Made by a program: the position numbers and the translations under genes. Below the pieces are notes generated by a model, which saw nothing but the letters and a program-made list of their open reading frames with translations, was not told the origin of the DNA and made no database searches. A stretch of DNA of 64,000 bases from Shinella fusca. Lineage in GTDB: Bacteria; Pseudomonadota; Alphaproteobacteria; Rhizobiales; Rhizobiaceae. Positions 1 through 64,000 of this stretch are shown piece by piece; the first letter of the stretch is position 1, and each line of letters starts with the position of its first letter. The DNA lies in assembly GCF_014203155.1 (NCBI RefSeq), contig NZ_JACHIK010000012.1:62001-126000 (forward strand). Direction: 5' to 3'.

Positions 1-1
1 C

Positions 2-265
2 GGCGCCATTGCCGGCATGATGCTGGCGGTGATGACGCGCGCCAGCCTCGGCCATACCGGCCATGCCCTGACGGCCTCGCGCCTGACCGTCGCGGCCTAT
101 GTGGCGGTCTTCGCCTGCGCGCTGGTCCGCCCGCTCGGCGAGGTCCTTCCCGACATGAGCCAGACGATTTATGCCGCCTCCGGCGTCCTCTGGATCACCG
201 CCTTCGGCCTCTTCTGCCTGGAATATGCGCCGATCCTCACCCGCCGGCGCCGCACACCGCTGTAA
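2..265 (+). CDS. NnrS family membrane protein, C-terminal part (5' end outside window)
   Basis: The reading frame is already open at base 2 and ends at a TAA at 263-265, so only the last 87 codons are present. The segment reads GMMLAVMTRASLGHTGHAL, the characteristic C-terminal signature of NnrS proteins (a conserved MTR...LGHTG stretch), followed by two hydrophobic helices and a short basic tail. NnrS proteins are polytopic heme- and copper-containing membrane proteins associated with nitric oxide stress and denitrification. A second, complete NnrS homologue lies at 4052-5158. A strong hairpin at 287-326 directly follows the stop. The family call is firm; nothing can be said of the N-terminal half. 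Confidence 0.85.
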   Translation, partial: GAIAGMMLAVMTRASLGHTGHALTASRLTVAAYVAVFACALVRPLGEVLPDMSQTIYAASGVLWITAFGLFCLEYAPILTRRRRTPL

Positions 266-286
266 GGGGAACGGGCATCGTCAGCC

Positions 287-326
287 GGGCGAGACCGCAG
301 GTGTGCCATCTCCTGCGGTTTCGCCC
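287..326 (+). terminator. Hairpin terminator after nnrS-like gene
   Basis: Two 15-nt arms (287-301, GGGCGAGACCGCAGG; 312-326, CCTGCGGTTTCGCCC) pair over their full length with a single G-U wobble around a 10-nt loop, starting 21 bp after the stop codon. The T-tract behind it is weak (CTCCTGCTTT), so efficiency is uncertain. Confidence 0.65.
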
Positions 327-381
327 CTCCTGCTTTGCGAAGGCGGAATCTTCCGCATCCGCTTGCCTCTCTCCCCTCGCC

Positions 382-398
382 TTGTATACTAGCATGCA
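382..398. promoter_or_regulatory. Putative GntR operator upstream of the gntR gene
   Basis: TTGTATACTA (382-391) fits the TNGTNNACNA pattern of FCD-type GntR operators. It is continued by GCATGCA, giving ACTAGCATGCA at 388-398, matched at 10 of 11 positions by ACTAGTATGCA (4012-4022) in front of uxuA. The pairing of the two sites suggests one regulator binds both. Confidence 0.5.
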
Positions 399-592
399 TT
401 ATACGCCCCGGCAGGCGCGGGGCCTTGCCTTGGAGCCCGAAGTCATGCTCTTTGGCGAGCCGGCGTCAGCGCGGCCCGGCAGGACCGGGACGGGCGGGAC
501 GCGATGGAACAGCGGGCCGGTGACAGGATGACCATGGTGGCTATACATGAAATGACCTTTGCCGCCCGCGGCAGCCGTTGCGGTTGCCGCGC

Positions 593-1279
593 ATGAGGGG
601 CGCCCAGAACCCGGCCGGCGCGCCGTCGAGCGTCGACGACATCCACGACGTCATCCGCGACGAGATCATCACGCTGCGGCTGATGCCCGGCGCCAAGGTC
701 TCCGAGAACGAGCTGGCGCGCCGGTTCAACACCAGCCGTACGCCGGTTCGCGAGGCGCTGCTGCGGCTCGTCGACGAGGGCCTCGTCGAGGTCTGGCCGC
801 AGCGCGGCACGCTGATCACGCCGATCTCGCTGCAGGCGGTGCGGCGCGCCCGCTTCGTGCGCGAGGCCATCGAGGTCGCCGTGTTCCGCAAGGCCGCCAT
901 CGAAGGCCTTTCCGCGGCGGTGCTCGCCCAGCTCGACGCCATCATGGCCGAGCAGGATGCGGCCCGCGAGGATCCCGTCCGCTTCACCGAGGCCGACGAC
1001 GCCTTCCACCGCGCCTTCGCCAACGGTATCGCGGTCGGGGACATCTGGACGGTGCTGGAGCGGGAGAAGGCGCAGTTCGACCGGCTGCGCTTCCTCAGCC
1101 TGCCGAACGTCACGCCCGTCTCCGTGCTGATCGAGCAGCACGAGAAGATGATCGCCGCCGTCCGCGCGCGCGATCCCGACGCCGCCGAGAAGGCCGTGCG
1201 CCATCATCTGTCGGAAGTGCTGAAGGTGACGGAGCAGCTTTCCGCCCGCTACCCCGACCTCATCGTCAACGATATCTGA
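593..1279 (+). CDS. GntR family (FadR/FCD subfamily) transcriptional regulator
   Basis: A 228-residue protein with an N-terminal winged helix-turn-helix (about residues 15-80, with the typical ENELARRFNTSRTPVREAL recognition region) and a C-terminal all-helical FCD ligand domain. The candidate metal-ligand pattern of FCD domains is visible (D and H in EADDAFHRAF, H in IEQHEKM, HH in VRHHLSE). It ends 11 bp from the convergent uxuB gene, and its upstream region shares an operator-like motif with uxuA, so it is probably the local hexuronate-pathway repressor (UxuR/ExuR-like role). The ATG at 593 is preferred; a TTG at 578 would add five residues. The family is certain; the effector is inferred. 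Confidence 0.85.
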   Translation: MRGAQNPAGAPSSVDDIHDVIRDEIITLRLMPGAKVSENELARRFNTSRTPVREALLRLVDEGLVEVWPQRGTLITPISLQAVRRARFVREAIEVAVFRKAAIEGLSAAVLAQLDAIMAEQDAAREDPVRFTEADDAFHRAFANGIAVGDIWTVLEREKAQFDRLRFLSLPNVTPVSVLIEQHEKMIAAVRARDPDAAEKAVRHHLSEVLKVTEQLSARYPDLIVNDI

Positions 1280-1290
1280 CCGCGCAGGAC

Positions 1291-2742
1291 CTATCTGGCT
1301 TCCGCGCGGATCGCCTTCTCCATGCCGAGCGACAGCATCCGGCCGAGCCTCAAGATCGTCGCCTCAGCGAAGGCGCCGTGCGACAGCCCTTCGGGAAGGA
1401 AATCCGGCAGCGCGGCGAGGGCGGAGAAGATCGCCGCCGCATCCTCGCGCGGCGTGTCCGCCAGGGCGGCCGAGAGCTCCTTTTCGCGCGGATCGTTCAG
1501 TGGATGATCGCCCCGGTCCAGCACGTAGCGCATCCAGGCCGCCGTCGCGAAGGCGAAGGGCGCGACGTCGTTGCCGCGCGCCAGCGCTTCGAGGGCGGGC
1601 GCGAAGATACGCTGCGGCAGCTTCTGCGTGCCGTCCATGGCGATCTGCCGTGTCTCGTGGGCGATGGCCGGATTGGCGAAGCGCGTGCAGAGCCTGTCGG
1701 CATAGGCCGCAAGGTCCATGGCGATGTCCGGCAGGGTCGCCGCCGCGGCCGTCATATGCCGGCGCACGAGCGCGGCGAGCGCCCCGTCCGCCATGACGTC
1801 GCAGACATAGGTCTTCCCGCTGAGGAAGCCGGCATAGGCCAGCATGGAATGGCTGCCGTTCAGCATCCTGAGCTTCATCTTCTCGTAGGGCGCGACATCC
1901 GGGACGAAGAGCGCGCCGGCCTCTTCCCAGGCAGGGCGGCCGGCTGGGAAACGATCCTCGATCACCCATTGGCTGAACGGCTCCGTCTCGATGGCCGCCT
2001 CATCCTCGTAGCCGGTCAGCGCGGCGGCATCGGCCCGCGTGCGCGCCGTCGCGGCCGGGGTAATGCGATCCACCATCGTCGAGGGGAAGGCGACCTCCCC
2101 GGCGATCCGCTCCGCAAGGGCGGGACCGTGCGCGCGCCGCGCGAAATCGATCACCGCCGCCCGGAGCAGGGTGCCGTTTTCCGGCAGGTTGTCGCAACTG
2201 AGGACGGTGAAGGGCGGCAGGCCGCCTGCGAAGCGGAGCGCAAGCCCCTGCGCGATCAGGCCGAGGACGCCGCGCGGCGCGGCGGGCGAAAGAAGGTCTG
2301 CGGCGACCGCCGGATGGCTCTCGTCGCAGCCGCCGCTGCGCAGGAGCCCGTAGCCCTTTTCCGTGACGGTGATGCTGACGATCCGGCAGCCGGCCTCCGT
2401 CATGGCGGAGAGGACGCGCGGGCCGATATCCCCGCCGGCAACGACGCCGGCGATCGCGCCGACGATGCGGGCATCCGGCGTCTCGCCGCGTTCGATCAGG
2501 GTGTAGCGGCCGTCCTGCGGGTTGAGGGCGTTCGCCACGTCCTCGCCGCGCAGGGAAACACCGAGGATCCGCCAGTCGCCGCGGCCGGCGGCCATAGCGC
2601 CATCGGTATAGGCGGCGATATGGGCGCGCGCGAAGGCGCCGAGGCCGAGATGCACGATCCCGGTTTTCCTCTCCTCGGGCGCATAGCCCGGCCAGCGTGC
2701 CGGAAAACCGTCGAGCGGCCCTGCCTTGGATGAGAGCCTCAT
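1291..2742 (-). CDS. uxuB: Fructuronate reductase / mannitol dehydrogenase family
   Basis: A 483-residue long-chain polyol dehydrogenase, the usual length for the family. The NAD-binding loop GIVHLGLGAFARAH lies at residues 28-41, and the catalytic Lys-x4-Asn-x2-His pattern is intact (K290, N295, H298). The family includes mannitol dehydrogenase, altronate dehydrogenase and fructuronate reductase. Because the gene overlaps the end of uxuA by 4 bp and is transcribed after it, D-fructuronate to D-mannonate interconversion (UxuB) is the best reading. It is convergent with the GntR gene on the other side. Substrate choice rests on context; the fold and catalytic residues are seen. Confidence 0.85.
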   Translation of the reverse strand: MRLSSKAGPLDGFPARWPGYAPEERKTGIVHLGLGAFARAHIAAYTDGAMAAGRGDWRILGVSLRGEDVANALNPQDGRYTLIERGETPDARIVGAIAGVVAGGDIGPRVLSAMTEAGCRIVSITVTEKGYGLLRSGGCDESHPAVAADLLSPAAPRGVLGLIAQGLALRFAGGLPPFTVLSCDNLPENGTLLRAAVIDFARRAHGPALAERIAGEVAFPSTMVDRITPAATARTRADAAALTGYEDEAAIETEPFSQWVIEDRFPAGRPAWEEAGALFVPDVAPYEKMKLRMLNGSHSMLAYAGFLSGKTYVCDVMADGALAALVRRHMTAAAATLPDIAMDLAAYADRLCTRFANPAIAHETRQIAMDGTQKLPQRIFAPALEALARGNDVAPFAFATAAWMRYVLDRGDHPLNDPREKELSAALADTPREDAAAIFSALAALPDFLPEGLSHGAFAEATILRLGRMLSLGMEKAIRAEAR

Positions 2743-3959
2743 TGCCCCGCACCGCGCACGGCCGGATGCTCAAGGGCGGTCATGATGCCGCGCAGCTCGG
2801 CAAGGCCCTTGAGGCGGCCGATGGCGGGATAACCCGGCTGCGCCTGCCGCTTGAGGTCGTCGAGGATGTCTTGCCCGTGGTCGGGCCGCATCGGGATGTT
2901 GCAATCGGCCCGGCCGGCCGCCTTGCGGCGGCGTTCCTCGGCGAGGATCGCATCGATCATCGCCACCATATCCGTGCCGCCCTCCAGATGCCCCGCCTCG
3001 TGGAAGGAGCCGCCGAATTGCGGGGTTTCGCAGAGAACGTTGCGCAGGTGCAGGAAATGCACGCGGTCGCCGAGCCGCCGCATCATGCCCGGCAGGTCGT
3101 TGTCGAGGCGCGCGCCGAGCGAGCCGGTGCAGAGCGTGATGCCGCTCGCGGCGATGTCGACCGCATCCATGACGTGACGATAATGCGCCTCGGTCGACAT
3201 GACGCGCGGCAGGCCCAGGAGCGGGAACGGCGGGTCGTCCGGGTGACAGCAGATCCGCACGCCGAGCTTTTCCGCCAGCGGCGCGACCTCGGCGAGGAAA
3301 TCGACGAGATGGCCGCGAAGGCTTTCCTCGCTGATGGCGGCATATTCCGCAAGATGGGCGCGCACATCCTCGAGCGTAAAGGATTCGGCGGCGCCCGGCA
3401 GGCCGAAGACGACGTTGCCGGCAAGCTGGCGGCGGCAGTCGTCGTCCATTCCGGCAAAGCGGCGCGCGGCATCCTCGACCACGTCGGCGGGGAAGCTTTC
3501 GGCCGCGCCGGGCCTTTTCAGGATATGGATGTCGAAGGCGGCGAAATCGACCACGTCGAAGCGCATGCAGGTGGCGCCGGACGGCAGGCGATAGGCAAGG
3601 TCGGTGCGCGTCCAGTCCAGCACCGGCATGAAATTGTAGCAGACGATCTCGATCCCGGCGCGGGAGAGGTTCGTCAGGCTTTCCTTCCAGGCGGCGATAT
3701 GCGCCTTCCAGTCGCCCTTCTGCTTCTTGATGTCCTCCGAGACCGGCAGGCTCTCCACCACTTCCCAGGCAAGCCCGGAGGGCGCGCCGTCCGCCATGAG
3801 GCCGACGACCCGCTGGCGCTCGGCGATCTCCTCGGGAGACCAGACCGTGCCGGTCGGCACATGGTGCAGCGCCGAGACGACACCCTCCACGCCCGCCTGC
3901 CGCATATCGTCGACCGAGACGAGATCCTTCGGCCCAAACCACCGCCACGTCTGACGCAT
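2739..3959 (-). CDS. uxuA: Mannonate dehydratase
   Basis: A 406-residue protein that starts MRQTWRWFGPKD, the hallmark N-terminus of UxuA, and carries the conserved metal-site region CCHPDDPP. UxuA dehydrates D-mannonate to 2-keto-3-deoxy-D-gluconate in hexuronate catabolism. The start at 3959 is chosen because an AGGGGGATGAG Shine-Dalgarno region sits directly before it; an upstream in-frame start at 4004 lacks one. The stop overlaps the uxuB start by 4 bp (ATGA), so the two are co-translated. A TAGTCGACTA palindrome about 47 bp upstream is the likely operator. Confidence 0.92.
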   Translation of the reverse strand: MRQTWRWFGPKDLVSVDDMRQAGVEGVVSALHHVPTGTVWSPEEIAERQRVVGLMADGAPSGLAWEVVESLPVSEDIKKQKGDWKAHIAAWKESLTNLSRAGIEIVCYNFMPVLDWTRTDLAYRLPSGATCMRFDVVDFAAFDIHILKRPGAAESFPADVVEDAARRFAGMDDDCRRQLAGNVVFGLPGAAESFTLEDVRAHLAEYAAISEESLRGHLVDFLAEVAPLAEKLGVRICCHPDDPPFPLLGLPRVMSTEAHYRHVMDAVDIAASGITLCTGSLGARLDNDLPGMMRRLGDRVHFLHLRNVLCETPQFGGSFHEAGHLEGGTDMVAMIDAILAEERRRKAAGRADCNIPMRPDHGQDILDDLKRQAQPGYPAIGRLKGLAELRGIMTALEHPAVRGAGQ

Positions 3960-4005
3960 CTCATCCCCCTTGCGGATTGCGTATCGTGGGGCCAGTGTTA
4001 GCAAT

Positions 4006-4022
4006 TAGTCGACTAGTATGCA
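4006..4022. promoter_or_regulatory. Putative GntR operator upstream of uxuA
   Basis: TAGTCGACTA (4006-4015) is a perfect 10-bp palindrome of the TNGTNNACNA type. It runs into GTATGCA, so the segment 4012-4022 repeats the element at 388-398 with one mismatch. It lies about 47 bp upstream of the uxuA start codon, suitable for repression. Confidence 0.55.
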
Positions 4023-4051
4023 AGTCACGGACTGGTGAAGCCGCATGGAGT

Positions 4052-5158
4052 TCACAGGGGCAAGCCGCCCCGCATCGCGCTGAGAAGGGGAAAGGGCGCA
4101 GGCTTCGCCAGCGCATGCGCATGCGCCGACAGGAAGAGGAGCCAGGCAAGGGACCATGCGGCCCCGGCGACGGAAAGCCACGGGACGGACGGCCCGGACA
4201 CTTCCGCCATGATGCGTGCCGCGGCGGCGGCAAAGACGAGGCAGAAGGCAATCCAGTGCCGCCGCCGGGGCCGGAGCTCCGCCCCGGCCGCACGCCGCAT
4301 CGACACGCGCGCCGCAACCGCGAGGATCATCGGCCCCATGACCGCCATGGTCAGGGCATGGACCTCCGCCAGATGCGGCACCAGCCCCGACCTTGCGGCG
4401 GCGATCGCGAGCAGACCGGGAACGAGGCCGGCATAGCCGAGGCAGAGCATGCGGTTGGCCTCGCCCAGCCGGAGGCCATCGAGGCCGTGGCAAAGAACCC
4501 AGAGCGCAGCCGCGAGCAATGCGCCGGCCCCGGCGATGCCCGGCAGCAAGAGGCCGGCACCCAGCGGGACGGCCCCCAGCCAGAGCGGCGGCCGGCGCGG
4601 AGGGAGAAGCCCGCGGCGGCAGCGCGCCTCGGCCGTGAAGGCCGGCACCAGCCGTCCGCCGACGAGGAAGACGAGCACGGCCATCGCCTCGGGAAGCACT
4701 CCGGCAAGGCCGGGCTGGACTGGCAGCAGCGCCTCGGCCGCGGCCAGCATCGGCGGCACCGCAGCCAGAGGCGCCTTGTCCCACCGCCCCGCCCGCAGGA
4801 CGGGCCACAGGATCGCAAGGGCAAGGGCCGGCGCCGGCAGCAGGACCGGCCAGAGCGCCTCGGGCCGGCAAAGAAGCGAGGCGAGGCGCGCGGCGAGCAC
4901 CAGCGCGCCGATGCCAAGGGCCGGCAGAGGAAGCGGCCGCCCCGTCCAGGCCTTCTGCGCCGTCATGACATAGCCGCAGACGGCCGCCCCGCCGAAGCCG
5001 AACAGGCCGAGCCGCACATGCGCCAGCCGCGGATCCGCAAGCGGCAGCAGCCAGAGCCAGGGCAGCGCGGCCGCCATGGGCGCGGCAAGCGCGAAGAACA
5101 CGCCCGCCGGATGGAAGGCCAGCAGCGGACGCGATCCGGCGCCCTTCCCCGCGCCCAT
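4052..5158 (-). CDS. nnrS: NnrS family membrane protein
   Basis: A 368-residue polytopic membrane protein with about ten to twelve hydrophobic helices. It has the NnrS landmarks: an N-terminal FHPAGVFFALAAP region, a GYVMTAQKAWTGRPL segment in the position of the family's GF-LTA--NWTG motif, GGRLVPAFTAEA, and a His-rich VHALTMAVMGPM helix. NnrS proteins are heme/copper membrane proteins that protect against NO or its iron complexes. The start codon overlaps the stop of the upstream mog-like gene by one base (TGATG), so translation is probably coupled. The open frame continues upstream to 6169, but that part is antisense or out of frame to real genes and was discarded. The last residues are hydrophobic and the gene looks complete. 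Confidence 0.85.
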   Translation of the reverse strand: MGAGKGAGSRPLLAFHPAGVFFALAAPMAAALPWLWLLPLADPRLAHVRLGLFGFGGAAVCGYVMTAQKAWTGRPLPLPALGIGALVLAARLASLLCRPEALWPVLLPAPALALAILWPVLRAGRWDKAPLAAVPPMLAAAEALLPVQPGLAGVLPEAMAVLVFLVGGRLVPAFTAEARCRRGLLPPRRPPLWLGAVPLGAGLLLPGIAGAGALLAAALWVLCHGLDGLRLGEANRMLCLGYAGLVPGLLAIAAARSGLVPHLAEVHALTMAVMGPMILAVAARVSMRRAAGAELRPRRRHWIAFCLVFAAAAARIMAEVSGPSVPWLSVAGAAWSLAWLLFLSAHAHALAKPAPFPLLSAMRGGLPL

Positions 5159-5685
5159 CAGGCCGGGGACACGGGCCTGAAGGCGTTGAGGCGGGCGGGA
5201 TCCGTCTCGATCCGGCCCGCGCCGATCAGGTCGAGGCAATAGGGTACGGCGGCGAAGACGGCGTTGAGGCTGACGCGGATCGAGGTCGGCTTGCCGGGCA
5301 GGTTTATGATCAATGTGCTGCCGCGCGTGCCGGCCGTCTGCCGGGAGAGGATGGCGGTCGGCGTCTGCACAAGGCTCGCCCGCCGCAACTGTTCGCCGAA
5401 GCCGGGCAACTCCTTCACCATGACCGCGCGCATCGCCTCCGGCGTCTCGTCGCGCGGCGAAGGGCCCGTCCCGCCGGTGGTGAGGATCAGGTCGACGCGC
5501 TGCTCGTCGCACAGCTCCACCAGCGCATCGCGGACCGGACCGAAGCCGTCCGGAACGATCCACCGCACGATCTCGAAGGGCGAGACGATCGTCTCGCGCA
5601 GCCATTCCTCGATGGCGGGGCCGCTCAGGTCCTCGTACTGCCCGCGGCTGGCGCGGTCCGATATCGTGAGGATGGCTATCTGCAT
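5158..5685 (-). CDS. mogA: MogA/MoaB-type molybdopterin adenylyltransferase
   Basis: A 175-residue protein starting MQIAILTISD with the conserved TTGGTGPSPRDETPEA loop (GGTG at residues 71-74) that binds molybdopterin or MPT-AMP in the MogA/MoaB/CinA fold. It would act in molybdenum cofactor synthesis, needed for molybdoenzymes such as the assimilatory nitrate reductase encoded at 39.9-42.6 kb. The start at 5685 matches the known N-terminus; longer starts add a Pro/Ala-rich stretch without similarity. A TTGCG-N4-CACAA box lies 59 bp upstream, so expression is probably induced under NO or denitrifying conditions together with nnrS. MogA versus MoaB cannot be separated by eye. Confidence 0.85.
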   Translation of the reverse strand: MQIAILTISDRASRGQYEDLSGPAIEEWLRETIVSPFEIVRWIVPDGFGPVRDALVELCDEQRVDLILTTGGTGPSPRDETPEAMRAVMVKELPGFGEQLRRASLVQTPTAILSRQTAGTRGSTLIINLPGKPTSIRVSLNAVFAAVPYCLDLIGAGRIETDPARLNAFRPVSPA

Positions 5686-5743
5686 CGTGTCCCTCGTTTC
5701 CATGGCGGCGGGCGAAGATAGCGCGGCCGGCGGAAGAGCATCT

Positions 5744-5757
5744 TTGCGCGGGCACAA
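5744..5757. promoter_or_regulatory. NnrR-type box (TTGCG-N4-CACAA)
   Basis: The sequence TTGCGCGGGCACAA matches the NnrR consensus exactly. It lies between the leftward mogA-nnrS unit (59 bp from the mogA start) and the rightward 49-aa gene at 5870, so it may serve either or both. Confidence 0.7.
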
Positions 5758-5869
5758 GCAAGGCAAAGCCGGTCCGCCCACGTCCTCCCCGCGGCGAGGC
5801 TGCGTTTTTTGGTCGCGTAGACCGTCCCCTCAAAGTGGCATATGATTTACCACAATAACGGAGGTTTCC

Positions 5870-6019
5870 ATGGACAAAGAAGAGACGCGTAAGCCGTTCG
5901 TGTTTTCCAGCGAAGACGTCAGCGGCCGCGACCTGAACGGCAGCAGCCTGATGCCCATGCTCGTCGCCGGGCTCATCCTGATCGGCATCGGTGCGGCGGC
6001 CGTCATGATCTTCGTCTAG
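5870..6019 (+). CDS. Small single-span membrane protein, 49 aa, unknown function
   Basis: An ATG preceded by a clear GGAGG (5860-5864, five bases before the ATG) opens a 49-codon frame closed by TAG at 6017-6019. The first half is polar and charged (MDKEETRKPFVF...), the second half is one uninterrupted hydrophobic helix from about residue 28 to the C-terminal FV. A 12-bp terminator hairpin follows at 6048-6075, so the gene forms its own short transcript. Its position between mogA-nnrS and the DUF2249/MIP18 operon, next to an NnrR-type box, suggests a role in anaerobic or NO respiration. No family was recognised. Confidence 0.65.
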   Translation: MDKEETRKPFVFSSEDVSGRDLNGSSLMPMLVAGLILIGIGAAAVMIFV

Positions 6020-6047
6020 GCGGCCGCCCGGAAAGTGCTGGAAGTAG

Positions 6048-6075
6048 AACGGCCCGGAGCTTCCTCCGGGCCGTT
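6048..6075. terminator. Bidirectional hairpin terminator
   Basis: A perfect 12-bp stem (6048-6059 AACGGCCCGGAG pairing with 6064-6075 CTCCGGGCCGTT) with a CTTC loop lies between the convergent 49-aa gene and the MIP18-family gene. Both outer flanks contribute short A/T runs, so it can end transcription from either side. Confidence 0.75.
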
Positions 6076-6078
6076 TCC

Positions 6079-6375
6079 TCATGCCGTCGTCATCATGTCC
6101 GGCGACCACGGCGGCTCGTAGGTCATGTGCACCTCGGCATATTCGACGCCCGGCACGTACCAGACGCAATTGCCCACCGCCTCTTTCAGGTAGCCGCTCG
6201 CCGGGCAGCCGCGCGTCGTAGTGGTCATGGTGACGCGGGCGATGCCGCCCTCCTCCACGGTTATGTCGTAGATCAGGCCGAGATCGACGATATTCTGGCC
6301 GATTTCCGGGTCGATGATCATGCGCAGCGCATTGCGGATATCCTGCGCCAGCGCGGCTTTTTCGTCTTCGTCCAT
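6079..6375 (-). CDS. MIP18/DUF59 (PaaD/SufT-like) metal-sulfur cluster protein
   Basis: A 98-residue protein with the family signature DPEIGQNIVDLGLIYDI (about residues 22-38) and the conserved cysteine loop TTTTRGCPASGYLKE. Members take part in Fe-S cluster assembly or maturation of metalloenzymes. It is the last gene of a leftward operon that starts at 8634 and lies 4 bp after the DUF2249 gene, so a maturation role for an anaerobic metalloprotein encoded nearby is likely. The family is certain, the client is unknown. Confidence 0.85.
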   Translation of the reverse strand: MDEDEKAALAQDIRNALRMIIDPEIGQNIVDLGLIYDITVEEGGIARVTMTTTTRGCPASGYLKEAVGNCVWYVPGVEYAEVHMTYEPPWSPDMMTTA

Positions 6376-6379
6376 GGTC

Positions 6380-6913
6380 TTACGCCTTCGGCCGGCCGAC
6401 CCGCACGAGGATGCGATAGGCCGTGCCCGTCTCGTCGAAATTGCCGGCCCACTGGTGGCCCCGCTTGCTCAGCTCCGGAAAGAGGAAGATCGGCTCGCGG
6501 GAGAGCACGGCGAAGAGCACCTTGCCCGCCTCCAGCTCCTCGGCCGCCGCGAGGATGCGGACCATCGGCTCCGGCGGATCGAGGTCGGAGAGGTCGAGAT
6601 GGAGCGAGGGATCCGGCCAGGTCTCCGGGCTGTCGGCATCGGCCGAGGTCTCGACCGGCGCCACGTCCGCGCGCGGCGTAAACAGCACCTCCCAATGGCC
6701 GTTTCCGATCTCGCGGGCCTCATGGTCGAAGCCGCGCCCCTCCATGACCTGGAAGAGCGGCTGCGGACGGAAAGGGGCGACGAGCTTCAGGCCCTGCCCC
6801 GGGGCGAGCGTGGTGACGGCCTGCATGATCTCCTGGAACGGCTCGCCGCCGTTCTGCAGGATCGGCCGCACGTCGAGGACCTTCGGTGCGGTCTCGGTTG
6901 AAACATCGGGCAT
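6380..6913 (-). CDS. DUF2249 domain protein, two tandem domains
   Basis: A 177-residue protein. Residues about 10-80 show the DUF2249 pattern (LDVRPIL...GEPFQEIM...L.LVAPFRPQPLFQVMEGRGFDHE...WEVLF), and the second half (DLSDLDPPEPMVRIL...) is a diverged second copy. The ATG at 6913 is preferred because an AAGGAG lies six bases before it; the ATG at 6919 overlaps the upstream stop (ATGA) but would touch the Shine-Dalgarno. DUF2249 proteins recur with hemerythrin-like and denitrification genes, and their biochemical role is not settled. It sits between the heme-copper-oxidase-like gene and the MIP18 gene. Confidence 0.8.
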   Translation of the reverse strand: MPDVSTETAPKVLDVRPILQNGGEPFQEIMQAVTTLAPGQGLKLVAPFRPQPLFQVMEGRGFDHEAREIGNGHWEVLFTPRADVAPVETSADADSPETWPDPSLHLDLSDLDPPEPMVRILAAAEELEAGKVLFAVLSREPIFLFPELSKRGHQWAGNFDETGTAYRILVRVGRPKA

Positions 6914-6915
6914 GG

Positions 6916-8268
6916 TCATCTCCTTGAAGCGGAAAGAGGCAGGAACAGATGGGGCTGCACCATGCCGGCCGGCGCACGAAGCGCCGCCGGCACGACGGCG
7001 AGCCGGCGCGTGCGGATGAACTCCCGCGCCAGCGCCAGCGTCGCGAGGAGTTGCAGGGCCACCAGCCCCCGGAACATGCCGGGCGCGCCGGCAAGAAGGG
7101 CGAGTGCCGCCGCCGCGCATGCGGCGTAATAGACCCCGAACAGGATACGCGCATGGCGCTCCTCGACAAGGTCCTGCACGCGCGGCACCGGCATCCGGCC
7201 GAGAATGGGGCCATAGGCCTCCAGCCAGGTCAGGAAGGCGACGATCTTGAAGAGCTGGGCAAGCCCGAGCCCCGTCAGCCAGCCGAAGACGAAGAGATAG
7301 ACCGCTGCCGCAACGCCCTCGCCGCCTCTTACGGCCGGGATATTGAGGAGCACGAGGGAAAGGCCGAGCGCAGAAAAGGCGGGAAAGGTCGCGCGGATGT
7401 TCAGCTCCGCCTGCTTGCGCTTGCGCGAACGGTAGATGTGCCGCACGTCGCCGCCGTAGAGCGCGACGGCCGCGAGCGAGAGGACGAGCGCTGCGGTAAA
7501 CAGCACGTCCACGCCGGAAACGGCGAAAAGCACGAGGACCACGCACAAGGCGACCAGCCCCGCCGCCAGCACCATGGCCCACCAGGCGGCGCGGCTCGTC
7601 CGCCGGTCGGTCTCCGGTGCCAGCAGGAACATGGCGAGCAGCCGGTAGCTGACGCCGACCGCCGTGATGGAGAGCCAGCCGCCGAGCCCGAGCGCCGCGT
7701 GCAGCGGCACGCCGTCGGCCAGCAGCCGGGCAAGCGGCGCGCTTTCGTCGAGCCCCGAAAGGCCGGCGGTGAAGGCCGCGCCGACAAGAACGGCCGCAAG
7801 GAGACAGACGAGCCCCGCCGCCACGAAACGGGCAGGCAGCGGCAGCGGGCGCGCCGTACGAAGCGTCGCCGCGAGAACGCCCGCAAGGAGGCCGAAGCCG
7901 GCAAGGAGCATGCCGCCGCCGAGCGGCAGCAGGAAAAGCGGCAGGTCGAGACTGCCCGAGAGCGCCACGAAGCCGGCGACGAGCGCGGCAAGCCCGCCGG
8001 CAAGCAGCACGAGGGCGGGCGCCGCGAAACGCCCGCCGACGAGCGGACGGGCGACGAGCACCGGCACGAACTGCAGGAGGGCGCCCCCCATCAACAGGCT
8101 CAGCCAGCCGATCACCGTGACATGCACGACGACGAGCGTTTCCGGCGCGCCGATCGATGCCGCCGGATAGCCGTAGCCGGCGGCCATCAGGCCCTGTGCG
8201 GTGAGGAGCATCAGGCAGGCGATGGCGAAATAGGACATCGTCCAGCGGGAGAGCGTGGCGCCCGGCAT
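6916..8268 (-). CDS. Polytopic membrane protein related to heme-copper oxidase subunit I
   Basis: A 450-residue protein with about twelve hydrophobic helices and a basic loop (HIYRSRKRKQ) near the middle. Two helices begin with a histidine and share a GWLS core: HVTVIGWLSLLMGGALLQFVP and HAALGLGGWLSITAVGVSYR. This resembles the helix-II heme-ligand region of cbb3 and NO-reductase type subunits, but the HH and HxH copper/heme ligand sets of a full catalytic subunit are not evident. It may bind heme without being a complete oxidase. The start at 8268 (MPGATLSRW) is preferred over 8304. It belongs to the operon with DUF2249 and MIP18 genes, downstream of the small DUF2249 gene. The function is unknown. 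Confidence 0.6.
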   Translation of the reverse strand: MPGATLSRWTMSYFAIACLMLLTAQGLMAAGYGYPAASIGAPETLVVVHVTVIGWLSLLMGGALLQFVPVLVARPLVGGRFAAPALVLLAGGLAALVAGFVALSGSLDLPLFLLPLGGGMLLAGFGLLAGVLAATLRTARPLPLPARFVAAGLVCLLAAVLVGAAFTAGLSGLDESAPLARLLADGVPLHAALGLGGWLSITAVGVSYRLLAMFLLAPETDRRTSRAAWWAMVLAAGLVALCVVLVLFAVSGVDVLFTAALVLSLAAVALYGGDVRHIYRSRKRKQAELNIRATFPAFSALGLSLVLLNIPAVRGGEGVAAAVYLFVFGWLTGLGLAQLFKIVAFLTWLEAYGPILGRMPVPRVQDLVEERHARILFGVYYAACAAAALALLAGAPGMFRGLVALQLLATLALAREFIRTRRLAVVPAALRAPAGMVQPHLFLPLSASRR

Positions 8269-8355
8269 GTCGTTTCTCCTTCGCCGCGCCCTATACCCTG
8301 GCAATTCCGGCCGCCCTGCGCAGCGTCTGGCGTCCGGAATCGCATGCGAACGGAA

Positions 8356-8634
8356 CTAGTGGTCCGAGCCGCAGCAGCATTCACAGCCGCCCTCGTCCAT
8401 CCGGCCGATCTCGACGCGCCAGACGTCCGGCCCCTCTTCCAGGTAGTCCCAGCCGAACTGGCCGGGGAAATTGGTTTCGAGCTGGTAGTGCAGCGGGCGC
8501 GGATCGTGGTCGCTGGTGATCAGCATGGATGTGCCCGGAAGCAGCGAACCCAGCATGCCGAAGATGCGCGGATGGCGTTCGCGCGGCGGTATGGTGCGCA
8601 CGTCGATGGAGGGCTTTTCCTGATGGTCAGACAT
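8356..8634 (-). CDS. Small DUF2249 domain protein with cysteine-rich C-terminus
   Basis: A 92-residue protein with one DUF2249 domain (IDVRTIPPRERHPRIFGML...PRPLHYQLE...FGWDYLEEGPDVWRVEIGR). It ends with ECCCGSDH, preceded by GGC, a cluster that could bind metal. It is the first gene of the leftward operon reaching to 6079, and two TTG-N8-CAA boxes lie 100-160 bp upstream in the region shared with hemN. The start at 8634 gives the expected domain length; an in-frame start at 8796 would include the regulatory region. Confidence 0.8.
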   Translation of the reverse strand: MSDHQEKPSIDVRTIPPRERHPRIFGMLGSLLPGTSMLITSDHDPRPLHYQLETNFPGQFGWDYLEEGPDVWRVEIGRMDEGGCECCCGSDH

Positions 8635-8733
8635 GGTCGATATTTCCGTCCCGGCCGCTCCGATCCCGTTCCGGAGAGCACGGCCGACCCGACCGGAACC
8701 AGCCGAGGCTAGCCCCCGCTTCCGGCCTCCACT

Positions 8734-8747
8734 TTGACGATGCGCAA
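8734..8747. promoter_or_regulatory. FNR/NnrR-type box 1 upstream of hemN
   Basis: TTGACGATGCGCAA has the TTG-N8-CAA spacing of FNR/CRP-family sites; the right half CGCAA is the reverse complement of the NnrR half TTGCG. It lies between the divergent DUF2249 gene and hemN. Confidence 0.5.
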
Positions 8748-8782
8748 ACAATTCCTCAAATCCGGCCGCGATGGCGCCCTGC

Positions 8783-8796
8783 TTGGCTTTTCGCAA
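8783..8796. promoter_or_regulatory. FNR/NnrR-type box 2 upstream of hemN
   Basis: TTGGCTTTTCGCAA has the same TTG-N8-CAA architecture, 49 bp to the right of box 1 and 64 bp upstream of the hemN start. Two spaced sites are common at anaerobically induced promoters. Confidence 0.5.
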
Positions 8797-8859
8797 AGAA
8801 GGGCCCGCCCGCCCCTCCTAGGCTCCCCTCGACGGACCATCACGGACAGAGGAAGCGCC

Positions 8860-10212
8860 ATGCAACAGGCCCTGATCGAAAAATACGGCGAGGCGCGGCT
8901 GCCGCGCTATACGAGCTATCCGACCGCCCCCGGCTTTTCGCCGGCCGTCGGCGTCGGCACCTACGGAGACTGGCTTTCCGCCGTGAAGCCGGGCACGGAG
9001 GCTTCGCTCTATCTCCACATCCCCTTCTGCCGCTCCATGTGCTGGTATTGCGGCTGTCACACCACGATCACCCAGCGCGACGAGCCGATCCTCGACTACA
9101 TCGACATGCTGCGCAGGGAGATCGACCTCGTCTCGGAGAAGGTCGAGCGGCGGCTGAAGATTCGCCATGTGCATTTCGGCGGCGGCACGCCGACGATCAT
9201 GCAGCCGGAAGAGTTCTGCGACCTCATCGGCCTCCTACGCGCGCGCTTTGCCTTCATGGCCGGCATGGAGATCGCGGTCGAGATCGACCCGCGCACCCTC
9301 ACGCCCGAAATGGCAGACGCGCTGGGCGAAGCGGGCGTCACCCGCGCGAGCCTCGGCGTGCAGAGCTTCGACCCCGTCGTGCAGAAGGCGATCAACCGCA
9401 TCCAGACCGAGGCGCAGACGGCCGAGGCCGTGACCCGGCTGCGCAAGGCGGGCGTCGAGGGCATCAACTTCGACCTGATCTACGGCCTGCCGCACCAGAC
9501 GGTCGCCTCCTGCATCGAGACGGCGAAGGCCGCCGTCGCCATGCGGCCGGAGCGCTTCGCCGTCTTCGGCTATGCTCACATCCCCTCCTTCAAGAAGCAC
9601 CAGCGGTTGATCGACGAGCGCGCGCTGGCCGATGCCGCGGGACGCATGGCGCAGGCCGAGGCGATCGCCGAAACGCTCACCGCCGCCGGCTATGTCCGCA
9701 TCGGCCTCGACCACTATGCCCTGCCGGGCGACGGCCTTGCGCTTGCGGCCAGGCGCGGGCGGCTGCGGCGCAATTTCCAGGGCTATACGACGGACGCCTG
9801 CACGACGCTGATCGGCTTTGGCGCCTCCGCCATCGGCCGCACGCCGGAGGGCTACGTCCAGAACGAGGTGCCGCCGGGGCTCTACGCCCAGCGCATCGCC
9901 TCCGGCCGCCTCGCCACCGTCAAGGGCTACCGCCTGACCGCCGAGGACCGGCTGCGCGCCGAGATCATCGAGCGGCTGATGTGCGATTTCCGCGTGGACG
10001 TCGCCGCCATCGCCGCCCGCCACGGCCTCGACGCGGCGCCGCTGATCGAGGGCAATGCCCGTCTTGCGGCGCTCGCCGAGGACGGGGCGGTCGACGTGCG
10101 CGGCGGCACCGTCACCGTGCGGCAGGACCATCGCTTCATCATCCGCGCCGTCGCCGCCGCCTTCGACGCCTATATCGGCGAGACGGCCCGCACGCACAGC
10201 AAGGCCGCCTGA
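8860..10212 (+). CDS. hemN: Oxygen-independent coproporphyrinogen III oxidase
   Basis: A 450-residue radical SAM enzyme that decarboxylates coproporphyrinogen III to protoporphyrinogen IX without oxygen. The PRYTSYPTAPGF signature of true HemN is at residues 15-26, and the iron-sulfur motif is CRSMCWYCGC (C57, C61, C64, C66). GGGTPT and the HemN C-terminal domain follow. The length equals the family norm. The ATG at 8860 follows a GGAAG Shine-Dalgarno. Anaerobic heme supply fits the surrounding nor and nnr genes, and the paired TTG-N8-CAA boxes upstream agree with anaerobic induction. A strong terminator follows at 10221-10250. Confidence 0.95.
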   Translation: MQQALIEKYGEARLPRYTSYPTAPGFSPAVGVGTYGDWLSAVKPGTEASLYLHIPFCRSMCWYCGCHTTITQRDEPILDYIDMLRREIDLVSEKVERRLKIRHVHFGGGTPTIMQPEEFCDLIGLLRARFAFMAGMEIAVEIDPRTLTPEMADALGEAGVTRASLGVQSFDPVVQKAINRIQTEAQTAEAVTRLRKAGVEGINFDLIYGLPHQTVASCIETAKAAVAMRPERFAVFGYAHIPSFKKHQRLIDERALADAAGRMAQAEAIAETLTAAGYVRIGLDHYALPGDGLALAARRGRLRRNFQGYTTDACTTLIGFGASAIGRTPEGYVQNEVPPGLYAQRIASGRLATVKGYRLTAEDRLRAEIIERLMCDFRVDVAAIAARHGLDAAPLIEGNARLAALAEDGAVDVRGGTVTVRQDHRFIIRAVAAAFDAYIGETARTHSKAA

Positions 10213-10220
10213 AACGAAAA

Positions 10221-10250
10221 GGGCCCGGCATGGTGCGGCATGCCGGGCCC
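10221..10250. terminator. Bidirectional hairpin terminator between hemN and norD
   Basis: A perfect 12-bp stem (GGGCCCGGCATG / CATGCCGGGCCC) with a GTGCGG loop, preceded by AAAA and followed by TTCCTC, sits between two convergent genes and can serve both. Confidence 0.8.
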
Positions 10251-10270
10251 TTCCTCGCGGTCTCCAGCCT

Positions 10271-12169
10271 CTATCCCACGAGACCGCGATAAATTGCCGG
10301 CAGCGCAGCCGGCAGCCGGGCGATGTTGCCGACGATGGCATAGCCGTTACGGCCGAAGAGGGCCGGCACATAGGCCTGCGCCTCCCGGTCCACCGTCACC
10401 CCGAACACGCTGACGCCGGTGCGGCGCGCCTCCATGACGGCGCGGCGGCTGTCCTCCAGCGCAAAGCGCCCCTCGTAATGGTCGACGTCGTTCGGCTTGC
10501 CGTCGGTGAGGAGGAGCAGGAGCTTGCGGCGGTTCGGCTGTTCCCGCAGCTTCGCCGCCGCATGGCGGATCGCCGGCCCGATGCGGGTATAGAAGCCCGG
10601 CTTCAGCGCGGTGATGCGCGCCTCCACGCCACGGCCCATCGGCTCGCCGAAATCCTTGACCGTCTCGACCCGCACCCAGGAGCGCCGGCGTGAGGTGAAG
10701 GTGAGGATCGAGTGGCTGTCGCCGCAGGCGGCAAGCCCGTGGGCGAGCACCGTCAGCGCCTCCTTCTCCACGTCGAGCACCCGGCGGTTGTCGAACCAGG
10801 CGTCGGTCGACAGCGACACGTCGACGAGGATGGTGACGGCAAGGTCGTGCGCCTGCGGCCGGCTCATCAGGTGGATGCGGTCGCTGCCCTGTCCGCCGGC
10901 GGCAAGGTCGCTGCGCGCGCGCACCACGGCATCGAGGTCGAGTTCCGACCCGTCGAGCTGGGCACGCAGCATCTCGTGGCGCGGCCTCAGCACCTCGAAC
11001 TGCCGGCGCACGCGGCGGATGAGGCTCTTCGTATCGGCATCGGCCTCCGGCATCGCCGCCGTGTCCGGGGCGGGCGAAGCGAGCACATGGCAATGGTCCG
11101 GCAGATAGGTGCCGGTGCGGTAGTCCCATTCGGGATAGGTGTATTCGCCCGTCAGCCGCGTGCGGTCGAGCGCTTCGGGCGGCAGGTCGAGATCGAAGCG
11201 GAAGCGGGCGGCGGGCCGCCCCTTGCGCTCGCCGAGCGTCATGTCGTCGAGCTCGTCGGCGGCGCTGGAATCGTGGTCGTCGCTGTCGTCGCCGGGGCGG
11301 TCGACATTGACCATCTCGGCCATCGCCAGGATCTTCTCGAAGCGGTTGAGGATGAAGGGACTGCGCTCGCCCTTGCGCTTCTCCGCCGCCTCGCGCTGCG
11401 CAATATGGCGGCCGGTCTCAGGCGCAAGCGGCGTGCCGCCCGCCGCCGGCTGGTCGTCCTCACCGCGCCCCTCGCCCTCGGCGCGCAGCAGCGCATCGGG
11501 CCAGAGCGGCACCGGCAGCATGGGAAGGTAGCGCGGCGGCGCGCGGTGCGGGAAGATGACGGGCATCGTCTCGTCGGCAAATCCCGCGCCTTTCCTGAGA
11601 AGGCCGAGGATGCGGTTCTCGACATGGCGCTCGATGGAGGGCAACGGCCGGGCAAGGCGCGCCTCCAGCGTCGCGGCGCAAAGCCGGCGATAGCGCCGTG
11701 TGAGGCCCGGAAAGGCGGCGAGCACGGCCTTCGCCGTCGCCTCGGCGCGCCGGAGCGCGGCAAGGTCGCGTTGCAGCGGATCGTTCTCGGTGATCGGTTC
11801 GAGCGGCATCACCGCCATGGCGGCGGCGAGCCAGATGTAGAGGTCCCGGTTGAGGCCGCGGTCGGCGAAGAGGTCGATTTCGCCGGGCAGCATCAGCGTG
11901 GCGTGATCGCGACCGGGCTGGACAAGCTTCTCCTCGCCGAGCCCCATGCGCTCGCGCAGCCTGAGGCGATGCGTCGACGTGCGCCCGCGGGCCGGCGCGA
12001 TCTGCACCGCACCCTCTCCGCCGAAGCCGCGGAAGCAGACGGCGAGCACCGGCCGCACGTCCTCCAGCCGCACGGCGTGGTCGGGATGGCGCGGCCAGCT
12101 GCCGGCCTTGCCCACCAGCCGGTGCCAGGCGCGGCCGACGGTTTCCTCGAGCTCCAGGAAATCCAGCAT
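10271..12169 (-). CDS. norD: Nitric oxide reductase activation protein NorD
   Basis: A 632-residue protein of the NorD type: a long helical N-terminal region, an acidic linker (DDSDDHDSSAADELDD) and a C-terminal von Willebrand factor A domain with an intact MIDAS motif (ILVDVSLSTDAW, DxSxS). NorD works with the AAA+ ATPase NorQ to insert the non-heme iron of NorB. It is the last gene of the norCBQD operon, 8 bp after norQ. The start at 12169 (MLDFLELEETVG) has the family N-terminus; the upstream in-frame extension overlaps norQ and was rejected. Confidence 0.93.
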   Translation of the reverse strand: MLDFLELEETVGRAWHRLVGKAGSWPRHPDHAVRLEDVRPVLAVCFRGFGGEGAVQIAPARGRTSTHRLRLRERMGLGEEKLVQPGRDHATLMLPGEIDLFADRGLNRDLYIWLAAAMAVMPLEPITENDPLQRDLAALRRAEATAKAVLAAFPGLTRRYRRLCAATLEARLARPLPSIERHVENRILGLLRKGAGFADETMPVIFPHRAPPRYLPMLPVPLWPDALLRAEGEGRGEDDQPAAGGTPLAPETGRHIAQREAAEKRKGERSPFILNRFEKILAMAEMVNVDRPGDDSDDHDSSAADELDDMTLGERKGRPAARFRFDLDLPPEALDRTRLTGEYTYPEWDYRTGTYLPDHCHVLASPAPDTAAMPEADADTKSLIRRVRRQFEVLRPRHEMLRAQLDGSELDLDAVVRARSDLAAGGQGSDRIHLMSRPQAHDLAVTILVDVSLSTDAWFDNRRVLDVEKEALTVLAHGLAACGDSHSILTFTSRRRSWVRVETVKDFGEPMGRGVEARITALKPGFYTRIGPAIRHAAAKLREQPNRRKLLLLLTDGKPNDVDHYEGRFALEDSRRAVMEARRTGVSVFGVTVDREAQAYVPALFGRNGYAIVGNIARLPAALPAIYRGLVG

Positions 12170-12177
12170 GGCGGACC

Positions 12178-12981
12178 TCAGCGGATCATCGCGTCGGCGA
12201 CTTCGAGGAGGGCGGCGCGCACGTCCGGCTCGTCCGTCAGCGGCTCGATCATCGCCGCGCGAACGGCCTCGCGCACGTCCATGCCGCTGTCGATGAGGCA
12301 GGCGCAATAGACGAGGAGGCGCGTGGAGACGCCCTCTTCGAGGTCGTGGCCCTTGAGCGCCCTGAGGCGATGGGCAAGCTCGACCAGCGGCGCGATGCGC
12401 GCCTCGTCCAGCCCGCTCTCGGCGGCGACGACCAGGATTTCCGCGGCCTTCGGCAGGAAGTCGAACTCGATGGCGACGAAGCGCTGGCGGGTGGAGGGCT
12501 TCAGCGCCTTGAGAAGGTTCTGGTAGCCGGGATTGTAGGAGACGACGAGCATGAAGCCGGCCGGCGCCTCCAGCACCTCGCCGGTGCGCTCCAGCGGCAA
12601 GATGCGCCGGTCGTCGGTGAGCGGATGGAGGACGACAGCGACGTCCTTGCGGGCTTCGACGATCTCGTCGAGGTAGCAGACACCTCCGTCACGCACCGCG
12701 CGCGTCAGCGGCCCATCGACCCAGACCGTGTCGCCGCCCTTGAGGAGATAGCGCCCGGTGAGGTCGGCGGCCGAAAGGTCGTCATGGCAGGAGACCGTCG
12801 AGAGCGGCAGGCCGAGCTTTGCGGCCATGTGGCTGACGAAGCGCGTCTTGCCGCAGCCGGTCGGCCCCTTCAGGAGGAGCGGTAGCTGGCGGACCCAGGC
12901 TTTCTCGAAGAGGGCGCATTCATTGCCCGAGGGGCTGTAGGCGGGAATGTCGGCGCGCGCGGCCTTGAGCATGACGTTCAT
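12178..12981 (-). CDS. norQ: MoxR-type AAA+ ATPase NorQ
   Basis: A 267-residue ATPase with Walker A GPTGCGKT (residues 39-46) and Walker B VCYLDE (D105, E106). It belongs to the NorQ/CbbQ group and acts with NorD in assembling active nitric oxide reductase. The ATG at 12981 has a GGAG six bases upstream; a TTG at 12993 is possible but less likely. It lies between norB and norD on the same strand. Confidence 0.93.
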   Translation of the reverse strand: MNVMLKAARADIPAYSPSGNECALFEKAWVRQLPLLLKGPTGCGKTRFVSHMAAKLGLPLSTVSCHDDLSAADLTGRYLLKGGDTVWVDGPLTRAVRDGGVCYLDEIVEARKDVAVVLHPLTDDRRILPLERTGEVLEAPAGFMLVVSYNPGYQNLLKALKPSTRQRFVAIEFDFLPKAAEILVVAAESGLDEARIAPLVELAHRLRALKGHDLEEGVSTRLLVYCACLIDSGMDVREAVRAAMIEPLTDEPDVRAALLEVADAMIR

Positions 12982-13044
12982 TTCGATCTCCAAAACTTCA
13001 GGAAAGAGGTGCCGGCCCCGTGGGATGACGGGGCCGGCCAGCGC

Positions 13045-14391
13045 TCACTCGGCCGGCTGGACCAGACGGGTGAGGCTGTCGGCACGCTCGCGGCCGGGCA
13101 CGAGCACGGCCCAGATGAACATCAGCGCCGAGACGAGGACGACGGCGCCCGAGCCGAGGCGGACCCAGTAGAACAGCGAAAGCTGGTCCTGCACGTCCAT
13201 GTAGCTTTCCCCGAGCACGCGCTGGAGATGGACCTGCACGACGCCCGCGAAGGTGAGCGCGAAGGTCATCACCGACATGGCCGTGCACATGATCCAGAAG
13301 CTGGCGATCGAGAGCCACTGGTTGTAGGGCTGGCGGCCGCGGATTTCCGGGATCGCATAGGCCATCATGGCAAGGTTCAGCATCACATAGGCGCCGAAGA
13401 AGGCGAGGTGCCCGTGCGCGGCGGTGACCTGCGTGCCGTGGGTGTAGTAGTTCACCGACGACAGCGTGTGCAGGAAGCCCCAGACGCCCGCGCCGAAGAA
13501 GGCCATGACCGAGCAGCCGATCGACCAGAGCAGCGCGGCCTTGTTCGGATGGTTGCGGCCGGCCTTCCAGGTCATCACGAAGGTGAAGATGACCATGGTG
13601 AAGAAGGGCGCCACTTCCAGCGTCGAGAAGAGCGAGCCGATCCACTGCCAGTAGCCCGGCGCGCCGATCCAGTAGTAGTGGTGGCCCGTGCCGAGGATGC
13701 CCGAGAAGAGCGCGAGGCCGACGATGACGTAGAGCCACTTTTCCACGACCTCGCGGTCGATGCCGTTGAGCTTGATCATCAGGAAGGCGAGCACGGAGGC
13801 CATGATCAGCTCCCATACGCCCTCGACCCACAGGTGGATGACGTACCACCAGTACATCTTGTCGAGCGCCAGGTTCGCCGGGTTGTAGAAAGCGAAGAGG
13901 AAGAAGAGCGCAAGGCCCCACAGGCCGAAGAGCAGTATGTTGATGACCGTGGTCTTGCGGCCCTTCAGCGCCGTCATGGTGATGTTGAAGAGGAACATCA
14001 GCGCGACGACGACGATGCCGATCTTGGCCGGGAACGTCTGCTCGAGGAATTCGCGGCCCTCATGGATGCGGAAGAGGTAGCCGACCACCGTGAGCCCGGC
14101 GGCGGCGAAGAACAGCCAGAACTGGACGATGGCGAGCTTGGGGCTGTAAAGCTCCGTCTCGGTCTCTTCCGGGATCATATAGTAGGTCGCGCCCATGAAG
14201 CCCATGAGCAGCCAGACGACGAGCGCATTGGTGTGGATCATGCGCACGATGTTGAAGGGCAGCAGCTCGGAAAGCGTGTTCGGCAGCACGTAGATCGTGC
14301 CGGCGAGGACCCCGAAGGCCAGCTGGGCGAGGAAGAGGCCGAGCGCGCCGTAGAAGTACAGCATCGCGACCTTTTGCGTTTGATATTTCAT
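13045..14391 (-). CDS. norB: Nitric oxide reductase large subunit NorB
   Basis: A 448-residue, twelve-helix membrane protein that reduces NO to N2O. The ligand set for the two b hemes and the non-heme iron is visible: a helix-II His (MIHTNALVVWLLMGF), HLWVEGVWE with the metal-binding His and the characteristic glutamates, GTGHHYYW, and AAHGHLAFF (HxH). It is the cNOR type, since norC lies directly upstream and there is no fused quinol-oxidase extension. An AGGAGACAAGAC leader gives a good ribosome binding site. Confidence 0.97.
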   Translation of the reverse strand: MKYQTQKVAMLYFYGALGLFLAQLAFGVLAGTIYVLPNTLSELLPFNIVRMIHTNALVVWLLMGFMGATYYMIPEETETELYSPKLAIVQFWLFFAAAGLTVVGYLFRIHEGREFLEQTFPAKIGIVVVALMFLFNITMTALKGRKTTVINILLFGLWGLALFFLFAFYNPANLALDKMYWWYVIHLWVEGVWELIMASVLAFLMIKLNGIDREVVEKWLYVIVGLALFSGILGTGHHYYWIGAPGYWQWIGSLFSTLEVAPFFTMVIFTFVMTWKAGRNHPNKAALLWSIGCSVMAFFGAGVWGFLHTLSSVNYYTHGTQVTAAHGHLAFFGAYVMLNLAMMAYAIPEIRGRQPYNQWLSIASFWIMCTAMSVMTFALTFAGVVQVHLQRVLGESYMDVQDQLSLFYWVRLGSGAVVLVSALMFIWAVLVPGRERADSLTRLVQPAE

Positions 14392-14415
14392 GTCTTGTCT
14401 CCTGAGCGCAATCGG

Positions 14416-14868
14416 TCAACCGGCGTCGTTCGGCGGCCAGTCCTGGGTTTTGATCTTGCTCGTCCATTCGAGGAAGTCGGCGAGATCGTTGACCTCCTGT
14501 TCGGTGAGGTTGAATTGCGGCATCTGCCGCCGGCCCTCCGCCCCGCTCGGCTGCGCGGCCATCCAAGCCTTCAGCGCCTCGCGCGCGCCTTCCGGATCCT
14601 CGACGCCGCCGTAGCGCTTCCACACATTGCCGAGCTCGGGCGCGAAATAGGCTCCCTCGCCCAAGAGCGTGTGGCAGTTGATACAGGCGTTCTTTTCCCA
14701 GACGTGCTTGCCGCGCACGACGCTGTCGGTCAGCGTCGACTCGTCGGTGGAGGTCGTGCGCATGTAATAGTGGGAGTGGGCCGTCAGCCCGACGAAGATC
14801 GTGAAGAAGAAGATGGACCCGCCATAGAAGACGTTGCGGGCCCCGGTCTTGGTTAGGCGCTCTGCCAT
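14416..14868 (-). CDS. norC: Nitric oxide reductase cytochrome c subunit NorC
   Basis: A 150-residue membrane-anchored c-type cytochrome: one N-terminal membrane helix (about residues 13-32) and a single heme motif CINCH (C62, C65, H66), with the probable methionine ligand in RRQMPQF. It passes electrons to NorB. The start at 14868 (MAERLTKTGARN) gives the usual length; the upstream frame to 14961 covers leader sequence. It is the first gene of norCBQD, with its own NnrR-type box at 14994-15007. Confidence 0.95.
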   Translation of the reverse strand: MAERLTKTGARNVFYGGSIFFFTIFVGLTAHSHYYMRTTSTDESTLTDSVVRGKHVWEKNACINCHTLLGEGAYFAPELGNVWKRYGGVEDPEGAREALKAWMAAQPSGAEGRRQMPQFNLTEQEVNDLADFLEWTSKIKTQDWPPNDAG

Positions 14869-14993
14869 CCCCTGGTCCTTTCCCTTGCCGAACCTCAAGG
14901 GGCCCGGCGACAAAACCCCGCGGTGGTTCGCCGGCGATCCCCTCGCCGGCATGCGGGACACCCGAGGTTCTAGCCACGGGGGCGACGCGGTCT

Positions 14994-15007
14994 TTGCGCA
15001 TTGGCAA
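14994..15007. promoter_or_regulatory. NnrR-type box upstream of norC
   Basis: TTGCGCATTGGCAA has the TTGCG left half and the TTG-N8-CAA spacing, with one change from the consensus right half (GGCAA for CACAA). It lies 125 bp upstream of the norC start, in the gap after norF, suggesting norCBQD has its own promoter. Confidence 0.65.
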
Positions 15008-15023
15008 AGACCGGGGCGGTTCG

Positions 15024-15299
15024 TCAGCCGATGAACGTGACGGCGAGCGCGCGGACGAGCGCGAGCGACAGGAGCGCCGCCGGCCAGGCGAGCAGCGCGG
15101 AGCGCAGGATGCCGCGGCTGGTGCGCAGCTCCATGAAATCGAGGATGACGAGGCGGCCCTTGGCGAAGGCCATGACCAGCACGGCGGCGACCGGCACGAG
15201 GAGCCCGCCGCTGAGGCCGCCGACGAGCGCGCCGCCGGCGGCGAGCGTCAACAGCATGGCGAGGGTGGCGATGAATTGTTCGCGGGCCTGTCGGGTCAT
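15024..15299 (-). CDS. norF: NorF-like small membrane protein (cytochrome oxidase subunit IV-like)
   Basis: A 91-residue protein with three hydrophobic helices and the FAKGRLVILDFMELR loop typical of the NorF/COX4-like family. NorF accompanies NorE and improves NO reductase function in alphaproteobacteria. The start at 15299 has a GAGG Shine-Dalgarno and lies 7 bp after norE. Confidence 0.8.
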   Translation of the reverse strand: MTRQAREQFIATLAMLLTLAAGGALVGGLSGGLLVPVAAVLVMAFAKGRLVILDFMELRTSRGILRSALLAWPAALLSLALVRALAVTFIG

Positions 15300-15306
15300 G
15301 GGTGCC

Positions 15307-15861
15307 TCAGGTGAGATAGACGATGGGGAACATCACGAGCCAGACGAGGTCGATCGCGTGCCAGAGCGTGGCGATCATCACCACGTTCGCCCGCGAAGGC
15401 CGCCAGGCGACGAGAAGGAGAACGCCCGCCCCGAAGACGACGTGCAGCAGGTGGAAGCCGGTGATGAGGAAATAGAGCTCCGAAAGCCCGCCGGCGGCGG
15501 CGATGCCCGAGCGGATCTCGACGCCGTATTCGACGAGCTTGACCGTGGCGAAGAGAAGGCCGAACAGCGCGGCGAGCAGCAGCGGTCCACGGACCGCGCC
15601 ATCGCCACGGCGCACGGCCAGCGCCGCCTGCCAGCCGCTCATGACGAGAAGCACCGTGTTGAGCGCCGCAAGCCCCGGATGGAGATGCGAGCGCAGCAGC
15701 GCCGCTCTTTCGATATCCACCACCGTCATCACCATGAAGGCGATGAGCAACGCGCCGAAGGCGGCAAGTTCGCTCCATACGAGGATCCAGAGCAGGAGCG
15801 AGTCGGCTTCGCCGCTCTCCGCGCTGCCCGCCGCAATGTCCATGTCATCTATCGTCGCCAT
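15307..15861 (-). CDS. norE: NorE-like cytochrome c oxidase subunit III family protein
   Basis: A 184-residue, five-helix protein of the COX3 superfamily, recognisable from ELYFLITGFHLLHVVFGAGVL and the C-terminal ATLWHAIDLVWLVMFPIVY. This is the short NorE form found in nor gene clusters. It heads the norEF unit; the exact NnrR-type box at 15896-15909 lies 35 bp upstream of its start. Confidence 0.88.
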   Translation of the reverse strand: MATIDDMDIAAGSAESGEADSLLLWILVWSELAAFGALLIAFMVMTVVDIERAALLRSHLHPGLAALNTVLLVMSGWQAALAVRRGDGAVRGPLLLAALFGLLFATVKLVEYGVEIRSGIAAAGGLSELYFLITGFHLLHVVFGAGVLLLVAWRPSRANVVMIATLWHAIDLVWLVMFPIVYLT

Positions 15862-15895
15862 GGGGCTTCCCTAGCGTGGCGAGCCGGGGCCTTCT

Positions 15896-15909
15896 TTGCG
15901 CCGGCACAA
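15896..15909. promoter_or_regulatory. NnrR-type box between norE and the 51-aa gene
   Basis: TTGCGCCGGCACAA is an exact TTGCG-N4-CACAA match. It is positioned 35 bp from the leftward norE start and 54 bp from the rightward small gene at 15963, so both directions could be activated. Confidence 0.75.
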
Positions 15910-15962
15910 AGAGCGGCGATGCCCCGCGCGGCATGATGACGGCAAAACGAAAGGATCCTTCC

Positions 15963-16118
15963 ATGACGGACGCTCAGTTCGGCCTCGTCGTCGCGGCCCC
16001 GGTCATCGCCGGCTTCGCGCTGGTGCTTTATCGCATGGGCGTGCTGCAGGGGGCCGGCACGATCTCCGCCGTCGGCGCCTCGGTCGTCATCGCCGCCGTC
16101 CTGTTCTTCGGCCAGTAG
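15963..16118 (+). CDS. Small two-helix membrane protein, 51 aa, unknown
   Basis: The protein starts MTDAQFGLVVAAPVIAGF and is almost wholly hydrophobic: two membrane helices (about residues 5-23 and 32-49) separated by a short glycine-rich turn, ending with FGQ. The start at 15963 is preferred over an in-frame upstream start at 15876, which would run through the NnrR box. The gene is 9 bp upstream of the hemerythrin-like gene and divergent from norEF, so it is most likely part of the NO-respiration regulon. No family was recognised. Confidence 0.65.
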   Translation: MTDAQFGLVVAAPVIAGFALVLYRMGVLQGAGTISAVGASVVIAAVLFFGQ

Positions 16119-16127
16119 GAGGGCGCC

Positions 16128-16589
16128 ATGAGCGAACCCGTACTGGCTGCCGCCGATATCGGCCGGCTGGAGACGTTGCATACCCGCCTGCTCGACCTTT
16201 GCCTGCGCCTCGAGGAGGCGGCGGGCGATCCCGCCATCGCCGGGGAGCTGCGCGAGCTTGCCGAGACCATCGTCCCGCTCCTGAAATCGGCGCACGAGCT
16301 GGAGGAACGCCTGCTCTTTCCCGATTTCGACCATCATGCCGGCTCGCACTTCGCGACGATCACCATCGAGCGCCTGAAGGCCGAGCACCGCTGCGACCAG
16401 TTTGCCGCGGGCGAGATCTCGAAGACGCTGCAGGCTATCGCCGACGATTGCTGCACGCTGCCGCCGGAAGCGGTCTCCCGCATGATCGGCGGCTTCCAGG
16501 AGAGTCTCCGCCGCCACGTCTTTTCCGAGAAGATGATCCTCGAAGCCCTGCTCTCGGCGAGGGAGCAGTCGCGCGACGTCTTCGCCTGA
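16128..16589 (+). CDS. Hemerythrin HHE domain protein
   Basis: A 153-residue four-helix protein with a diiron ligand set: H18, the HELEERLLFP helix, the H..T..RLKAEH segment and the HVFSEKM segment. A perfect AGGAGG lies upstream. The protein lacks the N-terminal ScdA/DUF542 domain of the RIC (YtfE) iron-repair proteins, so it is better described as a stand-alone hemerythrin-like protein, possibly binding O2 or NO. It follows the 51-aa gene closely and is convergent with ubiV (8 bp apart). Confidence 0.8.
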   Translation: MSEPVLAAADIGRLETLHTRLLDLCLRLEEAAGDPAIAGELRELAETIVPLLKSAHELEERLLFPDFDHHAGSHFATITIERLKAEHRCDQFAAGEISKTLQAIADDCCTLPPEAVSRMIGGFQESLRRHVFSEKMILEALLSAREQSRDVFA

Positions 16590-16597
16590 AGCCCGCC

Positions 16598-17533
16598 TCA
16601 GCCGTGCCCCATCGCCGCGTTGCGCCCGCGCGAGACCCAGGCCGCACCCTCCTGCTGGTGCAGGAAGCCGTTGGAGAAGCGGACGCCCGGATAGACCTCC
16701 GCCAGTTCCGAAATCGCCTCCTCGCCGTCCATCCGGCCGTCGAGCACGGCACGGTAGAGGCCGGCCACCTTCACCATGTCGCAATCCTGCGGGGAGAGCC
16801 GGACGCGCGACAGCCCCGCCTCCACCAGTGGCGCAAGGTCGTCGACGAGCACGGCGCAACTGTTCGACATGGTCTGTACGCCGTTCAGCACGAGGAAGGA
16901 CTGCTTGTCGAGCGTGCGCAGCGGCAGGCCGTCCGGCTCCTCGCCGCAGATGAACTGGCAATTGTCCTTCGTCAGCCCCTTGGAGCGGGCATGGGCGCAG
17001 CGCGCGGAGATGGCGAGCGGCATGCGGCCGAAGGCGAAGAGCTCGAAGGAGAAATCCGGCATGGCGGCGAGCATCTGCAGGACGGACGCGGCCGGCAGCT
17101 CCGGCGGCAGGCAGATGTTCTCAGCCCCGCGCGCGGCGAGCGTGCGCGCCGTCGCGGCATTGTAGACGTTGACGAGCGGGCCGATGGAATGCGGCCGGTC
17201 CCTGAGGAGGCCGAGCGCCGAGAGGTCGTTCGCCTCCACCGGATGCTCGCTGTCGCGGATGAGGTCGCGCACCTGCCGGCTCTCGCGCTCCAGCGTCACC
17301 ATGGCGAGGGTCGAGAGCGTCACCTTCTTGCCCGCCGCCTCCAGCCGCTCGATCACCTCGGCGATGTGCGGCTCGCTGAAATGCTGGCGCTTGGAACAGA
17401 CCGTCTCGCCGAGCGTGACATGCTCGACGGGCGCCTCGTCGGCGATGCGGAAATAGAAATCCCGCCATTTCGGCCCGTCCCAGAGGAAATAGACCGGCCC
17501 CAGGCTGAGGGACGGTTTGCGCGTCGTCGTCAT
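16598..17533 (-). CDS. ubiV: U32 peptidase-like UbiV, oxygen-independent ubiquinone synthesis
   Basis: A 311-residue U32-family protein. Cysteines in the arrangement expected for the 4Fe-4S cluster are present (VCSKRQHF, CAHARSKGLTKDNCQFIC). UbiV pairs with UbiU to hydroxylate the ubiquinone ring without oxygen. The third gene of a leftward ubiT-ubiU-ubiV operon, it starts 9 bp after ubiU with an AGGAG Shine-Dalgarno. Family and pairing are clear; the pathway role rests on the characterised homologues. Confidence 0.88.
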   Translation of the reverse strand: MTTTRKPSLSLGPVYFLWDGPKWRDFYFRIADEAPVEHVTLGETVCSKRQHFSEPHIAEVIERLEAAGKKVTLSTLAMVTLERESRQVRDLIRDSEHPVEANDLSALGLLRDRPHSIGPLVNVYNAATARTLAARGAENICLPPELPAASVLQMLAAMPDFSFELFAFGRMPLAISARCAHARSKGLTKDNCQFICGEEPDGLPLRTLDKQSFLVLNGVQTMSNSCAVLVDDLAPLVEAGLSRVRLSPQDCDMVKVAGLYRAVLDGRMDGEEAISELAEVYPGVRFSNGFLHQQEGAAWVSRGRNAAMGHG

Positions 17534-17541
17534 GTCGTCTC

Positions 17542-18519
17542 CTATCGCCAGCGCTTGTCGTAGGCGCCGGTGGTGGTGCGCTGGCCCTCGCTCATGGCGC
17601 GAAGGCGGGCGACGAGCGCCGCCCGTTCGGCGGGCGCCGCGCGCAACGCCTTCTTGAGGGAGGAAACCACCTCGGCGACATAGGCCTTGCCGCGCTGGCG
17701 CCCCTCGATCTTGAGCGCCGAGACGCCGGCCGCCCGCAGCGCGTCGATCTCGTCGATCACGTCGAGCGAGACGGGATCCTCGAAGGCATAGCCCGCGACG
17801 TCGCCGATCTCGAAGCGACCCTTGCAGAGCGTCGGATAGCCGGAGGCCTCGCCCGCGCCGAAGCGGTTGATCGTATAGGCGCCGAGCTCGGAGACGAGAT
17901 CCTCGCCGTCCTGCCGGTAGCGCACATGGCTTGCCGGCGAGCAGACGCCGTTCATGTTGGGCGACTTGCCGGTGGCGTAGGAGGAAAGCGAGCAGCGCCC
18001 CTCCGCCATGACGCAGAGCCCGCCGAAGGCGAAGACCTCCACCTCGCAGCCGATCTGCCGCGTCAGCCGGGCGATGTCCTGCACGGTGAGGACGCGCGGC
18101 AGCACGACGCGCTTCGCCCCGAAGGCCTCGATGAGGAAGCGGATGGCATCCGGATTGGAGGCCGAGGCCTGCACGGAGACGTGTAGCCGCTGCTCGGGGT
18201 ACTTTTCCGCGACATAGGCCATCAGGCCGAAATCGGCGAGGATCAGCGCGTCGGCGCCGAGCGCCACCGCATCGTCGGCCGCCCGGTACCACAGCGCCTC
18301 GTCGCCCGCCCGCATGAAGGTATTGAGCGCGACGAAGGTGAGGACCCGCCGGCTGCGGGCGAGCGCGATCGACTGGCGCAGTTCCTCGCGGCTGAAATTG
18401 AGGCCGGGGAAATTGCGGGCGTTGGTCTCGTCGCGAAAGCCGCAATAGACGGCGTCGGCGCCGGCCTCCACCGCCTCGCGGAAGGCGGCGGGCGTGCCGG
18501 CGGGGCAGATCAGTTCCAT
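17542..18519 (-). CDS. ubiU: U32 peptidase-like UbiU, oxygen-independent ubiquinone synthesis
   Basis: A 325-residue protein starting MELICPAGTPAAFREAVEAG, the classic UbiU/YhbU N-terminus. Four cysteines fit the 4Fe-4S site (FGGLCVMAEGRC, GVCSPASH and GYPTLCKG). Its start overlaps the end of ubiT by 10 bp, and it is followed by ubiV, so the three are co-translated. Longer in-frame starts run into ubiT and were rejected. Confidence 0.92.
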   Translation of the reverse strand: MELICPAGTPAAFREAVEAGADAVYCGFRDETNARNFPGLNFSREELRQSIALARSRRVLTFVALNTFMRAGDEALWYRAADDAVALGADALILADFGLMAYVAEKYPEQRLHVSVQASASNPDAIRFLIEAFGAKRVVLPRVLTVQDIARLTRQIGCEVEVFAFGGLCVMAEGRCSLSSYATGKSPNMNGVCSPASHVRYRQDGEDLVSELGAYTINRFGAGEASGYPTLCKGRFEIGDVAGYAFEDPVSLDVIDEIDALRAAGVSALKIEGRQRGKAYVAEVVSSLKKALRAAPAERAALVARLRAMSEGQRTTTGAYDKRWR

Positions 18520-19016
18520 GTCGTATCCCTTCCTTCGAGGGCCTTGGTGCGGATGTAGCGCGCCGTGCCGGCGACGAGCGGCGAGAACGGCCCGGCCAGC
18601 GCCCCGAGCTCGCGCGGCAGGTCGATGGCGCTGTCGTCGAGCGCATTGCGCAGCGCCAGCATCGCCTCCATGTCGCCGGTGACGGAAAGGTCGCGCGAGA
18701 AGAACAGCGCATCCGCGTCGCACCGGCCTTCGAGAAGGCCGAGCAGCAGCACCAGCAGCCCCTCGATGCGCGCATCGACAAGCGGCGGCTGGCCGCGCGA
18801 GACGGTGAGCTGCTGCGCCGCCGGGACGACGGTGAAGTGCAGCGGCAGGTCGGTCGGCGAGAAGCCGTAGCGGGTCTGCCGGTAGTCGCCGAGCCGCTCG
18901 AAGAGATCGGGATGCGCCTTCAGCACACCCGAGAAGATGAGCCGCGCCACCCGCTCCACCAGCCAGATCGGCGCGATATCAACCGGCTTTGCGAGGATCG
19001 GGGGAAGCGACGACAT
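18510..19016 (-). CDS. ubiT: SCP2-domain protein UbiT
   Basis: A 168-residue protein with an SCP2-like lipid-binding fold (LPLHFTVVPAAQQLTVSRG, SRDLSVTGDMEAMLALRNALDD). UbiT binds ubiquinone intermediates in the O2-independent pathway. It begins the ubiTUV operon; its start (19016) lies 60 bp from an exact NnrR-type box shared with the divergent ubiD gene. The upstream in-frame extension to 20021 is antisense to ubiD and was discarded. Confidence 0.88.
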   Translation of the reverse strand: MSSLPPILAKPVDIAPIWLVERVARLIFSGVLKAHPDLFERLGDYRQTRYGFSPTDLPLHFTVVPAAQQLTVSRGQPPLVDARIEGLLVLLLGLLEGRCDADALFFSRDLSVTGDMEAMLALRNALDDSAIDLPRELGALAGPFSPLVAGTARYIRTKALEGRDTTWN

Positions 19017-19075
19017 GGAAAGGCCCTGACGAGATGCGATTGGCCGGAACCTAGGGAGCCATGCGCGGAAGGAGT

Positions 19076-19089
19076 TTGCGCCAGCACAA
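19076..19089. promoter_or_regulatory. NnrR-type box between ubiT and ubiD
   Basis: TTGCGCCAGCACAA is an exact TTGCG-N4-CACAA match between the divergent ubiTUV operon and ubiD, 36 bp before the ubiD start and 60 bp before the ubiT start. Confidence 0.75.
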
Positions 19090-19124
19090 AGACCGGGACG
19101 TTTTTCCCCGGCAAGGGAGCCGGC

Positions 19125-20639
19125 ATGAAAGCCGATGCCTCGATCCCGCGCCGTTTCGACAGCCTTCAGGATTTCGTCGCCCTCCTGGAACGGCGGGCGC
19201 GGCTGAAGCGCATTTCCGCGCCCGTCTGCCTCGTCCACGAGGTCACGGAAATCCATCGCCGCGTGCTGGCGGAAGAGGGCCCGGCCCTGCTCTTCGAGCG
19301 GCCGGTCGATGCGGAGGGCAATATCCAGCCGATCCCGCTCCTCGCCAATCTCTTCGGCACGCGCGAGCGCATCGAATGGGGGCTGGGGCTGGAGACCGGC
19401 GGGCTGCCGCGTCTCGCCACGTTCCTCGCCGACCTTCGCGACCCGCGCCCGCCGCGCTCGCTGCGCGATGCCTGGGGGAAGCTGCCGCACCTGAAGGCCG
19501 CGCTCTCGATGAACCCGCGCGCGGTGCGGCGCCCGCCCTGCCAGGAGATCGTCCGGCGCGGCGAGGATATCGACCTCGGCCGGCTCCCCATCCAGACCTG
19601 CTGGCCCGGCGAGCCCGACCCGCTCGTCACCTGGCCGCTCGTCATCACCGCCTCGCCGGACGATCCTTCGGATATCAATGTCGGCATCTACCGCATGCAG
19701 CGGCTCGGCCGGAACCGGCTGATCATGCGCTGGCTCGCCCATCGCGGCGGGGCGCGGCACCACCGCCTCTGGCAGGCCAGGGGCCTCGACATGCCGGTCG
19801 CCGTCGTCATCGGCGCCGATCCCGCGACGATCCTGTCCGCCGTCATGCCGCTGCCGGACGGCATGAGCGAGCTTGCCTTCGCCGGCGTCCTTGCCGGCCG
19901 GCGGCAGGAGACGGCAAGCGGCCTCACCGTCCCCCTTCCCCTGCCGGCGAGCGCGGAAATCGTGCTGGAGGGCATGGTCTCGATGAGCGAGACGGCGGAC
20001 GAAGGCCCCTATGGCGACCACACCGGCTACTACAATGCCGTCGAGCCCTTCCCGGTGATGACGCTCTCGGCGATCACCATGCGGAAGAACCCGCTCTACC
20101 TCTCGACCTATACCGGCCGCCCGCCGGACGAGCCCTCCCGGCTCGGCGAGGCGATGAACGAACTCTTCGTGCCGCTGGTCAAGCGCCAGTTCCCGGAGAT
20201 CCGCGACCTCTGGCTGCCGCCCGAGGCCTGCTCCTACCGCGCCATGGTGGTTTCCATCGACAAGCGCTATCCCGGGCAGGCGCGGCGGGTGATGATGGGC
20301 CTCTGGTCCATGCTGCCGCAGTTCAGCTACACCAAGCTGATCATCGCCGTGGACGGCGACATCGACGTGAGAAGCTGGCCGGACGTGATCTGGGCGCTCT
20401 CCACCCGCTTCGACGCAAGCCGCGACCTGATGGTCGTGGAGAACACGCCCATCGACTATCTCGACTTCGCCTCGCCGAAATCCGGCCTCGGCGGCAAGCT
20501 CGGCCTCGATGCCACCACCAAGATCGGCACCGAGACGGAGCGCGAATGGGGCCGCGTGCTCGCCATGACGCCGGACGTCACCGCCCGGGTCGACGAATTA
20601 TGGGCTTGCCTCGACCTTGGCAGCGCCACCGCGCCGTAG
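19125..20639 (+). CDS. ubiD: UbiD family decarboxylase (3-octaprenyl-4-hydroxybenzoate carboxy-lyase-like)
   Basis: A 504-residue prenylated-FMN-dependent decarboxylase of the UbiD family, recognised from DINVGIYRMQRLGRNRLIMRW, EIVLEGMVSMSETADEGPYGDHTGYY and the C-terminal LGLDATTKIGTETERE. It is the ubiquinone-pathway type by length and by the DLRDPRPPRSLRDAW region. Position opposite ubiTUV, sharing an NnrR-type box, argues for anaerobic ubiquinone synthesis, possibly as a second ubiD copy. Its last 42 bases overlap the 3' end of the convergent RND pump gene. Confidence 0.88.
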   Translation: MKADASIPRRFDSLQDFVALLERRARLKRISAPVCLVHEVTEIHRRVLAEEGPALLFERPVDAEGNIQPIPLLANLFGTRERIEWGLGLETGGLPRLATFLADLRDPRPPRSLRDAWGKLPHLKAALSMNPRAVRRPPCQEIVRRGEDIDLGRLPIQTCWPGEPDPLVTWPLVITASPDDPSDINVGIYRMQRLGRNRLIMRWLAHRGGARHHRLWQARGLDMPVAVVIGADPATILSAVMPLPDGMSELAFAGVLAGRRQETASGLTVPLPLPASAEIVLEGMVSMSETADEGPYGDHTGYYNAVEPFPVMTLSAITMRKNPLYLSTYTGRPPDEPSRLGEAMNELFVPLVKRQFPEIRDLWLPPEACSYRAMVVSIDKRYPGQARRVMMGLWSMLPQFSYTKLIIAVDGDIDVRSWPDVIWALSTRFDASRDLMVVENTPIDYLDFASPKSGLGGKLGLDATTKIGTETEREWGRVLAMTPDVTARVDELWACLDLGSATAP

Positions 20640-23600
20640 GCCGGCGATCACCACGAAGAGCAGCGGCACGAAGAAGACGCCGAGCACGGTGGCTGCGATC
20701 ATGCCGCCCATAACGCCGATGCCGATGGCATTCTGCGCCGCCGAGCTCGCGCCCGTCGCGAAGGCGAGCGGCAGCACGCCGAGGATGAAGGCGAGCGACG
20801 TCATGACGATGGGGCGAAGGCGCATGCGCGCGGCCTCGAGCACGGCCTCGACCGCGCTCCTGCCCTGGTCGCGCAAATCCTTGGCGAATTCGACGATCAG
20901 GATGGCGTTCTTCGCCGTGAGGCCGATGGTCGTGAGCAGGCCCACCTTGAAATAGACGTCGTTCGACTGGCCGAAGAGCCACGCCGCGACGAGCGCGCCG
21001 AGCACGCCGACCGGCACGGCAAGGATGACGGAGAAGGGAATGGACCAGCTCTCGTAGAGCGCGGCAAGGCAGAGGAACACGACGAGCAGCGAGACGGCAT
21101 AGAGCATCGCCTCCTGCGAGCCCGCCAGCCGCTCCTGGTAGGAGAGCCCGGACCATGCGGAGGCATAGCCGCCGTTAAGGCCGGCGACGAGCTCCTCCAT
21201 GCGGTCCATGGCATTGCCGGAGCTCGCGCCGGGCTGGGCCGAGCCGTTCATGGCAATGGCGGCCGTGCCGTTGAAGCGCGAGAGCGAGGGCGAGCCCTGC
21301 ACCCATTTCGTCGTCGCGAAGGCGGAGAAGGGCACCATCTCGCCGGCATCGTTGCGGGCGTACCAGCGCTCGATATCCCCCGGCTGCATGCGGAAGGGGG
21401 CATCCGCCTGCACATAGACGGGCTTGATCTCGCCGTTATAGACGAAGTCGTTGACGTTTCTGCCGGCAAAGGCGACCGAGATCAGGTTGTTGATGCCGCT
21501 GATGCCGACGCCGAGCGCCCCAGCCTTCTCCTGATCGATGTCGATCTTGAGCTGGCTTTCCAGCGTGCGCGTATTGCCGCGCACGTTGCCGACCGTATCG
21601 TCCTTGAGGGCAAGGTCGGCAAGCGTGTTGCTGGCCGCGATCAGCGCGTCGCGGCCCCGGTTGCCGGTATCCTCCAGATACATCGAGAAGCCGTTGCTCT
21701 GGCCGAGGCCCTGGATGGCCGGCGGGGCGAGCACGAAGACCTCGGCGTCGCGGATCTTGCGGAAATGGGCCGAGGCGCGCTGCGAGATGGCGGAGGCCGA
21801 CAGCGCGCTGTCGGTACGCTGGTCGAAATCCTTGAGGCGCACGAAGGCCATGGCGGCGTTCTCCCCGCTGCCGCCGAAGCCGAAGCCGAGCGTCATGAAG
21901 ACGCTCTCCACCGCGTCCTTCTCGTCGTTGAGAAAATAATCCTCCACCATGTCGATGACGGCCTGCGTGCGGGCGGCATTGGCCCCGGCAGGCAGGGTGA
22001 TCTGCGTCATCAGCACGCCCTGGTCCTCTTCCGGCAGGAAGGAGGAGGGAAGCTGGGTATAGACCCACCAGGCCCCGCCGAGCAGCGCGGCGAAGACGAC
22101 GAGCATGCGCAGCGGCCGAAGCACGAGGCGGCCGACCGCGCCGACATAGCCGCGCGTCGTCTTCTCGAAGCCGCGGTTGAAGCCGCCGAAGATGCGCGCG
22201 GCAAGCCCGCCATGGGTCGGCTTCAGGAGCATCGCGCAGAGCGCCGGCGTCAAAACGACGGCGACAAGCACGGAAAGGATCATGGCGCTGGCGATGGTGA
22301 CGGAGAACTGCCGGTAGATGACGCCGACGGAACCGGAGAAGAAGGCCATGGGAATGAACACCGCCGTCAGCACCAGCGCCACGCCGATCAGCGCGCCGGT
22401 GATCTCGCCCATCGACTTCTCGGTGGCTTCTCGTGCGGAAAGCCCCTCCTCCGTCATGATGCGCTCGACATTCTCCACGACCACGATGGCGTCGTCGACG
22501 AGAAGGCCGATGGCCAGCACCATGGCGAACATCGTCAGCATGTTGATGGAATAGCCGAGCGCCGCCAGCACCCCGAAGGTGCCGAGCAGCACCACCGGCA
22601 CGGCGATCATCGGAATGAGCGTCGCCCGCAGGTTCTGCAGGAAGAGCAGCAGCACGAGGAAGACGAGAACGACCGCCTCGATGAGCGTATGCACCACCTT
22701 CTCGATGGACAGTTCGACGAAGGGCGTCGTCTCGTAGGAATAGGCGATCTCGACGCCCTCCGGCAGCGAGCCGGCGAGGCTGTCGAGTTCGGCATGGACG
22801 GCGTCGGCCGTGGTGATCGCGTTCGCGCCGCTGGCAAGCTGCACGCCGAAACCGGCGGCCGGCATGCCGTTATAGGTCGAGCTCTGGCCGTATTTCTCCA
22901 GCCCGATCTCCACCCGCGCCACGTCGCCGAGCCGCACGACGGAACCGTCCGGCGCGGTCTTGAGGATGATCTTCTTGAATTCGTCCGCCGAGGTCATCTG
23001 CGTCTGCGCGACGATGCTGGCCTTGAGCTGCTGGCCGCGCACCACGGGCGTCGCGCCGATGGAGCCGGCGGCGACCTGCGCGTTCTGCGCCTGGATCGCC
23101 GCGGTGACGTCGGAGGGGACGAGCTGGTATTTCTGCATCTGGTCCGGATCGAGCCAGATGCGCATGGCATAGCCGCTGCCGAAGGACTGGACGGAGCCGA
23201 CGCCGTCGAGGCGCTCGATCCGCTCCTCGATGCTGCTCGACATGATGTCGGAGAGCTCGGACGAGGTATAGCGCCCGTCGCGCGAGACGATGTTGCCGAT
23301 CATCAGGATGCCGGAGGGCGAGCGCGAGACGGTGACGCCGGCGTTCTGCACCGCTTCGGGCAGTTGCGATTCGACGCGCGCAAGCTTGTTCTGCACCTCC
23401 ACCTGCGCCAGTTCCGGGTCCGTGCCGCTTGCGAAGGTGAGCGAGATGGAGGCCGAGCCGGTGCTGGAGGTGGACTCCATGTAGAGGAGCCCTTCGAGGC
23501 CCGTCAGCACGCTTTCGATCTTGGTCGTGACCGAGTTCTCGACGGCCTCGGCCGTCGCGCCGGAATAGTTCGCGCCGATGCGCACCGTGACCGGCGCCAC

Positions 23601-23738
23601 GTCCGGATATTGCGAGATCGACAGCGAATAGATGCCCATGACGCCGCCAAGCAGCGTGGCGATGGCGAGCACGATGGCAAAGACCGGGCGGGCGATGAAG
23701 AAGCTCGCCAGGGCATTGCGCCGGAAACCGCCGCTCAT
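20598..23738 (-). CDS. RND multidrug efflux transporter (HAE1/AcrB type)
   Basis: A 1046-residue inner-membrane pump, the normal AcrB/MexB length, with two repeats of one plus five helices and large periplasmic loops. The proton-relay aspartate pair is present in helix 4 (GLLVDDAIVVVENVERIM), and the N-terminus (FFIARPVFAIVLAI) and GINNLISVAFAGRNVNDF regions are typical of HAE1 pumps. It overlaps the adaptor gene by 4 bp. No outer-membrane channel gene accompanies it, so a TolC supplied elsewhere is assumed. The substrate is not predictable. Confidence 0.92.
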   Translation of the reverse strand: MSGGFRRNALASFFIARPVFAIVLAIATLLGGVMGIYSLSISQYPDVAPVTVRIGANYSGATAEAVENSVTTKIESVLTGLEGLLYMESTSSTGSASISLTFASGTDPELAQVEVQNKLARVESQLPEAVQNAGVTVSRSPSGILMIGNIVSRDGRYTSSELSDIMSSSIEERIERLDGVGSVQSFGSGYAMRIWLDPDQMQKYQLVPSDVTAAIQAQNAQVAAGSIGATPVVRGQQLKASIVAQTQMTSADEFKKIILKTAPDGSVVRLGDVARVEIGLEKYGQSSTYNGMPAAGFGVQLASGANAITTADAVHAELDSLAGSLPEGVEIAYSYETTPFVELSIEKVVHTLIEAVVLVFLVLLLFLQNLRATLIPMIAVPVVLLGTFGVLAALGYSINMLTMFAMVLAIGLLVDDAIVVVENVERIMTEEGLSAREATEKSMGEITGALIGVALVLTAVFIPMAFFSGSVGVIYRQFSVTIASAMILSVLVAVVLTPALCAMLLKPTHGGLAARIFGGFNRGFEKTTRGYVGAVGRLVLRPLRMLVVFAALLGGAWWVYTQLPSSFLPEEDQGVLMTQITLPAGANAARTQAVIDMVEDYFLNDEKDAVESVFMTLGFGFGGSGENAAMAFVRLKDFDQRTDSALSASAISQRASAHFRKIRDAEVFVLAPPAIQGLGQSNGFSMYLEDTGNRGRDALIAASNTLADLALKDDTVGNVRGNTRTLESQLKIDIDQEKAGALGVGISGINNLISVAFAGRNVNDFVYNGEIKPVYVQADAPFRMQPGDIERWYARNDAGEMVPFSAFATTKWVQGSPSLSRFNGTAAIAMNGSAQPGASSGNAMDRMEELVAGLNGGYASAWSGLSYQERLAGSQEAMLYAVSLLVVFLCLAALYESWSIPFSVILAVPVGVLGALVAAWLFGQSNDVYFKVGLLTTIGLTAKNAILIVEFAKDLRDQGRSAVEAVLEAARMRLRPIVMTSLAFILGVLPLAFATGASSAAQNAIGIGVMGGMIAATVLGVFFVPLLFVVIAGLRRGGAAKVEASP

Positions 23739-24934
23739 TGGGCGGCTCCCGTCGAAGCGAAGTTCTGCTTGACGACGCCGTCCTCGTCGATCGTCACGTC
23801 GACGGGCGTGACCGCGGCGCCGGCGGAAATCTTCTGGAAGCCGTCGACGATCAGCCGGTCGCCGTCCTTCAGCCCGTCGGTCACGATCCAGTCGTTGCCC
23901 TGGGTTCCCGCCGTTGCGAGCTTGCGCTCCTCCACCTTGCCGTCGGTAGAGACGACATAGGCGACCGCATCCCCCGCCCCGCTGCGCTGGACGGCGCGTT
24001 GCGGCACGAGGAAGGCGTTCGGCATGCTGCCAAGGTCGACGGAGGCCCTGACGAACATGCCGGGCAACAGTACCCGCTCGGGATTGGGGAAGGTGGCGCG
24101 CAGGGTGAAGGTGCCGGTGCTCTCGCTGACATTCACCGTCGCCAGCGAGATCGTGCCCCGCGGCCCGTATTCGGCGCCGTTCTCCAGCGTCAGCCTGACG
24201 CTCGGCGCACCCTGCTGGCCTTCGCGCCCGAGGCGGCCCGCCTCGACGTCCTCGCGGATTTTCAGGAGGTTCGCACTGGTGTCGACGAGGTCGACATTGA
24301 CCGGGTCGATCTGGCGGATCGTCGCCAGCGCATCCGTCTGGTTCTGCGTGACGAGCGAGCCGACGCTGACGCTCGCCGTGCCGATGATGCCGGAGATCGG
24401 CGCCTTGATCGTCGTGTTGTCGAGGTCGATCTTGGCGGTCTGCAGGCTGGCCCTGGCCGATTCCACATCCGCTTTCGCCTGCAGGAGCGTCGTGCGCGCT
24501 TCGTCCAGCGCCTGCTGGCTGACGGCGCTGGAGGATTGCAGCCGCTCGGAGCGGTCGAAGGCGGCCTCAGCGGATTGCTGCGAGGCCTCGGCGCGGGAGA
24601 GGGTGGCGCTCGCAGCCTCATAGGCCGCCCTGAACTTGTCGTCGTGCACCGTGAAGAGCACGTCGCCCGCCTTCACCGGGCGCCCCTCGCGGAAATCGAT
24701 GCTTTTGACGATACCGTCGACCTGCGGGCGGATCTCCGCCGTGGCGCGCGCCCCGACCCGGCCGGACAGCGCGGCGAACCGCGGCACGGACTGCGCCTTG
24801 AGAGCGATCACCCCCACCTCGATGGCCGGCGCCGCTCCGCCCGGCCCTTGCCCGCCGCCGTTCTGCTCCGAGCAGGAGACGAGGAAGAGGCCAGCGGCCA
24901 CAAGGCCGATCCGGATTGCCAAAGCGCGCATCAT
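23735..24934 (-). CDS. RND efflux periplasmic adaptor (AcrA/MexA type) lipoprotein
   Basis: A 399-residue membrane fusion protein with a lipoprotein signal (LFLVSC, lipid-bearing C21), a biotinyl-lipoyl-like domain (GIVKSIDFREGRPVKAGDVLF), an alpha-helical hairpin rich in Ala/Glu/Gln and a beta-barrel region. It links the RND pump to the outer-membrane channel. First gene of the leftward pump operon, divergent from the TetR regulator. Translation of the pump is coupled by an ATGA overlap. Confidence 0.92.
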   Translation of the reverse strand: MMRALAIRIGLVAAGLFLVSCSEQNGGGQGPGGAAPAIEVGVIALKAQSVPRFAALSGRVGARATAEIRPQVDGIVKSIDFREGRPVKAGDVLFTVHDDKFRAAYEAASATLSRAEASQQSAEAAFDRSERLQSSSAVSQQALDEARTTLLQAKADVESARASLQTAKIDLDNTTIKAPISGIIGTASVSVGSLVTQNQTDALATIRQIDPVNVDLVDTSANLLKIREDVEAGRLGREGQQGAPSVRLTLENGAEYGPRGTISLATVNVSESTGTFTLRATFPNPERVLLPGMFVRASVDLGSMPNAFLVPQRAVQRSGAGDAVAYVVSTDGKVEERKLATAGTQGNDWIVTDGLKDGDRLIVDGFQKISAGAAVTPVDVTIDEDGVVKQNFASTGAAQ

Positions 24935-24979
24935 GCACCTCTTGCCGGCGCGGGGCGATCATCTCGCCCGGTCGCCTTA

Positions 24980-25008
24980 TTTACAAAACCAATGAGTACC
25001 ATTAATGT
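24980..25008 (+). promoter_or_regulatory. Promoter and probable operator of tetR / efflux operon
   Basis: A TTTACA -35 box (24980-24985) and a TAATGT -10 box (25003-25008) are separated by 17 bp. An inverted AATG...CATT repeat (24991-25003) lies in the spacer, and the overlapping palindrome CATTAATG (25000-25007) covers the -10 box. Such a layout would let the TetR protein block its own promoter and the divergent pump promoter. Confidence 0.5.
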
Positions 25009-25052
25009 CGATCAGCCGAGAATGTCAATGCCGCCCGCACCGGAATGCTCCC

Positions 25053-25715
25053 ATGCCGAAACCCTCTTCCCCTCAGCCGCACACGCAGCGCAAGGCGCGC
25101 GGGCGCCCGAAGGTCGCCTCCGCCGATGAGCGCCGGGCCGGGATCGTCGAGGCGGCGCGCCGGCTGTTCCTTGCCGAGGGCTACGGCCGCACGACGATGA
25201 GCGAGGTCGCCGCCCATTGCCACGCCTCCAAGCGCACGCTCTACGAATTGTTCCCGTCCAAGACCGATCTTCTCGCCGCGGTGATCGAGCAGCACAGGAC
25301 CAGCATGCTCGCCCTGCCGGGCGACTACGAGGGGCTCGGCCTCTGCGAGGCGCTGGAGAGGATCTTCCAGGTCGATATCGACGAGGCGGCGGACGAGGAG
25401 CGTGCGGCCTTCCTCAGCCTCACCATCGTGGAGGCCGCCCAGTTCCCGGAGGTCGGCGAGATGATGCGCCGGCTGGGCGGGCAGCGCGCGCACGCCCTTC
25501 TGGCCGAATGGATGGAGGGGGAGAAAAAGGCCGGCCGCCTCTTCGTCGACGATACGGCGAGCGCGGCCCGGATCCTCATGGACATGATGTTCGGCGCGGT
25601 GGTGACGAAGACCGGCACCGCCGCCGAATGGCCCGGACTGGAGGCACGCAAGGACTATATGCGCCGCTGCATCCGCATCTTCGTCCACGGCACCGGAAGG
25701 CCCGATCAGACGTAG
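25053..25715 (+). CDS. TetR family regulator of the RND pump
   Basis: A 220-residue TetR protein: a basic N-terminal tail, then a helix-turn-helix (about residues 25-72; IVEAARRLFLAEGYGRTTMSE and the CHASKRTLYELFPSKTDL recognition region) and a C-terminal ligand and dimer domain. The divergent arrangement with the AcrAB-type operon and the palindrome in the shared promoter region argue for local repression. The start at 25053 (MPKPSSPQ) is preferred over 25005, which lies inside the -10 box. Confidence 0.85.
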   Translation: MPKPSSPQPHTQRKARGRPKVASADERRAGIVEAARRLFLAEGYGRTTMSEVAAHCHASKRTLYELFPSKTDLLAAVIEQHRTSMLALPGDYEGLGLCEALERIFQVDIDEAADEERAAFLSLTIVEAAQFPEVGEMMRRLGGQRAHALLAEWMEGEKKAGRLFVDDTASAARILMDMMFGAVVTKTGTAAEWPGLEARKDYMRRCIRIFVHGTGRPDQT

Positions 25716-26026
25716 ATCTCCCGGTCGCCGAAGGGATCGCCGTCCTCGAAATTGCGCGTGCCGATGCGCGAGGTGCTTTCGCTTTCGGATGCCTGCGGCG
25801 CCTTCTGCGCGGCGCTCGCCTCCTTGGCGGCCTTCGCCGCGGCGATCTCGGCCTTCAGGCTGGCGATGGCCTCCTGGATCTCGGCCTTCTTGTCCGCGCC
25901 CTCGGCCTCGGCCAGCTCGCTTTCCTTGCTGGCGAGCTTCGCTTCGAGCGCCGAAAGGCTGGACGTGCCGGAGGAGGAGGAAAGGGTGACGCTCGCCGCC
26001 GTCGTCGATGAAACCGCTGTGACCAT
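25706..26026 (-). CDS. Small Ser/Ala-rich coiled-coil protein, unknown
   Basis: A 106-residue protein with a Ser/Thr-rich N-terminus, a strongly predicted coiled coil (LEAKLASKESELAEAEGADK onwards, about residues 26-66) and a short acidic C-terminus (NFEDGDPFGDREIYV). The pattern resembles FlxA-like small proteins, but this is only a resemblance. Its end overlaps the convergent tetR by 10 bp. No cysteine, signal peptide or membrane segment is evident. Confidence 0.6.
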   Translation of the reverse strand: MVTAVSSTTAASVTLSSSSGTSSLSALEAKLASKESELAEAEGADKKAEIQEAIASLKAEIAAAKAAKEASAAQKAPQASESESTSRIGTRNFEDGDPFGDREIYV

Positions 26027-26156
26027 GCCGATACCGCTCCGTCGTTTCGTTGCGGAAGATTTGGCACGGAGAAATTGAGGTAATCTCAGCGGCGATTTCG
26101 TACCGCCTCCGCAGTTCGGCGACGCCGGGCCGATAGCCCGACGCCCGTCGTTCCGT

Positions 26157-27260
26157 TCAGGCGCCGGTAACGGCGCGCACCCAGCCCTGCGGATCGGGGC
26201 GCTGGCCGCGCTGGATGCCGACGAGCGCTTCGCGCATCCGCGTCGTGACGGGCCCGGTGGCACCGTCGCCGATCGCAAATTCCCCATCGGCGAACTTCAC
26301 CGTGCCGATGCCGGCGACGACCGCCGCCGTGCCGCAGGCAAAGGCTTCCCTGAGGCGGCCCGATGCCACGTCGGCCTTCCACTGGTCGAAGGAATAGCGC
26401 TCCTCCCGGACCGTCAGGCCCTGGTCGCGGGCAAGGGCGATCAGCGACTTGCGGGTAACGCCGGGAAGGATGGTGCCGCCGAGCGGCGGGGTGAGGAGCG
26501 AGCCGTCCTCCATCACGAAGAAGATGTTCATGCCGCCGAGTTCCTCCACCCAGCGATGTTCCGCGGCGTCGAGGAAGACGACCTGATCGCAGCCCTGTGC
26601 GGAGGCTTCGGCCTGCGCGACGAGGCTTGCCGCATAGTTGCCGCCGCATTTCGCGACGCCCGTGCCGCCGAGGGCCGCGCGGGTGTAGTTCTGCGAGACC
26701 CAGATCTTCACGGCCTTCGCGCCGCCCTTGAAATAGGGACCGACCGGCGAAGCGATCACGCAGAAGATATATTCACGCGAGGGGCGCACGCCGAGGAAGG
26801 TTTCGCTGGCGAACATGAAGGGCCGCAGATAGAGGCTCCCCTCGCCCTGCGGGATCCATTTGGCGTCGATGCGAACGAGCTCCTCGACGGCGGCGAGGAA
26901 ATCCGCCTCCGGCAGTTCCGGCATCGCCATGCGGCGCGCCGATTCGTTGAAGCGCCGGGCGTTCTCCTCGGGGCGGAAGAGCACCGTGCGGCCGTCCTCG
27001 GTGCGGTAGGCCTTCATCCCCTCGAAAATCTCCTGCGCATAGTGCAGGACGCTCGATGCGGGATCGAGCGCGAAGGGGCCGCGCGCAACGATCTCCGCGC
27101 CATGCCAGCCCTTGTCCGCGTGCCAGCGGATCACCGCCATATGGTCGGAAAACAGCGTGCCGAAACCGAGATTTCCAAAAGCCGCCTGCCGCTCCGCCTC
27201 GGGCATGGGGTTGGCATTCGTCTTCACGGCGAAGGAGAGGCGCGAACTATCAGCGTTCAT
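26157..27260 (-). CDS. ilvE: Branched-chain amino acid aminotransferase
   Basis: A 367-residue fold-type IV PLP enzyme of the longer BCAT group. The active-site lysine lies in GGTGVAKCGGNYAAS, and HYAQEIFEGMKAYR, EELGGMNIFFV and GTILPGVTRKS are typical family segments. It interconverts Leu/Ile/Val and their 2-oxo acids. The start at 27260 (MNADSSRLSF) is preferred over 27323. The gene stands alone, with non-coding sequence of about 130 bp and 230 bp on either side. Confidence 0.93.
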   Translation of the reverse strand: MNADSSRLSFAVKTNANPMPEAERQAAFGNLGFGTLFSDHMAVIRWHADKGWHGAEIVARGPFALDPASSVLHYAQEIFEGMKAYRTEDGRTVLFRPEENARRFNESARRMAMPELPEADFLAAVEELVRIDAKWIPQGEGSLYLRPFMFASETFLGVRPSREYIFCVIASPVGPYFKGGAKAVKIWVSQNYTRAALGGTGVAKCGGNYAASLVAQAEASAQGCDQVVFLDAAEHRWVEELGGMNIFFVMEDGSLLTPPLGGTILPGVTRKSLIALARDQGLTVREERYSFDQWKADVASGRLREAFACGTAAVVAGIGTVKFADGEFAIGDGATGPVTTRMREALVGIQRGQRPDPQGWVRAVTGA

Positions 27261-27494
27261 GGATATTTCTTTCAGTTCGTATCGAGAAAGGCCGACTGTG
27301 CCGCGTCCTTCGCCGTTCTTCAAGCGTTGCAGTCACGTCCATCGGCGAACCCTGCCGGAGAACATCGTCGGCCCATGACTGCCATACACCTGGAATAGCC
27401 CGTAACGACGGCCCCTCCCCGTAACCCGAAGGCCCGCGCCGGACAAGGGGAAATGCCGTCGAACGGCGGCCACGGCCGGCGGATTTCCGACCCG

Positions 27495-27722
27495 CTACAT
27501 CGTGTAGCCGGGCGCCTTGACGAGTTGCACGCTGCCGCCCGCAATGTCCTTGTCGTAGACCGCTTCCTTCCAGCGCTCCTGCGGCACGTCCTCGAACGCG
27601 ACGGAGATCGAGGAATCCGACGATCCGAAGATATCGATGACCGACCGGGCCACCGCCTCGGCCAGCCTTGCTTTCTGCTCGTCCGTCCTGCCCGGAAAAG
27701 CCTTGACGATGATATGAGGCAA
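27495..27722 (-). CDS. 4-oxalocrotonate tautomerase family protein
   Basis: A 75-residue protein that begins MPHIIVKAFPGRTDEQK. After Met removal this leaves the N-terminal proline that is the catalytic base in the family. The start is a TTG (27722) with AAGGAG six bases upstream. It lies downstream of the GntR gene on the same strand (126 bp gap) and may be co-transcribed with it. The substrate is unknown. Confidence 0.8.
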   Translation of the reverse strand: MPHIIVKAFPGRTDEQKARLAEAVARSVIDIFGSSDSSISVAFEDVPQERWKEAVYDKDIAGGSVQLVKAPGYTM

Positions 27723-27848
27723 TCGTTTCTCCTTCCGCCATGCCGCCCTTCGGCATTGCCGGAGTATAGGCCGGTTCGGCGCCCCTTGCGAGATGCCGCG
27801 CGCCGGCAGGTCCGACCTCGGCAGCCGTTCCTTGCCTCGCGCCGCCCG

Positions 27849-28550
27849 CTAGATCGCGCCGCGCACCCGCTCCCAGGCGTTCGTCAGGTGGCGGCCGAGA
27901 ACGGCCGCGAGCCTTTGCTGGTCGCGCGCTTCGAGCGCTTCGATCATCTCTTCGTGCTCGGCAACGGCCGCCGCCCACTTTTCCGGCCCCTCGTGGCCGA
28001 TGAAGCGGATTCGCTTGAGGCGTGTCTGCAGCATCGCATGGATTTCCGCGAGCGGCGCATTGCCCGACAGCGCGACGATCGCCGTGTGGATGTTCTGGTT
28101 GAGCTTGTAATATTCCAGACGGTCGCCCGCCTTGTAGTGCTGCACCATGCGGTCGTGCAGGCCGCGGATTTCGGCAATGCCCTCCTCGCTCGCAATCGCG
28201 CAGGCGAGCTTCGCGGCAAGCTCCTCCAGCGTGCCGAGAACCAGCAGCATGTCCTGCACGTCCTTGGCGCCGAAGCGCTTCACGACGGCGCCGCGGCTCG
28301 GCACCAGCTCGACGAGGCCTTCGCTCGCCAGATATTTGATGGCCTCGCGCAAGGGGGTGCGCGAGACGCCGAGCATCTGGCCGAGCTGGCCTTCGTTGAG
28401 GCGCGTTCCCGGCGACAGGTGCCCCTCGATGATCATGTCGCGCAGGCGGTTGACGAGCGTGTCGTGCAACGCCGTTCGACGGATCGGTCCCGGCAGAGCG
28501 CTTTCCGGCCGCTCCAAGCTTCTGCTCTCATCCATGGTCTTGATCTGCAT
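27849..28550 (-). CDS. GntR family (FCD) regulator of the divergent pdxA-like/tct operon
   Basis: A 233-residue FadR-type GntR regulator with a winged helix (LNEGQLGQMLGVSRTPLREAI) and an FCD domain. It is divergent from the catabolic operon starting at 28719. Two almost identical TGCATACAGAAT(A/G)CA elements lie in the 168-bp gap and bracket a strong promoter, which makes this protein the probable repressor. An AAGGAAG precedes the ATG at 28550; a start at 28535 is also possible. Confidence 0.87.
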   Translation of the reverse strand: MQIKTMDESRSLERPESALPGPIRRTALHDTLVNRLRDMIIEGHLSPGTRLNEGQLGQMLGVSRTPLREAIKYLASEGLVELVPSRGAVVKRFGAKDVQDMLLVLGTLEELAAKLACAIASEEGIAEIRGLHDRMVQHYKAGDRLEYYKLNQNIHTAIVALSGNAPLAEIHAMLQTRLKRIRFIGHEGPEKWAAAVAEHEEMIEALEARDQQRLAAVLGRHLTNAWERVRGAI

Positions 28551-28636
28551 CTTCCTTTTCGGCGCACGGCATCGGCCGTCGCCAGCGATTTGGCCAAAGC
28601 ATGAATAGGCCGGGCGGCGACGTCAACGGAAAATGC

Positions 28637-28651
28637 TGCATACAGAATACA
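28637..28651. promoter_or_regulatory. GntR operator O1
   Basis: TGCATACAGAATACA, 14 of 15 identical to O2 and exactly 52 bp (about five helical turns) upstream of it, ends six bases before the -35 box. Confidence 0.65.
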
Positions 28652-28657
28652 AAAGAC

Positions 28658-28686
28658 TTGATACAGTTTTCCGGATGCCTTATAAA
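28658..28686 (+). promoter_or_regulatory. Sigma-70-type promoter of the pdxA-like/tct operon
   Basis: TTGATA (-35, 28658-28663), a 17-bp spacer and TATAAA (-10, 28681-28686) give the closest match to the housekeeping consensus seen in the window. The predicted start point, around 28693, falls inside operator O2. Confidence 0.7.
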
Positions 28687-28687
28687 C

Positions 28688-28704
28688 CTGCATACAGAAT
28701 GCAG
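28688..28704. promoter_or_regulatory. GntR operator O2
   Basis: CTGCATACAGAATGCAG has perfect 6-bp arms (CTGCAT / ATGCAG) around a 5-bp centre. It lies two bases downstream of the -10 box and directly before AGGAGG, so bound repressor would cover the start of transcription. Confidence 0.7.
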
Positions 28705-28718
28705 AGGAGGAGTTTTCC

Positions 28719-29753
28719 ATGACCGAGAGTGCCAAGAGCGCCCGTCCCGTCATCGCGCTCGCCATGGGCGACCCGGCCGGCATCAGCCCCGAACTGACCG
28801 CGCGCATCATCGCGCTCGACGACGTCAAGGCCGCCGCGCATCTCGTGGTGATCGGCGACCGCCGCATTCTCGACGAAGGCGCGAAGGCCGCCGGCCTCAC
28901 GCTGGACCTGGAGCCGGCCACGCTCGAGACGTTCCAGCAGGCAAGCGGCGAGCGCCACGTCTTCATCGACCTCGGCCATCTCGACCCGGCGGATGTCACG
29001 CGCGGCGAGGCGACCCTTGCCGGCGGCACTTTCGCCACGACCAATTTCCGCACCGCCCTTCAGCTTGCCGACGAGGGCAAGGCCCAGGCGGTCTGCTTCA
29101 CGCCCTTCAACAAGAAGGCGATGCGCTATGCCTATCCCGGCTATGACGACGAGATCCGCTTCGTCGCCGACGTCATCGGCTTTTCCGGCAAGGTCCGCGA
29201 GTTCAACGTGCTGGAGAAGGTCTGGAATGCGCGGGTCACCTCGCACATCCCGCTGAAGGACGTGGCGGCGGCCCTTTCGGTCGAGGCGATCCTTGCCGAG
29301 ATCGAGCTGACGGCGACCTGCCTTCGCAATGCCGGCTACGACGACCCGAAGATCGCGGTCGCCGGCCTCAACCCGCATGCCGGCGACGGCGGTTCCTTCG
29401 GCATGGAGGAGATCGACATCATCGAGCCGGCCGTCGCGGCGGCGAAGGCGCGCGGCTTCAACGTCGAGGGCCCCTTCCCGGCCGACACCGTCTTCCTGCG
29501 CGCGCTGAAGGACGGCTTCCAGGCGGTCATGACCATGTATCACGACCAGGGCCAGATCGCGATGAAGCTCATGGGCTTCGACAAGGGCGTCACCATGATG
29601 GGCGGCCTGCCCTTCCCGCTCTGCACGCCGGCCCACGGCACGGCCTACGACATTGCCGGCAAGGGCATCGCCGATGTCGGCGCCAGCCGCGAGGCGCTGC
29701 TGCTCGCCGCCCGCATGGCGAAAAAGGCAGCCGCGCTCTCGACGGCGGCCTGA
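28719..29753 (+). CDS. PdxA/PdxA2-like 4-phospho-hydroxyacid dehydrogenase
   Basis: A 344-residue NAD-dependent dehydrogenase of the PdxA family with GDPAGISPELT near the N-terminus. The three expected metal-ligand histidines are present: VTSHIPLKD, LNPHAGDGG and YHDQGQ. The segment that reads GHTE in classical PdxA (4-hydroxythreonine-4-phosphate) is replaced here by YDDE, so vitamin B6 synthesis is unlikely. PdxA2-type enzymes oxidise 4-phospho-threonate or erythronate, and TphB-type ones oxidise a dihydrodiol. First gene of an operon with a carboxylate transporter, an isomerase and a kinase, so an acid-sugar phosphate substrate is the best inference. A strong AGGAGG lies eight bases upstream. 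Confidence 0.82.
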   Translation: MTESAKSARPVIALAMGDPAGISPELTARIIALDDVKAAAHLVVIGDRRILDEGAKAAGLTLDLEPATLETFQQASGERHVFIDLGHLDPADVTRGEATLAGGTFATTNFRTALQLADEGKAQAVCFTPFNKKAMRYAYPGYDDEIRFVADVIGFSGKVREFNVLEKVWNARVTSHIPLKDVAAALSVEAILAEIELTATCLRNAGYDDPKIAVAGLNPHAGDGGSFGMEEIDIIEPAVAAAKARGFNVEGPFPADTVFLRALKDGFQAVMTMYHDQGQIAMKLMGFDKGVTMMGGLPFPLCTPAHGTAYDIAGKGIADVGASREALLLAARMAKKAAALSTAA

Positions 29754-29822
29754 CCGGCCAAGATTTCAGCTATACCGGCATGGAGGAGGTTCGTGCCGGG
29801 ATCATCCCAACGGAGGAGCAAG

Positions 29823-30815
29823 ATGAAGAAGTCCCTTACCATCGCCTGCATCGCAGCGGCCGCGGCGAGCGTCGCCATGCCCGCCTTTGCCTTCGAGCCG
29901 GACCGTCCGGTCGAATTCGTCGTCACTGCCGGCCCCGGCGGCGGCACGGATATCTTCGCCCGCACCATCCAGGCGATCATCACCAAGTACGAGCTGATGA
30001 AGGCGCCGATCGTCGTGGTCAACAAGGGCAGCGCCGGCGGTGCGGAAGGCTTCGTCTATGCCGCGACCGCCAAGGGCGACGCCTACAAGCTGACCTTCGG
30101 CACGAACAATGCCTATCTCCTGCCGATCCGCGCCAAGGTGCCCTATACCGAGGCGGACCTCACGCCGGTGGCCGCCCTTGCCTCCGACGAGTTCGTGCTC
30201 TGGGTCAACGGCAAGTCGGACATCAAGACGGCCGCCGACTTCATCGCCAAGGCGAAGGCCGCCCCGGGCGAGCTGAAGGTCGCCGGCAGCCAGTCCAAGG
30301 ACGTCGACCAGATCCTCACCTCGATGATCAACGACGCGACGGGCGCCGATATCGGCTACGTTCCGTTCAAGAGCGGCGGCGAAGCGGCCGTGCAGCTTGC
30401 CGGCGACCACGTCGCCGCCAACGTGAACAATCCGAGCGAGAACCTCGGCCAGTGGCAGGCCGGCATGGTCAAGCCGGTCTGCGTCTTCAAGTCGGAACGG
30501 CTGAAGAGCGAGACGAAGGTTGCCGGCAACGAGGGCTGGAGCGATATCCCGACCTGCAAGGAATCCGGCATCGCCATCGACAACTACGCCATGCCGCGCA
30601 CCGTCTGGATGGCCGCGGGCGTCGACCCGGATGCCGTCGCCTTCTACACGGACGTGCTGAAGAAGGTCTCCGAGACGCCGGAATGGCAGAAATACCTCGC
30701 CGACACCTCGCAGTCCGGCACCTATATGAGCGGCGCGGAATTCTCCGACTTCATCAAGAAGGACGAGACGGCCGTTTCCGCCGTGCTCAAGCGTGAAGGC
30801 TGGCTCGCCAACTGA
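29823..30815 (+). CDS. tctC: TctC-type solute-binding protein (tripartite tricarboxylate transporter)
   Basis: A 330-residue periplasmic binding protein of the Bug/TctC family with a signal peptide cleaved near AFAFEP (about residue 23). The typical ligand loops are seen: TAGPGGGTDIFAR, and the NAYLL region. It captures a carboxylate for the TctAB permease encoded next. The start at 29823 follows GGAGG; upstream in-frame codons from 29793 are not needed. Two hairpins separate it from tctB, as often seen after highly expressed binding-protein genes. Confidence 0.9.
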   Translation: MKKSLTIACIAAAAASVAMPAFAFEPDRPVEFVVTAGPGGGTDIFARTIQAIITKYELMKAPIVVVNKGSAGGAEGFVYAATAKGDAYKLTFGTNNAYLLPIRAKVPYTEADLTPVAALASDEFVLWVNGKSDIKTAADFIAKAKAAPGELKVAGSQSKDVDQILTSMINDATGADIGYVPFKSGGEAAVQLAGDHVAANVNNPSENLGQWQAGMVKPVCVFKSERLKSETKVAGNEGWSDIPTCKESGIAIDNYAMPRTVWMAAGVDPDAVAFYTDVLKKVSETPEWQKYLADTSQSGTYMSGAEFSDFIKKDETAVSAVLKREGWLAN

Positions 30816-30881
30816 GCCCCGCTTTCATCCCGCCTCGTTCCGGGCGCAAGTCTGCCGCACACCTGTTGTGGCAGGCTCCAT

Positions 30882-30905
30882 GCGGGTGCCGCCTTCGGCG
30901 CCCGC
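30882..30905 (+). terminator. Intercistronic hairpin between tctC and tctB
   Basis: GCGGGTGCCG (30882-30891) pairs with CGGCGCCCGC (30896-30905), one G-U wobble, CCTT loop, followed by CTCTTT. A weaker hairpin lies just upstream at 30852-30874. The pair may stabilise tctC mRNA or partly terminate before tctBA. Confidence 0.5.
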
Positions 30906-30928
30906 CTCTTTCGGAAAGGGTTTGATCC

Positions 30929-31429
30929 ATGAGTGAGAACAGCGTGAACGGGCTTTCCCGCTTCGCCATGGAGGCGGCGGTCGCGCTCCTGACGGGCGCC
31001 TTCGGCATCGCCGTCGCCTATGGCTCGATCGAGGCCGATGCCGGCTGGACCGACATGGGGCCGGGTGCCGGCTACTTCCCCTTCTATATCGGCCTGCTGA
31101 TCACCTTCGGCAGCGCGGCGAACCTCGTCTATGCCTTCGTCAAGCACCGCGGCACGGGCGAGATCTTCGTCGACATGGCGCGCTTCAAGGTGGTGCTCGG
31201 CTTCCTGCTGCCGCTCGTCGCCTTCGCCGCGGTCTCCACCGTCCTCGGCCTTTACGTCGGCACGACGCTCTATATCGCCGGCACGATGATCTTCCAGAGC
31301 AAGTACAAGTGGTGGGCCGGCCTTGCGACGGGCATCGGCGTTGCCCTCTTCTTCTTCGTCATTTTCGAGATCGGCTTCAAGGTTCCGCTCCTGAAGGGCC
31401 CGGTCGAGGCGTTCTTCGGGATCTACTGA
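30929..31429 (+). CDS. tctB: TctB-type small membrane subunit
   Basis: A 166-residue protein with four hydrophobic helices and the DMGPGAGYFPFYIGLL motif characteristic of TctB. It forms the membrane complex with TctA. It lies between tctC and tctA; a GGAAAGGG region provides the ribosome binding site. Confidence 0.88.
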   Translation: MSENSVNGLSRFAMEAAVALLTGAFGIAVAYGSIEADAGWTDMGPGAGYFPFYIGLLITFGSAANLVYAFVKHRGTGEIFVDMARFKVVLGFLLPLVAFAAVSTVLGLYVGTTLYIAGTMIFQSKYKWWAGLATGIGVALFFFVIFEIGFKVPLLKGPVEAFFGIY

Positions 31430-31460
31430 TCCGGTCGGCGCCTGTCTTCGGAGGAAAGAC

Positions 31461-32999
31461 ATGGAAAATATCGGTCTCCTCATGGAAGGCTTCGGCCATA
31501 TCCTGAGCTTCAACCACATCCTGCTCATGATGCTCGGCGTCACGCTCGGCATCCTGGTGGGCGTGCTGCCGGGCCTCGGCGCGCCGAACGGCGTGTCGCT
31601 GCTCCTGCCGCTCACCTTCTCGATGGACCCGATCTCCGCCATCATCCTGCTCTCCTGCATGTACTGGGGCGCGCTCTTCGGCGGATCGACCACCTCCATC
31701 CTCTTCAATATCCCGGGCGAACCCTCCTCCGTCGCGACGACCTTCGACGGCTATCCGCTGGCGAGAAAGGGCGAGGCGAGCCGCGCTCTGACGCTCGCCT
31801 TCGTGTCGGCCGGCCTCGGCGCGCTGGCCGGCGTCGTGATGATCACGCTGCTTTCCGGCTGGGTCGCCAATTTCGCGCTGCGCTTCTCCTCGCCGGAATA
31901 TTTCGCCGTCTACTTCCTCGCCTTCGCCAGCTTCATCTCGATGGGCGCCCAGTCGCCGTTCAAGACGCTGGTGTCGATGATGGTGGGCTTCGCGCTCGCT
32001 TCCGTCGGCATGGACACCATTTCCGGCAACCTGCGCCTGACCTTCGACATTCCCGAGCTCATCAAGGGCGTCTCCTTCCTCGTCGCCGTCATGGGCCTCT
32101 TCGGCATCGGCGAACTGCTGCTGACGGCGGAAGAGGGCCTGCGCTTCGACGGGATCAAGGCGCGCGTCAGGCTCTCCGAGATCGGCCGTACCCTGATCGA
32201 GATGCCCCGCTACTGGTTCACCATCGGCCGCTCCATGCTGATCGGCATCTGGATGGGCATCACGCCGGCGGGCCCCACCGCCGCTTCCTTCATGAGCTAC
32301 GGCGTCGCCCGCCGCTCGGCCCGCGACAAGTCGCAGTTCGGCAAGGGCGATCCGCGCGGCATCGTCGCGCCGGAGACGGCCGACCATTCCGCCGGCACCT
32401 CCGCGCTCCTGCCCATGCTCGCGCTCGGCGTGCCGGGTTCAGCGACGGCGGCGGTCATGATGGGCGGGCTGATGATCTGGGGCCTTACCCCCGGCCCGAC
32501 GCTCTTCACCGATAGGCCGGATTTCGTCTGGGGCCTCATCGCCTCCATGTATCTCGGCAACATCGTCGCCGTGATCCTCGTCATCGCCACCGTGCCGCTC
32601 TATGCCTCGATCCTGCGCATTCCCTTCGCCATCATCGGGCCGGTCATCGTCGCCGTCATCTTCTCCGGCGCCTACCAGGTCGGCAATGCGGTGAGCGACA
32701 TGTGGCTCGTGCTCGTCTTCGGCCTGCTCGGATACGTCTTCAAGAAGCTCGACTATCCGCTCGCCCCGCTCGTGCTCGCCATGGTGCTCGGCGACAAGGC
32801 GGAGGATGCGTTCCGCCAGTCCATGCTGCTGTCCAACGGCAAACTCTCGGTCTTCTGGTCGAACGGGCTGGTAACGACGCTGATGCTGGTCGGCCTTGCG
32901 CTGCTCCTCTCCCCGCTCGTCTTCTGGCTCCTCGGCATCTCGCGCCGCCGCAGGCTGGGTGTCCCCAAGCCCCCGCAAGACGGAACGCCGGCGGCCTGA
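31461..32999 (+). CDS. tctA: TctA-type large membrane subunit
   Basis: A 512-residue, twelve-helix permease of the tripartite tricarboxylate transporter family, with the GVLPGLGAPNGVSLLLPL motif and its second-half counterpart GITPAGPTAASFMSYG, plus the STTSILFNIPGEP loop. It imports the substrate delivered by TctC using the ion gradient. GGAGGAAAGAC precedes the ATG. Confidence 0.92.
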   Translation: MENIGLLMEGFGHILSFNHILLMMLGVTLGILVGVLPGLGAPNGVSLLLPLTFSMDPISAIILLSCMYWGALFGGSTTSILFNIPGEPSSVATTFDGYPLARKGEASRALTLAFVSAGLGALAGVVMITLLSGWVANFALRFSSPEYFAVYFLAFASFISMGAQSPFKTLVSMMVGFALASVGMDTISGNLRLTFDIPELIKGVSFLVAVMGLFGIGELLLTAEEGLRFDGIKARVRLSEIGRTLIEMPRYWFTIGRSMLIGIWMGITPAGPTAASFMSYGVARRSARDKSQFGKGDPRGIVAPETADHSAGTSALLPMLALGVPGSATAAVMMGGLMIWGLTPGPTLFTDRPDFVWGLIASMYLGNIVAVILVIATVPLYASILRIPFAIIGPVIVAVIFSGAYQVGNAVSDMWLVLVFGLLGYVFKKLDYPLAPLVLAMVLGDKAEDAFRQSMLLSNGKLSVFWSNGLVTTLMLVGLALLLSPLVFWLLGISRRRRLGVPKPPQDGTPAA

Positions 33000-33036
33000 T
33001 CCGCCGGCTCCCCACCCCCCATTCCAGGAGTTCGCA

Positions 33037-33975
33037 ATGACCGCCTCTGCCCCCGCATGGACCCGCGAAACATGGCCGATCGCCGCCGCCATGATCCAGT
33101 ATCCGAACGTCCTTGCCGACGGCCGCTCGGTCCAGGAACAGTCCGTCGAGGAATGGGCCGCGACGCTCGACGACGTCGTCGATGCCGGCTTCACGGAGCT
33201 CGACCCGACGGATAGCTGGCTGCGGCTCGCCGACCTTTCCCCGGCGCGGCGCGACGATTTCATGGCGCTTGCCCGCTCGCTCGGGCTGACCGTCCCGGCG
33301 ATCTCGACCTCGCGCCGTAGCGTCATCGACGCCGTCCATGGCGATGCCTATCTCGCCTACTGCCACCGGGTCATCGATACGGCGAAGGCAATCGGCGCCG
33401 GCGCGGTCTCCTTCGGCCTCTTCGAGCCGCTGACGGAGGCGCAGAAGAAGGCGCTCTGGTTCTGGACGGTGGACGGTGCGAAGAACCCGGACGATCCCGC
33501 CGTCTGGCAGAAGGCCGTGGCGCGCATCCGCGAGCTCGGCCGCCACGCGGAGGAGCTCGGCATCGAGGTTTCGCTGGAAATGTACGAGGACACCTATCTC
33601 GGCACGGCCGACAGCAGCGTGCGCTTCGTCGAGGAGGTCGGCCTGCCGAATGTCGGCATCAACGCCGACCTCGGCAACCTCATCCGCCTGCACCGTCCCG
33701 TCGAGCACTGGCAGGCGATGATGGCGAAGGTCGCCCCCTTCACGAAATACTGGCACGTCAAGAATTATACGCGCGTCGAGGATCCGGGCACGGGCGCCAT
33801 CATCACCCATCCGGCCCCGCTGGAATCGGGGCTCATCAACTACCGGGCCGCCATCCGCACGGCGCTCGACCACGGCTTCAACAGCGCCTTCCTCTGCGAG
33901 CATTACGGCGGCGACGGCCTCACCGTTTCGGCCGCCAACCGCGATTACCTGCGGCGCATCCTGCCGCGCCGCTGA
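33037..33975 (+). CDS. Sugar phosphate isomerase/epimerase family protein (TIM barrel)
   Basis: A 312-residue AP-endonuclease-2-type TIM barrel with metal-ligand candidates in VSLEMYEDT (Glu), VGINADLGN (Asp), YWHVKNY (His) and FLCEHYGGD (Glu). Such proteins isomerise, epimerise or dehydrate sugars and inositols. Its position between tctA and the DhaKL-like kinase makes it part of the same catabolic pathway. The exact reaction cannot be stated. Start at 33037 after CAGGAGTTCGCA. Confidence 0.75.
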   Translation: MTASAPAWTRETWPIAAAMIQYPNVLADGRSVQEQSVEEWAATLDDVVDAGFTELDPTDSWLRLADLSPARRDDFMALARSLGLTVPAISTSRRSVIDAVHGDAYLAYCHRVIDTAKAIGAGAVSFGLFEPLTEAQKKALWFWTVDGAKNPDDPAVWQKAVARIRELGRHAEELGIEVSLEMYEDTYLGTADSSVRFVEEVGLPNVGINADLGNLIRLHRPVEHWQAMMAKVAPFTKYWHVKNYTRVEDPGTGAIITHPAPLESGLINYRAAIRTALDHGFNSAFLCEHYGGDGLTVSAANRDYLRRILPRR

Positions 33976-34007
33976 AACACGATCACAGAACGCGAGAGAC
34001 GATTACG

Positions 34008-35708
34008 ATGACCACCATCTTCGATGCTCCGGAGGACTTCGCGGCGACGGCCCTTGCCGGCTTTGCCGAACTCTACAGCCGCCATGTCCGCCTCGTGCGC
34101 GGCGGCGTGGTGCGCGCGACGGCCGTGCCGAAGGGCAAGGTCTCCGTCGTCGTCGGCGGCGGCTCCGGGCACTATCCGGCCTTCGCCGGCTATGTCGGCC
34201 CCGGCATGGCGGACGCGGCGGTGGCCGGCGACGTCTTCGCCTCACCCTCGACGGCGGCCGTCGCCCGCGTCTGCCGCCAGGCCCATCGCGGCGGCGGCAT
34301 CCTGCTCGGCTTCGGCAACTATGCCGGCGACGTGCTGAATTTCGGCGTCGCCGCCGAGCGGCTGCGCTCCGAGGGCATCGACGTGCGCATCGTCCCGGTC
34401 ACCGACGACGTGGCGAGCGCGCCGGCCGAGGCCCATGCCAAGCGCCGCGGCATCGCGGGCGACCTCGTCGTCTTCAAGATCGCCGGCGCGGCGGCCGAGG
34501 CCGGCCTTTCGCTCGACGAGGTCGAGCGCATCGCACGCCGCGCCAACGACCGCACGGTCTCCTTCGGCGTCGCCTTCGACGGCTGCACCCTGCCGGGTGC
34601 GGGCGGGCCGCTCTTTTCCGTGCCCGAGGGGCGCATGGCGCTCGGCCTCGGCATCCACGGCGAGCCGGGCATCAAGGAAGAAGCCATCGTTTCGGCGCGC
34701 GAGCTTGCCGGCCTCCTCACCGGCAAGCTCCTCGCCGAGCGCCCGGCCGGCGCCAGACGCGTCGCGGCCCTTCTCAACGGCCTCGGCTCCACGAAATACG
34801 AGGAACTCTTCGTCCTCTGGACCACGATCTCCCGGCTCCTGAAGGATGCGGGGCTGGAGATCGTGGCGCCCGAAGCCGGCGAATTCGTCACCAGCCTCGA
34901 CATGCAGGGCTGCTCGCTGACGCTGACCTGGCTCGACGGCGAACTCGAAACCTACTGGAAGGCGGCCTGCGACACGCCGGTGCTGAAGCGCGGCGGCGAG
35001 ATCCGCACCGTGCCGGCCACCGACACGATCGCGAACGAGGATGCGACGCCCGTTTTCGGCCCTGCCTCCGCCGGATCGAAGGAAGGCGCAGCCTGCATCG
35101 CCCGGCTCGTCGGCCATGTCGCCGATGCGCTCCGGGATGCGGAAGACGAACTCGGCCGCATCGACGCGCAGGCCGGCGACGGCGACCATGGCCAGGGCAT
35201 GCGCCGGGGCTCGGCCGCCGCACGCGATGCCATCGAATATGCGGTGACGGCCGGCGCAGGGGCCGCCAGCGCGCTCGCCATTGCGGGCGATGCCTGGGCG
35301 GATCGCGCAGGCGGCACCTCCGGCGCCATCTGGGGCCTATTGCTGCGCGCATGGAGCAACGCGCTCTCCGACGAGGACGGGATGGACGAAGCCGCCGTCG
35401 TCAGGGGCGCGCGCCTCGCGCTCGACGGTGTGACGCGCCTCGGCCGCGCCCGCGTCGGCGACAAGACGCTGGTGGACGCGCTGGTGCCCTTCGTGGAAAC
35501 GCTGGAAGCCGCCTTTGCGGCCGGCAAGCCGCTGAAAGCGGCCTGGGCCGACGCGGCGGAAGCGGCGCGGGCGGCGGCCGTCGCGACCGCCGGGCTCACG
35601 CCGAAGCTCGGCCGCGCCCGTCCGCTCGCCGAACGCAGCATCGGCCATCCGGATGCCGGCGCCGTCTCGCTGGCGCTGGTGGCAGGGGTGGTCGGCGCAT
35701 CGCTGTAA
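34008..35708 (+). CDS. Dihydroxyacetone kinase family protein (DhaK-DhaL fusion)
   Basis: A 566-residue ATP-dependent kinase. The N-terminal DhaK domain has GGGSGHYPAFAGYVGPGM and a GIHGEPG loop with the histidine that binds the carbonyl substrate covalently. The C-terminal DhaL domain has AGDGDHGQGM, with the aspartates that bind Mg-ATP. This single-chain form phosphorylates dihydroxyacetone or C4 ketoses such as erythrulose. In this operon, with a PdxA-like dehydrogenase, a ketose or keto-acid of an acid-sugar pathway is plausible. About 150 bp separate it from gnd. Confidence 0.88.
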   Translation: MTTIFDAPEDFAATALAGFAELYSRHVRLVRGGVVRATAVPKGKVSVVVGGGSGHYPAFAGYVGPGMADAAVAGDVFASPSTAAVARVCRQAHRGGGILLGFGNYAGDVLNFGVAAERLRSEGIDVRIVPVTDDVASAPAEAHAKRRGIAGDLVVFKIAGAAAEAGLSLDEVERIARRANDRTVSFGVAFDGCTLPGAGGPLFSVPEGRMALGLGIHGEPGIKEEAIVSARELAGLLTGKLLAERPAGARRVAALLNGLGSTKYEELFVLWTTISRLLKDAGLEIVAPEAGEFVTSLDMQGCSLTLTWLDGELETYWKAACDTPVLKRGGEIRTVPATDTIANEDATPVFGPASAGSKEGAACIARLVGHVADALRDAEDELGRIDAQAGDGDHGQGMRRGSAAARDAIEYAVTAGAGAASALAIAGDAWADRAGGTSGAIWGLLLRAWSNALSDEDGMDEAAVVRGARLALDGVTRLGRARVGDKTLVDALVPFVETLEAAFAAGKPLKAAWADAAEAARAAAVATAGLTPKLGRARPLAERSIGHPDAGAVSLALVAGVVGASL

Positions 35709-35859
35709 AGCCTTCAACCCCTTGAAGGAAAAAGAAGTGCCGAACTCTTCTTTAGGGTTGAAAGCGAGCGCCGGGCAGGCATGATTTCCGTTATCGCCGT
35801 CACGCCGGATCGATGATCCGTTCGCCGTGGACGTGCCTGGTCTCGGAAAGGACATTGCC

Positions 35860-36864
35860 ATGCAGATCGGAATGATGGGCTTGGGGCGCATGGGCGCCAA
35901 CATGGTGCGGCGCCTGATGGCGGACGGCCACGAATGCGTGGTCTACGACATCAATGCGGCCGCCGTCTCGGCCCTCGTTTCCGAAGGTGCGACCGGCGCG
36001 GCCTCCATGGAGGATTTCGTCGCCGGCCTCTCCAAGCCCGCCTGCGTCTGGCTGATGCTGCCGGCCGCGATCACCGGCCGGATCGCCGGGGAGGTCGCCG
36101 CGCTGATGCAGCCCGGCGACATCATCGTCGACGGCGGCAACTCCCATTACCAGGATGCCGTCGACATCGCCGGCAAGCTGGAGCCGAAAGGCATAAGCTT
36201 CGTCGACGTCGGCACGAGCGGCGGCGTGTGGGGCCGCGAGCGCGGCTATTGCCTGATGATCGGCGGTCCGGACGAGGCCGTGCGCCATCTCGACCCCATC
36301 TTCGCAACCCTCGCGCCGGGCGCCGACGCGGGCGCGACACCCGCGGCAAGCGAGGGCACGGCCCCCTACGGCTATCTCCATTGCGGGCCGAGCGGCGCCG
36401 GCCACTTCGTCAAGATGGTGCATAACGGCATCGAATACGGCGTGATGGCCGCCTATGCCGAGGGCATCAACATTCTGAAGGCCGCCAATGCCGGCAAGCG
36501 CAGGCGCGAGGCGGACGCGGAGACGAGCCCGCTCAAGGACCCGCAATACTACCAGTTCGATATCGACCTTGCCGCTGTCACCGAGGTCTGGCGGCACGGC
36601 AGCGTCATCGGCTCCTGGCTGCTCGACCTGACGGCGGGCGTGCTGAAGGACGATCCGGCGCTCGCCAATTTCGGCGGGCGCGTCTCGGATTCCGGCGAGG
36701 GCCGCTGGACGCTGAAGGCGGCGATCGACACGGGCGTTCCCGCCCCCGTGCTCTCCTCCGCGCTCTTCGACCGCTTCAGCTCGCAAGGCGAATCCGCCTT
36801 CGCCGACAAGCTCCTCTCCGCCATGCGCTTCGCCTTCGGCGGCCATGTCGAGAAGAAGAAATGA
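35860..36864 (+). CDS. gnd: 6-phosphogluconate dehydrogenase, decarboxylating (short GndA type)
   Basis: A 334-residue enzyme of the short, often NAD-preferring class. It has the nucleotide loop [14 protein letters not shown] (residues 5-18), [29 protein letters not shown], and [12 protein letters not shown] with the catalytic Lys and substrate-binding His-Asn. It oxidises 6-phosphogluconate to ribulose-5-phosphate. The start at 35860 (MQIGMMGLG) follows AAAGGACATTGCC. It overlaps the zwf frame and is translated just before it. A separate promoter in the 151-bp gap after the kinase gene is possible. Confidence 0.9.
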
Positions 36865-36878
36865 CGGGAGAGGGCACG

Positions 36879-38276
36879 ATGGACGGACGTTCCGACGGAC
36901 TGGTGCTGTTCGGCGCGACGGGAGACCTCGCGCACAAGAAGATTTTCCCCGCCCTCTACCGCATGGTGGAGCGCGGGCATCTCGATGAACCCGTCATCGG
37001 CATCGCCTACGATCCGTGGCCGCTCGAAAAGCTGGTGGAACGCGCCCGCGACGGCATCGCCAACGCCTTCGGATCAGTCGACGAGAGGGTCTTCGCCAAG
37101 CTCGCCTCGCTCCTGACCTATGTCAGCGGCGACTACCGCGACAAGGCGACCTTCGACAGGCTGAAGGCGGCGATCGGCAAGCGCCGGCACTGGCTCTTCT
37201 ATCTCGCCGTTCCGCCGAGCATGTTCGAGACCGTCGTCACGGGCCTGCAGCAGACGGGCCTTGCGACGGACGGGCGGCTGATGGTGGAAAAGCCCTTCGG
37301 ACGCGACCTGCAATCGGCCCAGGCGCTCAACGCCATCCTGCACGGGGCTTTCGCGGAGAAGGCGATCTTCCGCATCGACCACTACCTCGGCAAGGAGGCG
37401 GTGCAGAACCTCCTCTATTTCCGCTTCGCCAATTCCTTCCTGGAGCCGATGTGGAACCGCAACCACGTCGAGAGCGTCGAGATCACCATGGCCGAGGATT
37501 TCGGCGTGGAAGGCCGCGGCAAGTTCTACGACGAGGTCGGGTGCCTGCGCGACGTCATCCAGAACCACCTGCTCAACGCCCTCCTGCTGCTGGCCATGGA
37601 GCCGCCCGCCGGCCGCACGGCCGACGACCTGATCGACGAGAAGGTGCAGGTGCTGAAGGCGGTGCGCACGCTCCGCAGGCAGGATGTGGTGCGGGGCCAG
37701 TTCAAGGGCTATCTCGACGAGCCGGGCGTCCGGGAGAACTCGCCGGCCGAGACCTTCGCGGCCGTGCGCTTCCATGTCGATACCTGGCGGTGGGAAGGCG
37801 TTCCCTTCTACATCCGCGCCGGCAAGAACCTGCCGGTCCACGCGACGGAGATCGTCGTGCGCCTGAAGCGCCCGCCGCTCGACGTGTTCGACACGCTTCG
37901 CCCCGACGACGCCAATTACCTGCGCTTCCGCATCTCCCCACAGGTCGCCGTCGCGCTCGGCGCAAGGCGCAAGGCCGCAGGCGATGCCATGGTCGGCGAG
38001 CCCGTCGAATTGCTGGCCGTCGACGACGACACCGGCGACATGACGCCGTACGAGCGGCTGATCGGCGACGCGATGAACGGCAACGCACAGCTTTTCACCC
38101 GGCAGGACGCCAGCGAGATCGCCTGGCGCATCGTCGAGCCCGTGCTGGACGATCCGGCGCCCCCGCCCCTCTACGAGCCCGGCACCTGGGGACCGGCCGA
38201 AGCGATGAAGGGCTTCGGCCCGCCGCATGGCTGGCACGACATCTCCGCACCGGCTGCAAAGGCGGGCGGAACGTAG
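36879..38276 (+). CDS. zwf: Glucose-6-phosphate 1-dehydrogenase
   Basis: A 465-residue enzyme (somewhat shorter than the common 490) with the nucleotide-binding [22 protein letters not shown] and the diagnostic active-site RIDHYLGKE. It oxidises glucose-6-phosphate to the lactone. The ATG at 36879 is preferred because GGGAGAGG precedes it; an ATG at 36861 overlapping the gnd stop (ATGA) has only a weak ribosome site. The gnd-zwf pair lacks the usual pgl or edd partner in the window. Confidence 0.92.
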
Positions 38277-38351
38277 GGAGGAGACGCCCTCGCCGTTGCA
38301 AAGCGTCCGGCAGTTCCTATCTCTTTAGCGGGAGGTCAAGGAGCAGCCGCG

Positions 38352-38603
38352 ATGAAGGAATTCGTCATCGATCTCGTATCGGACGATACGGTGGAAGTCT
38401 CTGTGCCGCACAGACGAAAGCGCGGTTTTTCAGGCGCGGCCGTCTGCGTCTGCTGCCAGCGGGCGGACCAGCCGATGGACGACGACGGCTGCGGCATTTG
38501 CGATGCATGCCTCGGTTTGCCCGTCCACGCGACGGACGGTCCGGACGGCCTTGAATTCCCCGACGCCTCTTCCCATCTATCGCTCACTGCCCGTCATCGA
38601 TGA
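38352..38603 (+). CDS. Small cysteine-rich (zinc-ribbon-like) protein, unknown
   Basis: An 83-residue protein with two cysteine clusters, VCVCC and CGICDAC, spaced by twelve residues (about residues 32-53), suggesting one zinc site. The N-terminus is acidic and the middle basic (HRRKRG). AAGGAG precedes the ATG. A strong intrinsic terminator (38653-38694) follows the gene. No family was recognised. Confidence 0.65.
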   Translation: MKEFVIDLVSDDTVEVSVPHRRKRGFSGAAVCVCCQRADQPMDDDGCGICDACLGLPVHATDGPDGLEFPDASSHLSLTARHR

Positions 38604-38652
38604 CTGCCTGCAGCGATGGTGCTCTGTCGCGCGTTCGTAGTCGTCCGGGTTG

Positions 38653-38694
38653 GAAGGGCGCTCCCCGAAAGGGTCGAGCGCCCTTCGTCTTTTT
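38653..38694 (+). terminator. Intrinsic terminator
   Basis: A perfect 11-bp stem (GAAGGGCGCTC 38653-38663 / GAGCGCCCTTC 38676-38686) with an inner CCC-GAAA-GGG, followed by GTCTTTTT. It ends the transcript of the small cysteine-rich gene. Confidence 0.85.
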
Positions 38695-38842
38695 GCGGGC
38701 ATGCCACGATAATGATTTGACTTCCTGCCGCGATGCGCCAGATCACCGCCGTTCCTCCGCTTTGGCGGAGGTGCCGGGTTGATCCGGGCAGCTTCCGCTG
38801 CGCCGGGTCCACCCGTCGAGTGAAATGCATGCAGGAAATGAA

Positions 38843-39133
38843 ATGCCCCTTATCAGGAAGACCGGCGCACCGGCGCCGAAGGAACTCGGACTGTTCTGGC
38901 CAATGCAGACGACCGAGGGAACGACCGTCGAGGTCTATGTCTATGCCAGCGCGCTGCAGGCGTTCGATCCGGACTCCGTTGGCCCGGTCGGGTTGCTCAA
39001 ACGGCACAGGCCTTTGCTCGAACGCATCGCGGGCGAGAAATACGATCCGAACGGCACCGGCCCGCTTCATATCACCGAAAACGACCTGCGCGCCGCCTCG
39101 TCCGGCGAGGCGGCAGCAGACGAGATCGGCTGA
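38843..39133 (+). CDS. DUF1488-like small protein
   Basis: A 96-residue soluble protein. The pattern of a short beta-rich N-terminal half (TTVEVYVYASALQAF) followed by KRHRPLLERIAGEKYDPNG and a terminal ITENDL resembles DUF1488 proteins common in rhizobia. The start at 38843 is preferred because AGGAAA lies just upstream; an ATG at 38825 is in frame. The function is unknown and the family link tentative. Confidence 0.55.
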   Translation: MPLIRKTGAPAPKELGLFWPMQTTEGTTVEVYVYASALQAFDPDSVGPVGLLKRHRPLLERIAGEKYDPNGTGPLHITENDLRAASSGEAAADEIG

Positions 39134-39161
39134 GACACACCCTGCGGCGGCACCGGCGGCA

Positions 39162-39479
39162 TCATCGCCCGTCCGCCGCAGGTCCTTCGACGCTCTTCGC
39201 CTTCATGGCGGCTTCGATCTGGCTTATCACCTTGGCCGCTTCCAGCAAGATGGCCCTCATCTCGTCGTCATAGAGATGCACCGGCATCCCGCCGGCCAGG
39301 ATGAGGTCCATGGCCTCGGCGGATTCCCGTAGCTGCGCCGGTGCGCCGAGCATGTCCCAGCCTTCCCTGATCGTGACGTAGGCCCGCCCGATCAGGCGCA
39401 GCTTCTCGCCTTCCGAAAGCGTCCGCACCTCGTCGGCCGCCCTGGTGAGTTCGGCAATAACGTCCGCGATGCTCTTCAC
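39162..39479 (-). CDS. Small helical protein, unknown
   Basis: A 105-residue, helix-rich protein (MKSIADVIAELTRAADEVR...), starting with GTG at 39479 after a GAGGTG Shine-Dalgarno. It is convergent with the DUF1488-like gene. No membrane segment, cysteine cluster or known motif is seen. Length, ribosome site and base composition support a real gene. Confidence 0.55.
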   Translation of the reverse strand: MKSIADVIAELTRAADEVRTLSEGEKLRLIGRAYVTIREGWDMLGAPAQLRESAEAMDLILAGGMPVHLYDDEMRAILLEAAKVISQIEAAMKAKSVEGPAADGR

Positions 39480-39645
39480 GGGTCACCTCGACTGCACGGC
39501 CTGCACGCAAGCGGCAGCGCTTCATCCTTTTAAAAAGGTAATGCTCATATTGGGCGAAACAAGGCCGTCCGCGCCTGTAGCGGCAATCTTCGCACAAGGA
39601 CGTCCATGCATCTTCCACCGCCATACCACCAGCACGGAGAAACCC

Positions 39646-39879
39646 TTGGACAACGGAACGGGCATCTTTGCATCGAGCACGGAGCGCATGGCCTGGAACA
39701 TCGCGGCACGCCACCTTCTCAGCGGGCAGACCGACCCCGTCGCGATGATCGTCGAGGGCATAGAGGAAGAGCGCCGGCGCTGCGTCGAACTGTTGCATGC
39801 CGCAGCCGGAGACGGCGCGGCGATTGCCTCCTGCCTTGCCGATCCCGACCGCGCGCGGCCGCTCTCCCCAGTCCGGTAA
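39646..39879 (+). CDS. Possible small protein, unknown
   Basis: A 77-codon frame starting with TTG at 39646, six bases after GGAG, and encoding a helical, Glu/Arg-rich peptide (IVEGIEEERRRCVELLHAA). It ends 54 bp before the convergent nasA. The weak start and the lack of similarity make it a tentative call; an ATG at 39688 is an alternative start. Confidence 0.4.
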   Translation: MDNGTGIFASSTERMAWNIAARHLLSGQTDPVAMIVEGIEEERRRCVELLHAAAGDGAAIASCLADPDRARPLSPVR

Positions 39880-39932
39880 TCCCGCCTCTGTTCACGCCGT
39901 CAGAGCCGACGCCCGCGTGATAAGCGGCCGCC

Positions 39933-42590
39933 TCACTCCGCGGCCGCGGCAAGGCATCCATCGACGATCCCCCGGATTTCCGCGCGGCAGGAGCCGCAGT
40001 TCGTCCCGGCATTGAGCGTCTTGCCGACGGCCTCGACGCTGTGGCAGCCGCCGCGCACGGCGGCGACGATCTGGTTGACGCCGACGCCGAAGCAGGAACA
40101 GACGGTCGCGCCGGGATCCGGCTTGTCCGCCCCCGGCCGCCCGGCGACGAGCGCAAAGCGCCGGCGCGGATCGGCATGGTCGGCGGCAAGCTGCGCGATC
40201 GCCCAGTTGCGCGCGACGGCGACGGGCCCGCGCGCCAGGAAGAACGCGGCGAGAAGGCGCGTGCCGTCGAAGAAGGCGAGCCTGATGTCGCCGGTCTGCG
40301 CATCCGCATAGCCGAGCGGTTCGACGCCGTCCGGAATGGCGAAGACCCGGCGGCACCAGCCGGCCCAGTCCCCGGCCGGTTCGGCGAAGGCAAGCTCCAG
40401 CCGCCAGCCGCCAGCCGCCTTCGCCAGCGCCCAATAGGGGGCATCCGGTTCGACGGGCCGTGCCTGCGAGACCGCAAAGGCATAGTGCCGCGCCGCGAAC
40501 CGGCGGGCCGCAACGGCGACGTTCTTCGAGGCCGGCTGGCCCGAGAACGGATCGGTGATCGCCGGCACGACGGCATCGATGCGGGCGCGCGCGGCGAACT
40601 GGTCGTTCCAGTGCATGGGCGCGAAAATGCTGCCGCGCGCCTGCCGCTCGGTGATGAGGGCCCGAACGACCGCCCTGCCCTGCGGGCTCTCGATCTCGAC
40701 CAGCCCGGCATTGCCGACGCCGATCTCCATCGCATCGCGCGGGTGCAGTTCCGCAAAGGGCTCCGCGATATGGGAGGAAAGGCGCGCGCTTTTGCCGGTG
40801 CGCGTCATGGTGTGCCACTGGTCGCGGATGCGGCCGGTGTTGAGCGTGAAGGGATAGGCGGCATCGGTGCGGTCGGTTTCGGCCGGCGCGACGGCGACAA
40901 GGCGGGCCTTGCCGTCCGCATGGTAGAAACCGCCAGTACCGAAGAAGCGGCTTTCCGCAGGCTCTCGCCCCGCCGGCTGCGGCCATTGGAAGGGGTCAAG
41001 GACCTCATAGGCAGCGCGCGCGAGACCGGCATGGGCGCCGATATCGAAATCCCGCCTGCCGTCGTTCTCGAAGGCAGAGAGGGCGGCGTGCTCGGAAAAG
41101 ACATCGGCCGGCGCCGCATAGGCGAAGGCATCGGCAAAGCCCATGCGGCGGGCGACCTCGGCAAGCTGCCACCAGTCGGCGCGCGCTTGCCCCGGCGCCG
41201 CGAGGAACGCCCGCTGGCGGGAAATGCGGCGCTCCGAATTGGTGACCGTACCGTCCTTCTCGCCCCAGCCGAGCGAGGGCAGCAGGACATGGGCGTAGCG
41301 GGTGGTGTCGGTCTTTCCCAGGACATCGGAGACAGCCACGAAGGGGCAGGCTTCCAACGCCTCCGCGACCGCATCGGCATCCGGCATGGAGACGACAGGG
41401 TTCGTCGCCATGATCCACAGCGCCTTGATGCGCCCCTCGCCCACCGCCTTGAAGAGGTCGACGGCCTTGAGGCCCGGCTTCTGCGCAACGGCCGGTGCGC
41501 GCCAGAAGCGCTGCACGCGGTCGCGGTCGTCAGCATTTTCGAGCGCCATATGGGCGGCGAGCATGTTGGCGAGCCCGCCGACCTCGCGCCCCCCCATGGC
41601 GTTCGGCTGGCCGGTGAGCGAGAACGGCCCCATGCCCGGCCGGCCGATGCGGCCGGTGGCAAGGTGGCAATTGAGGATCGCATTGACCTTGTCCGTGCCC
41701 GAGGACGACTGGTTGACGCCCTGGCTGTAGCAGGTCACCACCTTTTCGGTTTCCGCGAACAGGCGGTAGAATTCGCGCAGTTGCATGGCCGGCAAGCCGG
41801 TCCGCTCCAGCACTTCGGCAAAGGAGAGGCGGCCGGCCGCCAGGAAGGCATCGGCGAAACCGGACGTATGCGCGGCGATGTAATTCTGGTCGACGGCATC
41901 GCCGGCAACCAGATGGGAGAAGAGGCCGGCGAAGAGCGCCACGTCCCCGTCGGGACGGATCGCGAGGTGCAGGTCGGCGATATCGGCCGTCATGGTGCGG
42001 CGCGGATCGATGACGACGACCTTCATGCCGGGCCGCTTCGCCTTGGCCGCGGCAAGGCGCTGGTAGAGCACGGGATGGCACCAGGCAAGGTTCGAGCCGG
42101 CAAGGACGACGAGGTCCGCCAGTTCGAGGTCCTCATAGGTTCCCGGCACCGTATCGGCGCCGAAGGCACGGCGGTGCCCGGCGACGGAGGACGACATGCA
42201 GAGCCGCGAATTGGTGTCGATGTTCGCCGAGCCGACGAAGCCCTTCATCAGCTTGTTGGCGACGTAATAGTCCTCCGTCAGCAACTGGCCTGAGACGTAG
42301 AAGGCGACGGAATCCGGGCCGTATTCCTTGATGGCGGCGGCGAATTTCCCGGCGACGAGGTCGAGCGCTTCATCCCAGGAGGCCTGCCGGCCGCCGATCT
42401 CGGGATGGAGGATGCGGCCGTCGAGGTCGATCGTCTCGGCGAGCGCCGATCCCTTCGAGCAGAGCCGGCCGTAATTCGACGGATGATCCGGATCGCCCCT
42501 GACGGAGACGCCCCCGTCCTCCGCCACCGTCGCGACGACCCCGCAGCCGACGCCGCAATAGGGGCAGGTGGTTTTCGTCTCAACGGGCAT
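39933..42590 (-). CDS. nasA: Assimilatory nitrate reductase large subunit
   Basis: An 885-residue molybdopterin oxidoreductase. The N-terminal 4Fe-4S motif is CPYCGVGC (C9, C12, C16) with a fourth cysteine in RLCSKG. The Mo-bis-MGD domains follow (YSQGVNQSSSGTDKVNAI, MATNPVVSMPDA). A C-terminal BFD-like 2Fe-2S domain (VCSCFGVG ... NCGSC) is present, as in NasA/NarB proteins that take electrons from NADH or ferredoxin partners. It reduces nitrate to nitrite in the cytoplasm. It is the last gene of the leftward narK-nirB-nirD-nasA cluster, separated from nirD by a long palindromic repeat. GGGAG precedes the ATG. Confidence 0.93.
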   Translation of the reverse strand: MPVETKTTCPYCGVGCGVVATVAEDGGVSVRGDPDHPSNYGRLCSKGSALAETIDLDGRILHPEIGGRQASWDEALDLVAGKFAAAIKEYGPDSVAFYVSGQLLTEDYYVANKLMKGFVGSANIDTNSRLCMSSSVAGHRRAFGADTVPGTYEDLELADLVVLAGSNLAWCHPVLYQRLAAAKAKRPGMKVVVIDPRRTMTADIADLHLAIRPDGDVALFAGLFSHLVAGDAVDQNYIAAHTSGFADAFLAAGRLSFAEVLERTGLPAMQLREFYRLFAETEKVVTCYSQGVNQSSSGTDKVNAILNCHLATGRIGRPGMGPFSLTGQPNAMGGREVGGLANMLAAHMALENADDRDRVQRFWRAPAVAQKPGLKAVDLFKAVGEGRIKALWIMATNPVVSMPDADAVAEALEACPFVAVSDVLGKTDTTRYAHVLLPSLGWGEKDGTVTNSERRISRQRAFLAAPGQARADWWQLAEVARRMGFADAFAYAAPADVFSEHAALSAFENDGRRDFDIGAHAGLARAAYEVLDPFQWPQPAGREPAESRFFGTGGFYHADGKARLVAVAPAETDRTDAAYPFTLNTGRIRDQWHTMTRTGKSARLSSHIAEPFAELHPRDAMEIGVGNAGLVEIESPQGRAVVRALITERQARGSIFAPMHWNDQFAARARIDAVVPAITDPFSGQPASKNVAVAARRFAARHYAFAVSQARPVEPDAPYWALAKAAGGWRLELAFAEPAGDWAGWCRRVFAIPDGVEPLGYADAQTGDIRLAFFDGTRLLAAFFLARGPVAVARNWAIAQLAADHADPRRRFALVAGRPGADKPDPGATVCSCFGVGVNQIVAAVRGGCHSVEAVGKTLNAGTNCGSCRAEIRGIVDGCLAAAAE

Positions 42591-42630
42591 GGGCGGCTCC
42601 CGTCAGCGGCGGGAGGCGGCGTGCCCCGAT

Positions 42631-42784
42631 ACCCCCCTCTGCCCTGCCGGGCATCTCCCCCTCAAGGGGGGAGATTGGATGGAGCACTGTTTCGCCCATC
42701 GTCGACGTCGAGTTCGGGCGATGCCATTTCGTCTTGCCGATCTCCCCCCTTGAGGGGGAGATGCCCGGCAGGGCAGAGGGGGGT
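42631..42784. repeat. Long palindromic intergenic repeat (RIME-like)
   Basis: Two 45-bp arms, 42631-42675 and 42740-42784, are perfect inverted copies around a 64-bp centre. Each arm also contains a nested hairpin (ATCTCCCCC ... GGGGGGAGAT). The element fills the gap between nirD and nasA. It has the look of the multicopy palindromic elements (RIME class) scattered between genes in Rhizobiaceae, which is an inference from its form and sequence style. No target-site duplication or open frame is seen. Confidence 0.8.
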
Positions 42785-42805
42785 GCTTTTGTTTGCATCA
42801 AGCCT

Positions 42806-43141
42806 CTACTCCGCCGCCATCATCAGGCTTTCGAGCGCGATGAACAGCGCCCCGTCCTCGTTGCGGAGCGGAATGGTCTTCACCGCCCCTTCGTCCGCGC
42901 CGAGCGCCTTGCCGGTTTCCAGCGAGATCACCCAGTTGTGCAATGGGCAGGTGACGGCCTTGGCGTGGACGATGCCCTGCGAGAGCGGTCCGCCCTTGTG
43001 CGGGCAATGATCCTCGATGGCGAAGGCCTCGTTTTCCGCGGTGCGGAAGACGGCGATCCTGCCCTGCGGGGTCTTCACGCAGCGCGCGCCGCGGAGCGGG
43101 ATGTCGGCGATATTGCCGATGGCGATCCAGTTCGTGTCCAT
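42806..43141 (-). CDS. nirD: Nitrite reductase small subunit NirD (Rieske type)
   Basis: A 111-residue Rieske-fold protein with an intact 2Fe-2S motif: CPHKGG and CPLHNW. It is the small subunit of NADH-dependent assimilatory nitrite reductase with NirB. It begins 4 bp after nirB. The palindromic repeat follows its stop by about 20 bp. Confidence 0.92.
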   Translation of the reverse strand: MDTNWIAIGNIADIPLRGARCVKTPQGRIAVFRTAENEAFAIEDHCPHKGGPLSQGIVHAKAVTCPLHNWVISLETGKALGADEGAVKTIPLRNEDGALFIALESLMMAAE

Positions 43142-43145
43142 GGGC

Positions 43146-45596
43146 TTACTCCGCGGCCTGACCGTAGCCGATGGTCGCCATCGGCCGGAATTCGTGCTTG
43201 TCCTTGCCGGAGACGCGCTCCGACCAGGGATCGACCTGGGCGAATTTCTGGGAGAAGACGAAGCGGTCGAAATAGGCCTTGCGCCTGTCCGCGTCGCCCA
43301 TGATCTGGCGGCGGATCTCGTCGAGGCCGACGCGCTTTGCCCATTTGTAGATGCGCTCGAGATAGCGCGCCTGCTCGCGGTACATCTGCGTCAGCGCCAC
43401 GATATGCTCCAGCGCCTCGTCCTCGGTTCTGACGAGGCCGAGCACTTCCGTGCCCTTGATGTCGAGGCCGGCCGCGCCGGCGAAATGGATCTCGAAGCCG
43501 GAATCGACGCAGACGACGCCGATATCCTTGCAGGTCGCCTCCGCACAGTTGCGCGGACAACCGGAGACCGCCATCTTCAGCTTGGCCGGCGTCCACGAGC
43601 CCCACATGAACTTCTCGATGCGGATGCCGAGCCCGGTGGAATCCTGCGTGCCGAAACGGCACCAGTCGGAGCCGACGCACGTTTTCACCGTGCGCAGTCC
43701 CTTGGCATAGGCCTGCCCCGAGATGAAGCCGGCCTTGCCGAGATCGGCCCAGACGGCCGGCAGGTCCTCCTTCTCGATGCCGAGCAGGTCGATACGCTGG
43801 CCGCCCGTCACCTTCACCAGCGGGATCTCGAACTTGTCGACGACGTCGGCGATGGCACGCAGCTCGGAGGCATTGGTGACGCCGCCCCACATGCGCGGCA
43901 CGACGGAATAGGTGCCGTCCTTCTGGATATTGGCGTGGACGCGCTCGTTGATGAAGCGCGACTGGTAGTCGTCGGCATATTCGTCCGGCCAGTCGCAGAC
44001 GAGGTAGTAGTTGAGCGCCGGCCGGCACTTCGCACAGCCGCAGGAGGTCTTCCACTCCAGCTCCTGCATGACGGCGGGAATGGTCTTCAGCTTCTTCGCC
44101 TTGATGAGGCGGCGCACGTCGTCATGGCCGAGATCGGTGCAGCCGCAAATCGGCTGCACGGCGGCGGGGTTGTAGGCATCGCCCAGCGTCAGCGTCATCA
44201 ACTGCTCGACGAGGCCGGTGCAGGATCCGCAGGAGGCCGACGCCTTGGTGTGAGCGCGCACGTCGTCGAGCGAGGTCAGGCCCTTTTCCGTGATCGCCGA
44301 GACGATCCTGCCCTTGCACACGCCGTTGCAGCCGCAGATCTCCGCATCATCCGGCAAGGCTACAACGGCCGCCATAGGGTCCAGCGGGCCCCCCCCCTGG
44401 TAGGCCTGACCGAAGATCAGCGTCTCGCGCATCTCGGAGATGTCGGTCGCCTTCTTCTTCAGGTCGTTGAACCAGGCGCCGTCGGCGGTCTCGCCGTAGA
44501 GGACCGTGCCGATGATGCGGTTGTCCTTCAGCACCAGCCGCTTGTAGACGCCGGCCGAGGCATCGCGCAGCACGATCTCCTCGCGGTCGTCCCCATCAGC
44601 GAAATCGCCGAGCGAGAACAGCTCGATGCCCGTCACCTTGAGCTTGGTCGGCGTATCGGAATGCACGAAGGCGGCCGAGGGATCGCCGGCAAGATGGGCG
44701 GCGGCGACGCGCGCCATTTCGTAAAGCGGGGCGACCAGGCCATAGACCATGCCGCCGACTTCCGCACATTCGCCGAGCGCCCAGATGGAGCCGTCCGAGG
44801 TCTGCATGCCGTGGTCGACGACGATGCCGCGATTGACGGCAAGGCCCGCCTCCTTCGCAAGGCCGACGCTGGGGCGGATGCCGACGGCCATCACGACCAG
44901 CGTCGCCGGGATGACGCGCCCGTCCTCAAGCTCGATGCCCTCGACCCTTCCCTTGCCGACGATGGCCTTGGTGTTGGCCTTGCAGACGACCTTGATGCCG
45001 CGCCCTTCCAGCTCCTTCTGCAGGAGGTAGCCGGCGGCGGGGTCGAGCTGGCGGTCCATGAGGGTGGGCATGACGTGGAGCACGGTGACGTCCATGCCGC
45101 GGCCGGCAAGGCCGGCGGCCGCTTCCAGGCCGAGCAGGCCCCCGCCGATGACCACCGCCTTTTCGCGCGACTGGGCGGCCAGCAGCATGGCCTGCACGTC
45201 GTCGAGGTCGCGATAGGTGATGACGCCGGGCAGGTTGTTGCCGGGCACGGGCAGGATGAAGGGCACGGAGCCGGTGGCGATCACCAGCCTGTCGTAGCTC
45301 TCCGTCACGCCATGGTCGGAGGTGACGGTCTTGGCGTCACGGTCGATGGCGACGATGCGGTGGCCCTTGTAGAGCGTAATGCCGTGCTTGATGTACCAGC
45401 CGTCGCCGTGGATGATGATCTGTTCGTAGTCCTTCTCGCCGGACAGCACCGGAGAGAGCATGATGCGGTCGTAGTTGACGCGCGGCTCGGCGTTGAAGAT
45501 GGTCACCTCGTAGCGGCCGGGCGCTTTTTCCAGGAGATGTTCCAGCATGCGGCCCGGCGCCATGCCGTTGCCGATGATGACGAGTTTCTCGGTCAT
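43146..45596 (-). CDS. nirB: Nitrite reductase [NAD(P)H] large subunit NirB
   Basis: An 816-residue enzyme that reduces nitrite to ammonium. In order it has an FAD/NAD(P)H reductase domain (VIIGNGMAPGR at the N-terminus, VVIGGGLLGLEAA), BFD-like 2Fe-2S segments (CGCNGVCKG, CGSC, CGCAKC) and the siroheme/4Fe-4S domain (CVGSDWC, GCPRNCAEATC). AAGGAAAC precedes the ATG. It lies between the transporter gene and nirD in the nas operon. Confidence 0.95.
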   Translation of the reverse strand: MTEKLVIIGNGMAPGRMLEHLLEKAPGRYEVTIFNAEPRVNYDRIMLSPVLSGEKDYEQIIIHGDGWYIKHGITLYKGHRIVAIDRDAKTVTSDHGVTESYDRLVIATGSVPFILPVPGNNLPGVITYRDLDDVQAMLLAAQSREKAVVIGGGLLGLEAAAGLAGRGMDVTVLHVMPTLMDRQLDPAAGYLLQKELEGRGIKVVCKANTKAIVGKGRVEGIELEDGRVIPATLVVMAVGIRPSVGLAKEAGLAVNRGIVVDHGMQTSDGSIWALGECAEVGGMVYGLVAPLYEMARVAAAHLAGDPSAAFVHSDTPTKLKVTGIELFSLGDFADGDDREEIVLRDASAGVYKRLVLKDNRIIGTVLYGETADGAWFNDLKKKATDISEMRETLIFGQAYQGGGPLDPMAAVVALPDDAEICGCNGVCKGRIVSAITEKGLTSLDDVRAHTKASASCGSCTGLVEQLMTLTLGDAYNPAAVQPICGCTDLGHDDVRRLIKAKKLKTIPAVMQELEWKTSCGCAKCRPALNYYLVCDWPDEYADDYQSRFINERVHANIQKDGTYSVVPRMWGGVTNASELRAIADVVDKFEIPLVKVTGGQRIDLLGIEKEDLPAVWADLGKAGFISGQAYAKGLRTVKTCVGSDWCRFGTQDSTGLGIRIEKFMWGSWTPAKLKMAVSGCPRNCAEATCKDIGVVCVDSGFEIHFAGAAGLDIKGTEVLGLVRTEDEALEHIVALTQMYREQARYLERIYKWAKRVGLDEIRRQIMGDADRRKAYFDRFVFSQKFAQVDPWSERVSGKDKHEFRPMATIGYGQAAE

Positions 45597-45611
45597 GATG
45601 TTTCCTTGCGA

Positions 45612-46838
45612 TTATGCGGCGATGGCGGAGACGGAGAGGCGCTCCATCCGGCGGATCGACAGGTGCATCCACACGAGCGCGGCGGCGACGACGGCAAGGA
45701 GCAGCATGAAACAGCTCTGCCACAGGCCCGTCGCATCCTTGAGGAGGCCGAAGGCGATGGGCAGCACGAAGCCGCCGAGCCCGCCGACCATGCCGACGAC
45801 ACCGCCGACCGCGCCGACGCTTTGCGGGTAATAGGTGGGGATGTGCTTGTAGACGGCTGCCTTGCCGAGGCTCATGACGAAGCCGAGCACGAAGACGGCG
45901 ACGATGAAGATCGCGGGCGAGACACCCGCCGGCAGCGACAGGACGAGGGTGGCGGCGGCCGAGACGGCGAACATCCCGTAGAGCACGCTGCGGGCGCCCT
46001 TGCGGTCCGAGAGCACGCCGCCGAGCGCGCGGAAGACGCTGCCCGGGATCGAGTAGGCGGCGGCGACCATGCCGGCCGTCGCGATATCGAAGCCGTAGAC
46101 GCCGACGAGGTAGCGCGGCAGCCAGAGCGACAGCGCGACGAAGCCGCCGAAGGCGAAGAAATAGTAGAGCGAGAAGCGCCAGACACGGGCATCGCCGAGC
46201 GGGGCGAACTCCTCGCGCAGGCTGCGCCGCGGCGCCGCGCCGGCGCGCCGGTCGCGGAAGGCGGGATCGTCGGTCGTGGTGAACCAGAAGAGGAAGGCCG
46301 CCACGATCAGCGCCGCCGCCCAGAACTGCGCCACCATCTGCCAGCCGGCGGCGACGAGCACGAAGGGCGCGAGGAACTTCGTCAGCGCCGCCCCGACATT
46401 GCCGGCGCCGAAGATGCCGAGCACCGTGCCCTGCTTTTCCGGCGGGAAGAACGGCGAGACATAGGCGACGCCGACGGCGAAGGTGCCGCCGGCAAGCCCC
46501 ACGCCGAGGCCGGCGAGCAGCATCTGGGGATAGGTCGTGGCATGGGAGAGGAGGAGCGTCGCAAGCGCCGCCGCCAGCATGGTCAGCGTATAGACGAGGC
46601 GCCCGCCGTAGCGGGTCGTCCAGACGCCGAGCACGACGCGCACCAGCGAGCCGGTGAGGATCGGCGTGCCGACGAGGAGGCCGAACTCGGCCTCGCTGAG
46701 CCCGAGGTCCTTACCGATGCGGATGCCGATGATCGCGAAGATCGTCCAGACGGCGAAACAGATGGTGAAGGCGAAGGTGGACATCCACAGGGCGACGGCG
46801 GGTGCGTGCGCGGGGACAGGTTGCTTGATCTCGGACAT
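45612..46838 (-). CDS. Nitrate/nitrite transporter, NarK/NasA family (MFS)
   Basis: A 408-residue, twelve-helix MFS protein with the nitrate-signature glycine-rich segments (AGLGVGLAGGTFAVGVAYVSPFFP and VGAVGGVVGMVGGLGGFVLP). It supplies nitrate to NasA. The start at 46838 (MSEIKQ) avoids an extension that would include the leader terminator. It is the first gene after the regulated leader, so it and the downstream nirBD-nasA depend on read-through. Confidence 0.9.
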   Translation of the reverse strand: MSEIKQPVPAHAPAVALWMSTFAFTICFAVWTIFAIIGIRIGKDLGLSEAEFGLLVGTPILTGSLVRVVLGVWTTRYGGRLVYTLTMLAAALATLLLSHATTYPQMLLAGLGVGLAGGTFAVGVAYVSPFFPPEKQGTVLGIFGAGNVGAALTKFLAPFVLVAAGWQMVAQFWAAALIVAAFLFWFTTTDDPAFRDRRAGAAPRRSLREEFAPLGDARVWRFSLYYFFAFGGFVALSLWLPRYLVGVYGFDIATAGMVAAAYSIPGSVFRALGGVLSDRKGARSVLYGMFAVSAAATLVLSLPAGVSPAIFIVAVFVLGFVMSLGKAAVYKHIPTYYPQSVGAVGGVVGMVGGLGGFVLPIAFGLLKDATGLWQSCFMLLLAVVAAALVWMHLSIRRMERLSVSAIAA

Positions 46839-46885
46839 GGCTTCTCCGTGGCCCGACAAGGTCGTGCCGCTCCATCTTGAGGGTG

Positions 46886-46958
46886 AAAAACGAAAAGCCG
46901 CTGGCCAGGGCCACGCGAGACGGACGGTCCGGTTCGCAGGATCCTGATCAGCGGCTTT
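46886..46958 (-). terminator. Leader terminator of the nitrate assimilation operon
   Basis: On the minus strand, CCTG.TCAGCGGCTTT-type arms (46943-46958 with 46894-46909; 14 of 16 pairs) form a long hairpin followed by TTTTCGTTTTT. It lies inside the untranslated leader, 48 bp before the transporter start, so it is an attenuator rather than an operon end. NasT (ANTAR) encoded next door is the expected antiterminator. Confidence 0.75.
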
Positions 46959-46988
46959 GCTGGAGGCGCCCGTCATTGGACGCCGATA

Positions 46989-47009
46989 TCGTGGCCCGAA
47001 GGCCTACGA
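46989..47009 (-). promoter_or_regulatory. 5' leader hairpin with UUCG tetraloop
   Basis: On the minus strand TCGTAGGCC, a TTCG loop and GGCCACGA pair with one bulged A. It begins at the predicted transcription start of the sigma-54 promoter, upstream of the leader terminator, and may be part of the ANTAR target or protect the mRNA 5' end. Confidence 0.5.
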
Positions 47010-47016
47010 GAAGATA

Positions 47017-47032
47017 AGCAACCGGCGTGCCA
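47017..47032 (-). promoter_or_regulatory. Sigma-54 promoter of the nitrate assimilation operon
   Basis: The minus strand reads TGGCACGCCGGTTGCT, an exact match to TGGCACRNNNNTTGCW with correct -24/-12 spacing. Initiation is expected around 47006. This ties expression to RpoN and an activator such as NtrC under nitrogen limitation. Confidence 0.8.
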
Positions 47033-47114
47033 AGTTCATCAAACTATTGTTTTTGCACGTGGAAATCTGGAGATCGACGCACCGCGAAGCCATTTTTTGT
47101 GCAGTGCGCATAAA

Positions 47115-48341
47115 TTAGTCGCCCGATCGGCGGGCAGCCTGCATTTCGATATAGGCGTCCACGTCGTCCGGATCGAACCGGCCGCCGTCGAAGAAACCGT
47201 CGGGCCCGAGCGTCAGCGCGCCGGAGGAGCCGACCGGCGTCTCCACGGTCAAGGCGCCCTCCACCTTGGCGCTCGCCGAAGGCATGGCGACGCCGAGCGC
47301 CGTCAGCGCCGCGCGGTAGACATCCGGCCGGTAGGTCTGCGCGGCGATCCGCCGGTGGCCGGCGGTATGCGCGATCTGCCCCCAGCGCACCATCTGGGTA
47401 TAGAACCACAGCGCATGGCTCTTCCACGGGAAGGTCGCGGCCTTGGCATGGGGAACGAAGAAATCCCCGACCTGCCGCACGATACCGCCGCCCACCGGCA
47501 ATGTGCCGCTGAGGGCCGGCAGCAGCAGCGCGGCGTCCCGCCCGACATAGGCGGGCCGCGCGAGAAGCTGCGCCAGTTCCCCATGGTTTTCCGGCCGTGC
47601 GCACCAGAGCGAGGCCCGATGCAGCGCGACGAGCAATGCCGCCAGCGCCTCGGGATGGCTTTCCGCCCAGCGGGCATTGACGCCGAGCACCTTTTCCGGG
47701 CTCGACTTCCAGATGGCCGCCTTGACGGTGGCAAGATGCCCGCCGCGCTCGAGCACGCCGAACGTATTCCAGGGCTCGCCCGCGCAGTAGCCGTCGATAA
47801 GGCCTTGCGCCAGCGCATCGCCCATGTCCGGCGGGGGCAGGACGACGATCTCGATGTCGCGGTCCGGATCGATGCCGCTCGCCGCCAGCCAGTAGCGCAA
47901 TTCGTAGTTATGGCCCGAATAGGGATGCACGACGCCGAAGCGCAGCGGCTCGCCCCGGCGTCTGCCGATCACGCGGCGAAGGGCGGCACCGTTCCCGCGC
48001 GCATCGAGGTCGTCCTTCGCCCCCTCGCCCGCCATCGCCCGCCAGAGGGCGGCGGAAACCGTCACGGCATTGCCGCCGAGGCCGAGCGCCATGGGCACGA
48101 TCATCTTCGGCGCCGGGGCGCTGAGGCCGAGATTGCAGGCAATCGGCATGGGCCCGAGGATATGGGCGACATCGACATGGCTGACGGCAAGCCGGTCGCG
48201 GATGCTCGCCCAGGAGCGCTCGCGCACGAGGGTGAGGTCGACCCCCTCGGCTTCGGCAAAGCCCTTCTCCTTGGCGACGACGAGCAGCGCGCTGTCGAGC
48301 AGCGGGACGAAGCCGGCGGTGATGGCATGTCGCGTCGTCAT
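47115..48341 (-). CDS. nasS: NasS, nitrate-sensing NrtA/CmpA-type protein
   Basis: A 408-residue protein of the NrtA/CmpA solute-binding fold without a signal peptide, as in cytoplasmic NasS sensors. Typical segments are GFVPLLDSALLVVAKEKGF, VVHPYSGHNYELRYWLA and DGYCAGEPWNTFG. NasS binds NasT in the absence of nitrate or nitrite and releases it when they are present. Its start overlaps the nasT stop by 4 bp (ATGA). Confidence 0.9.
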   Translation of the reverse strand: MTTRHAITAGFVPLLDSALLVVAKEKGFAEAEGVDLTLVRERSWASIRDRLAVSHVDVAHILGPMPIACNLGLSAPAPKMIVPMALGLGGNAVTVSAALWRAMAGEGAKDDLDARGNGAALRRVIGRRRGEPLRFGVVHPYSGHNYELRYWLAASGIDPDRDIEIVVLPPPDMGDALAQGLIDGYCAGEPWNTFGVLERGGHLATVKAAIWKSSPEKVLGVNARWAESHPEALAALLVALHRASLWCARPENHGELAQLLARPAYVGRDAALLLPALSGTLPVGGGIVRQVGDFFVPHAKAATFPWKSHALWFYTQMVRWGQIAHTAGHRRIAAQTYRPDVYRAALTALGVAMPSASAKVEGALTVETPVGSSGALTLGPDGFFDGGRFDPDDVDAYIEMQAARRSGD

Positions 48342-48940
48342 TCCTTCGCTCCCGGATCGAGAAGGCTCGCGGCCGTGACGAGGCTCTGGGCGATCTCGGC
48401 GATCTTGCGGTTCTGGTTCATCGCCGTGCGGCGGAGCAGCGCATAGGCCTCCTCCTCCGAAAGCCCGCGCGAGCGCATCAGCAGCCCCTTGGCACGGTCG
48501 ATGACCTTGCGGTTCTCCAGCTCGCCGCGCGTTTCCTCCAGCTCGCGGTTGAGGCGGGAGAAGGCGTTGAAGCGGCTGATCGCCATCTTCAGGATCGGCC
48601 GGACACGCTCCTGCCGGAGCCCGTCGACGATATAGGCCGAGACGCCCGCCTCCACCGCCGCCTCGATGGAGGCCTCGTCGGACTTGTCGACGAACATGGC
48701 GATGGGGCGCTGCACGGCGCGCGAGAGCTGGAAGATGCTCTCCAGCATGTCGCGGTTGGGGTTTTCCAGATCGATGACGATGACGTCGGGATTGAGCTCG
48801 GCGATGCGCCGCGCAAGGCCGTGCATCTCGTCGATGACGGTGACGCGGTCGTAGCCAGCACCGCGCAGCCCCTCTTCGATGATGGCGGCGCGGATGCGGT
48901 TCTCGTCGATGACCAGTACGTTGAGCTCGCTCGGTTTCAT
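48338..48940 (-). CDS. nasT: NasT, ANTAR-domain antiterminator
   Basis: A 200-residue response-regulator-like protein: a receiver-type domain (LNVLVIDENRIRAAII..., VIVIDLENPNRDM) and a C-terminal ANTAR RNA-binding domain (ENRKVIDRAKGLLMRSRGLSEEEAYALLR). Known NasT proteins bind a leader RNA and prevent termination upstream of nas genes. It is co-translated with nasS and lies upstream of the leader at 46886-47009 that it probably controls. Confidence 0.93.
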   Translation of the reverse strand: MKPSELNVLVIDENRIRAAIIEEGLRGAGYDRVTVIDEMHGLARRIAELNPDVIVIDLENPNRDMLESIFQLSRAVQRPIAMFVDKSDEASIEAAVEAGVSAYIVDGLRQERVRPILKMAISRFNAFSRLNRELEETRGELENRKVIDRAKGLLMRSRGLSEEEAYALLRRTAMNQNRKIAEIAQSLVTAASLLDPGAKE

Positions 48941-49016
48941 GCCAACATCGCAATGACGCCGCGCCCAGGAATTGGCGCGCGGTTATATTGCAATGCAGCA
49001 TGAGACATCCGTAAAA

Positions 49017-49841
49017 TCAAGGATGCATGCGCTGCGTCAGGAAAGCCAGCAATGCCGCCGCCACGCGGGCGGGCGATTCCCAGTGCGGATTGTGGCTGTG
49101 GACGGCAAGGATTTCCGTCGTCGCTCGCGGAAAGGCCGCATGCAGGATCGCCCGGTGCGGCGCGTCGAACAGCGCGTCCTCGTCGCCCGCCAGCAGCAGG
49201 ACCGGCGCGCGAATCCCGCTTGCGGCGCGGCGCAGGTCCGTGGCCTCGAGCACGGCATAGAGCGCCTGCCAGACGGCTGCCGGCATGTCCGCCGCCTCCC
49301 GCGCGATCCAGCGGATGAAATCCGCATCCACCGGCAGCGCGCAGCGATGCCACTCGCGCAGGAACCGGCTTTCCGGCTCGATGGGATCGGCAAGCGCGCG
49401 GATCTCCGCGCCGAGCGCAGTGTCCGCTAGAAGGTCCGGCCGCAGGCTGCCGCAAATGCTGGCGAGCGCCGTGACGCGCCCGCCATGCCGCGCGGCGAGC
49501 GCGAAGGCCGTTATCGCCCCCATCGAATGGCCGGCGACGGCGAACCGCGCGACGTCAAGGGCATCCGCCAGCCGGACGATGTCGTCGGCGAAGGCCTCCA
49601 CCGCCGGCAAAGGCATGGCCGGCGAAAGGCCATGCCCCGGCAGGTCCGGCATCACCAGCCGAAGCCCGGCAAGGTGCGGCTCGATCAGCGACCAGCTCCG
49701 GCTGCTGTCTGTATAACCGTGCAGCAGGAAGAGCGGCATCCCGTCACCGCCGCTATCGACATAGGCAAGGCGGCGTCCGTCAGCCATCGCCACGAAGCGC
49801 TTGCGGGCGTTCCAGCCGGCCTGATCGGCGGCTGCGATCAC
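49017..49841 (-). CDS. Alpha/beta hydrolase
   Basis: A 274-residue alpha/beta hydrolase with the oxyanion HGYTDSSRSW, the nucleophile elbow AGHSMGA (Ser), an aspartate in LAGDEDALFD and a late histidine (HSHNPHW). The start is GTG at 49841, which overlaps the stop of the choX-like gene by 4 bp (GTGA), so it is translationally coupled. A role with choline or betaine esters is suggested by context only. Confidence 0.82.
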   Translation of the reverse strand: MIAAADQAGWNARKRFVAMADGRRLAYVDSGGDGMPLFLLHGYTDSSRSWSLIEPHLAGLRLVMPDLPGHGLSPAMPLPAVEAFADDIVRLADALDVARFAVAGHSMGAITAFALAARHGGRVTALASICGSLRPDLLADTALGAEIRALADPIEPESRFLREWHRCALPVDADFIRWIAREAADMPAAVWQALYAVLEATDLRRAASGIRAPVLLLAGDEDALFDAPHRAILHAAFPRATTEILAVHSHNPHWESPARVAAALLAFLTQRMHP

Positions 49842-50767
49842 AGGCCGAGCGCCTGGCGGACGGCCGCAAGACCCGGCTCGCCATCCACGGTGGTGACCCC
49901 GGCCAGCCAGGCATCGAGCCGCTTCGGATCCTCGCCGATCGCCTTGCGGCCGGCTTCTTCCGGCGCAAGGCCGTCGTTCATCAGGTAGCCCATGCCGCGA
50001 TTCTCGAAGTCGATGTCGAAGGTGAGGTTCTTCAGGAGCTGCCCGACATTCGGGCATTCCTCCATGTAGCCCTTGCGAACCTGCGTGGAGACCGTCGCGG
50101 CGCCGAAATCGGGCCCGTAGAACTTGTCGCCGCCCGTCAGGTAGCGGATGTCGAAGGCGGTGTTCATCGGATGCGGCGCCCAACCCTGGAAGACGAAGAA
50201 CGCCTTCATGTCGATATGGCGCGCCAGCTCCGCCAGCATGCCCTGCTCGCTGGATTCGACCACTTCCCAGCCATCGAGGCCGAGGGCCGGATCGGCGATA
50301 GCATCCAGCATGAGCTGGTTCGAGCCCGGCTCGATGCCGTACATCTTCTTCTCGAACTTGTCGGCCTGGGTCTTGAGGTCGGCAAAGTCCTTGACGCCGG
50401 CCTCCCAGACATAGGCGGGCACCGCGAACGTGTATTTCGCCCCGGTGAGGTTCCTGCCGACGGTCTCGACGGAACCGTCCTTCTCGTAAGGGGCGAAATA
50501 GGTCTTCATCGCCGGATCCCAGTAGCCGAGGAACACGTCGAGATCCTTGTTCTTCAGGCTGAGATAGATGACGTCGATGCCGAGCAGGTCGCTCTGCGTC
50601 TCGTAGCCGAGGCCATGCAGCAGCGCCTGCGCGACGCCGGTCGTGAAGGCGAGATCGTTCCAGCCCGGCTCGGCGAGCCGGACCTTCCGGCAGCTTTCCT
50701 GTTCCGCCGCTCCGGCGGTTCCGATCATCAGCATGCATGCGGCAGCGCAGGTGATGGCGCGTTTCAT
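49838..50767 (-). CDS. Choline/glycine betaine ABC transporter substrate-binding protein (ChoX-like)
   Basis: A 309-residue periplasmic binding protein with a signal peptide (MKRAITCAAACMLMIGTAGAAE). Candidate tryptophan and tyrosine residues of a cation-binding aromatic box lie in LAEPGWNDLAF, FLGYWDPAM and FQGWAPHPM. It resembles ChoX of rhizobia. No choW or choV (permease, ATPase) gene follows; instead an alpha/beta hydrolase is coupled to it. A BetI-type operator lies about 40 bp upstream of the start at 50767. Confidence 0.82.
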   Translation of the reverse strand: MKRAITCAAACMLMIGTAGAAEQESCRKVRLAEPGWNDLAFTTGVAQALLHGLGYETQSDLLGIDVIYLSLKNKDLDVFLGYWDPAMKTYFAPYEKDGSVETVGRNLTGAKYTFAVPAYVWEAGVKDFADLKTQADKFEKKMYGIEPGSNQLMLDAIADPALGLDGWEVVESSEQGMLAELARHIDMKAFFVFQGWAPHPMNTAFDIRYLTGGDKFYGPDFGAATVSTQVRKGYMEECPNVGQLLKNLTFDIDFENRGMGYLMNDGLAPEEAGRKAIGEDPKRLDAWLAGVTTVDGEPGLAAVRQALGL

Positions 50768-50806
50768 CGACGTTCCCCTTTTTGAACATTGTCCGATCAG
50801 ATCGAA

Positions 50807-50826
50807 GATTGACCGATGGGTCAATC
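50807..50826. promoter_or_regulatory. BetI-type operator
   Basis: GATTGACC (50807-50814) and GGTCAATC (50819-50826) are perfect 8-bp inverted arms around GATG, in the gap between the choX-like gene and betI. A degenerate copy (ATTGTCCGAT, 50789-50798) lies to the left. Confidence 0.75.
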
Positions 50827-50880
50827 CTTGAACTTTGCGGAAAAAATGTCAATGTCCACCCGATAGAATGCGGGAATCAC

Positions 50881-51477
50881 ATGGCGGGAAAGCTCACCAG
50901 GCTGGTCGATATCAGGCGTCGGGAACTGCGGCAGGCGGCCTTCGAGGTGCTGCAGCGCGAGGGCATGGCCGGCGCGACGCTGGAAAAGGTCGCCATCCAG
51001 GCCGGCGCCTCCAAGGGCATCGTGCTGCATTATTTCCGTAACAAGCAGGAGCTTTTCGAGCAGGCGATGCGCGAGGCGAACGCCAATCTGCGCGATGCCG
51101 TCGCCGAGCGCCTGCGGCAGGCGAAGACACCGCGCGAACGGCTGGCCGCCATCATCGAGGGGAATTTCGACGACCGCTTCTACCAGCCGTCGATCGCCCA
51201 TGCATGGCTGTCCCTGTGTGCCGAAGTGCCCCGGGAGCCGCAGCTTGCCCGCATACAGGCAGTCATCCACGCCCGCATGCACTCCAACCTGCTGTCGGCG
51301 CTGAGGCCGATCCTGCCCGCCGAGGAAGCGCGGCAGACGGCGCATCTCATCAGCGCGCTCATCGACGGGCTCTGGCTGCGCCTCGGCCTGCATTCCGGCG
51401 GCATCCTGCGCGATGAGGCCCTTGCCCTCATGCGCGACTTCATCGAGCGCAGGCTGCCCGCCGGGCAGGCAGCCTGA
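50881..51477 (+). CDS. betI: TetR family regulator BetI
   Basis: A 198-residue TetR protein close to BetI: it starts MAGKLTRLVDIRRRELRQAAF and has the HTH ATLEKVAIQAGASKGIVLHYF. BetI represses choline-to-betaine genes and is relieved by choline. It is divergent from the choX-like gene and a long palindrome sits between them. The betaine synthesis genes betA and betB are not in the window. The start at 50881 is supported by the conserved N-terminus. Confidence 0.88.
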   Translation: MAGKLTRLVDIRRRELRQAAFEVLQREGMAGATLEKVAIQAGASKGIVLHYFRNKQELFEQAMREANANLRDAVAERLRQAKTPRERLAAIIEGNFDDRFYQPSIAHAWLSLCAEVPREPQLARIQAVIHARMHSNLLSALRPILPAEEARQTAHLISALIDGLWLRLGLHSGGILRDEALALMRDFIERRLPAGQAA

Positions 51478-51485
51478 GGATAGCG

Positions 51486-51812
51486 CTAGGTATCCGCCGC
51501 GGCGTCCAGCACGGAGCCGATCAATCCGGGAAAGCGCGCCTCCAGGTCATCGTAGCGCAGGCTGAGGCGCCGGCCGCGCCCCAGCGGCTCGTTCCGGATG
51601 ATGCCGGCCTCGCGCAGCACCTTCATCAGGTGCGACTTGGTCGATTTCGGCATGGAGGGGTCGGAGAGATGGCATTGCGCCATCTCCAGGGGACCGTCGA
51701 CGAGCTGGCGAACGATGGCAAGGCGTTCCGGATCGCTCAGCGCGAACAGCACGTCGGTGAGCCGCAGGTCGTCTCGGGCAGGATGGGCAAGCTCGGTATT
51801 GTCATGGGCCAT
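51486..51812 (-). CDS. ArsR family winged-helix regulator
   Basis: A 108-residue ArsR-type protein with a winged helix (LFALSDPERLAIVRQLVDGPLEM, KSTKSHLMKVLREAGII). The ArsR metal-binding ELCVC motif is absent, so a non-metal signal is likely. It is divergent from an MFS gene, and two long palindromes lie between them, one overlapping its own start codon, which argues for autoregulation and control of the MFS gene. Confidence 0.87.
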   Translation of the reverse strand: MAHDNTELAHPARDDLRLTDVLFALSDPERLAIVRQLVDGPLEMAQCHLSDPSMPKSTKSHLMKVLREAGIIRNEPLGRGRRLSLRYDDLEARFPGLIGSVLDAAADT

Positions 51813-51833
51813 GGTTCGAATTTAGTTGAACCA
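51812..51833. promoter_or_regulatory. ArsR operator A
   Basis: TGGTTCGA and TTGAACCA arms (one mismatch) around a 6-bp AT-rich centre overlap the arsR start codon. Confidence 0.7.
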
Positions 51834-51855
51834 TCACCGGAATGATAGTAGGAAA

Positions 51856-51877
51856 TGGTTCGAAATTAATCGAACCA
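51856..51877. promoter_or_regulatory. ArsR operator B
   Basis: TGGTTCGA and TCGAACCA are perfect 8-bp arms around AATTAA, centred 44 bp (about four helical turns) from operator A and 10 bp before the MFS start codon. Confidence 0.75.
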
Positions 51878-51887
51878 TAGGTGCCGC

Positions 51888-53084
51888 GTGACCCATACGA
51901 CCCTATCCATGCCGCTTCGCGGTGCCGCGGGTTTCCGCATCGCGCTTGCGGGAATGGCGGTGATGATGGCCGGCGCCAGCGCGCCCTCGCCCTTCTATCC
52001 CGTGCTGCAGCAGGAGATCGGCTTTTCCGCCGCGACCCTGACCGGCATCTTTGCGGTCTACACCGTCGCCCTCCTGGCATCGCTGCTGGTCACGGGATCG
52101 CTGTCCGACCATGTCGGCCGCCGGCCGGTGATATCGGCGGGCTTTGCCCTGATGGCGCTGAGCCTCCTGTTGTTCTGGCAGGCGGGCGACGTCGCCGGAT
52201 TGATGGCGGCGCGCATGCTGCAGGGCATCGCGGCCGGCCTGCTGCTCTCGGCGCTCTCCGCCGCCGTCGTCGATCTCGAACCGCGGGACAGGCCGGGGAG
52301 CGCCTCGATCTGGAACTCGGTCATTCCGCTCGGCGGCCTTGCCGTCGGCGCCCTCGTAGCGGGAGTATTGATGGATGCGACCGACATGGCGGAGGCCGAC
52401 GTCTTCGGCGCGCTGGTCGCCGCCTATGCGCTCTTTGCCGGCGTCATCTGGTCCATTCCCGAGACCGCGCCGCGGCATGAAGGCGTCTGGGCCTCGCTGC
52501 GCCCGCGGATCGGGGTGCCGGCCACGGCAGCCAGGGCGTTCTGGCGCAGCTCCCCGGCCGTCATCGCCGGATGGGCCACGGGCGGGCTCTATCTCTCGCT
52601 CGGCGCACCGATCGTCCGGCACGTCTTCGGCGCCGAGGACCATGCGACGCAGGCGGCCGTGATCGTGCTGCTCTGCGCCGCAGGGGCCATCGCCTGCTAC
52701 GTGGCGCGCGGCCATTCCTCCCGGCGCGTGACCCTTTATGGCACCGTCGCGCTGTCGATCGGCACAAGCCTCACGCTTGCCGCCATCGCCTGGCAATCCC
52801 TGCCCGCCTACCTGATGGCACTCACCATCGCCGGAACGGGTTTCGGCACCTGCTTCTACGGCGTGATGCGCTCCGTCGTCCCGGCCGTGCGCCCCGAGGA
52901 ACGCGGCGAGCTCTTCGCCGCCCTCTTCACGCTGAGCTATCTCGCCTTCGGCCTGCCGACCCTGATGGCCGGCATCGCGGTCGGCTTCTTCGGCCTGACG
53001 GCGACGACCCTCGGCTACGGCGCGCTGATCGTGTTCTTCTCGGCGCTTGCGGGCTTCCTGCGAAAGTTCAAGACCCGGGATTGA
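51888..53084 (+). CDS. MFS transporter, drug-efflux type
   Basis: A 398-residue, twelve-helix MFS protein with the loop 2-3 motif GSLSDHVGRRPV typical of drug:H+ antiporters. The GTG at 51888 has a suitably spaced AGG and lies directly after operator B; an ATG at 51909 is the alternative. It is controlled, by position, by the divergent ArsR protein. The substrate is unknown. Confidence 0.85.
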   Translation: MTHTTLSMPLRGAAGFRIALAGMAVMMAGASAPSPFYPVLQQEIGFSAATLTGIFAVYTVALLASLLVTGSLSDHVGRRPVISAGFALMALSLLLFWQAGDVAGLMAARMLQGIAAGLLLSALSAAVVDLEPRDRPGSASIWNSVIPLGGLAVGALVAGVLMDATDMAEADVFGALVAAYALFAGVIWSIPETAPRHEGVWASLRPRIGVPATAARAFWRSSPAVIAGWATGGLYLSLGAPIVRHVFGAEDHATQAAVIVLLCAAGAIACYVARGHSSRRVTLYGTVALSIGTSLTLAAIAWQSLPAYLMALTIAGTGFGTCFYGVMRSVVPAVRPEERGELFAALFTLSYLAFGLPTLMAGIAVGFFGLTATTLGYGALIVFFSALAGFLRKFKTRD

Positions 53085-53100
53085 GCTTTTCCCGCTGGCC

Positions 53101-53496
53101 TCAATCCTGCTGCCGAAGGCGCGCATGCAAGGTCTGGCGTATCCGGGCCCGGTTGACGGCGATCTCCTCCGGCGCGGGCGCCCAGTCCCCGTGCCACTCG
53201 GAAGGGATATCGGCGAGAAGCCCCGCGGGGTCGGTGAACTTCGGCGCGTAGCCGCGCGCCAGCATCTCGTCGATCAACTGCTGCTGGCGTTTCACGAGAT
53301 ATCCGAGCCGGGGATAGAAAAACCGGACATGCCCCGGCCCCAGGCGATAGTTCAGCGGGTTGCGGGGATCGTCGGGCCTTTCCCCGCGCCCGATCGCCGC
53401 GCGGACCAGGCCGAACACCCGGGGAAGCTCGCGATACTCGGCAATCAGGTGCGGCGTCGTGAGTTCCGCCGGCGGCACGCAGTTTATACGGGTCAT
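53101..53496 (-). CDS. Pyrimidine dimer DNA glycosylase (T4 DenV/endonuclease V family)
   Basis: A 131-residue protein that matches phage T4 endonuclease V along its length: it starts MTRIN, has AEYRELPRVFG at residues 19-29 and GPGHVRFFYPRLGYLVKRQ in the middle. The catalytic N-terminal threonine (T2, after Met removal), R22, E23 and R26 are all present. The family cuts DNA at cyclobutane pyrimidine dimers. It stands alone, convergent with the MFS gene (16 bp apart). It differs from T4 by a shorter C-terminus lacking the WYKYYGKA tail. Acquisition from a phage or virus is plausible. Confidence 0.88.
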   Translation of the reverse strand: MTRINCVPPAELTTPHLIAEYRELPRVFGLVRAAIGRGERPDDPRNPLNYRLGPGHVRFFYPRLGYLVKRQQQLIDEMLARGYAPKFTDPAGLLADIPSEWHGDWAPAPEEIAVNRARIRQTLHARLRQQD

Positions 53497-53800
53497 CCTG
53501 TCGTCACCTGTTTTCTTCGGCCAAAGCGGGCCGCATTATCCGCCTACGCCGCGGCCTCGAGAAAATCCAGGGCGGCGATACGGGCATCGTGATCGGCGCG
53601 GCCCCACGACCAACTCCGCAGTCACGTCAGCGATTTCGTCTCCTAAATCCAATCCATCAATTCCCGGGACTGAACACCAGGTGGAAACCGGCGTGCCTCG
53701 GCCACGAGCACCGCAAGGCCTGCCGGCCGCGCCCTGCATTCTCGACTTGTAACGGGTCGCCTCGCCCGCTATCGCTATGATCTTCCAAGGTCGCCCTCCG

Positions 53801-54343
53801 ATGCCCCAGATTCTCGATCCCACCCAGCTTCCCGGCGCACTCCTCTATGCCGGCATCTTCGTCCTGCTCGGCCTGTGCCTGTCATGGCTGGTGCGGCGCG
53901 TGGTGGCCGAAGCCCTGCGGCACGACAAGTCGGAGCATATCGACCAGATCACCCTCTCCTTCCTCAGCCACCTCGGCATCCTCGTCATCTGGGTGCTGCT
54001 CGCCACGTTCTATGCGCATCTCGTTCCCGCCCTGAACCGGCTCGGCACGGCGCTTCTGGCCGGCGTCAGCCTCATGTCCGTCATTCTCGGCTTTGCGGCG
54101 CAGACCACGCTCGGCAATCTCGTCGCCGGCATCAGCCTGATCCTCTACAAGCCCTTCCGCCGCGGCGACCGCCTGCAGATCCAGGCGCCGACCGGGCTCG
54201 AGACCGGCGCGGTCGAGGATATTTCCCTTGGCTATACGGTGCTGCGGACCGACGACGACAGGCGCGTGATCATCGCCAACACGACCATGGCGCAGCAGAC
54301 CATGATCAAGCTCGCCCCCACTTCCGGGACAACCGAGCCCTGA
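53801..54343 (+). CDS. Small MscS family channel-like protein
   Basis: A 180-residue protein with three N-terminal hydrophobic helices and the MscS pore and beta-domain core (LMSVILGFAAQTTLGNLVAGISLILYKPFRRGDRLQ, then ISLGYTVLRTDDDRRVIIANTTM). It is far shorter than E. coli MscS (286 aa), ending soon after the beta domain. An ATG at 53777 is in frame but lacks a ribosome site. Such short forms are probably ion channels of osmotic relief; this is a family inference. Confidence 0.82.
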   Translation: MPQILDPTQLPGALLYAGIFVLLGLCLSWLVRRVVAEALRHDKSEHIDQITLSFLSHLGILVIWVLLATFYAHLVPALNRLGTALLAGVSLMSVILGFAAQTTLGNLVAGISLILYKPFRRGDRLQIQAPTGLETGAVEDISLGYTVLRTDDDRRVIIANTTMAQQTMIKLAPTSGTTEP

Positions 54344-54467
54344 CGGCCGTTCCGTTCGAACGACGATTTGCCGCCGGCAAGCGAGTCACGCCACTGTCAC
54401 GGTAGCGAACTTGGAAGACGCAACCGGAAGGGTTACCATCCGGCATTCAACGATTTCGGGGGATCCA

Positions 54468-54686
54468 GTGTCTCGTCACCACGAAACGAAGATTGCAGTC
54501 GTTCAGAATCTTGCGATGAAGAATTCGGTCGCTCAGACCCCTGTGAATTTGAAGGCGATCCGGACCGCATTGATTGTCGGCGGCTACACCGAGATCGAAA
54601 TCCTGACCGCGGTCCGTAGCCTGGCGCGCGAAAGAATTCTCAGGCTTTTACCCGACCAGCAACTCGCCAGGATCTCGCGAAACTGA
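54468..54686 (+). CDS. Small protein, unknown
   Basis: A 72-residue protein starting with GTG at 54468, a few bases after a GGGGGATC Shine-Dalgarno. It contains a helical, hydrophobic-patterned C-terminal half (LKAIRTALIVGGYTEIEILTAVRSL) that could be DNA-binding or dimerising; no family was recognised. An ATG start at 54411 is also in frame. Its stop overlaps the start of the next small gene (TGATG). Confidence 0.5.
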   Translation: MSRHHETKIAVVQNLAMKNSVAQTPVNLKAIRTALIVGGYTEIEILTAVRSLARERILRLLPDQQLARISRN

Positions 54687-54820
54687 TGGCTTCCGGCGAC
54701 GGCAAATCCCCACCTGAACCTCCATGTGAACCGGAGACTGAATCCGGTATCGGCCTTTTTCAGATAGGCATCGTCGTTGCCCTGCTCTGCGGTTCGTTCG
54801 CAGTGTTCTTCGCGCTATAG
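54686..54820 (+). CDS. Small single-span membrane peptide, 44 aa, unknown
   Basis: An ATG at 54686, sharing one base with the preceding TGA, opens a 44-codon frame with a Pro/Glu-rich N-terminus and one hydrophobic helix (IGLFQIGIVVALLCGSFAVFFAL without charge) at the C-terminus. Translational coupling with the upstream small gene suggests a pair. It is too short for routine annotation. Confidence 0.5.
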   Translation: MASGDGKSPPEPPCEPETESGIGLFQIGIVVALLCGSFAVFFAL

Positions 54821-54945
54821 GCGGCGCAAGCCCTGTTTCCTGCGTCAACGTCCGTGCGGCATGGATCATGTGTCCCGCCGCCCGTCGCATTCCCTGCGCC
54901 GATGCCGTACCATTCCCGAAATTCCGGGGAGAGGTGAGGCCGAAA

Positions 54946-55389
54946 ATGCATGCACTGCGTCGTATCCTTGACGATATCCGGGCGCTCGTCCGCGCCAGCA
55001 GCATGCCGCATTCACATCTGCGCGACAGGCTGGGCGCAGCCCTGACGCTGACCTTCGTCGTCGATATCGTCGCGAGCGGGCTTCTCCTGCTTCTGGAAAG
55101 GAGCCATCCGCAGACGGATATCCATACCTTCTGGGATGCGCTGTTCTTCACGACCTCGCAATTGACGACGCTCTCCTCCGCCATGGCGAACCCCGTCACC
55201 ATGGGCGGAAAGGTGCTGTGTCTCCTGATCGACATCTATGCGATCACCGTCGTCGCCACGGTCGCCGGCATGTTCGGCGCCTTCTTCTCCCATCGCAGCA
55301 TCGATATCGCGCGGGCCAGCCAGCAAGCTGTCCCGGTCGAACCTATACGCAGCCAGGCCGATGCCGAACAGCACGCGGCGGAGCCGTAG
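54946..55389 (+). CDS. Pore-loop membrane protein resembling a two-helix ion channel
   Basis: A 147-residue protein with two main hydrophobic helices flanking a pore-loop-like segment (FWDALFFTTSQLTTLSSAMANPVTMGGK). The placement of DALFFTT and P-T..G-K matches bacterial two-helix potassium channels, but the TVGYGD filter is replaced by TLSSAMAN. The start at 54946 follows GAGGTGAGG. The loss of the filter argues against K+ selectivity, so this may be a non-canonical channel or pseudo-channel. Confidence 0.6.
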   Translation: MHALRRILDDIRALVRASSMPHSHLRDRLGAALTLTFVVDIVASGLLLLLERSHPQTDIHTFWDALFFTTSQLTTLSSAMANPVTMGGKVLCLLIDIYAITVVATVAGMFGAFFSHRSIDIARASQQAVPVEPIRSQADAEQHAAEP

Positions 55390-55437
55390 AGGCGGCCAAG
55401 CACGACGATAAGGCAAATCCCGTCGGCGCGCCGCCCG

Positions 55438-56037
55438 TCAGGCATCGATGGCGCCGATCCGGCGCAGTTCCGCAAGCAGGGGCAGCATCGGCACCCCGGC
55501 CGCGGTGAAGCGGTCGCCCTCGATCGTCTCGACGAGCCGGATTCCCTCTCCATCGACCCGGCAGAGGTTCGCCGTCTTGAGGCCGTCCGGGCCGATCTCC
55601 GCCATGTAGCGGCCAATGAAGCCCGGATCGAGCTTCAGCATGGTGATGCTTGCGACATCGGTCTTGTGCCAGAGGATCTCCCCGTCACGGGCCAGCACGA
55701 CGGCGACATTGATAGTGTGCGTCCTGCCCGAGAGGAGAAGCAGGCGGCGCCGCGCCTCCTCCATGTCAGCCGGCAGGGGAAGGACCGCATCGTCAAGCGA
55801 CCAGACCTGTTCACAGCCGAGGAAAAGCAGGCCGGGGTTCTGCTCGCTCATCTCCGTCGCCTTGGCTTGCGCCACCACGAGGGCGAAATCTTCAGGCGAC
55901 GCGCCTGTCTCTTCGAGCGGCTCTTCCAGCGCCCGGTCGTCGAGGTCGGCGGCCATCACCTCGACCGCGATACCCGCATTGCCGAGCAGCCGCAGCGCGG
56001 AGGAATTTTCCGATGCGAGGAAAAGGGACGTCTTCAT
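55438..56037 (-). CDS. Maf/Ham1-like nucleotide pyrophosphatase paralogue
   Basis: A 199-residue protein with the Maf architecture: LASENSSALRLLGNAG at the N-terminus (canonical LASxSPRRxELL), LEETGASPEDFALVVAQAKA, LFLGCEQVW in place of the usual GADQVV, and a C-terminal LLAELRRIG. Maf enzymes hydrolyse non-canonical or canonical NTPs. The changed motifs suggest an altered activity. The start at 56037 (MKTSLFL) is preferred over 56163. Confidence 0.75.
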   Translation of the reverse strand: MKTSLFLASENSSALRLLGNAGIAVEVMAADLDDRALEEPLEETGASPEDFALVVAQAKATEMSEQNPGLLFLGCEQVWSLDDAVLPLPADMEEARRRLLLLSGRTHTINVAVVLARDGEILWHKTDVASITMLKLDPGFIGRYMAEIGPDGLKTANLCRVDGEGIRLVETIEGDRFTAAGVPMLPLLAELRRIGAIDA

Positions 56038-56188
56038 TCCTGCCTCCCGTTCGATGTCGTTGCCGGCCCGCCCTCGCCGGCGGCGATATGGCCGGTCCTG
56101 CCGCTCTCGAACGTGTCGTGGGATCGCCGGGCTGCGGGCAGACGGGAGACAGTTTGCCCGCAAAACACGCCGCAGTCGACCGCCAACG

Positions 56189-56596
56189 CTATCCGAACGT
56201 CAGCGGCACGAGGCGATAGTCTTGCGACGCCGTCGTCTCCGCCAGCATCTGCAAGATGCCGCTCTCGGCCGCTGCACGGATCGCCGGCCAGTTGCGCCGG
56301 CCGGTCGGCAACTCGACCCGCTCCGGCGCAAGATGCGTCAGGAGCAGGCGGACGTCGTGCAGCGAAGCCGCATCCGACGGTACGAAGAGGGACGCGACGT
56401 CGCCGCTATATCCGGACGAACGATCGACGCGGTTGCTTGCGGTGAGGCTGTTGTAGAGGGGCTTTGCCGCATAGTGGCCGCGAACCTGGTCCTGCACGCG
56501 AAGATCATGGAAGTCGCGCCGATGCAGCGGGTAGCGGAAGTAATGGGAGACCTGCTTTATCTTGCGCAGGTCATCGAGGTCGAGTTCGCCGAGCAT
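56189..56596 (-). CDS. Hypothetical protein
   Basis: A 135-residue soluble protein starting MLGELDLDDLRKIKQVSH, with GGAGG six bases upstream. No domain was recognised. The ribosome site and the absence of a better competing frame support it as a gene. It lies alone between the Maf-like gene and the ThDP enzyme. Confidence 0.5.
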   Translation of the reverse strand: MLGELDLDDLRKIKQVSHYFRYPLHRRDFHDLRVQDQVRGHYAAKPLYNSLTASNRVDRSSGYSGDVASLFVPSDAASLHDVRLLLTHLAPERVELPTGRRNWPAIRAAAESGILQMLAETTASQDYRLVPLTFG

Positions 56597-56836
56597 GGCA
56601 GCCTCCGCATCGTACTACTCGAGAAAGATCGTTCATGCCCATATATACAGGATCGATCGGATATCCGCGCGACTGCAAACGAGGGGGCACCTTGAAGCCG
56701 CATGGCGAGAGCCCAGACCCGGCGGTCGAAACCGGCGGTTTGACGGATCATGCCTTCCGGTCCCGGCATATCGCCGGTCCCGGGCGACCGTTCATGGCTT
56801 TATTCTGCCACCGCAACAGAGGCGGGAGAAAGCGAA

Positions 56837-58588
56837 ATGCGCGGTGCGGATATTCTGGTGGAAATGCTCGTCGGCTACGGCGTCGATACGATCTTCGGCG
56901 TGCCGGGGGATACGAACGTTCCCCTCTATGAAGCCCTTCAGCACCGGGAAGACGAGATCCGCCATGTCATGGCGCGCGACGAACGTTCGGCCGGCTACAT
57001 GGCCGATGCCTACGGGCGGTTCACCAACAGGCCGGGGGTCTTCGAGTGCCCCTCGGGGGCGGGCGCGATGTATTCCCTGCCGCCGGTCGCCGAATCGAAC
57101 GGCTCGTCCGTGCCCGTCATTCTTCTCACCATCGACATTCCCCTTCCCGGCGAAGGCCGCGGCGTGCTCACGGAGCTCGATTGCGCCAAGCTCTTCGAGC
57201 CGGTGACGAAGCTGTCCGTCCAGGTGAAATCGCCGGAAAAGCTGCCGGAGATCGTCCGCCGGGCCTTCCGCGTCGCCTGCTCCGGCAAGCCCGGCGCCGT
57301 GCATCTGCAAATCCCCGAGGACATGCTGCTCGCCGAAGTGGACCCCGCCCGCATCTCCCTGCATGTCGAGGAGGAATGCCGCACGTTTCCGGCCTATCCC
57401 ACGCTGCCGCCGCGCGCGAAGCTGGAGGACCTGCTGAAACTGCTCGCGAAGGCCGAGCGGCCGCTGATCGTGGCGGGCGGCGGGGTGAACCGCGCCCGCG
57501 CCGGCGACCGCATCACGGAGCTTGCGGAGAAATACAACGTGCCCATGTGCACGACCATGACCGGCCAGGGCGCCATCGACGACGACCATCGCCTCGCCAT
57601 CGGCGTCATCGGCGACAACGGCTTCCATCCCCATGCGAACTGGGCGCTGGAACATTCCGACTTCACGCTCTTCGTCGGCTCGCGCATCGGCTCGGTCGTC
57701 ACCATCGGCTGGACCTTCCCGCGCATCACCCTCAACCGCCGGCTGGCGCAGATCGACATCTCGCCGGAGATCATGGCCAACAACTACGAGAACCTGCTGT
57801 CCATCCAGGGCGATGCGCTGCTGGTGCTGGAAGAGCTTCTCAGCCTCGACGCGGCCATCGAGCCCGCCCGGCATGATGCGTGGATCGACGAGCTCAACAG
57901 CCGGCGAAAGGTGTTCTGGGATCACGCCGAGGAGGCGCTTCGCGACGAGCGGGTTCCGCTGCGCCCGGAGCGGGCCGTGCGCGCCTTCAACGAAGCGCTC
58001 CAGGCTTCCGGCAAGCCGGCGCTGATCTATTCCGATGCCGGAACGCCGACGCCCTACATGACGCGCTTCCTCAAGATCAACGACCGCGAGACGCGCTTTG
58101 CCATTCCGCGCGCCTTCGGCGGCCTCGGTTCGGCGCTTCCCGCGACCGTCGGGGCGTGGCGGGCGGACCCGTCCAAGCGGCCCATCGGCCTTTTCGGCGA
58201 CGGGTCCTTCGGCATGACGGTCGGCGAACTGGAAACGCTGGTGCGCCTGCAGGTTCCGGCCATCCTCGTCCTCTTCAACAACGGGACCTTCGGCTGGATC
58301 AAGGGCCTGCACCGGCTGAAGGGCCATAACCAATGCTTCGGCGTGGACTTCCTCGCGCCGAGGGGGCAGGCCATCGCCGAGGCCTACGGCCTCAAGGCCT
58401 GGACGGCGCGCACCGCCGCGCAGCTCGACGAAGCGCTGGCCGGGGCCTTCGCCCATCGGGACGGGCCGTGCTTCATCGACGTGCACGTCGAATCCATCGC
58501 CGACCGGGTTCCGCCGGTCTATTCCTGGCTCCTGAAACGGGGCGAGGATCCGCTGGACCTGCGGCCGGCCGAAAAGGCCTATCTTTGA
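56837..58588 (+). CDS. Thiamine diphosphate-dependent enzyme (acetolactate synthase-like)
   Basis: A 583-residue ThDP enzyme with the catalytic glutamate region (VMARDERSAGYMADAYGR), an FAD/nucleotide-like middle domain and the C-terminal ThDP motif GDGSFGM...FNNGTFGW. The N-terminal GVDTIFGVPGDTNVPLYEAL is typical of the ALS/oxo-acid decarboxylase group. The specific substrate, a 2-oxo acid, cannot be told by eye. GGGAG precedes the ATG. It is convergent with the LysR gene (10 bp overlap) and near a D-amino-acid dehydrogenase that would supply 2-oxo acids. Confidence 0.85.
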   Translation: MRGADILVEMLVGYGVDTIFGVPGDTNVPLYEALQHREDEIRHVMARDERSAGYMADAYGRFTNRPGVFECPSGAGAMYSLPPVAESNGSSVPVILLTIDIPLPGEGRGVLTELDCAKLFEPVTKLSVQVKSPEKLPEIVRRAFRVACSGKPGAVHLQIPEDMLLAEVDPARISLHVEEECRTFPAYPTLPPRAKLEDLLKLLAKAERPLIVAGGGVNRARAGDRITELAEKYNVPMCTTMTGQGAIDDDHRLAIGVIGDNGFHPHANWALEHSDFTLFVGSRIGSVVTIGWTFPRITLNRRLAQIDISPEIMANNYENLLSIQGDALLVLEELLSLDAAIEPARHDAWIDELNSRRKVFWDHAEEALRDERVPLRPERAVRAFNEALQASGKPALIYSDAGTPTPYMTRFLKINDRETRFAIPRAFGGLGSALPATVGAWRADPSKRPIGLFGDGSFGMTVGELETLVRLQVPAILVLFNNGTFGWIKGLHRLKGHNQCFGVDFLAPRGQAIAEAYGLKAWTARTAAQLDEALAGAFAHRDGPCFIDVHVESIADRVPPVYSWLLKRGEDPLDLRPAEKAYL

Positions 58589-59508
58589 CCCGCCGCACAG
58601 GCCGGCGGCAGGAATTGCCTGCGCCGGCCGAATTCCGTGGCGAACCAGTCACGGAAGATGCGCACGTTCGTCGAGCTCATCCGCACCTGCGGAAAGCAGA
58701 GATAAAAGCCTTCGCCCGACGTCTGGAGCCTGTCGAAAGCAAGCCTCAGCGTTCCCGACGCCAGTTCGTCGCGCACATGCAGCTCCGGTACCACGGCAAG
58801 CCCCATGCCGTTGACGGCGCATTCGAGGATCATGTCGAAATTCGGCAGTCGCGGGCCGTAGATGCGGCTCTTGTAGTGAACGCCCGCGCCCCGCAGCCAG
58901 TGCAGCCAGAGACTCGGCCGGCTGGAATTCTGGATCAGCGGATAGTCCAGCAGCGCCTCATCGCTTGACAGTCCCTCCGGCGGCAGCAGCTCCGGCGCGC
59001 CGACCACGACCAGCTCCTCCTGAAACAGCAACTGGCTGCGCGCGCCGCTCCAGTTGCCCGTGCCCCGCACAAACGCAAGATCGAGCTCGGAGGTCGCGAA
59101 ATCGAGATCGTGGCGGCAGGGGTAGACCTCGAACCACGTCTGCGGATGGGCGCTTGCAAAGGCGGTTAGCATCGCCGCGCCCCAGCGCCGCATCAGGGTC
59201 GGGGGAAATCCGATCTTCAGCATGCTCTGCGCCGTTCGCCCGCGCACCGCGTCGATCGAGACGTCCTCCAGCTTGTCGAGCAGGCGCGAAATCTCCTCGT
59301 AGTACCGCGCGCCCTCGGCCGTCAGGACCAGTTTCGGCCCGGCGCGCTCGAAGAGCGTAAGCCCCAGGAAATCCTCCAGATTCTTGATCTGCCGGCTGAT
59401 CCCGCTTTGCGTGACGCCCATGTCCTCGGCCGCCTTCGTGAAACTGAGATGGCGCACGGAGGCGTCGAAGGCATGAAGGGCGCTGAGGGAGGGCAGGAAG
59501 CGGCGCAT
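58579..59508 (-). CDS. LysR family transcriptional regulator (GcvA-like)
   Basis: A 309-residue LysR protein with an N-terminal HTH (LSFTKAAEDMGVTQSGISRQIKNLEDFLG) preceded by MRRFLPSLSALHAFDASVRH, the style of GcvA-type regulators, and a substrate-binding domain. It is divergent from the Lrp gene and convergent with the ThDP-enzyme gene. A CATGA-N7-TCATG inverted repeat 20 bp upstream could be its binding site. The start at 59508 matches the conserved N-terminus. Confidence 0.87.
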   Translation of the reverse strand: MRRFLPSLSALHAFDASVRHLSFTKAAEDMGVTQSGISRQIKNLEDFLGLTLFERAGPKLVLTAEGARYYEEISRLLDKLEDVSIDAVRGRTAQSMLKIGFPPTLMRRWGAAMLTAFASAHPQTWFEVYPCRHDLDFATSELDLAFVRGTGNWSGARSQLLFQEELVVVGAPELLPPEGLSSDEALLDYPLIQNSSRPSLWLHWLRGAGVHYKSRIYGPRLPNFDMILECAVNGMGLAVVPELHVRDELASGTLRLAFDRLQTSGEGFYLCFPQVRMSSTNVRIFRDWFATEFGRRRQFLPPACAAGQR

Positions 59509-59617
59509 GGGAATCTCCACTGGACAAGCATGAGTAAAAGTCATGGAGAACCCATTTTTCAATGTTTTTCTTCGGGAAGATTTCGCCGCACTCTCCGGTA
59601 AAAGAGGTGGGAACGAT

Positions 59618-60082
59618 ATGGACTACGGCGACAGCATCGACCGAAACCTGCTCAGCATCCTGGAGGAGAACGCCCGCGTTCCGGCCAGCGAACTCGCCCG
59701 GCGGGTCGGCCTTGCCCGCTCGAGCGTGCAGGAGCGCATCGAGCGGCTGGAGCGCCGCGGCGTCATCCTCGGCTACCGCGCCATCGTCGGGCGCCGTGGC
59801 GCCGACCAGTCCGTCTGCGCCTACCTCTTCATCACCACCGCGCTGCGGGCGACGCAGCGGCTGTTTGCCGTGCTGCGCGACTATCCGGAGATCCTGACCG
59901 CCGATGCGATCAGCGGCCCGGCCAACATCCTGTGCCGCGTGAGCGTCGATCTCCTGGAGGACCTGGAGGCGCTCATCGACGAACTCGCCCGCATCGAGGG
60001 CATCGAAAGCGTGACCTACTCGGTCGTGCTTTCCAACAAAATCAACCGCGAGAACGCGTTGATCGCGCACAAGGCGCAATAG
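59618..60082 (+). CDS. Lrp/AsnC family transcriptional regulator
   Basis: A 154-residue Lrp/AsnC protein with an HTH (RNLLSILEENARVPASELARRVGLARSSVQERIERL) and a RAM ligand domain. It lies just upstream of the amino-acid ABC transporter operon and is likely to sense an amino acid that the operon handles. GAGGTGGGA precedes the ATG at 59618. Confidence 0.88.
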   Translation: MDYGDSIDRNLLSILEENARVPASELARRVGLARSSVQERIERLERRGVILGYRAIVGRRGADQSVCAYLFITTALRATQRLFAVLRDYPEILTADAISGPANILCRVSVDLLEDLEALIDELARIEGIESVTYSVVLSNKINRENALIAHKAQ

Positions 60083-60111
60083 GGAACGAACAACCAACTG
60101 GGACCAAGATC

Positions 60112-60945
60112 ATGAACAGACGCGATTTCGGAAAGACGATGCTTCTTGCGGGCGCAGCCGCGCTGCTTTCGCCCTCGGTGCTTCTGGCCGCTGCCGAAGG
60201 GCCGACGCTGAAGGCCATCCGGGAGCGCGGCACGCTGCGGATCGGCGTCTTCGCCGGCACCGAGCCCTACTATCACAAGAACCTCGCCACCGGCGAATGG
60301 GAAGGCTTCTGCGTCGCGATGGGCCAGGACTTCGCGCAATATATCGGCGTGAAGCTGGAACCGGTCGAGACCACCTGGGGCAATGCCGTCATCGATCTCC
60401 AGAGCAACAAGATCGACATGATGTTCGGCCTCAGCGACAATCCCGAGCGCGCCAAGGTCGTCGATTTCAGCAAGGCCCTGATGGACAACACCTTCACCCT
60501 CGTCGCCCGCAAGGACCTTACGGTGACGACCTGGGAAGAGATGAACAGGCCGGAGATGCGCGTGGCGGTCGACCTCGGCTCGACCCAGGACAATTTCGCC
60601 CGCAAGACCCTGCCGAACTGCACGCTGGTCGCGCTCAAATCCGCCGACGAGACCATCCTTGCGCTTCAGTCCGGCCGCGCCGACGCCATCATCCAGGTGG
60701 CCCTTCTGGCCGTGGTGACGACGAAGAACCTCGCGCAGGTCTCCAAGCTGATCATTCCCGAGCCCCAGTCGAGCCAGCCGACCACGATCGGCGTGCGCCG
60801 CGATCCGAACGGCGAATTCCGCGACTTCGTCGATACCTGGCTTGCCGAGCGCCGCAAGGAAGGCAAGGTCTCGAACTGGATCGTCGACAGCCTCGCCCTC
60901 GTCGGCGTCGACAAGTCGACGCTGCCGGCGAACCTGACGTTCTGA
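60112..60945 (+). CDS. Amino acid ABC transporter substrate-binding protein (SBP family 3)
   Basis: A 277-residue periplasmic protein with a twin-arginine-like N-terminus (MNRRDFGKTMLLAGAAALL) and the family-3 fold (IRERGTLRIGVFAGTEPYYH, GEWEGFCVAMGQDFAQYIG, IDMMFGLSDNPERAKVVDFS). It would bind a polar or acidic amino acid. It lies 29 bp after the Lrp gene and starts the transporter operon. Confidence 0.88.
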   Translation: MNRRDFGKTMLLAGAAALLSPSVLLAAAEGPTLKAIRERGTLRIGVFAGTEPYYHKNLATGEWEGFCVAMGQDFAQYIGVKLEPVETTWGNAVIDLQSNKIDMMFGLSDNPERAKVVDFSKALMDNTFTLVARKDLTVTTWEEMNRPEMRVAVDLGSTQDNFARKTLPNCTLVALKSADETILALQSGRADAIIQVALLAVVTTKNLAQVSKLIIPEPQSSQPTTIGVRRDPNGEFRDFVDTWLAERRKEGKVSNWIVDSLALVGVDKSTLPANLTF

Positions 60946-60957
60946 CCGGCATCCGCC

Positions 60958-61671
60958 ATGTCCGCCCGTCCCCGCGCCCTGGGCGTCATCATGCTGGACA
61001 CGGCCTTCGAGCGTCCGGCCGGTGACGTCGGCCATGCAGCGTCATGGCCCTTTCCGGTAAAGTTCCGCCGCGTGCGCGGGGCGTCCGTTCCCCTCGTCGT
61101 CCGTGCGGGCGGCGAGGGCCTCGTCGACGATTTCGTCGCCGCCGGCCGGGAACTGGTCGCCGAGGGCTGCACGGCGATCGTCACGTCCTGCGGCTTCATG
61201 GCCCGCCACCAGCGCAGGCTCGCCGACGCGCTCGGCGTGCCGGTCGCCGCCTCCAGCCTCATGCAGCTGCCGATGGTGGAGATAGCCCTCGGCGCGGGGC
61301 GGCGCCCCGGGGTGATCACCTATGACGAGGCAAGCCTCGGCCCCGAGACGTTCAGGGCCTGCGGCGCCGATCCGTCCGTGCCCAAGCGCGGCGTGCCGGC
61401 CGGCGGCGCCTTCCACCGCCTCGTCGAAGACAACGCCCCTTACGACCAAGCGGCGCTGGAGGCGGAGGTGATCGCAACGGCCCGCCGGCTCGTCGCCGAT
61501 CATCCTTCGGTCGGCGCCATCGTGCTGGAATGCACCAACATGCCGCCCTTCGCACAGGCGATATCGACGGCCCTCGCCCTTCCGGTCTTCGACATCCTGA
61601 CGCTCGGCGAATGGCTCTTCACGTCAACCTCCCCGCGGACATTCCCCCGGGCCGAAAAGGGCGCGCTGTGA
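60958..61671 (+). CDS. Aspartate/glutamate racemase superfamily protein
   Basis: A 237-residue protein with the two catalytic cysteines of the Asp/Glu/hydantoin racemase superfamily: VTSCGF (C78) and LECTNMP (C192). It could racemise an amino acid or act on a related substrate. The stop overlaps the permease start (TGATG). Lying between the binding protein and the permease, and followed by a DadA-like gene, it suggests interconversion of D- and L-forms of the transported amino acid. Confidence 0.78.
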   Translation: MSARPRALGVIMLDTAFERPAGDVGHAASWPFPVKFRRVRGASVPLVVRAGGEGLVDDFVAAGRELVAEGCTAIVTSCGFMARHQRRLADALGVPVAASSLMQLPMVEIALGAGRRPGVITYDEASLGPETFRACGADPSVPKRGVPAGGAFHRLVEDNAPYDQAALEAEVIATARRLVADHPSVGAIVLECTNMPPFAQAISTALALPVFDILTLGEWLFTSTSPRTFPRAEKGAL

Positions 61672-62327
61672 TGGATTATCAATGGGATTTCTCGGGCCTG
61701 TGGCAATATCGCGGCCTCTTCCTGCAAGGCCTGGCCTATACGATCGGCTTCACCATCCTCACGATCGTCTCCGGCATCGTCGTCGGCACGGTCTTCGCGC
61801 TTGCCCGGCTCTCCGGGTGGAAGATCGTCACCATTCCCATCATGGTCGTCGTCGAGCTGTTCCGCTGCACGCCGGTCCTCGTGCAGCTCGTCTGGTGCTA
61901 CTATGCCCTGCCGATGCTGATCGGCATCGAGATCGCCCCGGCGACGGCCGCCTTCATCACGCTGACCATGTACGGCGCGGCCTTCTATGCCGAGATCGTC
62001 CGCGGCGGCATCGTGTCGATCGACGCGGGCCAATGGGATGCGGGCCGGGCGATCGGCATGCGGCGCGGGCAATTGATGGCGAAGATCATCCTGCCGCAGG
62101 CGCTGCGCCGCATGGTGCCGCCCCTGGTGAACCAGTCGGTCCTCCAGTTGAAGAACACGTCGCTGCTCTCGGTTCTCGCCGTGCCGGACCTGCTCTACCA
62201 GGGCCAGCTCGTGACGTCGGCGATCTACCGGCCGCTCGAGACCTACACCCTGATCGCGTTCATCTATCTGGCGGTCCTGTTCCCGACGACGCGCCTGGCA
62301 CACTGGCTGGAGGGCCGCAGGACATGA
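61671..62327 (+). CDS. Amino acid ABC transporter permease (His/Glu/Gln/Arg type)
   Basis: A 218-residue permease with five membrane helices and the EAA-like loop of polar amino-acid transporters (IDAGQWDAGRAIGMRRGQLMAKIILPQALRRMVPP). Only one permease gene is present, implying a homodimer. It overlaps the ATPase gene by 4 bp (ATGA). Confidence 0.9.
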   Translation: MDYQWDFSGLWQYRGLFLQGLAYTIGFTILTIVSGIVVGTVFALARLSGWKIVTIPIMVVVELFRCTPVLVQLVWCYYALPMLIGIEIAPATAAFITLTMYGAAFYAEIVRGGIVSIDAGQWDAGRAIGMRRGQLMAKIILPQALRRMVPPLVNQSVLQLKNTSLLSVLAVPDLLYQGQLVTSAIYRPLETYTLIAFIYLAVLFPTTRLAHWLEGRRT

Positions 62328-63118
62328 CCGGCAAGGCACAGACGGCGAACGGCGCGGACCCGATGATCGAGGTCGTGGGGCTGAAGAAGTCCTTCGGCGC
62401 GCTCCATGTCCTGAAGGACATCAACCTGTCGGTCCCGCGCGGCCATGTCGTCGCGATGATCGGGCCGAGCGGCTCGGGAAAATCGACGCTCCTGCGCAGC
62501 CTCAACCTCCTGTCGCTGCCGGACGCCGGCTGCATCACCATCGGCGGGCACCGGATGGATTTTTCGATGGGGCGCGTCTCCATGCGCGACCGGGACCTTG
62601 CCGCCTTCCGCGCCGGCACGGGCATGGTGTTCCAGAACTTCAACCTCTTCCCGCACATGAGCGTCATCGACAACGTGATGATCGGCCCGGTGAGCGTGCT
62701 GAAGCAGGACAAGGCCACCGCCCGGGCGCAAGCCACCGAACTCCTCGCCAAGGTCGGCCTTGCGGCCCGCGCCGATGCCAGGCCCGAGCAGCTTTCCGGC
62801 GGGCAGAAGCAGCGCGTGGCAATCGCCCGGGCGCTGGCCATGAAACCGGAGGTGATGCTGTTCGACGAAGCGACGTCGGCGCTCGATCCCGCGCTGGTGG
62901 GAGAGGTGCTCGCGGTCATCCGGCAGCTTGCCGAGCAGGGCATGACGATGATCCTCGTCACCCATGAAATGGCCTTCGCCCGTGACGTCGCGGACACGGT
63001 CATCTTCATGCAGGACGGCTTCGTCGTGGAGACCGGCGATGCGCGGCAGGTCATCAACGAGCCGCGCGAGGCGGCGACACGGGACTTCCTCAGCCATTTC
63101 CATGGCGGGCTTTCCTGA
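62324..63118 (+). CDS. Amino acid ABC transporter ATP-binding protein
   Basis: A 264-residue ATPase with Walker A GPSGSGKST (residues 47-55), signature LSGGQKQR and Walker B VMLFDEATSALDP, of the GlnQ/HisP type. It powers the permease encoded just upstream. It is followed 18 bp later by the DadA-like gene. Confidence 0.93.
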   Translation: MTGKAQTANGADPMIEVVGLKKSFGALHVLKDINLSVPRGHVVAMIGPSGSGKSTLLRSLNLLSLPDAGCITIGGHRMDFSMGRVSMRDRDLAAFRAGTGMVFQNFNLFPHMSVIDNVMIGPVSVLKQDKATARAQATELLAKVGLAARADARPEQLSGGQKQRVAIARALAMKPEVMLFDEATSALDPALVGEVLAVIRQLAEQGMTMILVTHEMAFARDVADTVIFMQDGFVVETGDARQVINEPREAATRDFLSHFHGGLS

Positions 63119-63136
63119 GAAGCGGGCGAAACGGAA

Positions 63137-64000
63137 ATGACAGGCAGGATAATCGTGGTGGGCGCGGGCATCATCGGTGCGACCGCCGCCCTGAAACTGG
63201 CCGATGCCGGCTGGCAGGTCACGCTTTGCGACGGGCATCCGCCGGGCAGCGAAGCCGGGGCGAGCTACGGCAACGGCGGCTGGATCAGCCCGGCCTCGAT
63301 CATCCCGATGAGCATGCCCGGCCTCTGGCGGCAGGTTCCCGGCTTCCTCCTCGACCGGAACGGGCCGCTGACCATCGACTGGGCCTCGCTGCCGCAGCTC
63401 ACGCCCTGGCTCCTGCGCTTTCTCTGGGCCGGCGCCAGCAAGGCCCGCGTGCGCCGGACCGCCGCGCGGCTGAACTTCCTGCTCCATGACGGCCCCGAGC
63501 GCCATCTGGAACTGGCGCGGCAGACCGGGCAGGAGCGGCTGATCCTGCAGAACGGCCTGCTCTACGCCTATCCCGACCGCGCCGCCTTCGAGGCGGAGGC
63601 GCTGAGCTGGGAACTGCGCCGGGAGAACGGCGTCGCCTATGCGGAATGGGACGAGGCGGATCTGCGCCGCCGGCTGCCCGCCCTCGGCCCCGCCTACCGC
63701 TTCGCCGTGCATGTGACGAAGGGCGCGCATTGCCGCGACACGGGCCGCTACGTCGCCGGCATCGTCGAGGCCGCCCGGCGCAAGGGCGTGGAATTCCGCC
63801 AGTCTCCCGCGACGGCCATCCTCGATGCGGTCACGCCGCGCGTGGTCCTTCAAGACGGCGAAACCCTGTCGGCCGACCGCATCGTCGTCGCCGCCGGCAT
63901 TCATTCCGGCCGTCTCCTGCGCGGGCTCGGCGTACGCATCCCCATGCAGAGCGAGCGCGGCTACCATGTCACCGTGGCCTCGGGCGAAACGCCCTTCGAG
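63137..64000 (+). CDS. FAD-dependent D-amino acid dehydrogenase-like (DadA), truncated by window end
   Basis: Open from the ATG at 63137 to the last base (288 codons), with no stop. The FAD-binding GAGIIG motif (residues 9-14) and the GASYGNGGWISPAS loop are typical of DadA-type oxidoreductases of the DAO family. It would oxidise a D-amino acid to its 2-oxo acid, passing electrons to the quinone pool. Its place after an amino-acid transporter and a racemase fits D-amino-acid use. The C-terminal part is outside the window. Confidence 0.82.
   Translation, partial: MTGRIIVVGAGIIGATAALKLADAGWQVTLCDGHPPGSEAGASYGNGGWISPASIIPMSMPGLWRQVPGFLLDRNGPLTIDWASLPQLTPWLLRFLWAGASKARVRRTAARLNFLLHDGPERHLELARQTGQERLILQNGLLYAYPDRAAFEAEALSWELRRENGVAYAEWDEADLRRRLPALGPAYRFAVHVTKGAHCRDTGRYVAGIVEAARRKGVEFRQSPATAILDAVTPRVVLQDGETLSADRIVVAAGIHSGRLLRGLGVRIPMQSERGYHVTVASGETPFE

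Follow-up and report, generated by a model that had tools for sequence, protein, structure and literature searches.

D-apionate catabolism, of which 3-oxo-isoapionate is an intermediate, has an oxidative branch that reportedly comprises ApnO, OiaC, LerK, LerI and DerI. A second sugar-acid system, a tetronate pathway, is said to be built on PdxA2 and a DUF1537 protein; DUF1537 proteins are described as acid-sugar kinases. The PdxA family also includes TphB, the terephthalate cis-dihydrodiol dehydrogenase, which takes an unphosphorylated carboxylate as its substrate, in this case an aromatic precursor outside any sugar context. On the polyol side, an account of erythritol catabolism (PMC3599248) describes an eryR-tpiB-rpiB suboperon.

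Within the window, i.e., the whole analyzed stretch of 64,000 nucleotides from Shinella fusca, six genes on the forward strand (28719-35708) code, in order, for a PdxA-like dehydrogenase, TctC, TctB, TctA, a xylose-isomerase-like TIM barrel and a DhaK-DhaL fusion kinase, as established from the open reading frames and Pfam (Table 1). The genes are closely spaced, a GntR/FCD gene diverges from them, and 51 of 83 related loci hold all six in the same order and on the same strand; together these features mark the set as an operon rather than a chance assemblage. The preliminary description had named these genes correctly, each scoring above its Pfam cut-off, and the gene content bears out its view that the operon serves acid-sugar catabolism and includes a carboxylate transporter, the TctC, TctB and TctA domains of a tripartite tricarboxylate transporter all being found within this single operon. 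No account of this gene set was found in the open-access papers searched, whose incomplete coverage makes that absence weak.

Table 1. Features of the operon and its upstream region (positions in the window)
Feature	Coordinates	Strand	Evidence
GntR/FCD transcription regulator	27849..28550	-	Pfam FCD 89.5 bits, GntR 67.6 bits; divergent from operon
Candidate operator copy 1, CTGCAT-N5-ATACAA	28636..28652		direct repeat D2
Candidate operator copy 2, palindrome CTGCAT-N5-ATGCAG	28688..28704		directly 5' of ribosome-binding site
PdxA-like dehydrogenase; proposed NAD(P)-dependent free-sugar-acid 3-dehydrogenase	28719..29753	+	Pfam PdxA 287.9 bits (cut-off 27)
TctC substrate-binding protein	29823..30815	+	Pfam TctC 97.2 bits (cut-off 27)
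TctB small membrane subunit	30929..31429	+	Pfam TctB 64.9 bits (cut-off 29.1)
TctA large membrane subunit	31461..32999	+	Pfam TctA 472.5 bits (cut-off 28.9)
TIM barrel resembling xylose isomerase; metal-dependent decarboxylase of a 3-oxo acid (proposed)	33037..33975	+	AP_endonuc_2 100.6 bits (cut-off 31.1)
Fused DhaK-DhaL kinase; LerK-type erythrulose kinase (proposed)	34008..35708	+	Pfam Dak1 379.8 bits (cut-off 31.4), Dak2 158.8 bits (cut-off 27)

A GntR match is present in 65 of the 83 related loci, and the motif TGCAT-N5-AT[AG]CA recurs in 60 of 65 GntR-PdxA intergenic regions against a mean of 0.03 over 100 rounds of base shuffling, an expectation that leaves the shared ancestry of these regions uncorrected. 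Scanning of positions 28540-36000 returned a single sigma-70 promoter site, at 35758, and none at the operon start, along with 6 terminator sites versus 3.9 in shuffled sequence. The gnd and zwf genes just downstream (35860-38276) were considered as pathway members and set aside, as they find a match in none of the 83 related loci.

Relative to the PdxA2-DUF1537 pathway, the operon likewise places a PdxA-family hydroxy-acid dehydrogenase next to a kinase, but differs in having DhaKL as that kinase, in the loss of the phosphate anchor from the dehydrogenase, in an additional TIM barrel and, probably, in a product that is erythrose-4-phosphate. DhaKL indeed stands in for the DUF1537 kinase, as originally noted: in the host genome the SBD_N/NBD_C (DUF1537-type) kinase adjoins a separate PdxA on another contig. 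The PdxA-like protein scores under the cut-offs of both the TIGR00557 equivalog (260 versus 290.35 bits) and NF002891, the profile of PdxA2, D-threonate 4-phosphate dehydrogenase (207 versus 583), and matches TphB (PDB 4aty) only weakly (90.2 bits). In a MAFFT alignment it keeps the metal-binding His176, His220 and His275, together with the Lys, whereas at the positions that we take to be the phosphate anchor in E. coli numbering, His136, Asn283 and Arg292, it (row P0001) has Glu145, Thr292 and Leu301. Across the cluster, the His136 position is Glu in 66 of 67 rows, the remaining row lacking that stretch, and the other two are Thr and Leu/Ile in all 67; by contrast, each of the 32 other PdxA rows retains the His/Asn/Arg anchor, including the paralogue beside the DUF1537-type kinase. 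Thirteen of the cluster rows form a single separate clade with support of 100/100. The change of the GHTE substrate segment to YDDE given in the preliminary description holds insofar as YDDE lies in that region and the substrate site is altered; however, both gapless and MAFFT alignments set GHTE of E. coli PdxA against DEIR (residues 144-147), so that His136 faces Glu145, the PdxA2 alignment being less certain in this stretch, and the alteration is wider, extending to the Asn283 and Arg292 positions. Since the phosphate anchor is lost and the metal histidines are kept, the enzyme should act on the free acid, ahead of the kinase step.

The kinase belongs to the DhaKL family of ketose kinases, whose DhaK part binds ketoses via a His. 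In the S. fusca protein, His217 (in GIHGEPG) and the segment DAQAGDGDHG line up with similar motifs in DhaK/DhaL proteins of solved structure. It reaches 747 bits against NF011049 (cut-off 492), a subfamily that presumably includes erythrulose kinases, and falls under the cut-off of the glycerone kinase equivalog TIGR02361 (374.8 versus 574.95). DhaKL is found in 75 of the 83 related loci and is missing from 8. The partner of the TIM barrel is PdxA in 64 loci, a DenD-like SDR in 13 and neither in 6, with none having both; the two DenD-like members tested scored 370 and 434 bits, where the D-erythronate dehydrogenase cut-off is 325. Ten of the loci further carry a TPI-like and DerI-like pair, which is absent from the other 73; these genes lie directly 3' of DhaKL in L038, L044 and also L204. 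DerI scores 249.5 bits in L078 and 247.9 in L044 (cut-off 240), and the L044 TPI-like protein, at 414 bits, exceeds the triose-phosphate isomerase cut-off of 293. Genes for DRL_cat (DXR-like) domains were also observed in 10 of the 83 loci.

The link to DerI extends beyond the loci themselves. In a family sample of 151 genomes, DerI is above its cut-off in all 12 TIM-positive genomes versus 33 of the 139 TIM-negative ones (p = 1.5e-7); ApnO is likewise enriched in the TIM-positive genomes (9/12 vs 27/139, p = 1.3e-4), implying that the co-occurrence of DerI is in part general, and the rows compared are related to one another. Among genomes reached via the related loci, a set that overlaps the 139 and was differently drawn, DerI clears the cut-off in 44 of 50 versus 0 of 14 controls; the remaining six score 230-238 bits (three) or 148-150 bits (three), and below its cut-off the model also matches the common RpiB, as in 7 of the 14 controls. 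Where the isomerase pair is in the locus, the DerI-like gene there is the sole match in five of seven genomes searched, though two of these five (L080 and L084) belong to the 148-150 bit group. In the host genome, DeoR, TPI-like and DerI genes form a trio in the vicinity of FGGY-kinase and GlpD-like genes, resembling the eryR-tpiB-rpiB suboperon of the erythritol account (PMC3599248). Given the DenD-like or TPI-like and DerI partners and the presence of DerI in all 12 TIM-positive genomes of the family sample, the kinase probably acts on erythrulose, and the pathway probably ends in erythrose-4-phosphate and not in the triose phosphate first suggested, with the linked and co-occurring enzymes pointing to tetrulose phosphates; the LerK-type (L-erythrulose) assignment is proposed solely from linkage to TPI-like and DerI genes.

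The TIM barrel is closest, among solved structures, to 5tnv (47% identity), which has no functional name. Its Glu182, Asp212, His241 and Glu289 (numbering counts one extra residue ahead of the ATG) are conserved in a 79-row alignment, in all rows at three sites and in 78 at Glu289, where one row has a gap; by analogy with AP_endonuc_2 and D-psicose-epimerase-like enzymes, we take this tetrad to be the metal ligands. The OiaC-LerK-LerI steps of the D-apionate oxidative branch parallel the module of this operon, and the ApnO-type clusters L152 and L154 have a similar layout of DhaKL, a TPI-like gene, an AP_endonuc_2 TIM barrel and the PF16896-type dehydrogenase ApnO, the L154 DhaK-DhaL fusion scoring 759 bits against NF011049. 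In S. fusca, however, a PdxA-like enzyme (elsewhere a DenD-like one) stands in the place of ApnO, the TIM barrel is another protein and a longer one (313 versus 271 aa), and uptake is by Tct, as against an MFS gene in L152 and ABC genes in the host's own apiose-type cluster. Despite the similar gene position, the TIM barrel was rejected as an OiaC orthologue: the HMM of its family gave no match at E<=1 to the OiaC candidate (the AP_endonuc_2 protein beside ApnO, one intact sequence), and hhalign gave a probability of 17.9 with E 0.0014 and 25% identity over 121 columns, suggesting at best a distant relationship. Because it neighbours DhaKL and TPI-like genes, an arrangement shared with the two ApnO clusters, a decarboxylase is more likely than the isomerase/epimerase of the preliminary description.

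From the observed gene content, conservation, residue losses, clade, and isomerase linkage and co-occurrence, we infer the substrate and each of the following chemical steps. Under GntR control, TctCBA would import a C5 sugar acid. The likeliest candidate is a linear L-pentonate, for example L-xylonate, L-lyxonate, L-ribonate or L-arabinonate. The PdxA-like enzyme, with NAD(P), would oxidize the C3 hydroxyl of the unphosphorylated acid to give a 3-oxo (beta-keto) acid, which the TIM barrel with its metal would decarboxylate to L-erythrulose. DhaKL would then form L-erythrulose-1-phosphate, and isomerases of the TpiB/EryH (LerI) and RpiB/EryI (DerI) types, encoded in the cluster in some species and in the erythritol-type locus of the host genome here, would convert this to D-erythrose-4-phosphate, which would enter the pentose phosphate pathway. 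We regard this route as the best explanation, with a probability of roughly 0.5. This route and erythritol catabolism (PMC3599248) would share the tetrulose-phosphate isomerases, the polyol entering via EryA/EryB there and the acid via oxidation and decarboxylation here.

An unlikely, if not negligible, alternative is a C4 route, in which L-threonate or D-erythronate, oxidized at C3, would yield free 3-oxo-tetronate (PdxA-like), dihydroxyacetone (TIM barrel) and dihydroxyacetone phosphate (DhaKL). The DenD-like partners speak for it: DenD is reported to convert D-erythronate to 2-oxo-tetronate. Such oxidation of a four-carbon acid at C2 fits this route or else calls for an extra isomerization in the L-pentonate scheme. 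So do the PdxA2 relatives, which by the names of the profile and PDB matches act on tetronate phosphates, and OtnI, itself a TIM barrel, the isomerase that follows DenD/LtnD in known pathways. Yet such a route has no need of DerI or a second TPI, which are nonetheless linked in the ten loci, with DerI in all 12 TIM-positive genomes of the family sample.

Somewhat less probable is a branched C5 substrate, isoapionate (2-C-hydroxymethyl-tetronate), which would pass via 3-oxo-isoapionate (PdxA-like) to L-erythrulose (TIM barrel); it accords with the downstream layout of L152 and L154 and with the apiose-type cluster of the host genome (ApnL 829 bits, OiaX 780 bits), but less well with the distance of the TIM barrel from the OiaC candidate, and we are not aware of any natural source of this compound. 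That DhaKL acts before the dehydrogenase, phosphorylating the acid so that the PdxA-like enzyme oxidizes a 4-phosphate to triose phosphate in PdxA2-like fashion, appears very improbable: for all its juxtaposition of dehydrogenase and kinase, as in PdxA2-DUF1537 pairs, and the PdxA2 structures 2hi1 and 6e85 as best PDB matches, the phosphate-anchoring residues are absent throughout the cluster rows and the kinase retains the ketose-binding DhaK His. The earlier suggestion that the C4-C5 acid itself is phosphorylated is, on the same points, not supported.

The L-pentonate reading would, at about even odds, make this a hitherto unassigned sugar-acid pathway, with a PdxA-family dehydrogenase for a free C5 aldonate (possibly plant ascorbate-derived L-xylonate/L-lyxonate) and a 5tnv-type TIM barrel as the L-erythrulose-forming decarboxylase; its oxidizing and decarboxylating enzymes appear to be branches of known families to which no function has been assigned. 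If true, a PdxA clade that now carries a vitamin B6 biosynthesis annotation, for example in L007 and L008, would gain a function, as would the TIM-barrel family with 5tnv as its solved relative. Oxidation, decarboxylation and an erythrulose kinase would then constitute a module that can be reused with one dehydrogenase or another (PdxA-like, DenD-like, ApnO). The operon is found in many rhizobia, including the laboratory strain Sinorhizobium meliloti 1021 (pSymB, L006), and this conserved gene set of plant-associated soil bacteria probably channels a C5 sugar acid via erythrulose into central metabolism.

The six genes that the preliminary description grouped together, coding for a PdxA-like dehydrogenase, TctC, TctB, TctA, a TIM barrel and a DhaKL kinase, are all present as consecutive genes on the forward strand and form a real, conserved operon. 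Using an alignment of the TIM barrel and the 5tnv entry, we scanned bacterial genomes and retained the best 80 out of 492 relatives, to which three plasmid loci were added for a total of 83 related loci (L006–L088); the best plasmid relatives of the operon come from Shinella. All six genes recur in identical order and strand in 51 of these loci, and individually the PdxA-like dehydrogenase is found in 64/83, DhaKL in 75/83 and TctA in 62/83 (tblastn, E<=1e-15). In 13/83 loci a D-erythronate-dehydrogenase-like SDR replaces the PdxA-like dehydrogenase (two members tested: 370 and 434 bits; D-erythronate dehydrogenase cut-off 325), and none of the 83 carries both. Six have neither (L022, L046, L072, L074, L078, L081); among these, L046 and L081 start near a contig end, and L074 and L078 are short. 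In L022 (Ochrobactrum sp.) the TIM barrel and DhaKL look whole, GntR, TctB and TctA are matched only piecemeal, and PdxA and TctC have no match, a state reflecting either decay or an assembly error. In L072 (2863-7725) a D-2-hydroxyacid dehydrogenase family gene adjoins the TIM barrel, with DhaK and DhaL apparently separate genes. The TIM barrel itself is uncommon: at E<=1e-40 it occurs in 12 of the 151 family genomes and, among 289 genomes of the class (E<=0.001), only in that of S. fusca, besides one partial match of 27% identity. In a metagenome-assembled proteobacterium, L068 carries two tandem TIM barrels of this family (4783-6762; 72% and 60% to the window protein), flanked by a DerI-like gene and DhaKL.

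Coordinates of the operon and its neighboring features in the window
Feature	Position	Strand or location
PdxA-like, TctC, TctB, TctA, xylose-isomerase-like TIM barrel, fused DhaK-DhaL kinase; consecutive genes	28719-35708	+
GntR/FCD regulator, divergent from the operon	27849-28550	
Candidate operator copies, 17-base CTGCAT-N5-AT(A/G)CA(A/G)	28636-28652, 28688-28704	between regulator and pdxA
gnd (6-phosphogluconate dehydrogenase) and zwf, the next genes downstream	35860-38276	

The two 17-base sites are likely the operator: of the 65 homologous intergenic regions, 60 contain their core, TGCAT-N5-AT[AG]CA, as against a mean of 0.03 and a maximum of 1 over 100 rounds of base shuffling, a count weakened by the shared ancestry of these regions and by one genome being counted twice. 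We set aside gnd and zwf as operon members, as neither is matched in any of the 83 related loci.

The window PdxA-like protein scores below the PdxA equivalog cut-off (260 versus 290.35 bits) and far below that for D-threonate-4-phosphate dehydrogenase (207 versus 583). We aligned 67 cluster rows (the window protein and 66 relatives) against 32 rows of other PdxA proteins, of which 30 came from the phylum search and two are the S. fusca paralogues. A further row, L001, represents the window gene itself and was counted in neither group. Wherever a cluster row covers them, the lysine and all three metal histidines are retained. In contrast, the positions of E. coli PdxA His136, Asn283 and Arg292, which hold the substrate phosphate in that enzyme, are respectively Glu in 66/67 rows (the remaining one being without that stretch), Thr in 67/67 and Leu/Ile in 67/67, whereas His, Asn and Arg are retained in all 32 other rows. 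In a tree of 45 rows, 13 of them chosen cluster rows, the latter form a single clade (support 100/100; branch of 2.35 changes per site). The two other S. fusca PdxA genes adjoin, respectively, a KsgA-type gene (RrnaAD, L201) and an SBD_N/NBD_C kinase gene (DUF1537 type, L202). From the replacement of the phosphate-holding residues, we infer that the window enzyme oxidizes an unphosphorylated hydroxy acid, ahead of the kinase step. As PdxA chemistry consists of oxidation beta to the carboxylate followed by CO2 loss, its product would be a 3-oxo acid.

The window TIM barrel is 47% identical across a 300-residue stretch to 5tnv, an entry named only AP endonuclease, family protein 2. Its Glu182, Asp212, His241 and Glu289 (in a numbering with one residue before the start at 33037) are conserved, apart from one gap, in 79 rows comprising the window protein, 77 relatives and 5tnv. 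A comparable assembly of dehydrogenase, AP_endonuc_2 TIM barrel and DhaK-DhaL fusion is seen in clusters of two other genomes (L152 and L154). There, a PF16896 gene, which we take to be ApnO, adjoins the fusion (759 bits on NF011049 in L154; Dak1 and Dak2 in L152), along with a TPI-like gene and the presumed OiaC, the 3-oxo-isoapionate decarboxylase; the latter is an AP_endonuc_2 protein, 271 residues long in L154 and stop-interrupted in L152. For ApnO and OiaC, both name and reaction reportedly come from Carter 2018; the name ApnO is backed by linkage in a S. fusca cluster to ApnL (829 bits against a cut-off of 750) and OiaX (780 against 700). This D-apiose type cluster (L119; contig C6, 19.5 kb) adjoins a second DhaKL kinase gene (746 bits on NF011049) and also holds sugar-binding protein and ABC ATPase genes, the PF16896 ApnO-like gene and a dehydrogenase weakly like inositol 2-dehydrogenase. 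The HMM of the window TIM-barrel family has no match to the OiaC candidate at E<=1, and hhalign aligns the two with a probability of 17.9 (E 0.0014), the four residues presumed to bind metal lying in similar motifs. Hence, the window TIM barrel is a candidate decarboxylase analogous, and at most distantly related, to OiaC.

The DhaKL kinase scores above the NF011049 cut-off (747 versus 492 bits) and below that of the glycerone kinase equivalog (375 versus 575), while retaining the DhaK histidine (His217) and the DhaL motif. A TPI-like gene and one for DerI, the RpiB-type D-erythrulose-4-phosphate isomerase, directly follow DhaKL in L038, L044 and a further locus, L204; both kinds occur in 10 of the 83 loci and not in 73, loci spanning at most ~10 kb on each side. 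The DerI proteins of L044 and L078 (247.9 and 249.5) pass the curated cut-off of 240. Across the 151 family genomes, 45 have DerI over this cut-off, including 12/12 with the TIM barrel versus 33/139 others (p = 1.5e-7, the genomes being related and not independent). ApnO, as a comparison trait, is likewise enriched (9/12 versus 27/139, p = 1.3e-4, in the same non-independent genomes); therefore, part of the DerI signal reflects general plant-sugar metabolism. Among 50 genomes reached through the loci, our pick from the 80 kept, 44 have DerI over the cut-off and six fall below, half of them with 230-238 bits and half with 148-150. None of 14 control genomes exceeds it, though seven of these have weaker matches, as would be expected of the common RpiB. 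The isomerase pair lies inside the locus in seven searched genomes (those of L071, L074 and L078 lying outside the search), with the locus copy, its position matched by hand, the sole DerI match in five (L038, L044, L054, and the below-cut-off L080 and L084) but not in L076 and L087. S. fusca itself has a DeoR, TPI-like and DerI trio with FGGY-kinase and GlpD-like (DAO) genes (L200), resembling the eryR-tpiB-rpiB arrangement of erythritol loci described in PMC3599248. Bacterial erythritol and threitol routes, according to PMC12780249, run via erythrulose phosphates to D-erythrose-4-phosphate. Together, the linked and co-occurring isomerases, the erythritol-type locus and these routes point to a tetrulose as the most likely substrate of the kinase.

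As to the acid itself, a 3HCDH-type dehydrogenase gene lies near all four tested Acetobacteraceae-type clusters (L066, L067, L080, L084) and an SMP-30 lactonase near both of those tested for it (L066, L067). L-gulonate 3-dehydrogenase belongs to the 3HCDH type, and these neighbors are consistent with C3 chemistry on an aldonate. A LerI step implies the L form of erythrulose; were this the product here, it would be yielded by CO2 loss from a linear 3-oxo-L-pentonate or from 3-oxo-isoapionate. Since ascorbate breakdown yields L-lyxonate and L-xylonate, as reported in PMC11066805 (with related oxidation chemistry in PMC6225978), we suggest that such L-pentonates may be available to rhizobia. Separately, a DXR-like gene accompanies diverged Tct genes, mostly on the opposite strand, in nine loci (L050, L052, L054, L057, L059, L063, L064, L081, L085), with a weak (27%) match in L077. 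The one member tested, from L050, is PF21135 DRL_cat, and L059 and L063 also have a second PdxA-like gene or fragment. This pairing suggests import of a second acid.

In conclusion, we found no published account of this gene set in the open-access literature searched. The operon is probably a new sugar-acid catabolic route assembled from known parts, with a proposed mechanism drawn from residue patterns and gene context, and two of its enzyme clades carry names that mislead or say little.
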